From Nymphaea colorata (lineage: Eukaryota > Streptophyta > Magnoliopsida > Nymphaeales > Nymphaeaceae), in contig NC_045144.1 of NCBI RefSeq assembly GCF_008831285.2, positions 18,183,716 through 18,247,715 of the forward strand: a stretch of 64,000 nt of DNA, given 5' to 3'. A program made the position numbers and the translations under genes. This document shows positions 1 through 64,000 of the stretch, one piece after another. Numbering within the stretch: the stretch's first letter is position 1; each line of letters begins with the position of its first letter. The notes beneath the pieces were generated by a model that saw only the letters and a program-made list of their open reading frames with translations, was not told the origin of the DNA and ran no database searches.

Positions 1-605
1 ACGAGCACCGGGGTATACCTTGATCTCTGGATACGGTTTAGTCAAATTAGGACAAGGTTTAACTTGTAGCCATCTGAAGGTGAGTCTTTTTCCTCCAAAC
101 TTTGGTTGGTTAAGGCAAAGTTTTAGTCCCTAGGTATGGATTTATACTCTGTTGGAGTAAAATATTATTTAAGCATACACACACAAACACACAGACTCAC
201 CATGTCTACACACACGAAAGCACTAACACGCACAGACTCACTAACACAACAATTTCCACGATGTGTGCGTGATTCTGCTGTCTTAAGGCACGAATGTGAC
301 AGGTGAGCATGCAGACATACTAAATGAGCCTGCTAATTTTTGAGCACATCCCCCGATAAAATTGGCTTGCAACTTATTGCTGACGTACAAACGTAGCACT
401 AAAAAAATTTTCCGAAAACCATATTGTCGCCTAAGGTCAAAAATTTTTTTCCCCAGTTCAGACATTGAGAATATCGTCCTGGGCGTGGTCCTCATGGTCC
501 TTGCTCTCTCTCCATTGAAGGCAGATCTTTTGGTGAATCTTCGTACTCTCCACATTAGCCCCATGTAGTGTGTCTTGAGTCATTGATATCAATGAATTTA
601 ATGCC

Positions 606-606
606 T

Positions 607-677
<71 letters not shown>
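606..677. repeat. (CA)n(TA)n(GA)n compound microsatellite
   Basis: Three successive dinucleotide runs. Confidence 0.95.
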
Positions 678-3600
678 CGCATGTCCAAGTTGCTTTTCTC
701 ACTTGAACTGATTTCATTTTTAGTTGCCTTTCTTTCTTTCTTCCTTCTGAGAGAACACCGAGTTTGTCTCTTGAAAATTAGAGGTAAGCGGCTATCAATG
801 AGAGCCATGTTCTCAACATGGCACGCCGCTTCATAATAAATGAACTGGAAGGGCCATGGCTATTTATTGCTATCAAGGATCTTACTGATTGTTGAACGAG
901 TCGCCTCTCATCCTCAGGAATCACGAATAAACTTGTTGCAAATAGTAAAAAAGGATTTTCATTTGCCTGGTCGTTGACTGTTCAAGAGTCTTGTAGCTGG
1001 CACCTGTAAATCACAAAAGTTTCCTCCCAGTTGCCAACTAAAGTGGACCTAAAACAATGCTGCATTTTTCGTTACATTAATTTGCGGAGCCGATGGGTGA
1101 TAAAACCTTGTTACTTTGTTAAGTAGAACTTACCTGTTATTACTATGCGTCGGCAGGCGACTAATATTGTCAAAATGCATGCCCTTAAGGTGCCAGTGTG
1201 TGAGCCATTTGATTATTTTGATTGAACGACTCGTAGTGGTTGTCATGAATTCTCATGTTCTACTAATCCTTCGTATATATGGGCTCTCGAAATTTGTACG
1301 TTGAGGAAAATATGATGGCTATTATTAACTGTCCTATTAGCCTGATGAAATGCTTCACATATTGCCATATGCCGAATGCAATCTATCAAAAATGTTGAAG
1401 TGCAATTAGTCGCATGATTTTAACGAGTTATTAGCGTGGCAGTCCAGGAGCTGTTCAATCAAATTTGATGCGGTAACTCAAAAGCAGATCTCATAGTCAT
1501 TATATTTGCCTGTTCATATATTATATACTGGGTCCCCAAAAAAATATAATCCCCAAGGAAGCTGTGGTATGTATCTGAATCAGATGACTTAAATACTGCG
1601 TCCTCAAGCGTCTCTGGAAAAAGGTAAATTACCAACTGTGATCCATTTCTTGAACTACTTTCGAGATTATGATGTGTCGACCTTGTTATCTGGAGGATTA
1701 CATGATTCGTAATGTTCCCATCAGTTCATATACTTGTTTCTTATATCCTCCTGTATAGGATGTGTGTATCACTGTATGTATTGTTAATTGTTGTCGGGTA
1801 TGTAGCTTTATTTGTTTATTAATGTTTGATAGACGTACGAGGGATAGCCTCTGTGGGGTTCTAACGTAGAAGCTGTTATCGTAATGCTGCTTTACTATTA
1901 ATTTAGTAGATAAACATATAACCCAAAGTTAAAGGACATATTATTCTCCATGTGAAATGCAGCGGTTCTGCCTGGCTGTCCATCTAACCGCTATGTGTCA
2001 ATGCTAGGCAGAGACTGGTGGCCCTTTAATAGCACATCTAGAAATGTGCAAAAAAGAAAAAGCCTCGGCATGTTTGATTTTTGTGTAATATTAGTGAATA
2101 AAGTAGTGCAAGTGCTCACATGCCAACAAGAGATTCAGCTGCCAGGCTGGGAGTTGGACTTTAGATTTTAAGCGATGGTAGTCAATAGTTCAATAATGGA
2201 GGTTAGTCTCTCGTAGAAGGAAGAAAAAAAAAACACATCCACACACAATTTTATTTTGTTGCGGTTACATAAGATATTTGTAGGCGAACTTTAAGTACAT
2301 TTAGCAGGTGATTAATGCGTTTGAAGTTTTATAGTGCTGGCGTCGCTTTTCTGGAAGCTAACTTTTGTAATTGCTTAAATAATCATAAAAAAGAATTAGT
2401 GACGTGGATGAGATTGACACTACTTTCCTGTCTAAATAGGGAATATGGAAGATTTGGTAATTTCCCCCACAAGGTACCAACCATATGTTCAAGTAGAGAG
2501 AGAGAGATAGAGAGCCTAGGGGCTTTTCTTCACACAGAAAGGTGCACCAAAGTATGTTTTGATTGGGTAGCGAGGCGTAGTGGTGATCATCCCAAAGCAA
2601 AAGTGGTACAACTTTCCTTAGGGCTTTTGAATTTGCACTGCATTTTCTGTGAACAAATGCAGGCAAAAGGCTGATGTCCCCTCCCCATCTCCTCTTTTTC
2701 GCTGTTCTAGTTAATTTATTCAACCACTCTCTCTCTTCGTCGCTACTCCCCATTTTGCCAATTCTAGCTTGTTTTCATCGCACGCTGTCCCCCTTTTCAC
2801 TCTATCTCCTTTTCTCTCTCTCTCTCCTCCCAATACACATGCACGCAGGTAGGTAGGCAGGCAGGCAGGCATGCACCATGACGCTGCTGCATGCCTTTGT
2901 TCCCCCAAATATTCCTCTGACCCTCTTCTCCCCCCACCCTGATCAATTTCTTAATTCACAAACCACCGTTGCTCTCATGCTTCCCTATTCCTGTTTCCCA
3001 CCTCCTTATTTTTATACTTTTCCTTCCCACTTTTCTCTGTGACTTTTCTCATAGACTCCGTACGTGCCTTGCTGGTGAAAGGCTTGTGATCGACACGTTT
3101 CCCTCTTGTTCCTCTCTGACCTTTTCCTTCTCCCTTCTGTTTTTTCCTTTTTCAATTTGCATTTGATACAGTGCTGGACCCTGCCAGCACCGCATAATGA
3201 TCCCTGACACTTGCTATTGGACCACGGTCCACCAACGTACAGCATGCAGCGCCACTCGTTGTACTGCAAGTGAAAGGGGCACCATGGTCATAATCAGTGA
3301 ATATAAAATTTTATTTTATATGGCGCTCTAGATTTAAACTGAATTCGTAAGCTTGAGAAATTTAAAACTTCGCTCGCTTTTATGGTGTTGAGGTACATTG
3401 CACTTAGCAAGTTGCGGTTAGAATGTAATATTTTATTGACTTTTGTGTTCGCATTTCATTCGAATCTTGTACCAAATATGAGGTGATTAGGGTTTGTGTA
3501 TCATCAGATTATGGTGTTTTCATGTGTCGGGGTGCTAGATAACCCTGGAAATATCTGGGTGTATTATGAAATTTTTACCCGTGTATTGAACAGGAGAAAT

Positions 3601-3942
3601 TTCACCCGTCCTCACATACTAAAATCAACACGAGGTGAAAATTTCACCAGAAGTCAGAAATTTTGTAGGAAAGAGGCCGGCCCTAGGAGGGTCCGGTTGC
3701 TTTCCATGAAAAATTCTTGTCGCCGTATACATAAGAAAGGAGTTCAAAAACTGGAGCTATCGAACGCCCCGTCAGTAGCCAAGGTTCACCTCATTTCTTC
3801 TACCACACGGCTCTCTGGGCTCACTTGTCTTTTTCCTCTGATGCAGTGCAAAAGAATCGGTACTGGAACCATATCTAAGATACACTTTGGCTGATATTTT
3901 CTGGCCTTGGGTAATTTTTAAATAAATATATTTTTGTTCAAA

Positions 3943-3943
3943 A

Positions 3944-3999
<56 letters not shown>
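3943..3999. repeat. (CT)n(TA)n compound microsatellite
   Basis: CT run followed by TA run. Confidence 0.95.
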
Positions 4000-4003
<4 letters not shown>

Positions 4004-5044
4004 ATTCAATTTTGTCAGATATCACCGGATGGATAAATTTTAAGATTTATTGCTAAAAACGCTCACTACGTTGATATTGCAAATGATTTATGTTGTGTGA
4101 TGGTTCATGGTAGATTTAGTAATACTTTATGGTGCTTTTAACATTTCGGCAACTATTTGACATCTCCATTATTGACATATATATACAGCTTATACGCGTC
4201 TAAAATATAGAGAAGTTCCCTGCCACTTAAATATCAATGGTAATCGTCCTAGCCCAAATTTAGCTCTGCTGCTAGGTAGGGAATGGAGTCAACGGACTGT
4301 GTTCAGATGAGCTAAAATACATGATCACTTGAAGCTGTATTACATTCAATAGACGCAAAAATTACAGAATCCCATGTTAAGATCTGATTCAGTTGCATCC
4401 CTATTTGCAACTTGATCAGGCTGGTAAGGATGGAGCTTGTTTTTTTCACTATATCCACCTTGGCGGGTTGCGAAACTTTGCAACTTAACTTCTATGAACC
4501 TTGGAGTCAATAGAGACCGTTTCCTTGCAATTCCTGGGACGCAGGAACAGCCTTCTCACAGCTGTACTGCAGTCTCTGTTTGCATGCATGGACAATGACC
4601 ACATGCATTAATGGTGGCGTCCAATATTCCTCCACCTTCTGGCTATGTGGTTAGAACGTGGAAAGTTTGATACGGTGGACTTGGAACGTGCTAAACACTG
4701 TTTCCTGTGCTATGCCTGTACATCCCACTGCTTGTGCTGCCTTCTAGGCTTTGCATGAATCCTGCATTTGGTGTGTCCAGACAAGGTCCAAGGGTTTGAT
4801 ATACAAGGTTCAGCTTAGTGGATGTCCTGTTGTCACCATTGTTTGTCAACATAGTGCCATAACCTACCTGTCTGCAAATTGATATGGTATCGGTACTACT
4901 ACTGCTACTACTACTTTGAACATAATTTTAGATGATGCACAATATGTGTAGGAAAGAAGTTCAAATATTATAAAAAATGGCATGGGCGGTCAGCCCCCTG
5001 TGCTAATGAAGTGGAACGAATGTACTGGTTGAGGTATACCAGGG

Positions 5045-5252
5045 GCTCAAGCAGGGGCGGAGCTAGGATTTTCTTTAGGGGCGGGCCGACAGTCCAACTT
5101 CTGGATTCGAGTAGGGCCAAATTAAATTCAAATCCAAAAAATACATGGCGCAATTAAAAAAATTTATTTTTTTCAATGTAATTTTTTTTCCATTGGCCAA
5201 GGTGGGGCCATGGTCTAGGCGGGCCCTCCCCTCCCTCCGCCCCTGCTCAAGC
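5045..5252. mobile_element. hAT-like MITE with 8-bp target duplication
   Basis: The 192-bp element at 5053-5244 begins AGGGGCGGAG and ends CTCCGCCCCT, a perfect 10-bp terminal inverted repeat. It is flanked on both sides by GCTCAAGC (5045-5052 and 5245-5252), an exact 8-bp direct repeat. Such termini with an 8-bp duplication are typical of non-autonomous hAT-superfamily elements. There is no coding capacity. The intact target duplication suggests a fairly recent insertion. Confidence 0.85.
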
Positions 5253-7860
5253 CATCTGTCTGGGAGGCGGCGAGTCTGTAATTCAAGTGGCATGAGCGTC
5301 AATCTCCTTGTGATAATGAGGTTACTATCTAACATTCAATGGGGCCTCTACACCAGGCACAATCACAGCCTTGGACTCCAGGGACTCGGGGAGATGAGTG
5401 TTTGGGCTCTCACTCAGGGTATGGAATACTCTTTCCACTCACCCAAAATATTTCAAAAAGACAGTTAAAAGCATGTCAAATCCGCTTGACAAAGGTGTGA
5501 TTTCCATCTACGAGATTGCTCTGGGCTCGTTCATGAGTTATACTGAAATTAATACACCTTTGCAATCCATGATTTCCTGCATTATGATACAAAAGCTAAT
5601 TCAATCTTACGGTACTTAAGCAGAGTAAAAAGTGACAACCCAATAAAATTTAATATGTCTGGATCTTTTTTACAAATTTAAAATGGTAACCAGGAGACAT
5701 GTCTTTTACCAATTAAAGTCCAGCTCTAAAGGTGTGCGGCACATGTAGACCTCTTAGATCTTTTAAAAAAATTGCCCCATTTTCGCAACTTCTATGTGAA
5801 TACTGTATGTGATAGATTGCTTTTGGCGGACTCAGCTGGTATGAAATTTCACTGTTCATAATTAGTGCTTGTGCTTAAGCCACTTCAGAAGCACTAAGGT
5901 CAAGTCCATTTTTGTTTGCGATAGATTGTGGAAGTTATTTGCACGTTGAAAGCGACATAGTAGATCGTAAAAGAATTTGGTAAACTTTTGTATCCGACAT
6001 GTTTTTGTTGTTTTGAACGGAAAATTGGGTTGGGTGGACCTGCACTGTGTGTTGCCAATGCGAGGTGGACCAGGTATCGAACTCTTGACCTCATTCAATT
6101 TGAAAGCCTTCAGTTTGGTCTCCTAGCTAGGTGGATAGTGCTCTTTGTTAGCGTTTCACATGTCCACATTCCCACGCTATGTCGATTCCAGCCTTTTTCT
6201 TATAAAATGGGTCCTATTTCATAATATAAAAGAGGGTTTTCATTGCAGTACTGCAACCTGTACCATATTATTTTTTCCAAACAACTTAGAGAATCGGGTT
6301 GTATCAGCCATTGTGGTCTGGATCCAACTAGTGAAATTTAAACGATTTTTTCACTTAAAAGCTAAGAAAAATATTTAAAATTAGTTTATACTTAAAGGTA
6401 GGGCCGAATCAGCAGCAGATTCAGCCATTGCTCACTGATATTAAACAACAGTATCTCATAATGTCCTTATTGTATATTAAACAAGCACTTCCATGAAAAA
6501 GGCTGGTGGTGGTCATTCATAAAACGTCAAATTTTGGCTTCACTGTGAAGATTCAATGTCACTTTCCTGCACGAAGACGCAATTTCTTTTCAACGGACTC
6601 GTTCGTGAGTGTCTTTTCTATGTATGGGCGTACATGGAGCGTCCTTTCTTGAGAGGATGTTCATGCAAGTGTTTCATGGGATAAAGGGTGGGACAAGGGA
6701 GCACTTCACATGATATGCTAAGTTACATCTTTAAATTCCTTTCCGCCAATCCCGGTGACAGGACCTACCATTAACTTTTAGAATTATTAGTCAGAACTAG
6801 AAGGAGGTGCGAGAGCATTTCAACGGTGCAATTGAAATCTTACAAAAATATTGAATAGACGCGCTTCAAAATCTATTTCTTGCTTGTAGGATGTAAAGGC
6901 CAGGCTACCATCTAGCAGCTTCATCGCTAAAACGTGCGTGCAAATTGCCCAATTTGAAACTCAATTTCCAGGAATCACGTTTTAAATAACATGTTTAATA
7001 TAAAAAGAAAAGAAATTTCCATTCTAACGTGGATCCGAACATCTTTCTACGTCTCAAAACTATTTGCAGATGAAAGTCGTTCAACACGTTAACTTCAGTG
7101 CCGTGTTTGACGAAGTCAGGGAGATAGAGAGAGTGCCTCAGAAATTCTGTCTTGTACAACGAAGATCTCCATAAATGGGAACCCGCAAACGGCGAACCCC
7201 ATTCGTTGGTCTGTCCCTGACAAGACCGTGCGCTGACATGGGGTGTGCATCTCGCCGGGACCGAGCCGTCCATCTTGACATGTGACCCTGAGGTGATGGT
7301 TCGGAGCTCATCCTTTGCAGCGCACCATCACGTCCATCAATCTCTTTGATGGACGGTTCCTCATCCCACCTGTAACGCAGATAAGACGACCACCGGGACC
7401 GGGGTGGGGCTTGCGCTTCTACCGCACCCTGGAGCCCCCTGATGGACGGTTCGTGTTCAGGGTGGGGCTTGATATACCGATGGGAATCCGGGTCGCCGAG
7501 ATCTGGTATGCAAATCATGCACCCTGATGGAGCGCTCAAGCTTCATGGATAAGGGAGGCATACGCACATGCTGTACGGCAATAGAGAAAGATTTGAGAGA
7601 GAGAGGGCATTGACGACATCCGCCTGAGAATCCCCGACAACCTGGGCATCAAATTTCACGCTCTGCATGGGATTGTGGGTGGGTGCTGATGGTGGTGGCG
7701 GGTCCCCCTTTCTGACACCGCGTGCAAGCCCTCCCTTAATGGCCCTGACCCACACCACCCCCCTTGGGTCCCAACCCACCTTCGTATCTTCCCTTTTTTT
7801 TTTTTCAAATTGCCTTCCCTTTCTAATTTCTTTTTGGCCGATTTTCCTGCGCTGTTTGTG
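5253..7860. other. Intergenic, no recognised gene
   Basis: Holds a possible reverse-strand SINE remnant (about 6025-6145) and a GC-richer patch at 7,080-7,530 in which the phrase GATGGACGGTTC occurs twice (with relatives) and a 133-codon minus-strand ORF is open. I recognise no protein family there. Confidence 0.5.
6025..6145 (-). mobile_element. Possible tRNA-derived SINE remnant
   Basis: On the minus strand, AGTTCGATACC fits the RNA polymerase III B box (GGTTCGANNCC-like), and CTAGCTAGGAGACC about 40 nt upstream is a loose A-box candidate. No poly(A) end or target duplication was found, so this is tentative. Confidence 0.35.
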
Positions 7861-7863
7861 AAT

Positions 7864-8010
7864 CTCTCTCTCTCTCCTCTTCCTTAAAGGCATTCATGAT
7901 CTCCATTGCTCTCTCTCTCCTCTTTCTTAAAGGCATTCATGATCTTCATTGCTCTCTTTCTCTCTCTCTCCTCTTTCTTAAAGGCATTCATGATCTTCAT
8001 TGCTCTCTCT
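7864..8010. repeat. Threefold tandem repeat with CT runs
   Basis: The phrase CTTAAAGGCATTCATGATCT occurs three times (repeat starts near 7876, 7919 and 7970), separated by CT runs of different length, giving periods of 43 and 51 bp. Variation in the CT tract sets the period. Confidence 0.85.
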
Positions 8011-8327
8011 ATCGTACGTAGATTTTCTTATGAAGACTCGAATATTTTAATCGTTGCTGGCATTCACGACGTTGTATGGTGCCTTCTTATGCATTGGTCG
8101 GCGAAGCAACATACTTTACAATTTTAAAGAAGAAAGGTAGGGGAAGAGGAGGACGAGAGAAAGGGCCGGAGAGGAATAAATAACTGATTACAGTTGTTTT
8201 TGTTGGATTTCGCATCACAATGGAAGGGGGAGCTCTCTAAAAACATTCCTGAGTTGAACAATATTCTCACGAGGATGTGAGTCCCACAAATATGCAGTGA
8301 GCCTAAAAAACTCTTTATTCGATGGCT

Positions 8328-8381
8328 TTTAGTAGTTAGTACCCGTGTTTGAGGTGTGCAATGCGGGTACTAACTACTAAA
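8328..8381. repeat. Perfect hairpin, 18-bp stem, 18-nt loop
   Basis: TTTAGTAGTTAGTACCCG (8328-8345) is followed after 18 nt by its exact reverse complement (8364-8381). It may be the remnant of a foldback or MITE element. Confidence 0.85.
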
Positions 8382-9011
8382 GCTAGAACCGGCAGGAATA
8401 AGCTGGTAAATCGGGTTGGGTTTCTTTTTTTGGATTTCAGATTCTGATTCAGATTAATGTACCTGAAGGGCTGAACCCTTTAGGAATCTGAGTTTGATTT
8501 ATGATTCGGATATAATCCGGCTAAATGGATCCGTTTTGTCGGGTCGATGGCCGGATCTTATCGACCCACTTGCATCAATACTTGCTGATTCACTTGAGTC
8601 CGAAGGGCCAAAGAATTGATGGGATGTACTGGGACAAGTGTTGCTCCCCATGATCGATCGTGCAATGCATGCATGATCTCATGCACGCCATGCATCACCA
8701 TCATCTTGTATGGTAGAGAGACAGAAAGAAGCGTGGTCCTGAACCATCGTGAGCACGCTTTTATTTAATTTTAAGAGGTTAAATCACTACAACACGCCGA
8801 ACTACCATGTTACTCATACGAGTAAATTTGATCACCCTCAGCCCAATCATAGGATTCATATTTGTATGGTAGAAAATCAGGGGCTCGTAATCCAATAACA
8901 TAATCGGTGGTAAAAAATTTCCTCAGAATTAATTTAAGCTCACCTTTAACCACATCCATGTTAGTTTTCTGACAAAAGTTAAACCCACAAAAATTATATG
9001 ACATTCAACAG

Positions 9012-9013
<2 letters not shown>

Positions 9014-9051
<38 letters not shown>

Positions 9052-9070
9052 AAAGAGAGAGAGAGAGAGG
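9014..9070. repeat. (TA)n(GA)n compound microsatellite
   Basis: TA run followed by an interrupted GA run. Confidence 0.95.
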
Positions 9071-11050
9071 GAGATGCATTTCTCAAGTGCACATGCATGG
9101 TATGGGAGTGAATGCCGTCAGTGGAAGCCACAATTAAACTATTATTGAGTCTTAGATAGTGGGCAGTCTCATTTCGAGGCTAAACATGTTATAAAAAGAA
9201 TAATAAAAATTTTGATCTGCATGGGCTGGTCGTCCTCGTTGATGAACAATGTTGGAGTAGTAAGATTTCCTCATAATGATCATTTTATTTTTTCTCTCTT
9301 TTGACTCATCTCGCTCAAAATGCCTCCAATGACCATCTAGTGCACTGGTATAATGGTATTCACTCTTTTCTCCTACCAATCTCTTTCATTCTCATGCTTA
9401 CCATCTCTCTCTCTCTCAAAATCTTCCATGAGAATGAACCTAGGAAGCTATTTTATAGGCCACGCTTAGCCAGGAAGACCATTTAAAATGATGGTGCCAT
9501 GATGACGACAACGGACGACGGAGATCAAGTGACTGACTTTGGCCCTGTTATTGTAGTGGAGATGGGGATGGAGACCTCCACTTTGCCTCAGTGGGGACGT
9601 CGTAATCTTTCTTCTTTTTGAACACAAGCTTCACTGTCCTCCTCCTCCTCCCCATGAAATCTGGCTAATCCCGTCTACCAAGGCCAAAGATCAATTAGAA
9701 ACCAATCGGTAAGCGCCACTACCATGGGGCTCCATGCACACACCCTACGTGTCCCCTCTTTCTCTCTCTCTAGATCGAAACTCTCCCTTTCTCATCCTGT
9801 TTTTTAATCATACATAGCCTACGTGCCCCCTCTCACTAGAGAGACTCCCCCCTCCTTCGTCCTTTTTCTTTGAACTCTCTGACTTCCTCTCTCTTGAGAG
9901 CTACCCACCGAAGATTGAGGGCAAGGAAAGAGAGGAGACCCCTGAAATCAAGGGGTGCACGCCAATCTTGCAAAAGCAGAAGTCAATGGCATCATGAGAT
10001 TTGGACGTATCATCTCTGTTGCTTTGGTGAGGAGTCGGGGGGAGGGGGATCGCTCTCTTTTCTTCGCTTCCCTCTGGTTCTTTTTGGTGCGTTGTGGAAC
10101 GTAAATTTGACGGTTCATCTTTTGATTCCCCTTAACATGGGGCAGACAGGCATGGGCGTCTGCATATATACAAACGAAGCACGGTGAACTTGATCCAGTT
10201 AGGCTGTGCTGTGCTGTGCTGTGCATCCTCCTTCGGGGTCGTACCGACGCCATTGAAAACAATTTCTCCCCCTAGAAAGACTGGAGTTACGGTATGGGCA
10301 GGTCACGTCCCACTCCAGAGAGAGAGAGCGACAGAGATAGAAAGCAGGAGAGAGAGAGAGAGAGAGGGGCACGTGTGAAAAGAAGGGAATGAACGTGAAG
10401 ACCACTATAAAGAGTTGGAGAAGACGTGTAAGAAAAGGATGTTGATTTGCAGATTGCCAGGAAATTTATTCTCTCTCTCTCTAGAAAATTTCAGAAGGGA
10501 CGAGTCTTTTGGTTTTCATGGAAAGCTCTTTCAACCAACCGAAAACGCCTTTACCATCTTGCTGTTTGTCCAAAATAAAATCGCCTTTTGTAGCTCCATT
10601 ATTAAAAAGAACAAGAGAGAAAGAGGACCTTCATACGTTCAGCTTTTCAGGTTGAAAAGAGGAAAAAAAAAATATCCATCTCTCCCTCTCCCTCTCTCTC
10701 AACTAACATCATGAAGGCAGGTTGGTGGGTGAGAAGACAGCGGTATTCTGGTTCTTGTTTATTTTGCTTGGAACTTCAATAATCTCCCGTGGATGCCTAA
10801 ACAGATAAGATACCACACTTGAATTTGGTTTCTTTGCTTGCCCCCCCCAAAAAATGTTTAGCAAACAGAAGAAGAAGAGTTTGGTTTCCAATTCTCATAT
10901 AAAAAAGAAATAAGGCAATCTTCATAGGCTTGGGATATATAGTTGTGTTAGTGTTGGGTTGGTGCTAGAGAATTTAATATTACAAAACATGCACCATTTG
11001 TGCTTGTTAGATAATTTAGTACACCATACATGATTCATCCAGATAGGGGG

Positions 11051-11168
<118 letters not shown>

Positions 11169-11304
11169 GTGTGTGTGGTGAGGAGAGAGAAAGGAACTAA
11201 AGGGCTTAGGGTGACCAGGTATGACTTGAGCATTAACAAATGCTGTGGAGTACAAAAGGTAGAGACATAACAGAGTGTGAAAGAAAGAATTGTAGCTTGT
11301 TTGA

Positions 11305-11341
<37 letters not shown>

Positions 11342-12404
11342 GTACATCTACAGGGGTGGGGAGCACATGGGTTCCTGCCCCTACTTTCATCATCGGCGCA
11401 ATTACGCTTATGTCCCCTCAATTAGTAACGACCTACGAATAAACCATTGACTCTTTATTGATATACGGGGTGGCTCGCATTTACTTGGAAATAACAACGA
11501 TATCATATTAAATATTAAAAATATACCTGTAGTGTAAATTAGATAATCTAATTATGGGCTGTTTGAGGCTTGTACTTGCCGCACTCAAACATAGTTTTAT
11601 GAAATTCTTTATAATAATATTAAAAAGGACAGTTGGAAAATCTTAGGTTCGTCAACTCTTTATTCGCTTGACTCAGTTGGATTAAACATAAAACTAGTCT
11701 TATTCCTTCATTGGCACCTAAAATTTGGTCTTCATTATTCGTTGGCATATAAAATGAAGCTAAAGATCCTGGTGATAACCTATTCTAGTGACCATTCTTA
11801 CTCGTTCAAACTATTTTTCATTGACTTCACCTGACTATTCCAGCAAAAACTGGATCTAGAAATTGGTTTAGTTTCCAGGTGCAAGCAATTTCCTTCAAAA
11901 CTTTGCTACCCATGCCCTTAAGTCGCTCAAGCGTTGACGCAAACACGCTACCAATTATGAAACAACGTCGTGAAATAAAAGCATGCACGATGCAAGGGAC
12001 ATTTTCCACATTCCACGCCTGCCCATGTCTAAAAACTTGTTCTATGATCATAAAATTTGTTGCAGAGAATGTGAATGGAATCGTAGAGGCGGATGAAGCT
12101 GGCCGACCCCGCGGTGATGTGATGATTCACGATAATAATGGTGACTTCCCCTGACTTCTTGCTTCATTTTATTGCACAACAATCGCCATTATTGATTTCA
12201 CATTGACAGGTGCTTTGATCTATGATTCTTTAAGCATGCACCTCATTTTCAGTTCTTTGTAGTCTTCGGCACAGAGTTCTTTCTGGTTGGTTAATGGTGT
12301 CGAAGAACACGTTGATTGGTAATTAGTTAGCTGTTTTACTTACGGGCGTCTTTCTTTATATGTTGCTACCAGTTTGATTCAAATTGGCCGATTTGCTTTT
12401 GATA

Positions 12405-12490
12405 ACATTGTTTTTGATGACATTCTAGTTCCTTTTTGTTTCAACAAACATTGTTTTTGATGACATTCTAGTTCCTTTTTGTTTCAACAA
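12405..12490. repeat. 43-bp tandem duplication
   Basis: Two adjacent, essentially identical copies (12405-12447, 12448-12490), each containing GATGACATTCTAGTTCC. Confidence 0.9.
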
Positions 12491-13364
12491 ACAAATACAT
12501 ATTATAAAAAATGCGAACTACAACCATCGATCGACATTTATATCATTGTAATATTAAATCTGTCACAACTCAACAGTCTCCTGCCCGGACGTAGACAGGG
12601 CACCTTAGATGGGTGGCGACGACAGCTTGTCCTAGTGTCTCAAACACGACCTGAAATGCGCAGGACACACAATACAACAAATTATTTTAAATACGAGTTA
12701 GGTATTTCTCATCGTTAAGACATTACCTTGCCGTGAGGACAACTCTGAAGTTTAGGTTGTGAATTGGGTTCGACATAAATGTGCAAAAAAAAAAAAAAGT
12801 TCCAGTTTTTAAAATTCTCTTTTTTTTAAAAAAAAAAATTAATCAAGTGGGGTGATCCAGATGTCTTAAAATTTTGAAATCTACTCTTAGAACAGTTTGT
12901 TGGGAATAAAAATCATAGTTAAATATACTTCCCAAAAACATAAAAGGTTCTAATTTCTTTTCCTTTCAAGATTTTCCTTTTTTTTATTCCATGTTTAACT
13001 AAGCTCTTTTTTTTTTTTTTTCTTTTTTTCAGTTCGATGTCTCCTCGGTTTCTGTCAGAATTTGGAAATAAACTTAAAAATTGTGGTTACGCAGCTTTTT
13101 TGTGCAACTACATTGGACAGGAACTGTTCACCAGAATTCACAAAAAAATTGGCAGATAAAAAATGTGTCATCATGACAACGTAGGCCATTTTAGTAAATT
13201 TTCTTACAGATGCCACGACGCCCCTCTCTCTCTCTAGAATTTATTTCATATACGCATAAGCCTCCAAACCAGAGGAATGATGGAAAGCGAAATCAGAAAC
13301 CCTGCTCCTTGTTGGTATCGCAGGGGCCAACCATGAAGCGATCGCTCAATCCCAGCCCTTCCCT

Positions 13365-13627
13365 TTGGAAACGCACGAATGGAACCCACGGGCCACCCTT
13401 CCTCTCTGCTCACCACCACCCTTGAGACGCCTCCGACCATCCATGGCGACGGCCGTGAACCTCGTTGAAGATAAGAAGGAGAAGATCCAGTACAGGGCAG
13501 AAGAGCAGCACCACCAAGAAGAGACCCCATCGGCGGTACTAGACCTCCAGCCAGAAGAAGAAAGACGAGAAGAGGAGGAGGAAGAAGAAGAAGAAAGCAC
13601 GTTGGTATCTCCTTTCTGCAGCTGGAC

Positions 13628-13631
<4 letters not shown>
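13365..13631 (+). other. Upstream ORF overlapping the LAX2-like start (ATGA)
   Basis: An 88-codon frame whose TGA (13629-13631) overlaps the proposed LAX2-like ATG (13628-13630). An internal ATG at 13443 starts MATAVNLVEDKKEKIQYRAE, followed by an acidic run of about 20 Glu/Arg residues. It could be an upstream ORF in the 5' leader, a 5' exon joined by a splice not recognised here, or chance. No domain is recognised. Confidence 0.3.
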
Positions 13632-22490
<8,859 letters not shown>

Positions 22491-22784
22491 ACTACCACTG
22501 AATTAATGAGAAGGATGCATGCTGTAAATTATAGCTTCTTCTGATCCCACCCATTGCCTCCCTCCTTTTTGTGGGTTAAATTCATAGCAGTATGGCTTGG
22601 AGATATCCCTGGTTCCCACATTTTATTGCTTCACAATCTCCCAGTATTTCCATGCTATCCCGGCTTGATATTCTTTCCTTTCTTTCTTTTCCATGTACCC
22701 CTTTTCTAATTTAATTCCAGGTTTTTATGGTTTTATTAAGTGCTTTTTTATCCTTAATTCACTTGTCTGTAGTCTTTCTACTTC

Positions 22785-22785
22785 C

Positions 22786-22865
<80 letters not shown>

Positions 22866-22888
22866 GCACGCACACACACACATACACA
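22785..22888. repeat. (CT)n(TA)n(CA)n compound microsatellite
   Basis: Three-part dinucleotide tract in the 3' flank of the LAX2-like gene. The equivalent place in the X copies at 40600 and 51343 holds only a CT run. Confidence 0.95.
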
Positions 22889-23704
22889 AAGGTTCAATAC
22901 CTTAGCTGGATCACCTAACCCAAGGTTAATGACCATGTCAAATGGCATTCTAATTTGAAGGTTTTAACTCATTAACTGTTGTTGAATAAGCTTGTTCAAT
23001 CAGAGAAAAGTTCCGAGTTAAAGCTTGGTTCTTGCTGATTCAGATGCCGATATTTAGTGCATGGACATGTACATGTATACGAAATCAAGAGAGAGATCTG
23101 CACAATCATCCTGCATATTGTGTTTGCCAATAGTCTGAAAATATTTCCCGATGTATGATGAGATGGTAACCACCAAAGGGCACAAGAACACTTGACAGTT
23201 AAAAAGTGCAGCAGTAAATAGTTCTGCTTCTGAAATATGTAGATAGTTTCCGTTCTTCCAACTGCAACATACGAAGCTTCTGCTTGTTCTATTCCTCAAA
23301 AGCATTTCAAAATGAGTTTCCCAATTGCAGGAGGTTCCTATTAGAATAGGAAAAGTTTTCCCATGGAAATTAACTGCAGTGCAGATGCTATTTTATGGTA
23401 TTGGGCATTGCCAAATCAATGACACTCTGCTAGTTGTTACTTCAAATCGAATGTTCATTTGACAAATCCATCCCCAGCGGTGGTTGGTAACATGAATCAA
23501 GACATTGGTTTGAGAAAGCAAAAAAATCTACCGCCTTATGCATGAAAGTCAAATTCGGCAAAATCGATCTTGAGTAGTTCATATATGTAAGTCGGGCAAA
23601 GCTATCTTGCTCAACTTAGCTCTGATACCATCTTGATGCTAATTAAATATTCCGTTTACTAAAGGAATATGTCATTCCTTGTTCCCTGCCGCGCATCAAA
23701 AGGC

Positions 23705-23706
<2 letters not shown>

Positions 23707-23769
<63 letters not shown>

Positions 23770-23770
23770 T
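23707..23770. repeat. (GA)n microsatellite
   Basis: About 64 bp of GA with one interruption. It falls in the section specific to X copy 1. Confidence 0.95.
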
Positions 23771-26540
23771 TTTGGTTCGTCTTCCTAGTTAACGTTAAAG
23801 GGCAGAATTAGTTTACAATTTTCTCATTTTTTTCACATTTTTTGATGGAATTGGGCTACATGGAACTGATCTAGGATATTCTCTTAGTACATATAGAGCC
23901 TGATCCATGTCATTATAACATATAAACGGGAATTTAAGAATTTACATGAAAGTTTTTTTTTGAAAATTATCTATATTTCTGTCAAAAATAATACCAGCAA
24001 AGCATTGTCCAAGAAGCGAATAACTTCTTTCGATCGTAAGCATTAACCTTGGTAAATGCGTCAATTGCATGGATCTGATTAGCATCATATGTAAACACAT
24101 TAACTAGGCAGCACTCTATTATGTCTCAGAAACCCAAGAATCATTTTCTTATATTTGAGTTAATTTCTTTAAGGCAATCTAATCACCGGAAAAAGTCACC
24201 TAAATATATACGATTTCACATATTTTAGTTTCATGGTTTTTTCAATTTTAATCAGAAACTGTTTGGGATTGATCTCGTCATTAGGAACTGTTTTTCTTGC
24301 ACAAAATACCTCGAAATGAATGGAGCGCAATCAATTTTTTATTATTGTAAACCCATTTTCCTAATCCTAATAAATATGATTATTTAAATCATGGTTAAAG
24401 TAACAAAAAGATGAATCCATCATAAAGCAGAAATATCGGGAATTAAGCTGCTCATAACAATTAGGCAGAAGTGAATTAATCAACTCCAGTGTTTGTGAAG
24501 AGGAAAGCACTGGATGCGAGGTTCCCTAATCTGCCATTAATGGCATTGACGCATCTCTTTCAATCCATAACGTTTTGACAGAAATTTCTCGCTACCAAAC
24601 AATTAGTCTATGCCTTTCCTGTCTCTCTCATTTTAAGTTCTTTAAAGTGTGGAAATTATTGCAAACACAGGGGATATATTTCAGCATTTTCTCTTTCGCT
24701 AATTTGTTGCATGCAGTATTGTGGGTTTTAGTTTCCCCCCTCAAAATTGCCGGTCTGAACTTCTCCTTCATCCATTGGGTAAGTGATAAAGTCACAAGAA
24801 GGATCAAGAATGGACAGGAAGAAAAAGAAATTAACAACCACAAAAACTGAAAATTTCATGACTTCACAAAAGTTGCAGTAGCTGGTGAATAAGTGGAGTA
24901 GAACCAAAGAAGAAAATCGTCAACTGCCATGAATCATGAATGCCTTTACAAAATCATCAAGCAACAAAGGTGATACTCTGAAAGGGGATCCATTTGATTG
25001 GAAACCTACGAAGTTTTGAAGCATACCCTGATAAAAAGAGTTGCAGTTGATTTATGTTTTGACAAAAGAAGCAAGTCCCAGAACATTCTCCTGCAAAATT
25101 AGGAGTTGTGGTAAAAAATTATCATGGTGAGACCCAAAATGAAAACTCTAGCATCTCCACATTCTACAGACATTCAATCAAGTGATATAATATAACATTT
25201 GTTTACATTATTTTAGTTAGTTTCCCTCTTCAGGAAAACTATCAAGTGATCCAGCATATTGAAGTATGACCTTGGGAAGAAGCAGACTGTATATTCCTGG
25301 ACGACAGGTTTTTTGAATGACAAAATCAATATCCTCTGCAAAAACTAGAATTGGAGACCATGGCCATGACGTAGAGGAATCATTTGTCATGACAATAAAT
25401 TCTGCGGCCTACCAAGTTCAGTCTAACATAACACTTTGGCTGCCTTCATCTTGTAGTCTTAAGTCTTAACCTTCTTCTGGGACAGAAAAAATTTGTCATT
25501 CAAATAAAGGATGAATTCATTGAAGGCAGCGCAGACATATAAATTTTACTCGAATTATTTTAACCAACCATGGGAGCATCTTCTAAGGGTGCATATTTTT
25601 GAACCCCAGCAGTATTGCTCCTTTCTAGAACCTACCGAAGTTTTCTCTCGAGGGTCATGATGACTCTTCTTTGTTATTATGTCCGTAGCAAGAAGCATTA
25701 AACAGGCACATACAAATCTGATCAAGTACTGTAAAAGAAATGCGTTATACAGTATTGAAATCGCATCTGAAGCGCAGTAACTAACATTAAAGTGTCAAAA
25801 GATATGAGTCGACATGTATATTAACATTAAATTTTACAGACAGACATGGAACATGTTCTATATCAGTATATATAAAGCAAAAAGGAGTACAACAGTACCA
25901 AAAAATACTTAGCATAAGCACATAAACAGTAAAACAAACAAAGAAAGAGGAGTAGAAGGAAGAAGACGATGATTATGACAGTGATGACCATGGAAGGAAG
26001 AAGGGGTAGAAAAGTAAAAAAGAAAGGACAAGTAGAAGAAGAAGAAGAAAAGTGATGGAGGAAACCTTTCTCAGTTCCTTTGGTGCTCAGCCTGGATGGC
26101 CCTTTTAGTACTGCAGCCTTTCAAAAAAGGGGGCCGCTGAGGGCCTAGGCATGCATCCCTTTTTTTTTTGTCTTGGTGGAGAAATTTAGAAATCTAAACT
26201 GAATTTTCTTTTACATTGAAGAAAACACTTACTCTTCAGTGATGTCAGTCCTGTTCATCAAAGAAAATGTGTAAAAAATTTGGAGGTTGTGCTATAGGCC
26301 ATCTACAGAGAGAAAGAAAGTCAGCGTTAGGTAACGCAGAGACTCCTTGATATGCCGTAGAAAAACGCGAAAGGTTAGGATAAAATCCCGTGATAGCAGA
26401 GGAATTGAATGCCATTTCTTCACTGTGGTTGTCGTCGTCACGAGAGTGAGGGAGAGAGAAATGAAGAGAATCGGAGACGGGTATGAATCTGAGAAGAAGA
26501 GGAGGGCCCGGCGGAATGGAGGGAGAAAAAAGAGTGCGAA

Positions 26541-28470
26541 CGGCTCTTTCAGTGACCAGTAACTCCAAATTAGTGGCCATGCATCTTTCACATCCTATAA
26601 GCAAATCTGGCTATGATCCAAGTGAAGCTCATGTTTGCAAGTTAAACCTGCTAACCCTTGCCTTATTTGGTGACAGATCGGCCATAGGCCACCTACCAAA
26701 TTCAGTATATGCTGGTAGGATCACCATTGGTTAGTGCATGAGAAATTTGAGACAAGCCTTTTTTTTCTTTTTTCTTTTTTTTTTTTAAAATGAAAGACCG
26801 GTAGGGCAAGAGCCCCCACATTTATTTGTATAATAAAAATTAAGAAGGGAAGGAGATAACAACCCGGTAAACAGCTAAGGAACCTGTAGATAAGGCTAGA
26901 GAGAGACCTTAAGATCCCCAGTAGAGGCTTCAGGTATTCATTAGTGACATCATCACAACAAGCTCAAAAAAGAAAATAGTCTCTTTGTTAGATTGGCTCT
27001 TGGAAAGGTATGAGAAAGAAGAATTTTAATGAGTGTGAAACAGTTGCCAATCTATATGCATGTCCCTAATTAAAGACCTCCCAACGTCATTTTTTAGCAG
27101 TGATAAGTGATAACTAGGTCTCCAAAGTCATTCTGAGTGAAAGCTTAAATTCCATTAAGACACAATTTCAAGCAACACGATTTCAACATCTCTATTAGAT
27201 GCTATCTATTCACCGAACGTAAAATACGTAGTAAGTGTTGGATAATGGGCCCACTCTCAATTCTGAGTTTGACTGCAAACATTTCTCAAAAAAAAGATTT
27301 TTATTAAAAAACTTGAGATTTACATTACGTGTTTCTCGAAAATCTATCACGGGCTGTAACCGTGTGCTGGGCATGCAAAAAAACCTATGAGGCTAGTTAT
27401 TTAAGCCCATCACTACTTAATCGAGGGTTTGGATAAGTAATAACAACTCACGCATGTACGATAGTCTCTTCAAAAAGGAGGCAATACCGTATAAGCAGTA
27501 TAAGCTCATGTTTATGGATCTACTCTAATATTATATCTAAGCCAAATGCTTGTAGATTAAAAAATATCCATCAAATTAGCAAGATATTTTTTGACACCTT
27601 TCTTTACTAGAATACCAAATATCTCTTTCAAAATTATATAAGAAGATAGTACTACCATCATTAAATGCCTTATTTCTCCACTCCCAAATTTTCCATTGAA
27701 TGAGATTGAAGGTTAGAACTCAAAATTTAGGCATATATTTCTAAATGAACCTCCAACCATCCCACCAAATAATATCTTCTTTAAAGAAAGAAAATATATA
27801 TAATCATTTTTTTTACCAAACAAGAAAAAAATAAATTTCCAATTTTTGATTGCATAGCCACACTTGCTGAATAGGAGAGCATGGTCTTCATTCTCCCTCT
27901 TACAAACAAGACATTTGAAAGCCAGGCTCGATCGTAAACCGTCCAACATTCTAGAATCTGTGATAACACAGCCTTGACAAGCTAGATAAGAATGTCATGG
28001 ATCTCCTCTCCAGGTTTAATCTTTGCAATGTGCATAATTTCTGGGTAAACCAACCCAGAAGAAACATCCGGGCAGTCAAAGATGCCCCAAACAAAGGAAC
28101 ATTATGGTGAAAAACATTATGCTCAACCTGATTTTTGTTATGTATCATATATAAAATCGACATAGATATTTGTTATCAAAGACACCAAATTCTTTCATAA
28201 AACAATGCTATCCGCAAGCTCCATTGCTTTCATTCAGACGCAACTCACCACGGAGGCTGACTGACATGCAAGTTCTTAACAAGCCCGTTCCAACAACTCC
28301 CTGCTACTTTTGGTTGTAGACGGAGGAGGCATTTTTAGGAACTACCCACCTTTCAAATTCGATCGACTTTTTCAGTTCGGGTTTTCTCAATTTCATAAAT
28401 CATCTTTTTGAGTTGATGGGTATGCGATATCTGCAAGCATATTTATTCAGGAAGTGGAGAACTCCCCTTC
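26541..28470. repeat. Left inverted arm, copy 1
   Basis: Full-length left arm ending just 5' of the DUF761 reading frame. It contains a segment of about 190 bp (26541-26750) followed by a minus-strand LINE 3' end. Same-orientation copies are at 33003, 42826 and 56269; inverted copies end at 36850, 47640 and 60935. Confidence 0.75.
26757..28250 (-). mobile_element. 5'-truncated LINE, reverse-transcriptase zinc-binding remnant
   Basis: The minus-strand frame at 27713-27949 contains C-x2-C-x6-H-x6-C (CLVCKRENEDHALLFSKC) and then W, the zf-RVT signature found near the end of plant non-LTR ORF2. Just upstream, 27951-28163 reads ARMFLLGWFTQKLCTLQRLN, the preceding helical part of that domain. Reading on, the element ends in an A-rich tail seen as the T-rich run 26759-26786. 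Frames are interrupted, so it is a dead fragment. No RT core is present. Confidence 0.65.
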
Positions 28471-28524
28471 TCAGAGCCGCACACGTCGCATGGGGAGACT
28501 CTACCAGAGAATAAGGAGGAGGAG

Positions 28525-29072
28525 ATGAAAATGGAGATAAACTCTGATACTAGAGCGAAGCGTCTGCAGAACGTCCTCCGCGTAGCCTTTTCGATGGTGA
28601 AGAAAGGCTTCACGCCCAAGCGCAAGCTCGCCATGGTGATGCAGAGAGGCAAGAAGCTTGGCAGATCCTTCCGTCGCATTTTCTTCCCCCACCGCTTCCA
28701 AGGCTTCCGATCGCAGGCGTACGAGTTTTCCTGCAGCAACAGCTCCGGCTCCCCCTTATTCCACGCCGGCACCATCTCGGCCGCCAAGATGAAGCTGCAT
28801 TACTGCTTCCATTCGCCCCCCCCCCCCCCTACAGCAACCCTCCTCAGGCGGACGACTCCGACGACCATGTCATCATCAACGAGCCCCAGTTGGAGGTGTC
28901 CGCTCCCAACCTCTCCAATATCGACCTTGCCGACGGTGACAAGATCAGCCCCTCCATCTCGCTGCTTCCATCAGAGGACGACGACGAGGAGCATATTGCC
29001 GCGGTGGACGAGAAAGTCGAGGAATTTATAGCTCGATTCTTCGAGCAGCTGACGTCACACGGGCGCCGGTAG
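28525..29072 (+). pseudogene. DUF761-family gene copy 1, frameshifted
   Basis: Starts with the MKMEINSDTRAKRLQNVLRV leader of copy 2 and keeps KGFTPKRKLAMV, RGKKLGRSFRRIFFPH and YEFSCSNSSGSP. At 28816-28829 a run of 14 C replaces the copy 2 sequence, a net gain of 8 nt, and shifts the frame. The shifted frame stops at 29029-29031. The ancestral frame resumes and still encodes VDEKVEEFIARFFEQL with a stop at 29070-29072, so only this region is broken. The family (DUF761; avr9/Cf-9 rapidly elicited protein 146-like, cotton fibre expressed) has no firmly established biochemical function. The poly-C could also be a sequencing error. Confidence 0.75.
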
Positions 29073-29639
29073 AACATGCAGTGTTAGTGGAGCATGGGAA
29101 AAATAGGGGCGTTAATTCCTTATTTATGAACTATGGGTGTTGAGGTGGCAATGAAAAGGGTGGCCGTTATGGGCGTCCGGAATGTCTAATGGTTTCTGCT
29201 ATGTGACCTGACAACAGGAGAGCGTCTCATGGTTTCCCTATCAATGGTGATATAATATCATAATTGAGACATGGTTTCAGGAGCAAGGTGATAACCAAAT
29301 AATGAGCCATGGTTATCTTAGCAGTGGTGATATAATAATCGAATGATGAGTTTGTTTCTAGTGATGTCTTCATTTTCATCATCTTCCCATATTTTCATTC
29401 GCTCATATTCTCCTCTTACTTCTGTGGCTCATATTCTCCTTTTACTTCTGGTAAACCAAAAAATCCGCCGCCCAACAAAGATCAACAGCATGGTACATGG
29501 TATGCTTTCAAATCTTTGGAATGGTGCCATCTTCTCCTCTACTTATGGTAAAAGAGAAAACCCACCGCACCGCCCAATTGAAAGTAACAGCTTCATGCAA
29601 TCTATTTCTATTTCTTCTTATGGTACAGCTTCCTTTCCA

Positions 29640-30470
29640 TCATTGGAATGCTGCCCTCATACTTTAACTTCATTATTGATGGCTCGACCCGCCGCGAAGA
29701 GGGAGACGAGAGACGGGATGGGGGAGCCGAGCGGAGAGGGCGGAGAGGGAGAGGAAACCAGAGAGGGAGAGGGAGAGGGGGAGCGGGCGGGGCTGCGACA
29801 CCCTGGCTCGCACTCTAGAAGGCCTCGCCGGCGTTCCTCCGACGACCTGACTGTGGTTCCCTCTCCAGATCCTCGAAGCTGATCCTTCCGGCGGCTGTAG
29901 CAGCAGTTGGAGTGAGTAGAAGCAAAGTGGAGAGTCTCAGCCACAGCCATTTCTCCGGGAGCCCGTCCCTGCTTTGTAGTCGTGGATGCCGGGAAGGGAG
30001 TTCGCGGCGCCTCGACGAGACGCCGACGGTGTGGGAGCGGCAATATTAGTAGGCCTGGGTGAAACATCAAAGTAAGTTGGTGACAAAAATCTGAGTAGAA
30101 GCAACTGGACTTAATCTTCACTCTATTCTAATAAGGCAAAGTTGAATTTCATTTGGGGTGTTTTGGTGCAACTTTTTTTCTTTCCACCTGACAAAGGACA
30201 TGTGGTGGTTGGTGCAAAGAAAAGTAGGGGTGCCTTCCTACCAAAATGAAACGACAATGTTCCAAGTTTCACCCACAATATTTTCAAGACAGAATGTCCG
30301 CACCCTTATCAAACACGTTACTCAGTGCTAGTAAATCAAGCTGAGCCTGAGTTGGGCCTAGACTTGTCCTGGCCGTGTGAAGCCCTGGATTGTTAGTGCT
30401 TGCTAAACCAGAACATCCCCATGTTCGCCCTTAATCAGAGACTTGTTGAGGAATTGGTACATAACTGCCT
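29640..30470. other. Copy-1-specific insertion or replacement, GC-rich in part
   Basis: Replaces the right arm found in copies 2-4. The portion 29,680-30,050 is GC-rich with GAGAGGGAGAGG-type runs, and a minus-strand ORF (29657-30121) is open but dominated by Ser/Pro/Arg low complexity. No family is recognised; it could be a captured gene fragment. Confidence 0.4.
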
Positions 30471-31551
30471 TGTTCCTTTGTTCACACAAGTGAGGACGAA
30501 GCACCCGCAAAAACCTGCAAAAGTAATGTGACACTTTCCTCTAATTTCAACACCTCAAAAGCTGTTTATGTTATGTAAAACAGCTTCACACATATCATGA
30601 CATCATGTAAGCCACATTAAAGATGAACATTTAAAAAAAAAGCATTCCATAAGAATCCTAGTCATTTTACAAAGGAAACTACAATATCACATTCAAATGA
30701 CCATCAGTTGCATGCATCAGACATTCAATGTACAATAAAAACTATATGCAACAAACAACATACAGGTTTCTATTAGAAATTGTTAAACGATAAAAATCTT
30801 ATATCACCCAATGTTTTAACATATATAAAATAAACTAATTGTGTCTGTGCCACTTGTTCCTTCACAACTTAATGGTAATTTGATAGAAACCATAACAGCC
30901 TCTTGTTTCCTTGCCACTGCACTTTCATTGGCAGCTGAGGCCGTTGAAGTTGTTTTTTTTTTTGAAAAAAAAAATAGCCTTCGACACCCTTGAATACTGT
31001 TAAAAAAACATAAAAAAAAATAATCAGAAGTAATAAACTTTAACATGGTTTTACACCACGGAAGGCCGCTATCAGCCTGAATAAGCATCAATAGTTTGAG
31101 GTTTGATATTTATACTCTTTCTTTACAATAATCTCTAGAAATTTCTCTCAATTTTTTTTGCAACTCTAGGGCAGCATTATTATTATTTTTGTTGGCGTCT
31201 TTACCTTCATAGATACCATTTCCATATGGGTCATAATATTATCTTTAATAATAATAGCCTTCTTTTTGTTGGGAAGTTCCTGTTTAATAATATTAGATAC
31301 AATGCACAACGCTTTCCATTTTCATCTTCCTCAATCTTTAAGTTGTATTTGAAAACTCCAAGAGATCTTTGAATTGAATTTTTCTTTTTGCAACATCAGG
31401 TTGATGACCCTATTTGTTGATAACAATATAATCGTTATTACTTTTATTACCTCCATCGATACCATTCCCATATAGGTCATGTTGAAAATTATATTTGATA
31501 ACATTAAATGCTTTGCATAATGATTTCTTATTTTATTATCTCATACATGCA

Positions 31552-31562
31552 CACACACACAC

Positions 31563-31651
<89 letters not shown>
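31552..31651. repeat. (CA)n(TA)n microsatellite
   Basis: About 100 bp. The same place in copy 2 holds only about 15 bp of TA (38,020) and in copy 4 about 45 bp (62064-62109). Confidence 0.9.
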
Positions 31652-31654
<3 letters not shown>

Positions 31655-31661
31655 GAGTTCA

Positions 31662-31807
31662 ATGTTGCTATGTGCTAAATGTTGCCTGATGACTAAAATT
31701 TTTAAAATTATGACTAAAAAATAGTCACTAAATTAGTTTTTAGCCACAGTTAGCTTTACTGAGTATTTATGATTATTTTAGCAACTATCTTGCACATAGT
31801 AGCATTT
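31662..31807. mobile_element. MITE-like segment, copy 1
   Basis: About 145 bp. GCTATGTGCTAAATG near the left end and its imperfect inverse (CACATAGTAGCATT) at the right suggest terminal inverted repeats; the interior is AT-rich. Homologues are at 38041-38185, 48758-48903 and 62109-62240. No target duplication is identifiable. Confidence 0.4.
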
Positions 31808-33002
31808 ACACACACAAACACATGCATATTGGAAGTAAAGGTTTTCCAATAGATAAGGAACTAGTTCTCCAAGGCAACCAACATCGTTGGCTTAATCAAT
31901 TTCCAATATGATAAGGAGCCAACCCATTCTCAGATTGGTTACACACACACATACAGACACACACACATATATATATATATAATCCTTCAGCCTCTCACAA
32001 CGTATCGCTTGATGCAAGGTGGTTGGAGATTTTTATACAATCTGACCATACGGATATGAACTTAGACGTGAGTTGATCAGGAACATGTATAATGTTAGCG
32101 ATTTTTTAACTTTCATAATGTTTTTTATAATTAAAAAAAAAACAGCTCTTTTTAATCTGAAAATTCTGATAGCTGAAAAATAAAGTTTTGTTACAACAAT
32201 AACTTGAATTTAAAACATGTTGACATTGAATTATTGCTTAACAATATTTTAGGATACTCACATTTTGTTTATAATATTTTTTAACATAAAATTAAGAGGG
32301 CAGGTTTTTCTTACTTACCTTAGTTATCCGATATATATTCACTACTCAAGAGTCTGAGCTCGACCCAGATCATATCCATCTGAAAACTGTTTTCACAATC
32401 CGAATCCGGTGTCGTCAATCCAATATTTGAATTCACATCTGAATCCAAATCAGAATTTTAAACCAAATATAACTGACTTTTCTTTGGATATATGATATTT
32501 ATTTATAGCTAAATCAGTTCAAATAGCAATATATATGTAGATCCAAATCTGAATTCAATCAGATGCTGTTTCTTAAATCTGAAAATCTGATTTCTTAATC
32601 AGATATTAAAACTTTTTCCACGTCTGACTTTTTTTTTTTTTATACAGTTCAGCCAACTATTTTATCCAAATTATATATACTGACATCCCTAAATTCCTCA
32701 TTACTAAATGTGATTTCAAACTAGAAGAAAAAGAACAAAATGTTTGAATCCAAATCATAATCTGATAATAGAACGTAATTAAGCAAGATAGGGTATCCGG
32801 TTTACTTGAATCCATACAGTATCCAACCCTTTGGCAACCGTTGTTTTCTACGTGCGCCAAATGAGTGAAAATAAAATTCCATAAACAATAAGCGGCTCGC
32901 CAGCTAAGTCGGTTCTTAGGTCCAGACCGCATTCATATAGATTTTTCTTAGCAAAATTTCTTGTCTGGAGCCTCTCTCCCTCTCTCTTTGCTTGTCATAT
33001 GA

Positions 33003-33930
33003 ATAGCTCTTTCAGTGACCAGTAACTCCAAATTAGTGGCCATGCATCTTTCACATCCTATAAGCAAATCTGGCTATGATCCAAGTGAAGCTCATGTTTG
33101 CAAGTTAAACCTGCTAACCCTTGCCTTATTTGGTGACAGATCGGCCATAGGCCACCTACCAAATTCAGTATATGCTGGCAGGATCACCATTGGTTAGTGC
33201 ATGAGAAATTTGTGACAAGTCTTCTTTTTTAATTTTTTTCAATGAAAGACAGGTAGGGCAAGCACCCGCACATTTATTTGTATAATAAAAATTAAGAAGG
33301 GAAGGGGATAACAACTCGGTAAACAGCTAAGGAACCTGTAGATAAGGCTAGAAAGAGATCTTCAGATCCCCAGTAGGCAGTAGAGGCTTCAGGTCTTCAT
33401 TAGTGGCATCATCACAACAAGCTCAAAAAAGAAAATAGTCTCCTTATAAGATTGGCTCTTGGAAAGGTACAAGTGAGAAAGAAGAATTTTAATGAGTGTG
33501 AAACAGTTGCCAATCTCTATGCATGTCACCCTAATTAAAGATGCCCCAAACAGAGGAACATTATGGTGAAAAACATTTTGCTCAACCTGATTTTTGTTAT
33601 GTATCATATATAAAATCGACATAGATATTTCTAATCAAAGACACCAAATTCTTTCATACCATTGTTTTACCTTGCTATCCGCAAGCTCCATTGCTTCATT
33701 CAGACGCAACTCACCACGGAGGCTGAGTGACATGCAAGTTCTTAACAGCCCCGTTCCAACAACTCCCTACTACTTTTGGTTGTAGACGAAGGAGGCACTT
33801 TTAGTAACTACCCACCTTTCAAATTCGATCGACTTTTTCATTTCTGGTTTTCTCAATTTCATAAATCATCTTTTTGAGTTGATGGGTATGCGATATTTGC
33901 AAGTATATATATTCAGGAAGTGGAGAACTC
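33003..33930. repeat. Left inverted arm, copy 2, internally deleted
   Basis: Same orientation as 26541-28470, but about 1.0 kb is missing at about 33537 (27,075-28,080 of copy 1), with the short word AAAGA at the join. The zf-RVT part of the LINE is lost. Confidence 0.75.
33904..33913 (+). promoter_or_regulatory. Candidate TATA box of DUF761 copy 2
   Basis: TATATATATT lies 77 bp before the proposed ATG, compatible with a leader of about 45-50 nt. Copies 3 and 4 have the same word; copy 1 has CATATTTATT. It lies within the inner end of the left inverted arm. Confidence 0.3.
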
Positions 33931-33989
33931 CCCTTCTCAGAGCGCACACCTCGCAGGGGGAGACTCTACCAGAGAATAAGGAGGAGGAG

Positions 33990-34520
33990 ATGAAAATGGA
34001 GATCAACTCTGATACTAGAGCCAAGCGTCTGCAGAACGTCCTCAGCGTAGCCATTTCGATGGTGAAGAAAGGCTTCACGCCCAAGCGCAAGCTCGCCATG
34101 GTGATGCAGAGAGGCAAGAAGCTCGGCAGATCCTTCCGGCGCATTTTCTTCCCCCACCGCTTCCAAGGCTTCCGACCGCAGGCCTACGAGTTTTCCAGCT
34201 CCGGCTCCCCCTTATTCCACGCCGGCACCATCTCGGGCGCCAAGATGAAGCTCCATTACTGCTTCCCTTCCCTCCCATACAGCAACCCTCCTCACGCGGA
34301 CGACTCCGACGACCATGTCATCATCAACGAGCCCCAATTGGAGCTGTCCGCCTCCGACCTCTCCAATATCGACCTTGCCGACGGTGACAAAATCAGCCCC
34401 TCCATCTCGCTGCTTCCATCAGAGGACGACGACGAGGAGCATGATGCCACGGTGGACGAGAAAGTCGAGGAATTTATAGCTCCATTCTTCGAGCAGCTGA
34501 GGTCGCAGGGGCGGCGGTAG
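33990..34520 (+). CDS. DUF761-family protein, copy 2 (only open copy)
   Basis: 176 aa, single exon. Residues 11-53 (AKRLQNVLRVAISMVKKGFT, then RKLAMVMQRGKKLGRSFRRI) match the basic N-terminal block of avr9/Cf-9 rapidly elicited protein 146-like proteins, where YEFSCSNSP usually follows. Here residues 66-73 read YEFSSSGS, because 12 nt encoding CSNS present in the other copies are missing. Residues 144-151 are acidic and 155-171 are the C-terminal DUF761 motif VDEKVEEFIAPFFEQLR. The Pro at 165 replaces an Arg in the sister copies. Members of this family are small proteins linked to stress elicitation or fibre expression, with no defined biochemical activity. The frame continues upstream to an ATG at 33879, but MKMEINSD is conserved in all copies and sits about 75 bp after a TATA-like word, so 33990 is preferred. 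Confidence 0.75.
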   Translation: MKMEINSDTRAKRLQNVLSVAISMVKKGFTPKRKLAMVMQRGKKLGRSFRRIFFPHRFQGFRPQAYEFSSSGSPLFHAGTISGAKMKLHYCFPSLPYSNPPHADDSDDHVIINEPQLELSASDLSNIDLADGDKISPSISLLPSEDDDEEHDATVDEKVEEFIAPFFEQLRSQGRR

Positions 34521-35139
34521 AACATGCAGGGTTAGTGGAGCATGTGAAAAATACGGGCGTCAATTCCATATTTATGAACTATGGGTGTTAACGGGGCAAT
34601 GAAAAGGGTGGCCGTTATGGGCGTCAGGAGTGTCTAATGGTTTCTGCTATGTGATATAATAACACGAGAGTGTCTCATGGTTTCCCTATCAGTGGTGATA
34701 TGATAACATAATTGACTCATGGTTTTAGGAGAAGAGGTGACAATCAAACCATGAGTCCTTCTTTTCTTAGCAGTGGTGATATAATAATCGAATGATGAGC
34801 TTGTTTCTAGTGATGTCTTCAATCTTCTCTTATTTTCCTTCACTCATCTTCTCCTATTTTCCTTCACTCATCTTCTCCTCTTATTTCTGGTAAACCAAAA
34901 ATCCACCGTCCAACAAAGAGCAACATCTTGGTACATGGTTTGCTTTCAAATCTTTGGAATGCTGCCATCTTCTCCTCTTATTTCTTGTAAAAGAGAAAAC
35001 TCATCGCCCAGCATAAAGTAGCAGTTCACGCAATCCATTGCTTGTTATGATACATGTCTTACTTTCGGATCGTTGGGATGTCACCTTCATACTTCAACTT
35101 GCACATTGTGACCATCTTTTTACATTACAGGAAAATGAT

Positions 35140-36850
35140 GGTATAATGCTCCCCTACCAGGTGCACAACTTTGAGAAGGGGAATTCTCACACTTCCTAAA
35201 TAAATATGTTTTCGGATAGGAAGAATTTGCATACTCATCAACTCAAAAAGATGATTTACGAAATTAATAAAACCCAAAATAAAAAAATCGATGGAATTTG
35301 AAAGATGACTATGTGGGCAACTGCTAAAGATATCTCCTTCGTCTATAACCACAAGTAGTGGAGAGTTGTTGGAACAGGCTTGTGAAGAACTTGCATGTCA
35401 GGCTCCGTGGTGAGTTGCGTGTGAGTGAAGCAATGGAGGTTGCGTGTAGCAAGGAAAAACAATGATATGAAAGAGTTTGTGGTGTTTGAATAGAAATATC
35501 TATGTCAATTTTATATACAATACATAATGAAAATCCAGTTGAGCGTAATGTGTCTGACCATAATGTTCCTCATTTTGGGGCATCTTTCTTTTCCAGTTGA
35601 GTGTAATGTTTATATACAATACATAATTCTTATTCAGCTTGTGTGACTATGCATTTAAACATTGGAAATTTATTTGTTTCATGTTTGATAAAAAAAATGA
35701 AGATATATATAATTTCTTTCTCCAAAGAAGATACTATTTGGTGGCATGGTTGCAGGTTCATTTAGAAATGGATGCCTAAATGTTGACTACCAACTTTGAG
35801 TCTCACTCATTGGAAAATTTGGTAGTGGATAAATAAGGCATTTCATGATGGTAGTACTATCTTCTTATATAATTTCAAAAGAAATATTTGGTATTTTGAT
35901 AAAGAGAGGTGTCAAAAACTATCTTGCTAATTTTATAGATATTTTTGGATCAACAAGCATTTGATTTAGGTACAGGATAATAGTAGGTCCATGAACATAA
36001 GATTATACTGTTTTAACTTAAATTCATATTCCTGCATTTTGAAGAGTCCATTGAACATGCATGAGTTGTTATTACGCATTTTAGATTCGAGGAATAGATT
36101 GCATCTAATAGAGATACAGAAATGGTGTTGTGACAAATTATTTTTCTTGATGAAATTTTATTTTTAATGGAGAATGGCATGGGAGACCTAGTTATCATTG
36201 CTAAAAATTGATGTTGGAAGGTCTTTAATTACGGTGACATGCATAGAGACAGACAATTGTTCCAAACTCATTGGTATTCTTCTTTCTCACTTGTTCCTTT
36301 CCAAGAGCCATTGTACAAGAGATATTTTCTTTTTTGTGCTTGTTGTAATGATATCACGAATGAAGACCTCTGGCCTCTACCAAAGATCTTAGCTCTTGTT
36401 TGGGAAATATAATTGTTTGAAATTATTTTTAAGGAATTCTATGAATCGGCCTCAATCTTTGGGCCATATTCATGAAACAGTTACATTTTGTGTCATTGGC
36501 CAGCAGACCCTTAAGGTCATTATGTACCCTTATTTATAGGTTCCTTAGTTGTATCCTTCACCTTCTTAATTTTTATTATGTAAATAAATGTGGGGCTCTT
36601 GTTCTTGCAACTTTTCATCCCAAAAAAATTCTAGCAAATTTCTTATACACTCTTCATGGATGGTCCGACCAACATAGACTGAATTTGGTAGGAGTGATAA
36701 CCCAAACAAGGGAAGGGGTAACCCAAACAAGGGAATGGGTAGCGGGTTTAACTTGCAAAGGATGTGCTTCACTAGGATCATAACCAAATTTGCTTTTAGG
36801 ATGTGAAAATCCATGGCCACTAATTTGGTCTTGCTGGTCATTGTAAGCTA
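35140..36850. repeat. Right inverted arm, copy 2
   Basis: Reverse-complement relative of 26541-28470. It begins with the inverse of the block just upstream of the DUF761 gene and ends with the inverse of the segment of about 190 bp. A small tandem duplication of AACCCAAACAAGGGAA occurs at about 36,699-36,740. Confidence 0.75.
35230..36635 (+). mobile_element. LINE 3' end in the right arm, copy 2
   Basis: Plus-strand counterpart of the element at 26757-28250, with many stops. The terminal words TAAATGTGGGGCTCTTG followed by an A-run (36,626-36,631) are the inverse of the left-arm 3' end. Confidence 0.55.
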
Positions 36851-39800
36851 AAATTTATTTTTATGTTTTTCACAATATGTGAGGAGTAGAGAATAGTTCT
36901 ACATTGGAGATCATAAAAGTTAAACTTACTGTGCTAAATAACCATTTGCTATACTACATGTATTCTTGGTACATAAGTGCCATGTTCGGTTGTTCACTAG
37001 TAAGGATGAAACAGTTGCAAATTCCTGCAAATGTGACACTTTCCTCTAATTCCAATACCTCAAAAGTTGTTTATGTTACGTAAAAAAAGTTTCACACATA
37101 TCATGACATCATGTAAGCCACAATAAAGGTGAACATATAAAAAAAGCATTCCATAAGAATGACCATCAGTTGCATGTAGATAAAACAACTTAACAATTAT
37201 TTCATAAGAATCCATCAATTGCATGCATGAGGAATTCAATGTACAATGGAACTATGGGCAACAAACAACATGCAAGTTTCTATTAGAAATTGTTAAAAGA
37301 TAAAAATCTTATATCACTCAATGTTTTAACATATATAAAATAAATTAACTTTATTTGTGCCACTTGCTCCTTCACAACCTATTCGTAATATGATAGAAAC
37401 CATAAAATCCTCTTGTTTCCTTGCCATTGCACTTTTATTGGCAGCTCACGCTGTAACCAGCCTGCAACTCCCTTGAATGCTGTTAAAAAAACATAAAAAA
37501 AAAAGACACTGGAAGTAATAATCTTTAACATGGTTTTACACCATGGAAGGCCGCAATCTGCCTTAGGGATTGTTAGTGTGAGGTTTGATATTTATACGCT
37601 TTCTTTACAATAATCTCCATAAATTTTTCCTAATTTTTTTTTGCAACTCCAGGGCGACGTTATTATTATTTTTATTGGCGTCATTACCTTCATAGGTACC
37701 ATTTCCATATGGGTCATAACATTAACTTTAATAATAATAACCTTCTTTTTGTTGGGAAGATCCTCTTTAATAATATTGGATACAATGCACACAATGCACG
37801 ACGCTTTCCATTTTCATCTTCCCCAATCTTTAAGTTGTATTTGAAAACTCCAAGAGATCTTTCAATTGATTTTTTCTTTTTGCAACATCAGGTTGATGAC
37901 CCTATTTGTTGATAACAATATAATCGTTATTATTTTAATTACCTCCATAGATATCATTCCCTTATAGGTCACGTTGAAAATTATATTTGATAACATTAAA
38001 TGCTTTGCATAAATTTTACTATATATATATATATATTCAATGTTGCTATGTGCTAAATGTTGTCTGATGACTAAAATTTTAAAAATTATGACTAAAAAAT
38101 AGTCACTAAATTAGTTTTTAGCCACAGTTAGCTTTACTGAGTATTTATGATTATTTTAGCAACTATCTTGCACATAGTAGCATTTACACACACAAACACA
38201 TGCATATTGGAAGTAAAGGTTTTCCAATAGATAAGGAACTAGTTTTCCAAGGCAACCAACATCATTGGCTTAATCAATTTCCAATATGATAAGGAGCCAA
38301 CCCATTTTCAGATCGGTTATATATATATTCATCCGGGTTTGGATGAAAAAATCCTTCAGCCTCTCACAACTTTTCGCCTAATGCAATTTGGATAGAGCTG
38401 AAGGTGGTTGGAGAATTTTATTCAATCTGACCTTATGGATAAGAACTTAGAGGTGACTTGATCAGGAACATGTATAATGTTAGTCATTTTTAAACTTTAA
38501 TAATGTTTTTTATAATAAAAAAAAAGGAACGGCTCTTCATAATATGAAAATTATGATAGCCAAAAAATAAAGTTTTGTTACAACAATAACTTGAATTAAA
38601 ACATGTTGGCATTGAATTATTTCTTAAGAATATTTCAGGATACACATATTTTGTTTATAATATTTTTTAACATAAAATTAAAAGGCCTGGTTTTTCTTAC
38701 TTACCATAGTGATCGGATACACATTCACTACTCACGAGTTTGAGTTCGATCCAGAGTATGTCCATCTGAAAACTGTTTTCACAATCCGAATCCGGTCTGG
38801 TCAATCCAATATTTGAAATTACTTCTGAATCCAAATCTGAATTTTAAACCAAATATAACTGACTTGGCATTGGATATATGATATTTATTTATAGCTAAAT
38901 CAGTTCAAATATCTGAATTCATTCAGATGCTGTTTCTTGAATCTGAATCTGATCTGATTAAAATCAGATATTAAAACCTTTTCCATGCCTGATTTTTTTT
39001 TTTATACAGTTCAGCCATATATTTTATCCAAATGGTATGCACTGACATCCCTAAATTCCTCAATAGTAAATGTGATTTTGAACTAAAAGAAATAGAACAA
39101 AATGTTTTCCTCCAAATCAAAATATGATAATAGTGCGTTATTCAGGAAACGGCAAAATAACCTTACAAACATCCACCCCACTTCACTTGAATGGGCTTAA
39201 TAGCCTCCACGGGCATGCTTAAAAATCTTGAGAGGCATAGCATTGTTGGTGGAGCTGGTGGCTTGGTGAAAATCCAATAATCGATTAGATTTCTATAGGT
39301 GTTACTCATCCTAACCGCAAATAGTATTTGTTTGGTTCTTTATTTGACTTATGTATTGCTCTCCACTTAAGTTCTAAAGTAGTCCTAAACCTTTGGGAGC
39401 AGGAGAAAGGGGGGGGTAGATTCGACCTCTTAGCGAATCGCCACTTAATGGGGCACACTTCTCACCAATAGTGGTGAAGAATGTTAGCAAAAAAAATCGC
39501 AAAGAAACCATTCATGTTTTTTATAAGTTCTAGGAGCACTGTTCATATATTGTTAAGATATCGGGCAAATAGCATCCAAATCGGATGTACACTTTACCGT
39601 ATATAATTTATCTATTGTAATCTCCATACTTGAAAATATTTATACCACATTTAAATCTGATTTTTAAATTTATAATCCTAACATTAGTTTGCATCTGACG
39701 TTTAACTTCACATCTGAATCTGAATCCGATTTTAAATATACAACTGAATTCCGACCATATTATGATATATTAACGGACTGCAAAATGTATGGATATTAGA

Positions 39801-40545
39801 TATTCTATATTTACTTAAGACTGAATCTGAATCAAAATATATATATTCAAAACTGAATCGGGACCTGCACCCGATTAGATGTCAGTTTTAAATTTGGATT
39901 TCTTAAAAAAATGTAACATATTTTCTGCAACCTATTTTTTGAAGCATGATAGGGTATCCGGTTTACTTGAATCCATACAGCATCCAACCCTTTGGCAACC
40001 GTTGTTTTCTACGTGCGGCAAATGAGTCTGAAAATAAAATTCCACAAACAAATAAATCCCTCGCCAGGCAAAGTCGGATCTTGGATCTTGGTTCTAGACC
40101 GCATTCATCTAGATTTTTCTTAGGAAAATTTCTTGTCTGGAGCCACTCTCTCTCTCTCTGCTACAGTTTCATAAAAACTACCAAATAGGAGGCTAAACTT
40201 AATGTCATGAATATAAGAAACAAATATGTCGGCTGCAATTCTTTTATCAATACCATTCTCTAGTATATTATATTTTATTATTTTCACTTTTATTTAAATC
40301 TATTATGTCGCATTAAAAGGTAAGCATGTAACTTAATGAAAATGGTAATAACAAATATAAATAACATTCTTTTATCAAATTAAAGAACCCGTACTTGAGA
40401 CGTTTATTTGATAGTTTTTATGACAAGTATAGTTCATATTAAGAAAAATACAAAGTATTTTTATAAAAAGTATTACTAAAGGGGATTGATCATAGGTGTG
40501 AATGTTTTGCAAACCCTTCCATACTTTGAATTATACAAAATTTCA
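36851..40545. other. Non-coding part of Y copy 2
   Basis: AT-rich sequence shared with the other Y copies: the MITE-like segment 38041-38185, then degenerate words of the CTGAATCCGAAT type (38,760-39,000 and 39,650-39,900), and the block of about 800 bp (39,141-39,944) absent from copy 1. No gene is recognised. Confidence 0.55.
38041..38185. mobile_element. MITE-like segment, copy 2
   Basis: Same structure as 31662-31807. Confidence 0.4.
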
Positions 40546-40599
40546 ATCATGCTCTAAATTGTAGCTTCTTCTGATCCCACCCATTTCCTCCCTCCTTCC

Positions 40600-40618
40600 A
40601 TACTCTCTCTCTCTCTCG

Positions 40619-40681
<63 letters not shown>
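40600..40681. repeat. (CT)n microsatellite with GCTCTC interruptions
   Basis: About 80 bp; 35 bp in the equivalent place at 51343-51377. Confidence 0.95.
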
Positions 40682-40683
<2 letters not shown>

Positions 40684-42212
40684 AGTGTATATTCAGAGAA
40701 ACACGCAGAAAGGTTCAACAGTTCAGCTGGAAATATCACTTACCTTAAGCTTAATGGCCATGTCTAATGGCATTCAGATTTGAAGGTTTTAACTGTTGTC
40801 TAATACGCTTGTTTAATAACAGAAAAATTCCAAGTTAAAGTTGGTTCTTGCTGATCTTCAGTGAATGGACGTATATACGAAATCAAGAGAGAGATCTGTA
40901 CAATCGTCCTGCATATAGTGTCTGCCAACAGTCTGAAAATATTTCCCGAGGTATGATGAAATGGTGCCCACCAGAAGGCACTGGAACCGTCGGCAGGAAA
41001 AGAATGCAGCAGTAAATACTTCTGCTCTAGAAATATGTAGATAGTTTCCGTTCTTCCAACTGAAACATACAAAGCTTCTGCTAGTTCTATGCCTCAAAGG
41101 CATTTCAAGAGGAGTTTCCCAATGATAGGAGGTTCCTATCACGGTAGGAAAAATTTTCCCATGGAAATTAACTCCAGTGCAGATGCTATCTTGTGGTCTT
41201 GGGCATTGCCAAATTAAGGATACTCTGCTAGTTGGTACTCAAATGGAATGGTCACTTGACAACTCCATTCTCAGCAGTGGTTGGTAACATAAATGATGCA
41301 AATCAAGTTCTAACTTGATTTGAGATGCACAAAAAAAAAAAAAAAAAATCTGCGACTTTTGTCATTCGTCACAGGGGGCCGGGTTAAATTCCTAATATCT
41401 CATGAAAGTCAAATTTGGCAAAATCGATCTTGAATATATGTGAGTCGTTGCAAAGCTACATTGCTTAACCTGGCTCTGATATACTTTGATGCAAATTAAA
41501 TATTCAATTTGCTAAGGGAATATGTCATTGCTTGTTTGCGATCCCTATGCTAAATTCTTGTTCACTCATGCAGTTCAGATTTAATGGAATCAATTGCTAA
41601 TTGAATAGTTCATATATAAGAGTCAGGTAAATCTCTCTCCCTCAACTTTGTTCTGTTACCACTTTGATGCAATTCAATAAATTCCGATCGAAGGGAAAAT
41701 CGCAATAATTTAAATGCTCATACACTTCAGCCATGACTTACCACAAGTACAATGAACCACTCATTTATTTATTGCATAATGATTCAAATGTATAAATAAA
41801 AAATGCATTAGTTCCACGGTGAAACAATAGCTGTTAAACAGCAGAGTGAGATCAGACTACTAATTTTACATCTATGGTTTTCATCAAACCAGGAATTAAT
41901 TGTATTTTCACAGCGAAAAGGGTCTGAGCTCCGACCGCAAGCATACACAGTGGGAAATACTTGCACTCTTTTGACCAGGTCTGCCCACGTGCAGAGTTCA
42001 AGCTGAGTTAAGGTGGCTCCGAACCGGCTTCATGCCTATCATGCTCTACTGGAACTCAAGCTGCTGTCAAGTTCTGCGGCCTGAGCCCACACACCCGAGC
42101 CAAACAAGACTCAAGCTTTACTCCACCTTGTTTCAGCTAAACTTGAGCCATCCTGCACAGAAGATGATCCTGCAGTTTAAGTGTATATGTCGTTCAAGAT
42201 TCGGGTCCAAAT

Positions 42213-42323
42213 CAGTGGTGGAGCTAGAAGCATTTTCCTCAGGGTCAGTGGTAGTTTTAGATTAAAACTTGAAGCCTGAAAGAGCACTTGTATATAAATA
42301 AGGAAAAAGATATGGAGTCAGCA
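42213..42323. mobile_element. Truncated hAT-like MITE
   Basis: Left part of the element seen whole at 53299-53473 (starts CAGTGGTGGAGCTAGAAG). The right end was removed by the deletion at 42323. Confidence 0.5.
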
Positions 42324-42825
42324 TAGAGGAAATCTTTATCAGTTCCTTTGGTGCTCAGCCTGGGTGGCCCTTTTAGGTACTGCAGCGTTTTAAAAATGGG
42401 GCCTGCTGAAGGCCTAGGCATAATTTATTTTTTGTCTTGGTTGAGAAATTTAGAAATCTAAACTGAAGATTGTTTTACATTGAAGAAAACACATATTCTT
42501 CAGTGATGTCAGTCCTGTTCATCAAAAGAATGTCTGTAAAAATTTGGAGGTTGTGCTATAGGCCATGTACAGAGAGAGAGAAAGTCAGCGTTAGGTAACA
42601 AAATGCAGAGGACTCCTTGATCTGCAGAAGAAAAACGCCAAGGTTAATGGAAAATCACATGATAGCAGATGAATTGAATGCCATTACTTCACTGTGGTTG
42701 TCGTCATCACCAGAGAGAAATGAAGAGAATCGGAGACAGGGAAGAAGCTGAGAAGATGAGCAGACGCCCAGCATAATGAAGAATACAAAGACAATTTTTG
42801 GTATGGATAGAAAAAATAGTACGAA

Positions 42826-44555
42826 CGTCTCTTTCAGTGACCAGTAACTCCAAATTAGTGGCCATGCAACTTCCACATCCTATACGCAAATCTGGTTATG
42901 ATCCAAGTGAAGCGCATGTTTGCAAGTTAAACCTGCTAACCCTTCTCTTATTTGGTGACAAATCGGCCGTAGGACATCTACCAAATTCAGTATATGCTGG
43001 CAGGATCGCCATTGGTGAGTACATGAGAAACCTTTGACAAGTGTTTATTTTTTTTTTTTTTCCAATGAAAGACCGGAAGGGCAAGAGCCCCCACATTTAT
43101 TAGTATAATAAAAATTAAGAAGGGGAAGGAAATAACAACCCGGTCAACAGCTAAGGAACATGTAGATAAGGCTAGAGAGAGACCTTAAGATCCCCAGTAG
43201 AGGCTTCAGGTCTACAGTAGTAACATCATCACAACAAGCTCAAAAAAGAAAAAAGTCTCTTTATTAGATTGGCTCTTGGAAAGGTACAAGTGAGAAAGAA
43301 GAATTTTAATGAGTGTGAAACACTTGTAAATCTCTATGCATGTCACCCTAATTAAAAACCTCCCAACATCAATTTATAGCTGTGATAACTAGGTCCCCAA
43401 TGTCATTCGGAGTAAAAGGTAAAATTCCATTAAGAAACAATTTCAGGCAACACCATTTCAGCATCTCTATTAGATGCTATCTGTTCACAGAATGTAAAAT
43501 GCGTAATAACAACTCATGCATGTACAAAAGAATCTTCAAAAAGGAGGCAATACAAATTAAACAGTACAACTTCATGTTCATGGATCTACTCTTACCCTAT
43601 ATATAAACTGAATGCTTGTAGATTCAAAAACATCTATCAAATTAGCAAGATATTTTTTTGACACCTCTCTTTACTAGAATACGAAATATCTCTTTTAAAA
43701 TTATATAAGAAGATAGTACTACCATCATGAAATGACTATTTCTCCACTACCAAATTTTCCATTAAATGAGATTGAAGGTTAGAAGTTAGAACTCAAAATT
43801 TAGGCATCCATTTCTAAACGAACCTGCAACCATCCCACCAAATAATATCTTCTTTAAAGAAAGAAACTATATACAATCCTTTTTTTTTACAAAACATGAA
43901 ACAAATAAATTTCCAAATTTTGATTGCATAGCCACACTTGCTAAATAGGAGAGCATGGTCTTCATTCTCCCTCTTACAAACAAGACATTTGGAAACCAGG
44001 GTCGATCATAAACCGTCCGACATTCTAGAATCTGATAACACAGCCATGACAAGCTAGCTAAGAATGTCATGGATGTCCTCTCCAGGTTTAATCTTTGCAA
44101 TGTGCGTATTTTCTGGGTAAACCAACCCCAAAGAAACATCCGGGCAGTAAAAGATGCCCCAAACAGAGGAACATTATGGTGAAAAACATTATGCTCAACC
44201 TGATTTTTGTTATGTATCATATTTAAAATGGACATAGATATTTCTAATCAAAGACACCAAATTCTTTCATACCATTGTTTTACCTTGCTATCAGCAAGCT
44301 CCATTGCTTCATTCAGACGCAACTCACCACGGAGGCTGACTGACATGCAAGTTCTTAACCAGCCCGTTCCAACAACTCCCTACTACTTTTGGTTGTAGAC
44401 GAAGGAGGCATTTTTAGTAACTACCCACCTTTCAAATTCGATCGACTTTTTCATTTCGGGTTTTCTCAATTTCATAAATCATCTTTTTGAGTTGATGGGT
44501 ATGCGATATATATATTCAGGAAGTGGAGAACTCCCCTTCTCAGAGCGCACACCTC
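42826..44555. repeat. Left inverted arm, copy 3
   Basis: Same orientation as 26541-28470; the inner end is next to the DUF761 copy. Confidence 0.75.
43046..44300 (-). mobile_element. LINE 3' end in the left arm, copy 3
   Basis: The minus-strand frame 43867-44235 reads ARMFLWGWFTQKIRTLQRLN and continues to CLVCKRE-like sequence altered to NVLFVRGRMK. The T-run at 43049-43061 is the inverse of the poly(A) end. Degenerate. Confidence 0.6.
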
Positions 44556-44592
44556 GCAGGGGGAGACTCTACCAGAGAATAAGGAGGAGGAG

Positions 44593-45147
44593 ATGAAAAT
44601 GGAGATCAACTCTGATACTAGAGCCAAGCGTCTGCAGAACGTCCTCCGCGTAGCCATTTCGATGGTGAAGAAAGGCTTCACGCCCAAGCGCAAGCTCGCC
44701 ATGGTGATGCAGAAAGGCAAGAAGCTTGGCAGATCCTTCCGGCGCATTTTCTTCCCCCACCGCTTCCAAGGCTTCCGACCGCAGGCCTACGAGTTTTCCT
44801 GCAGCAACAGCTCCGGCTCCCCCTTATTCCACGCCGGCACCATCTCGGGCGCCAAGATGAAGCTCCCTTACTGCTTCCCTTCCCTCGCATACGGCAACCC
44901 TCCTCACGCGGACGACTCCGACGACCATGTCATCATCAACGATCCCCAATTGGAGCTGTCCGCCTCCGATCTCTCCAATATCGACCTTGCCGACGGTGAC
45001 AAAATCAGCCCCTCCATCTCGCTGCTTCCATGAGAGGACGACGAGGAGGAGCATGATGCCACGGTGGACGAGAAAGTCGAGGAATTTATAGCTCGATTCT
45101 TCGAGCAGCTGAGGTCGCAGGAGCGCCGGCAGAACATGCAGGGTTAG
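44593..45147 (+). pseudogene. DUF761-family gene copy 3, premature stop
   Basis: Open from ATG 44593 for 146 codons with the full N-terminal block including YEFSCSNSSGSP. The TCA codon of copy 2 is then TGA (45031-45033), removing the acidic stretch and the DUF761 C-terminal motif. The same frame after the TGA still reads VDEKVEEFIARFFEQLRSQ. The copy 2 stop codon is CAG here, and the next in-frame stop is TAG 45145-45147. It may be a pseudogene or encode a truncated protein. Confidence 0.75.
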
Positions 45148-45535
45148 TGGAGCATGTCAAAAATGCGGGCGTCAATTCCATGTTTATGAACTATGGGTGT
45201 TAACGTGGGAATGAAAAGGGTGGCCGTTACGGGCGTCCGGAGTGTCTAATGGTTTCTGCTATGTGATATAATAACACGAGAGTGTCTCATGGTTTCCCTA
45301 TCAGTGGTGATATGATAAGAGTCATGGTTTTAGGAGCAGAGGTGACAATCAAACAATGAGTCCTTTTTTTCTTAGCAGTGGTGATATAATAATCCAATGA
45401 TGAGCTTGTTTCTAGTGATGTCTTCATTTTCATCATCTTCTCTTATTTTCCTTCACTCATCTTCTCCTCTTATTTCTGGTAAACCAAAAATCCACCGCCC
45501 AACAAAGAGCAACAGCATGGTACATGGTTTGCTTT

Positions 45536-45660
45536 CAAATCTTTGGAATGCTGCCATCTTCTCCTCTTATTTCTTATTTCTTGTAAAAGAGAAAACTGAT
45601 CGCTCAAATCTTTGGAATGCTGTCATCTTCTCTTATTTCTTGTAAAAGAGAAAACTCATC
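45536..45660. repeat. Local tandem duplication of about 68 bp, copy 3
   Basis: CAAATCTTTGGAATGCTG through GTAAAAGAGAAAACT occurs twice (from 45536 and 45605). It is also present in copy 4 (58979-59110) but single in copies 1 and 2. Confidence 0.8.
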
Positions 45661-45799
45661 CCCCAGCATAAAGTAGCACTTCACTCAACCCATTGCTTGT
45701 TATGATACATAGCTTACTTTCGGATCATTGGGATGTCGCCTTCATACTTCAACTTGCACATTGATGACCATCTTTTTACAGTACAGAACGATGATGGTA

Positions 45800-47640
45800 C
45801 ACTCCTCCCCTACGAGGTGCACAGCTTTGAGAAAGAGAATTCTCACACTTCTTAAATAAATATGTTTTCGGATAGGAAGAATTTGCATACCCATCAACTC
45901 AAAAAGATGATTTACTAAATTAAGAAAACCCAAAATGAAAAAATCGATGGAATTTGAAAGATGACTATGTGGGCAATTGCTAAAGATATCTCCTTTCTTC
46001 TAGAACCACAAGTAGTGGAGTGTTGTTGGAACAGGCTTGTGAAGAACTTGCATGTCAGGCTCCGTGGTGAGTTGCGTGTGAGTGAAGCAATGGAGGTTGC
46101 GTGTAGCAAGGTAAAACAATTATATGAAAGAGTTTGGGGTGTTTGAATAGAAATACCTATGTCAATTTTATATACAATACATAATGAAAATCTAGTTGAG
46201 CGTAATGTTTCTCACCATAATGTTCCTCATTTTAGGGCATCTCTGATTGCCCGGATCTTTCTTCCTAGTTTGTTTACCTAGAAAATATGTTCATTGCAAA
46301 AATTAAACCTAGAGAGATGATCCATGACATTCTTAACTAGCTTGTCAAGGATGCGTTATCGCAGATTCTAGACTGTTGCATGGTTTATGATCGAGTCTTG
46401 CTTCCAAATGTCTTGTTTATAAGAGGGAGAATGCATACCAAGCATGCTCTCTCTTATTCAGCGTGTGTGACTATGCAATTAAACATTAAAAATTTATTTG
46501 TTTCAAGTTTGGTAAGAAAATGAAGATATATATAGTTTCTTTCTCCAAAGAAGATACTATTTGGTCGCATGGTTGCATGTTCATTTAGAAATGGCATACT
46601 ATTTCAGTTTCATTCCATGAAAAATTTGGTAGTGGAGAAATAAGGCATTTCATGATGGTCGTACTATCTTTTTATATAATTTTAAAAGAAATATTTGGTA
46701 TTTTGATAAAGAGAGGTGTCAAAAACTATCTTGCTAATTTTATAGATATTTTTGAATCAACATGCATTTGATTTAGGTATAGGATAATAGTAGGTCCATG
46801 AACATAAGATTATACTGTTTTAGCTTAAATTCATATTCCTCCATTTTGAAGAATCCATTGAACATGCATGAGTTGTTATTACGCATTGTAGATTCGAGGA
46901 ATAGACTGCATCTAATAGAGATACTGAAATGGTGTTGTGAGAAATTGTTTTTCTTGATGAAATTGTATCTTTAATTGAGAATGGCATGGGATACCTAGTT
47001 ATCATTAGTAAGAATTGATGTTGGAAGGTCTTTAATTAGGGTGACATGCATAGACACTCACAATTGTTCCAAACTCATTAGAATTCTTCTTTCTCACTTG
47101 TTCCTTTCCAAGAGCCATTCTACAAGAGATACTTTCTTTTTTGTACTTGTTGTAATGATGTCACGAATGAAAACCTCTGGCCTCTACCAAAGATCTTACA
47201 CCTGTTTGGGAAATATAATTGTTTGAAATTATTTTTAAGGTATTTTATGAATCAGCTTCAATATTTTGGTCATATTCATGAAACAGTTATATACTGTGTC
47301 ATTTGCCACCAGACCCTTAAGGTCACTATGTAGCCTTATTTATTGGTTCCTTTGCTGTACCCTTCACCTTCTTAATTTTAATTATATAAATAAATGTGGG
47401 ACTCTTGCCCTTGCAACCTTTCATCAAAAAAAAAAAAAACTTCTAACAAATTTCTCATGCACTCCTTATGGATGGTCCGACCAACATAGACTGAATTTGG
47501 TAGGAATGATAACCCAAACAAGGGAAGGGGTTGCGGGTTTTACTTGCAAAGGATGTGCTTCACTAGGATCATAACCAAATTTGCTTTTAGGATGTGAAAA
47601 TCCATTTCCACTAATTTGGTCTGGTCATTGTAAGCTAAAA
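45800..47640. repeat. Right inverted arm, copy 3
   Basis: Reverse-complement relative of 42826-44555 over its whole length, clearly diverged (point changes and small indels). The spacer between the arms is about 1.25 kb and holds the DUF761 copy. Confidence 0.75.
46230..47440 (+). mobile_element. LINE 3' end in the right arm, copy 3
   Basis: Plus-strand inverse of the left-arm element, ending in a run of 14 A (47427-47440). Coding frames are broken. Confidence 0.55.
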
Positions 47641-48757
47641 TTTATTTTTATGTTTTTCACAATATGTGAGGAGTTGAGAATAGTTCTACATTGAAGATCA
47701 TAAAAATTAAACTTAGAGTTCTAAATAACCATTTGCTATACTACAAGTACTCTTGGTACATAAGTGCCATGTTCGGTCGTTCACACAAGTAAGGACGAAG
47801 TGGTTGCAAATACTTGCAAAAGTAATGTGACACTTTCCTCTAATTCCAATACCTCAAAAGTTGTTTATGTTATGTAAAACAGCTTCTCACATATCATGAC
47901 ATCATGTAAGCCACATTAAAGGTGAACATCTAAAAAAAACATTCCATAAGAATGACCATCAGTTGCATGTAGATAAAATAACAGAACAAATTATTCCATT
48001 AGAATCCATTAGTTGCATGCATGAGACATTCAATGTACAATAAGAACTATGTGCAACAAACAACATGCAGGTTTCTATTAGAAATTGTTAAAAGATAAAA
48101 ATCTTATATCACTCAATGTTTTAACATATATAAAATAAACTAATTTTGTCTTTGCCGCTTGTTCCTTCACAACTTATTGGTAATATGATGGAAACCATAA
48201 AATCCTCTTGTTTCCTTGCCATTGCACTTTCATTGGCAGCTCACGCTGTTGTTGTTGTTGTTTTTTTTTTGTGAAAAAAAAAAACAGCCTGCAACTCCCT
48301 TGAATGTTGTTAAAAAAAACTTAAAAAAAAGACAATGGAAATAATAAACTTTAACATGGTTTTACACCATGGAAGGCTGCTATCTGCCTTTGGGATTGAT
48401 AGTGTGAGGTTTGATATTTATACTCTTTCTTTACAATAATCTCCATAAATTTCTCCTAAATTTTTTTGCAACTCGGGGGCGACGTTATTATTATTTTTGT
48501 TGGCGTCTTTACCTTCATAGGTACCATTTCCATATGGGTCATAACATTGACTTTAATAATAATAACCTTCTTTTTGTTGGGAAGATCCTGTTTAATAATA
48601 TTAGATACAATGCACGACGCTTTCCATTCTCATCTTACCCAATCTTTAAGTTGTATTTGAAAACTCCAAGAGATCTTTCAATTGATTTTTTCTTTTTGCA
48701 ATATCAGTTGATGACCCTATTTGTGGATAACAATATAATTGATATATATATGTTCAA

Positions 48758-48903
48758 TGTTGCAATGTTCTAAATGTTGTCTGATGACTAAAATTTTAAA
48801 AATTATGACTAAAAAATAGTCACTAAATTAGTTTTTAGCCACAGTTAGCTTTAATGAGTATTTATGTTTATTTTAGCAACTATCTTGCACATAGTAGCAT
48901 TTG
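48758..48903. mobile_element. MITE-like segment, copy 3
   Basis: Same structure as 31662-31807. Confidence 0.4.
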
Positions 48904-49033
48904 CACACACAAACACAATCATATTGGAAGTAAAGGTTTTCCAATAGATAAGGAACTAGTTCTCCAACGCAACCAGCATAATTGGCTTAATCAATTTCCA
49001 ATGTGATAAGGAGCCAACCTATTCTCAGATTGG

Positions 49034-49035
<2 letters not shown>

Positions 49036-49095
<60 letters not shown>
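49036..49095. repeat. (TA)n microsatellite
   Basis: About 60 bp adjoining the 49099 hairpin. Confidence 0.95.
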
Positions 49096-49098
<3 letters not shown>

Positions 49099-49132
49099 GG
49101 ATTTTTTCATCCGGGTTTGGATGAAAAAATCC
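49099..49132. repeat. Perfect 14-bp stem hairpin
   Basis: GGATTTTTTCATCC, loop GGGTTT, then the exact inverse. In copy 4 (62400-62433) one terminal base differs, in copy 2 (38329-38347) only a 7-bp stem remains, and in copy 1 it is absent. Confidence 0.85.
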
Positions 49133-51340
49133 TCCAGCCTCTCACAACATATCGCCTGATGCAATTTGGATAGAGCTCAAGGTGGTTGGAGAATTTTATG
49201 CAATCTGACCTTATGGATATGAACTTAGAGGTGACTTGATCAGGAACATGTATAATGTTAGTCATTTTTTAACTTTAATAATGTTTTTTATAATTAAAAA
49301 AAAAACGAACGGCTCTTCGTAATATGAAAATTCTGATAGCCAAAAAATAAAGTTTTGTTACAACAATAACTTGAATTAAAACATGTTGGCATTGAATTAT
49401 TTCTTAAGAATATTTTAGGATACACATATTTTGTTTATAATATTTTTTAACATAAAATTAAAAGGCCTGGTTTTTCTTACTTACCTTAGTGATCTGACAC
49501 ATATTCACTACTCACGAGTCTGAGTTCGATCCAGAGTATATCCATATGAAAACTGTTTTCACAATCCGAATCCAGTCTGGTCAATCCAATATTTGAAATT
49601 ACTTCTGAATCCAAATCTGAATTTTAAACCAAATATAACTGACTTGGCATTGGATATATGATATTTATTTATAGCTAAATCAGTTCAAATATCTGAATTC
49701 ATTCGGACGCTGTTTCTTAAATATGAATCTGATCTGATTTCTTCACCAGATATTAAAACCTTTTCCATATCTGATTTTTTTTTTTTATACAGGTCAGCCA
49801 TATATTTTATCCATATGGTATACACTGACATCCCTAAATTCCTCATTAGTAAATGCGATTTCGAAGTAAAAGATAAAGAACAAAATGTTTTGATCCAAAT
49901 CAGAATATGTGTTATTCAGGAAAATGCAAAATAACCTTACAAACATCCACCCCACTTCACTTGAATGGGCTTAATGGCCTCCACGGGCACACTTAAATAG
50001 GCTTAATAATCTTGAGAGGCATAGCATTCCTGGTTGAACTAGTGGCTTGGTGAAAGTCCAATAATCAATTAGATTTATTTGACAGACGTATTGCTCTCCA
50101 CCTAAGTTCTAAAGTAGTCTTAAACCTTTGGGAGCAGGGAAAGGGGGGGTAGATTCGACCTCTTAGCGAATCGCCACATAATGGGGCATACTTCTCACCA
50201 ATAATAGTGAAAAATGTTAGCAAAAAAAATCGAGAAGAAACCATTAATGTGTTTTATAAGTTTTAGGTGCACTGTTCATATATTGTTAAAGATGTCGAGC
50301 AAATAGCATCAAATCAGATATACGCTTTATCATATATAATTTATCTATTGTAATCTCCATACTTGAAAATATTTATACCACATTTAAATGTGATTTTTAA
50401 ATTTATAATCCTAACATTAGTATGCATCTGACGTTTAACTTCACATCTGAATCTGAACCCCATTTTAAAATTACAACTGAATTCAGACCATGTTATGATA
50501 TATTAACGGACTGCAAAATGTATGGATATTAGATATATTATATTTACTTAAAACTGAATCTGAATCAACATCTAATCAGATATATATTCAAAACTGAATC
50601 CGGACCTGCACCCGATTAGATGTCAGTTTTAAATTTGGATTTCTTAAAAAAATGTAACATTTTTTCTGTAACCTATTTTTTGAAGCATGATAGGGTATCC
50701 GGTTTACTTGAATCCATAGAGCATCCAACCCTTTGGCAACCGTTGTTTTCTACGTGCGGCAAATGAGTCTGAAAATAAAATTCCACAAACAAATAAATCC
50801 CTCGCCAGGCTAAGTCGGATCTTGGATCTTGGGTCTAGACCGCATTCATCTAGATTTTTCTTAGGAAAATTTCTTGTCTGGAGCCACTCTCTCTCTCTTT
50901 GCTACAGTTTCATAAAAACTACCAAATAGGAGTCTAAACTTAATGTCATGAATATAAGAAACAAATATGTCGGCTGCAATTCTTTTATCAATACCATTCT
51001 CTAGTATATTATATTTTATTATTTTCACTTTTATTCAAATCTGTTATGTCGCATTAAAAGGTAAGCATGTAACTTAATGAAAATGGTAATAACAAATATA
51101 AATAACATTCTTTTATCAAATTAAAGAACCCGTACTTGAGATGTTTATTTGATAGTTTTTATGACAAGTATAGTTCATATTAAGAAAAATACAAAGTATT
51201 TTTACAAAAAGTATAACTAATGGGGATTGATCATAGGTGTGAATGTTCTGCAAACCCTTCCATACTTTGAATTATACAAAATTTCAATCATGCTGTAAAT
51301 TGTAGCTTCTTCTGATCCCACCCATTTCCTCCCTCCTTCC

Positions 51341-51378
<38 letters not shown>

Positions 51379-51650
51379 AGTGTATATTCAGAGAAACACG
51401 CAGAAAGGTTCAACAGTTCAGCTGGAAATATCACTTACCTTAAGGTTAATGGCCATGTCTAATGGCATTCAGATTTGAAGGTTTTAACTGTTGTCTAATA
51501 CGCTTGTTTAATAACAGAAAAATTCCAAGTTAAAGTTGGTTCTTGCTGATCTTCAGTGAATGGACGTACATACGAAATCAAGAGAGAGATCTGCACAATC
51601 GGCCTGCATATAGTGTCTGCCAACAGTCTCAAAATATTTCCCCAGGTATG

Positions 51651-52015
51651 ATGAGTGTTGGGTAGTGGTAGTGGCCAAGAGCCCTATCATTCATCTCGTA
51701 TCTCGTAACTGCAAGTGGGCCCACTTGCAGTTATGAGCTTTAATGCTCACCTAAAATCTCTCACTCACTGTAACCTTTGTTGGACTTGGGGAAAACCTAA
51801 GGGGCTGACTATTTATATCCAGCGAGACTAAGTAATATATGGTTGATTACACATGAGGAGCCCCTTAGAAGGAAACCCCAAAACTGACATACTCTTCTAC
51901 TTCCTCTTGTGTTGTTTTCTACAGGGATGAGTTCTACATGGAACTAAAGCTGCTGGTGATCTTACAGGCTACCACTTGCAACTTCCGCTGCATCGTAAGT
52001 TTCCCCAACAATGAG
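51651..52015. mobile_element. Solo LTR with 5-bp target duplication
   Basis: The 355-bp insertion at 51656-52010 begins TGTTGGG and ends CCCCAACA, and is flanked by ATGAG on both sides (51651-51655, 52011-52015). The empty site is visible in X copy 1 (about 23,156) and X copy 2 (about 40,958). TG...CA ends, the 5-bp duplication and the lack of coding sequence indicate a solo LTR. A TATTTATAT word near 51,810 is a possible LTR promoter. A perfect 28-bp palindrome lies at 51706-51733. Confidence 0.85.
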
Positions 52016-53298
52016 ATGGTGCCCACCAGAAAGCAGAGGAACCGTTGGCAGGAAAAGAATGCAGCAGTAAATACTTCTGCTCTTGAAATATGTAGATAGT
52101 TTCCGTTCTTCCAACTGAAACATACAAAGCTTCTGCTGGTTCTATGCCTCAAAGGCATTTCAAAATGATTTCCCAATGATAGGAGGTTCCTATCACGGTA
52201 GGAAAAATTTTCCCATGGACATTAACTCCAGTGCAGATGCTATCTTGTGGTCTTGGGCATTGCCAAATTAAGGATACTATGCTAGTTGGTACTCAAATGG
52301 AATGGTCACTTGACAACTCCATTCTCAGCAGTGGTTGGTAACATAAATGATGCAAATCAAGTTCTAACTTGATTTGAGACACACAAAAAAAAAAAAAAAT
52401 CTGCCACTTTTGTCATTCGTCACAGGGGGTCGGGTTAAATTCCTAATATCTCATGAAAGTCAAATTTGGCAAAATAGATCTTGAATATATGTGAGTCGTT
52501 GCAAAGCTACATTGCTTAACCTGGCTCTGATACACTTTGATGCAAATTAAATATTCAATTTGCTAAGGGAATATGTCATTGCTTGTTTGCGATCCCTATG
52601 CTAAATTCTTGTTCACTCATGCAGTTCAGATTTAATGGAATCAATTGCTAATTGAATAGTTCATATATAAGAGTCAGGTAAATCTCTCTCCCTCAACTTT
52701 GTTCTGTTACCACTTTGATGCAATTCAATAAATTCCGATTGAAGGGAAAATCGCAATAATTTCAATGCTCATACAATTCAGCCATGACTTACCACAAGTC
52801 CAATGAACGACTCATTTATTTATTGCATAATGATTCAAATGTATAAATAAAAAATGCATTAGTTCCACGGTGAAACAATAGCTGTTAAACAGCAGAGTGA
52901 GATCAGACTACTAATTTTACATCTATGGTTTTCATCAAACCAGGGATTAATTGTATTTTCACAGCGAAAAGGGTCTGAGCTCCGACCACAAGCATACACA
53001 ATCTTTTCTGTTTCTTACGAAATCACAGTGAGGCAGTGGGAAATACTTGCACTCTTTTGACCAGGTCTGCCCACGCGCCGAGTTCAAGCTGAGTTAAGGT
53101 GGCTCCGAACCGGCTTCATGCCTATCATGCTCTACTGGAACTCAAGCTGCTGTCAAGTTCTGCGGCTTGAGCCCACACACCCGAGCCAAACAAGACTCAA
53201 GCTTGACTCCAGCTTGTTTCTGCTAAACTTGAGCCATCCTGCACAGAAGATGATCCTGCAGTTTAAGTGTATATGTCGTTCAAGATTCGGGTCCAAAT

Positions 53299-53473
53299 CA
53301 GTGGTGGAGCTAGAAGCATTTTCCTCAGGGTCAGTGGTAGTTTTAGATTAAAACTTGAAGCCTGAAAGAGCACTTGTATATAAATAAGGAAAAAGATATG
53401 GAGTCAGCATATATAAATAATATTATTTGTGTGGTGCTCGTGGGGGAATTGACCACACTTGACTCCGCCACTG
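53299..53473. mobile_element. hAT-like MITE with degenerate target duplication
   Basis: Starts CAGTGGTGGAG and ends CTCCGCCACTG (10 of 11 inverted). Flanks GTCCAAAT and TTCCTAAT agree at 6 of 8 positions. Termini resemble those of the element at 5053-5244. Confidence 0.6.
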
Positions 53474-54418
53474 TTCCTAATCTGTGTCCAGCTCGTCTTA
53501 AGACAGGTTTAAATTGAAATCCTAGCCTTCCCAATGGGAACCTGCTGAGGTCTCGGGATCCCCTCCTTTTCATTGATGATTGAACACAGAAACAGCAAAC
53601 AAACATCAAAGACCCTTACACAAGCCTTATGGAGTCCTCACTTTTCAAAACTTCCACAATTAAAGAGGCACTAAAGGTACATAACTTTTCAAGTTTGTAA
53701 AGGGAAACAGGTCTGTTGTGAGCCCCTTTTCCAAGCTTCAAAAATTGTGCTTCTGGATCCATTACTAATCTTGCTTTCAGGGTGAAAGTAAAATAATATT
53801 TAAGATTTTGCAGAAAACAGGATTTCAGACACCCTTTTCCAAATACTTTAAGAAAAAGTGAGGCTGGAAATAAACTATAAGCTCAATTTCCTTCACATTT
53901 TGACAAAGAAGTTCAATTTTAAAGTTGTAAGTTTAATGTCGCCAACCCCTTTTCCTAAATACTTTTACAAATTGGTATCAAAGCATGGTTCAACACTTGT
54001 ACACGAGTTCCACACGCATAACAGATTTGAACGATGGTTATTTGAGTATCTCCCTCTCCCTGTATACAAATTCACATTGGACCTGTATCAGAAACCATAG
54101 TCTTAAAGAATTGACCGGCATTATTTAGCCAGTCCAGAGGTAATCTCGTTCCCTAGTCTGCCATTAATGGCATTGACGTGTCCCTTTCAATCCACAACGT
54201 TTGACAGAAATTTCTAGCTACCAAACAATTGGCCTATAACTTTCATGTCTCTCTCATTTGAAGTTCTTTCAAGTGTGGAAATTATTGCAAACAGAGGTGA
54301 TATATTTCAGCATTTTCTCTTTCGCTAATTTGTTGCATGCACTATTGTGGGTTTTAGTTTTCCTCCCTCAAAATTGTGGGTCTGAACTTCTCCTTCATCC
54401 ATTAGGTAAGTGATAAAG

Positions 54419-54551
54419 TCGCAAGAAGGATAAAAAATGGACAGGAAGAAAAAGGAAAGAATGCCGCAAGAAGGATAAAAAAATGGACAGGAAGAAAAAG
54501 GAAAGAATGTCGCAAGAAGGATAAAAAATGGACAGGAAGAAAAAGAAAAGA
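54419..54551. repeat. Threefold tandem repeat of 45-46 bp
   Basis: GCAAGAAGGATAAAAAATGG with GACAGGAAGAAAAAG starts at 54421, 54466 and 54512. X copy 1 has a single unit (24,794-24,833), so this is a local expansion after duplication. Confidence 0.85.
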
Positions 54552-55533
54552 ACTACCACAAAAAGTGAAAATTTCATGACATCATAAAAGTTGCAGTAGC
54601 TGGTGAATAAGTGCAGTAGAACCAAAGAAGAAAAACAACAGCCATGAATCATGAATGCCATCACAAAGTCATCAAGCAACAAAGGTTATACTCTGAAAGA
54701 AGATCCATTTGATTGGAAACCTACGAAGTTTAATGTGAAGCATCCCCTGATAAAAAGAGTTGCAGTTGAAAACTATCACTGTGAGACCTAAAATGCAAAT
54801 TCTAGCATCTCCAAATTCTACAGACATTCATTCAATCCAGTGATATAATATAACTTTTGTTTATAATATTTTAGTTCGTTTTCCCCTTCAGGAAGGCTAT
54901 CAAGTGATCCAGCATATTCAAGTATAATCTTGGGAAGAAGCAGACAGTATTTGCCTGGGCGACAGCTTCCATGAATAACAAAATCCGTATACTCTGCAAA
55001 AAATCAGAATCAGAGACCATGGCCATTATGTAGAGGAATCATTTGCCATGATAATAAGTTCTGCTGCCTACCAGGTGCAGTCTAACATGAAGCTTTGGCT
55101 GTCTTCATTTGTAGTCTTCACCTTCCTCTGTGACAGAAAAAATCTGTCACTCAAATCTAATCAGGCGAATTCATTCAAGGCAGTCCAGAGTCCAGACATA
55201 TAAATTTTGCTCGAATTCTTTTAAGTTTTAACCAACCACGGGAGCATCTTTTAAGGTTGCATATTTTTTAACCCCTGCAGTATTGCTCCTTTCTACAACC
55301 TACCAAAGTTTTCTCTTGAGGGTCATGATGACTCGTCTTTGTTATTATGTCTGTAGCAAGAAGCACTAGACAGGCCAATAGAAATATGAACAAGTACTGT
55401 TAAAGAAAAGCGTTATACAATATTGAGATAGTATCTGAAGCACACTAACTAATAATAAAGTGTCAAAAGATACGAGTTGACATGTATATTAACAGTAAAT
55501 TGTACAAGCAGACAGGGAACATGTTCTATATCA

Positions 55534-55575
<42 letters not shown>

Positions 55576-56268
55576 CAAAAAGGTGCATAACAGTAACAAA
55601 AAACATAGCATAAGTACATGAGTGGTAAAACAAAGAAAGAAAGAGTAAGAGGAAGAAGATGATGATTATGACACAGATGACTATGGAAGGAAGAAGGGAG
55701 AGAAAAAGAAGGGGTAGAAAAATAAAAAAGAAAAGGACAAGTAGAAGAAGAAGAAGAAAAGTCATAGAGGAAACCTTTATCAGTTCCTTTGGTGCTCAGC
55801 CTGGGTGGCCCTTTTAGGTACTGCAGCGTTTTAAAAATGGGGCCTGCTGAAGGCCTAGGCATAATTTATTTTTTGTCTTGGTTGAGAAATTTAGAAATCT
55901 AAACTGAAGATTCTTTTACATTGAAGAAAACACATATTCTTCAGTGATGTCAGTCCTGTTCATCAAAAGAATGTCTGTAAAAATTTGGAGGTTGTGCTAT
56001 AGGCCATGTACAGAGAGAAAGAAAGTCAGCGTTAGGTAACAAAATGCAGAGGACTCCTTGATCTGCAGAAGAAAAACGCCAAGGTTAATGGAAAATCACA
56101 TGATAGCAGAAGAATTGAATGCCATTACTTCACTGTGGTTGTCGTCATCACCAGAGAGAAATGAAGAGAATCGGAGACAGGGAAGAAGCTGAGAAGATGA
56201 GCAGACGCCCAGCATAATGAAGAATACAATGACAATTTTTGGTATGGATAGAAAAAATAGTACGAACG

Positions 56269-57998
56269 TCTCTTTCAGTGACCAGTAACTCCAAATTAGT
56301 GGCCATGCAACTTCCACATCCTATACGCAAATCTGGTTATGATCCAAGTGAAGCTCATGTTTGCAAGTTAAACCTGCTAACCCTTCTCTTATTTGGTGAC
56401 AAATCGGCCGTAGGACATCTACCAAATTCAGTATATGCTGGCAGGATCGCCATTGGTGAGTACATGAGAAACCTTTGACAAGTGTTTTTTTTTTTTTTTT
56501 TTCCAATGAAAGACCGGAAGGGCAAGAGCCCCCACATTAATTAGTATAATAAAAATTAAGAAGGGGAAGGAAATAACAACCCGGTCAACAGCTAAGGAAC
56601 ATGTAGATAAGGCTAGAGAGAGACCTTAAGATCCCCAGTAGAGGCTTCAGGTCTACAGTAGTAACATCATCACAACAAGCTCAAAAAAGAAAAAAGTCTC
56701 TTTATTAGATTGGCTCTTGGAAAGGTACAAGTGAGAAAGAAGAATTTTAATGAGTGTGAAACACTTGTAAATCTCTATGCATGTCACCCTAATTAAAAAC
56801 CTCCCAACATCAATTTATAGCTGTGATAACTAGGTCCCCAATGTCATTCTGAGTAAAAGGTAAAATTCCATTAAGAAACAATTTCAGGCAACACCATTTC
56901 AGCATCTCTATTAGATGCTATCTGTTCACCGAATGTAAAATGCGTAATAACAACTCAAGCATGTACAAAAGAATCTTCAAAAAGGAGGCAATACAAATTA
57001 AACAGTATAACCTCATGTTCATGGATCTACTCTTACCCTATATATAAACTGAATGCTTGTAGATTCAAAAACATCTATCAAATTAGCAAGATATTTTTTT
57101 CATACCTCTCTTTACTAGAATATGAAATATCTCTTTTAAAATTATATAAGAAGATAGTACTACCATCATGAAATGACTATTTCTCCACTACCAAATTTTC
57201 CATTAAATGAGATTGAAGGTTAGAAGTTAGAACTCAAAATTTAGGCATCCATTTCTAAACGAACCTGCAACCATCCCACCAAATAATATCTTCTTTAAAG
57301 AAAGAAACTATATACAATCCTTTTTTTTTACAAAACATGAAACAAATAAATTTCCAAATTTTGATTGCATAGGCACACTTGCTAAATAGGAGAGCATGGT
57401 CTTCATTCTCCCTCTCACAAACAAGACATTTGGAAACCAGACTCGATCATAAACCGTCCGACATTCTAGAATCTGTGATAACACAGCCATGACAAGCAAG
57501 CTAAGAATGTCATGGATGTCCTCTCCAGGTTTAATCTTTGCAATGTGCGTATTTTCTGGGTAAACCAACTCCAAAGAAACATTCGGGCAGTAAAAGATGC
57601 CCCAAACAGAGGAACATTATGGTGAAAAACATTATGCTCAACCTGATTTTTGTTATGTATCATATATAAAATGGACATAGATATTTCTAATCAAAGACAC
57701 CAAATTCTTTCATACCATTGTTTTACCTTGCTATCAGCAAGCTCCATTGCTTCATTCAGACGCAACTCACCACGGAGGCTGACTGACATGAAAGTTCCTA
57801 ACCAGCCCGTTCCAACAACTCCCTACTACTTTTGGTTGTAGACGAAGGAGGCATTTTTAGTAACTACCCACCTTTCAAATTCGATCGACTTTTTCATTTC
57901 GGGTTTTCTCAATTTCATAAATCATCTTTTTGAGTTGATGGGTATGCGATATATATATTCAGGAAGTGGGGAACTCCCCTTCTCAGAGCGCACACCTC
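56269..57998. repeat. Left inverted arm, copy 4
   Basis: Nearly identical to 42826-44555. Confidence 0.75.
56487..57745 (-). mobile_element. LINE 3' end in the left arm, copy 4
   Basis: As in copy 3: minus-strand ARMFLW.WFTQKIRTLQRLN followed by a degenerate zinc-binding region. The T-run at 56486-56502 marks the inverse poly(A). Confidence 0.6.
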
Positions 57999-58035
57999 GC
58001 AGGGGGAGACTCTACCAGAGAATAAGGAGGAGGAG

Positions 58036-58590
58036 ATGAAAATGGAGATCAACTCTGATACTAGAGCCAAGCGTCTGCAGAACGTCCTCCGCGTAGCCAT
58101 TTCGATGGTGAAGAAAGGCTTCACGCCCAAGCGCAAGCTCGCCATGGTGATGCAGAAAGGCAAGAAGCTTGGCAGATCCTTCCGGCGCATTTTCTTCCCC
58201 CACCGCTTCCAAGGCTTCCGACCGCAGGCCTACGAGTTTTCCTGCAGCAACAGCTCCGGCTCCCCCTTATTCCACGCCGGCACCATCTCGGGCGCCAAGA
58301 TGAAGCTCCCTTACTGCTTCCCTTCCCTCGCATACGGCAACCCTCCTCACGCGGACGACTCCGACGACCATGTCATCATCAACGATCCCCAATTGGAGCT
58401 GTCCGCCTCCGATCTCTCCAATATCGACCTTGCCGACGGTGACAAAATCAGCCCCTCCATCTCGCTGCTTCCATGAGAGGACGACGAGGAGGAGCATGAT
58501 GCCACGGTGGACGAGAAAGTCGAGGAATTTATAGCTCGATTCTTCGAGCAGCTGAGGTCGCAGGAGCGCCGGCAGAACATGCAGGGTTAG
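58036..58590 (+). pseudogene. DUF761-family gene copy 4, premature stop
   Basis: Its first 146 codons give the same protein as copy 3, including the TGA at 58474-58476 and the lost original stop (next in-frame TAG 58588-58590). The shared lesions show that copies 3 and 4 descend from one already broken ancestor. Confidence 0.75.
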
Positions 58591-58978
58591 TGGAGCATGT
58601 CAAAAATGCGGGCGTCAATTCCATGTTTATGGACTATGGGTGTTAACGTGGGAATGAAAAGGGTGGCCGTTACGGGCGTCCGGAGTGTCTAATGGTTTCT
58701 GCTATGTGATATAATAACACGAGAGTGTCTCGTGGTTTCCCTATCAGTGGTGATATGATAGCATAATTGAGTCATGGTTTTAGGAGCAGAGGTGATAATC
58801 AAACAATGGGTCCTTTTTTTCTTAGCAGCGGTGATATAATAATCGAATGATGAGCTTGTTTCTAGTGATGTCTTCATTTTCATCATCTTCTCTTATTTTC
58901 CTTCACTCATCTTCTCCTCTTATTTCTGGTAAACCAAAAATCCACCGCCCAACAAAGAGCAACAGCATGGTACATGGT

Positions 58979-59110
58979 TTGCTTTCAAATCTTTGGAATG
59001 CTGCCATCTTCTCCTCTTATTTCTTATTTCTTGTAAAAGAGAAAACTGATCGCTCAAATCTTTGGAATGCTGCCATCTTCTCTTATTTCTTGTAAAAGAG
59101 AAAACTCATC
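58979..59110. repeat. Local tandem duplication of about 68 bp, copy 4
   Basis: Counterpart of 45536-45660. Confidence 0.8.
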
Positions 59111-59239
59111 CCCAGCATAAAGTAGCACTTCACTCAACCCATTGCTTGTTATGATGCATGGCATACATTCGGATCATTGGGATGTCGCCTTCGTACTTCA
59201 ACTTCTTTTAGAGTACAGAAGGATGATGGTATACTCCTC

Positions 59240-60935
59240 TCCTAGGAGGTGCACAGCTTTGAGAAGGAGAATTCTCTCACTTCCTAAATAAATATGTTTT
59301 TCGATAGGAAGAATTTGCATACCCATCAACTCAAAAAGATGATTTACTAAATTAAGAAACCCGAAATGAAAAATCCATGGAATTTGAAAGATGACTATGT
59401 GGGCAATTGCTAAAGATATCTCCTTTCGTCTAGAACCACAAGTAGTGGAGTGTTGTTGGAACAGGCTTGTGAAGAACTTGCATGTCAGGCTCCATGGTGA
59501 GTTGCGTGTGAGTGAAGCAATGGAGGTTGCCTGTAGCAAGGTAAAACAATGATATGAAAGAGTTTGGGGTGCTTGAATAGAAATATCTATGTCAATTTTA
59601 TATACAATACATAATGAAAATCCATTTGAGCGTAATGTTTCTCACCATAATTTTCTTCATTTTAGGGCATCTCTGATTTCCCGGATCTTTCATCCTAGTT
59701 TGTTTACCTAGAAAATATGTTCATTGCAAAGATTAAACCGAGAGAGATGATCCATGACATTCTTAACTAGCTTGTCAAGGATGCGTTATCGCATATTCTA
59801 GACTGTTCCATGGTTTATGATCGAGTCTTGCTTCCAAATGTCTGGTTTATAAGAGGGGAATGCAGACCAAGCATGTTGTCTCTTATTCAGCATGTGTGAC
59901 TATGCAATTAACATTGGAAATTTATTTGTTTCAAGTTTGGTAAAAAATGAAGATATATATAATTTCTTTCTCCAAAGAAGATACTATTTGGTGGCATGGT
60001 TGCAGGGAAATGGCATACTATTTCAGTTCCATTCAATGAAAAATTTGGTAGTGGAGAAATAAGGCATTTCATGATGGTAGTACTATCTTCTTATATAATT
60101 TTAAAAGAAATATTTGGTATTTTGATAAAGAGAGGTGTCAAAAACTAGCTTGTTAATTTTATAGATATTTTTTTAATCAACAAGCATTTGATTTAGGTAT
60201 AGGAATAGATTGCATCTAATAGAGATACTGAAATGGTGTTGTCAAAAATTGTTTTTCTTGATGAAATTTGATCTTTGATTAAGAATGACATTGGAGACCT
60301 AGTTATCATTGCAAAAACTTGATGTTGGAAGGTCCTTAATTAGGGTGACATGCATAGAGATGACGATTGTTCCGTACTCATTAGAATTCTTCTTTCTCAC
60401 TTGTTCCTTTCCAAGAGCCATTGCACAAGAGATATTTTCTTTTTTGTGCTTGTTGTAATGATATCACCAATGAAGACCTTTGGCCTCTACCAAAGATCTT
60501 AGCTCTTGTTTGGAAAATATAATTGTTTGAAATTATTTTTAAGGTATTCTATAAATCGCCTCAATCTTTGGGTCATATCATGAAACAGTTACATATTGTG
60601 TCATTGGCCAACAGACCCTTAAGGTCACTATGTACCTTATTTATAGGTTTCTAGTTGTATCCTTCACCTTCTTAATTTTTATTATGTACATAAATGTGGG
60701 GCTCTTGTCCTTGCAACTTTTCATCAAAAAAAAAAATAGCAAATTTCTTATTCACTCTTCATGGATGGTCCGACCAACATAGACTGAATTGGTAGGAGTG
60801 ATAGACCCAAACAAGAGAAGGGATAATATGTTTGACTTGCAAAACTTGTGTTTCACTAGGATCATAACCAAATTTGCTTTTAGGATGTGAAAATCCATGG
60901 CCACTAATTGGTCTTGCTGGTCATTGTAAGCTAAA
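59240..60935. repeat. Right inverted arm, copy 4, with LINE 3' end
   Basis: Reverse-complement relative of 56269-57998. It contains a broken plus-strand LINE 3' end finishing in an A-run (60726-60736). About 180 bp present in copy 3 (46,750-46,910) is missing near 60,200. Confidence 0.7.
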
Positions 60936-62061
60936 TTTATTTTTATGTTTTTCACAATATGTGAGGAGTAGAGAATAGTTCTACATTGAAGATCATAAAA
61001 ATTAAACTTACTGTGCTAAATAACCATTTGCTATACTACATGTATTCTTGTACATAAGTGTCATGTTCGGTTGTTCACTATAGGGACGAAACAGTTGCAA
61101 ATACCTGCAAAAGTAATGTGACACTTCCTCTAATTCCAATACCTCAAAAGTTGTTTATGTTACGTAAAAAGCTTAAGCCAAATTAAAGGTGAACATATAA
61201 AAAAGCATTCCATAAGAATAACCATCAGTTGCATGTAGATTAAACAACTTAACAATTATTCCATAAGAATCCATCAGTTGCATGCATGAGGATTCAATGT
61301 ACAATGAAACTATGTGCAACAAACAACATGCAAGTTTCTATTAGAAATTGTTAAAAGATAAAATCTTATATCACTCAATGTTTTGACATATATAAAATAA
61401 ATTAACTTTATGTGTGCCACTTGCTCCTTCACAACTTATTGATAATATGATAGAAACCATAAAATCCCTTGTTTCCTTGCCATGCATTTTATTTGCAGCT
61501 CAGGCTGTAACCAGCCTACAACTCCCTTGAATGCTGTTAAAAAAACATAAAAAAAGGACAATGGAAGTAATAATCTTTAACATGGTTTTACACCATGGAA
61601 GGCTGCAATCTGCCTTTGGGATTGATAGTGTGAGGTTGATATTTATACTCTTTCTTTACAATAATCTCCATAAATTCTCTTAATTTTTTTTGCAACTCGA
61701 GGGCGACGTTTTATTATTTTTATTGGCGTCTTACCTTCATAGGTACCATTCATATGGTCATAACATTAACCTAATAATAATAACCCTTTTTTGTTGGGAA
61801 GATCATGTTTAATAATAGATACAAGCAACAAATGCACGAGCTTTCCATTTCATCTTCCCCAATCTTTAAGTTGTATTTGAAAACTCCAAGAGATCTTTCA
61901 ATTGATTTTTTCTTTTTGCAATGTCAGGTTGATGACCCTATTTGTTGATAACAATATAATCGTTATTATTTTAATTACCACCATAGATATCATTCCCTTA
62001 TAGGTCACGTTGAAAATTATATTTGATAACATTAAATGCTTTGCATAATAATTTCTAATTT

Positions 62062-62113
<52 letters not shown>

Positions 62114-62368
62114 CTATGTGCTAAATGTTGTCTGATGACTAAAATTATAAAATTTATGACTAAAAAATAGTCACTAAATTAGTTTTTAGCCACAGTTAGC
62201 TTCACTGAGTATTTGTGATTATTTTAGCAACTATCTTGCANNNNNNNNNNNNNNNNNNNNNNNNNNNNNNNNNNNNNNNNNNNNNNNNNNNNNNNNNNNN
62301 NNNNNNNNNNNNNNNNNNNNNNNNNNNNNNNNNNNNNNNNATAAGGAGCGAACCCATTATCAGATTGG

Positions 62369-62399
<31 letters not shown>

Positions 62400-64000
62400 G
62401 GATTTTTTCATCCGGGTTTGGATGAAAAAATCTTCCAGCCTCTCACAACATATCGCCCATCTCCTGAAGCAATTTGGATAGAGCTCAAGGTGGTCGGAGA
62501 ATTTTATGCAATCTTGTCTTTATGGATATGAACTTAGAGGTAACTTGGTCAGGAACATGCTTAATGTTAGTCATTTTTTAACTTTAACAATGGCTTTTAT
62601 AGTTTAAAAAAAAAAACGATCGGCTCTTCCAAATTTGAAAATTCTGATAGCCAAAAAATAAATTTTGTTACAACTATAACTTGAATTAAAATATGTTGAC
62701 ATTGAATTATTTCTTAAGAATATTTTAGGATACACATATTTTGTTTATAATATTTTTTAACATAAAATTAAAAGGCCTGGTTTTTCTTACTTACCTTAGT
62801 GATCTGATACATATTCACTACTCACGAGTCTGAGTTCGACCCAGAGTATATCCATTCTGAAAACTGTTTTCACAATCCGAATCCGGTCTGGTCAATCCAA
62901 TATTTGAAATTACTTCTGAATCCAAATCTGAATTTTAAACCAAATATAACTGACTTGGCATTGGCTATATGATATTTATTTATAGTTAAATCAGTTCAAA
63001 TATCTGAATTGAATCAGATGTTGTTTCTTAAATATGAATCAGATCTTATTTCTTAATCAGATATTAAAACCTTTTCCATGTCTGATTTTTTTTTTTATAC
63101 AGTTCACCATATATTTTATCCAAATGGTATATACTGACATCCCTAAATTGCTCATTAGTAAATTAGATATTGAACTAAAGAAAAAGAACAAAATGTTTTG
63201 CTCCAAATCAGAATATGATAATAGTGAGTTATTCGGAAAAAGGCAAAATTACGCTACAAACATCCACCCCACTTCACTTGAACAGGCTTAATGCCTCCAC
63301 GGGCATACTTAAATCAGCTTAATAACCTTGAGAGGCATAGCATAGCTGTCGAGCTGGTGGCTTTGTGAAAGTCCAATAATCAATTAGATTTCAATAGTGT
63401 TACTCATCTTAACTGCAAATAGTATATATGTTTGGTTCTTTATTTGACAGATGTATTGATCTCCACCTAAATTCTAAAGTAGTCCTAAACCTTCGGGAGC
63501 AAGGGAAACGGGGGCAGATTCGACTCTTAGTGAATCGCCACTTAATGGGCATACTTCTCACTAATAGTAGTGAAAAAGGTGAAAAAGTAGCAAAAAAATC
63601 AGGAATAAACCATTCATGTTTTTTATAAGTTCTAGGAGCACTGTTCATATATTGTTAAGATATCGGAAAAATAGCATCCAAATCCGATGTACACTTTACC
63701 ATATATAATTTATCTATTGTAATCTCCATACTGAAATATTTATACCACATTAAATCTGATTTTTAAATTTATAATCCTAACATTAGTTTGCATCTGACGT
63801 TTAACTTCACATCTGAATCTGAATCCGATTTAAATATACAACTGAATTCCGACCATATTATGATATATTAACGGACTGCAAAATGTATGGATATTAGATA
63901 TACTATATTACTTAAAACTGAATCTGAATCAAAATCTAATCAGATATATATCAAAACTGAATCCCGACTTGCACCAGATTAGATGTCAGTTTTAAATTTG
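60936..64000. other. Non-coding part of Y copy 4
   Basis: Equivalent to 47641-50650: the partial MITE-like segment 62109-62240, TA tracts (62064-62109, 62371-62396), the N gap and degenerate CTGAATC-type words. No gene is recognised. Confidence 0.55.
62241..62340. other. Assembly gap, 100 N
   Basis: Exactly 100 N, a placeholder length. Copies 2 and 3 both have 116 bp between the words flanking the gap. Confidence 0.98.

Follow-up and report, generated by a model that had tools for sequence, protein, structure and literature searches.

A DUF761-family gene of Nymphaea colorata lies between two long inverted arms that probably (at roughly 70%) arose through an old inverted segmental duplication in an unstable tandem array, the right arm most likely being a passenger that has no selected function. 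The arrangement is complete in copy 3 of the array, within the window analysed (64,000 nucleotides of contig NC_045144.1), where the gene and its 3' sequence are enclosed by colinear, reverse-complement arms that have diverged by about 20%. The source block, of about 1.75 kb, would have comprised the 5'UTR of the gene and the sequence upstream of it, in which the decayed 3' end of a LINE was already nested, and an inverted copy of this block would have been placed some 0.65 kb downstream of the gene through template switching or a comparable event. Both block copies would then have drifted to their present divergence (about 20%), and units of about 13.4 kb containing arm, gene and arm would have been amplified as head-to-tail repeats, presumably through unequal crossing-over. 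On this view the left arm would be the source and the right arm its inverted copy, most likely without any function of its own. The whole figure is best read as a single inverted duplication with a nested LINE, multiplied in tandem, rather than as a novel kind of mobile element.

Copy 3 occupies a tandem unit of 13,441 bp (42322-55762, plus strand). Its left arm (42829-44571, plus strand) is the upstream region of the gene and is composed of an outer flank, a LINE 3' fragment, a promoter-proximal piece and the 5'UTR; the right arm (45801-47634, minus strand) is the inverted copy of the left one. The gene (44593-45147, plus strand) lies between them, and the remainder of the loop (45148-45800) is its 3' flank. 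A BLASTN self-comparison of the window yields two opposite-strand pairings, 43186-44574 with 47198-45795 (79.1% over 1437 columns) and 42831-43189 with 47634-47316 (71.8% over 362 columns). Aligned end to end, approximately 42829-44571 is colinear with 47634-45801, and 1426 of the 1676 ungapped columns are identical (1908 columns with gaps). The first-pass annotation, which had delimited the arms as 42826-44555 and 45800-47640 and proposed aligning one with the reverse complement of the other, is borne out by a local score of 1449, where 100 shuffles reached no more than 34, its coordinates being good to a few tens of bases. Four inter-arm stretches of 22-30 bp are perfect, and no tandem repeats were detected in 42300-48000. 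At about 47200-47320 the right arm carries a short dispersed repeat, presumably MITE-like, which is absent from the corresponding site in the left arm and which occurs at 22 other places in the genome, three of them with a nearby opposite-strand match as well.

The arms contain what appears to be a decayed LINE 3' end (43048-44255 in the left arm, minus strand, the 5' limit near 44255 being an estimate), as judged from a zf-RVT region, a poly-A and genomic relatives, one of them with RVT_1 and zf-RVT. The poly-A is seen as a T run at 43048-43061 in the left arm and at 47426-47439, on the plus strand, in the right one. In a Pfam scan of three pieces, two of them with X at the stops, a single one, from the left arm, matched zf-RVT (E 0.0015, 19.5 bits, under the gathering score of 27.5); neither the right-arm piece nor the other reading of the left arm gave any Pfam match. 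Outside the array, the LINE fragment has 48 weak genome matches, some within long open frames, and the one relative examined contains RVT_1 (E 1.4e-33) and zf-RVT (E 1.6e-15). A further Pfam scan of three window pieces yielded merely a sub-threshold match to an unrelated family.

The presence of the same LINE 3' fragment with its poly-A in both arms could be explained by two independent insertions of one LINE, in opposite orientations, on either side of the gene, but the homology between the arms runs on past both sides of the fragment. Beyond the poly-A, the left outer flank (42830-43046) matches its right-arm counterpart (47440-47640) with a score of 135, compared with at most 22 among 200 shuffles. 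At the inner end, which holds the promoter-proximal piece and 5'UTR (44241-44571, plus strand) with a run at 44507-44515 that we take to be TATA-like, the homology continues within the 5'UTR and ends roughly 20 bp short of the ATG (score 54; none of 200 shuffles exceeded 19). In addition, the inner 354 bp is found in the array alone, at nine left-arm and eight right-arm places and no others (17 of 17 candidates scored). Two separate insertions, with which the first-pass annotation would have explained the arms away, are therefore contradicted by a homology that passes the poly-A and enters the 5'UTR, and they were rejected as highly improbable because both LINE flanks are common to the left and right arm.

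The same inner ends bear on the suggestion that the locus is mobile, as a foldback or Pack-type unit that has captured a gene between very long termini. Long inverted arms flanking a gene are the geometry expected of it, and geometry is all that speaks in its favour. The arms are some 20% diverged, and at their inner ends they consist of sequence that belongs to the gene's own upstream part. DNA searches placed arm sequence in two array segments on C7 and in one partial, degraded relic on C10, which, the dispersed repeat aside, is the sole arm sequence outside the C7 segments among the candidates scored; the gene search found nothing at the relic. No arm-gene-arm unit was seen outside the array among the candidates scored (in one search, the best 40 of 54), and none of the six copies inspected (about 30 bases per end) has a target duplication abutting its outer ends, the longest shared words being 4-5 bp. 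No transposase was found in the six window pieces scanned with Pfam. Both checks proposed earlier, for target duplications and for units elsewhere, thus came out against mobility, and on the candidates scored and the six copies inspected a captured-gene element was rejected as scarcely credible.

The frame of the gene is broken in five of the nine array copies, copy 3 among them, and by eye the DUF761 motif is in frame in the other four (R2, R5, L2 and L3). Copies 3 and 4 have a TGA (45031-45033 in the former) that ends the frame ahead of the motif, which persists downstream. Pfam recognises DUF761 (PF05553) in the unbroken copy R5 (E 7.4e-05, 22.7 bits, cut-off 22) and finds no match in the shortened frame of copy 3; a piece of an armless paralog, cut inside the motif, gives an E of 0.18. 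In favour of an inverted duplication of upstream sequence, the inner pieces of the two arms are similar to the stretch ahead of this paralog (score 197 with 91 as the highest of 500 dinucleotide shuffles, and 172 with 77 as the highest of another 500). Against it, the match is displaced, its best part lying 831-562 bp upstream of the paralog ATG; the 5'UTR part of the left arm matches at the ATG (69, compared with at most 39 in 100 shuffles). The innermost 200 bp of the right arm give no match to the paralog (38, with shuffles reaching 46), and the paralog was not among the matches of the genome search with the inner 354 bp at E 0.01. Nor does the sequence behind the gene correspond: comparing the 3' flank of copy 3 with that of the paralog gave a score of 74, and 100 shuffles reached up to 84.

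A right arm that ends within the 5'UTR would also be expected of the remnant of a convergent, tail-to-tail gene pair, in which gene and upstream block were duplicated together in inverted orientation and the second coding part was lost. This possibility, which we consider rather unlikely, is a variant of the inverted duplication and compatible with it. A weak match to the gene start at about 45450-45403 on the minus strand would favour it, its score of 46 exceeding the highest values, 42 and 35, from 100 simple shuffles; the match is, however, short and purine-rich, was equalled in 16 and 15 of 1000 dinucleotide shuffles and is not significant once the search is allowed for, so that a second, inverted gene copy was rejected. 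Moreover, when 45150-45800 is compared with the gene, the best alignment reveals no further coding trace.

The preferred inverted duplication can be followed across the array. Units R2-R4 and L2-L4 are 91-99.9% alike. The assembly has a gap in the window at 62241-62340, and one segment of the array is at present placed at the start of the chromosome. The layout that the first-pass annotation had assigned to copies 2-4 is confirmed in full for copy 3, with the qualification that the left arm of copy 2 lacks about 0.8 kb internally; copy 1 has no right arm and carries instead about 770 bp that match nothing else in the window convincingly. When nine left and eight right arms are placed in an unrooted tree, left and right arms separate with a support of 100. 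All left-right distances fall between 0.19 and 0.23, compared with at most 0.09 between left arms and at most 0.10 between right arms. Since the right arms form a single clade, one inverted duplication would have preceded the spread of the units in which it is found. The point at which the right arms join the tree lies between the left arms of R1 and R2, on one side, and the remaining left arms, on the other (support 94), and a later origin of the right arm, followed by faster change in it, may also account for this tree, which has no outgroup. The C10 relic showed 43-44% differences in the joint alignment and was badly placed there, and for this reason its distances were not used and the tree was kept unrooted. 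Locally it matches the left arm at 73.1% over 294 columns and the right arm at 77.7% over 282 columns; a 37-column match reaches about 20 bases past the outer end of the right arm. For copy 1, loss of the right arm is preferred over its never having been there, because the two arms differ by 0.207, as against 0.085 between copies 1 and 3 in the left arm. One recombination junction is located inside the right arm; that the arms promoted the instability which built the array, as the first-pass annotation suggested, would be no more than a conjecture.

A transcript spanning both arms could, structurally, fold into a long imperfect hairpin, as had been proposed. For the plus strand of 42826-47640, the predicted fold has -2262 kcal/mol and 1431 inter-arm pairs, compared with -1166 and -1165 kcal/mol and 322 and 224 inter-arm pairs in two controls with a shuffled right arm. 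Together with the perfect inter-arm stretches and with the 5'UTR and promoter-proximal piece of the right arm, which are aimed back at the gene, this predicted pairing would suit a natural RNA-silencing locus, in which double-stranded RNA, from read-through across both arms or from an antisense transcript started at the inverted promoter of the right arm, would yield siRNAs dampening the DUF761 copies or the LINE. We regard such a locus as unlikely. The mRNA would probably omit most of the left arm, because the promoter of the gene is taken to lie inside it, and the arms have been free to diverge, copy 1 lacking the right one and copy 2 having a shortened left one. No Rfam family reached its gathering score in 22000-64000, which is a weak test, since siRNA loci are, to our knowledge, generally not Rfam families. 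Even less probable is that the inverted promoter copy drives antisense transcription or completes the hairpin so that the array units silence themselves, which would have allowed the array to grow without a dosage cost. A precedent for silencing from such a structure is the soybean I locus (PMC6710647). If siRNAs do arise here, the locus would be a natural example of promoter-type inverted repeats within an amplified gene family.

With respect to known systems, the gene shares with the plant DUF761 family (PF05553) the motif preserved in copy R5 and differs from it in that window copies 3 and 4 end before the motif. miRNA precursors are short foldbacks, and their origin by inverted duplication in plants reportedly involves an inverted copy of part of a gene, as here. 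From that model (PMC3237417) this locus differs by its 1.7-kb arms, the coding sequence in the loop and the lack of an Rfam match. Mu killer of maize is likewise a partial inverted duplication for which hairpin or antisense RNA has been proposed, but it derives from a DNA transposon and is active in silencing (PMC3440606), whereas the arms described here derive from the upstream region of a gene and are known from DNA alone.

The soybean I locus is an inverted repeat of CHS1-3-4 and CHS4-3-1 (PMC6710647; PMC3804491). Its arms are described as identical, 10.91 kb long, bearing CHS genes and associated with siRNAs (PMC6710647), whereas those of Nymphaea colorata are about 20% diverged, consist of upstream sequence and a LINE remnant and are characterised at the DNA level. 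In both cases long inverted arms enclose one intervening hypothetical or DUF761-family gene, which runs counter to the first-pass remark that no element of this composition had been described. The soybean locus also resembles the present array in lying in a region of segmental duplication, shown with gaps in public assemblies, whose copy number shifts by non-allelic recombination (PMC6710647).

The DUF761 gene of copy 3 of the array lies between two arms, a block upstream of the gene (left arm) and an inverted counterpart behind it (right arm), which are colinear, as the first-pass annotation had proposed (approximately 42829-44571 versus 47634-45801), with a local score of 1449 versus a shuffle maximum of 34 (100 shuffles). 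Their identity varies with the handling of gaps, being 79.1% in the main BLAST piece (1437 columns), 82.0% over 1671 columns of a multiple alignment (K2P distance 0.207) and 85.1% when a strict local alignment is counted over its 1676 ungapped columns. The biggest difference is an insert of about 120 bp in the right arm (about 47200-47320), without counterpart in the left arm. Its sequence is present in at least 22 other places of the genome (best 40 of 54 candidates scored), three of which also have a nearby opposite-strand match to it, and the repeat looks like a MITE. The whole arrangement is genuine and its structure well supported, an old inverted segmental duplication in which the gene's upstream region was copied and which is carried in a tandem array. 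In the likely order of events, the upstream block, with a LINE inside, would have been duplicated in inverse orientation and then carried along in the array; that the arms have no function of their own is a judgement.

Both arms contain a decayed LINE 3' end, on the minus strand in the left arm and on the plus strand in the right one. Of three pieces searched against Pfam, one left-arm frame (X at stops) matches zf-RVT (E 0.0015, 19.5 bits versus a gathering score of 27.5), and a second left-arm frame and a right-arm piece have no match; in a separate scan the longest left-arm frame hits an unrelated family alone, sub-threshold. A genome search with the zf-RVT-matching frame yielded at least 80 matches, at least 48 of them outside the array (best E 1.3e-5; best 150 of 182 candidates scored); several of the latter sit in frames that stay open for several hundred codons, and one, of 1065 aa within the fetched stretch, carries RVT_1 and zf-RVT. 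The LINE poly-A lies at 43061-43048 in the left arm (where it reads as T) and at 47426-47439 in the right arm. The outer 200 bp past it match between the arms (135 versus a maximum of 22, 200 shuffles), and the inner homology enters the gene's 5'UTR (54 versus a maximum of 19, 200 shuffles), ending about 20 bp ahead of the ATG (44593); because homology extends this far in both directions, the arms are copies of one block already holding the LINE. Two independent LINE insertions were rejected as an origin, since arm homology continues on both sides of the LINE fragment.

A 601-bp gene piece has 10 matches in the searched genome (407.8 Mb, 783 contigs), every one on C7, the window's chromosome (window at C7:18183716-18247715; 10/10 candidates scored): five copies inside or just past the window's array (R1-R5, copy 3 being R3), four on the opposite strand where C7 begins (L1-L4) and a paralog, 73% alike, at C7:17455749; a search of the 30 kb surrounding it at E 1e-10 found no arm sequence. 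Upstream of this paralog lies sequence that the inner piece of each arm resembles (left arm 197 versus a shuffle maximum of 91, right arm 172 versus 77, with 500 dinucleotide shuffles per arm). The resemblance is suggestive of a block that belongs to the gene's own upstream sequence and was copied in inverse orientation to give the right arm. This match is displaced, 831-562 bp before the paralog ATG; at the ATG there is a separate match to the left arm's 5'UTR (69 versus 39 in shuffles) and none to the innermost 200 bp of the right arm (38 versus 46), and BLAST at E 0.01 with the inner arm piece does not list the paralog.

The frame is open to a common end in R5 (DUF761 motif, E 7.4e-05), L2 and L3 and to a slightly earlier stop in R2; R3 and R4 share a TGA ahead of the motif, and R1, L1 and L4 have frameshifts. 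Assembly errors may lie behind some of the broken frames among the nine array copies. Compared with the paralog, R5 has a Ka/Ks of 0.31 (180 codons) and R2 one of 0.28 (172 codons); between R2 and R5 the value is 0.87, from 3 synonymous and 9 non-synonymous differences; the gene was constrained in the past, the R2-R5 changes being too few to judge present constraint.

A foldback or Pack-type mobile unit had also been proposed. At the outer ends of six copies there is no adjoining target duplication. In searches limited to the top candidates (40 of 54 in one search), where copies may be overlooked, arm DNA outside the array, the dispersed repeat aside, was found only in pieces at C10:17209583-17210345; on C10 the gene piece has no match (10/10 candidates scored); the inner 354 bp match nine left and eight right arms and no other place at E 0.01 (17/17 scored). 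On this evidence, from the candidates scored and the six copies, the arm-gene-arm unit is not mobile. The C10 piece is a degraded arm relic without the stretch around the LINE poly-A, and its match to the right arm seemingly continues some 20 bases past the arm's outer end.

The repeated unit measures 13.2-13.4 kb in L2, L3, R3 and R4, a 100-N gap being counted in R4; L2 and L4 are 99.85% alike, and L2 and L3 99.41%. The rest of the unit (47640-55763) contains no long frame, the longest overlapping one being 138 aa stop to stop. A right-arm junction omitting about 110 bp is common to R4, L2 and L4 and absent from R3, R5 and L3. Units with and without it alternate along the L segment, a pattern suggesting that the array may have grown by two-unit steps. 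This junction, at 60203 and the matching places in L2 and L4, marks a recombination within the right arm; right arms of R4, L2 and L4 are at distances of 0.001 or less. The segment at C7:1-42895 comprises four reverse-strand units, the outer two cut, and stops at a 100-N gap; the window's array also has one (62241-62340). The closest R copy is R5 for L1 and R4 for L4. This segment may be a misplaced contig belonging near the window's gap.

An unrooted tree of 17 arms (nine left, eight right) splits left from right with support 100, and the inverted block traces to a single event. Left-right distances are 0.19-0.23 in every pair and therefore, judged by distances alone, no recent exchange within arm pairs is visible. 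The right arms attach between the R1/R2 left arms and the remaining left arms (support 94). Copy 1 has no right arm: its sequence tracks copy 3 up to 29681 and resumes at 30454, the intervening 770 bp or so, GC-rich at first, having no convincing match within the window. Because the left arms of copies 1 and 3 differ by 0.085 versus 0.207 between arms, loss of the right arm in copy 1 is likelier, in this unrooted tree, than its never having been present, provided that rates were similar.

RNA across both arms, if transcribed, would pair them: folding predicts -2262 kcal/mol and 1431 inter-arm pairs for the plus strand and -2388 kcal/mol and 1461 pairs for the minus strand, versus -1166 and -1165 kcal/mol, with 322 and 224 pairs, in two controls with a shuffled right arm. 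Four perfect arm-arm stretches reach 21 bp or more (30, 26, 24 and 22). Among the papers listed on DUF761 with tandem repeats, alone or combined with inverted repeats, titles and the starts of abstracts mention no such arrangement. The earlier statement that no described element of this composition was known does not hold, as the soybean I locus provides a precedent and is the closest described locus found for the arm-gene-arm composition (PMC6710647).
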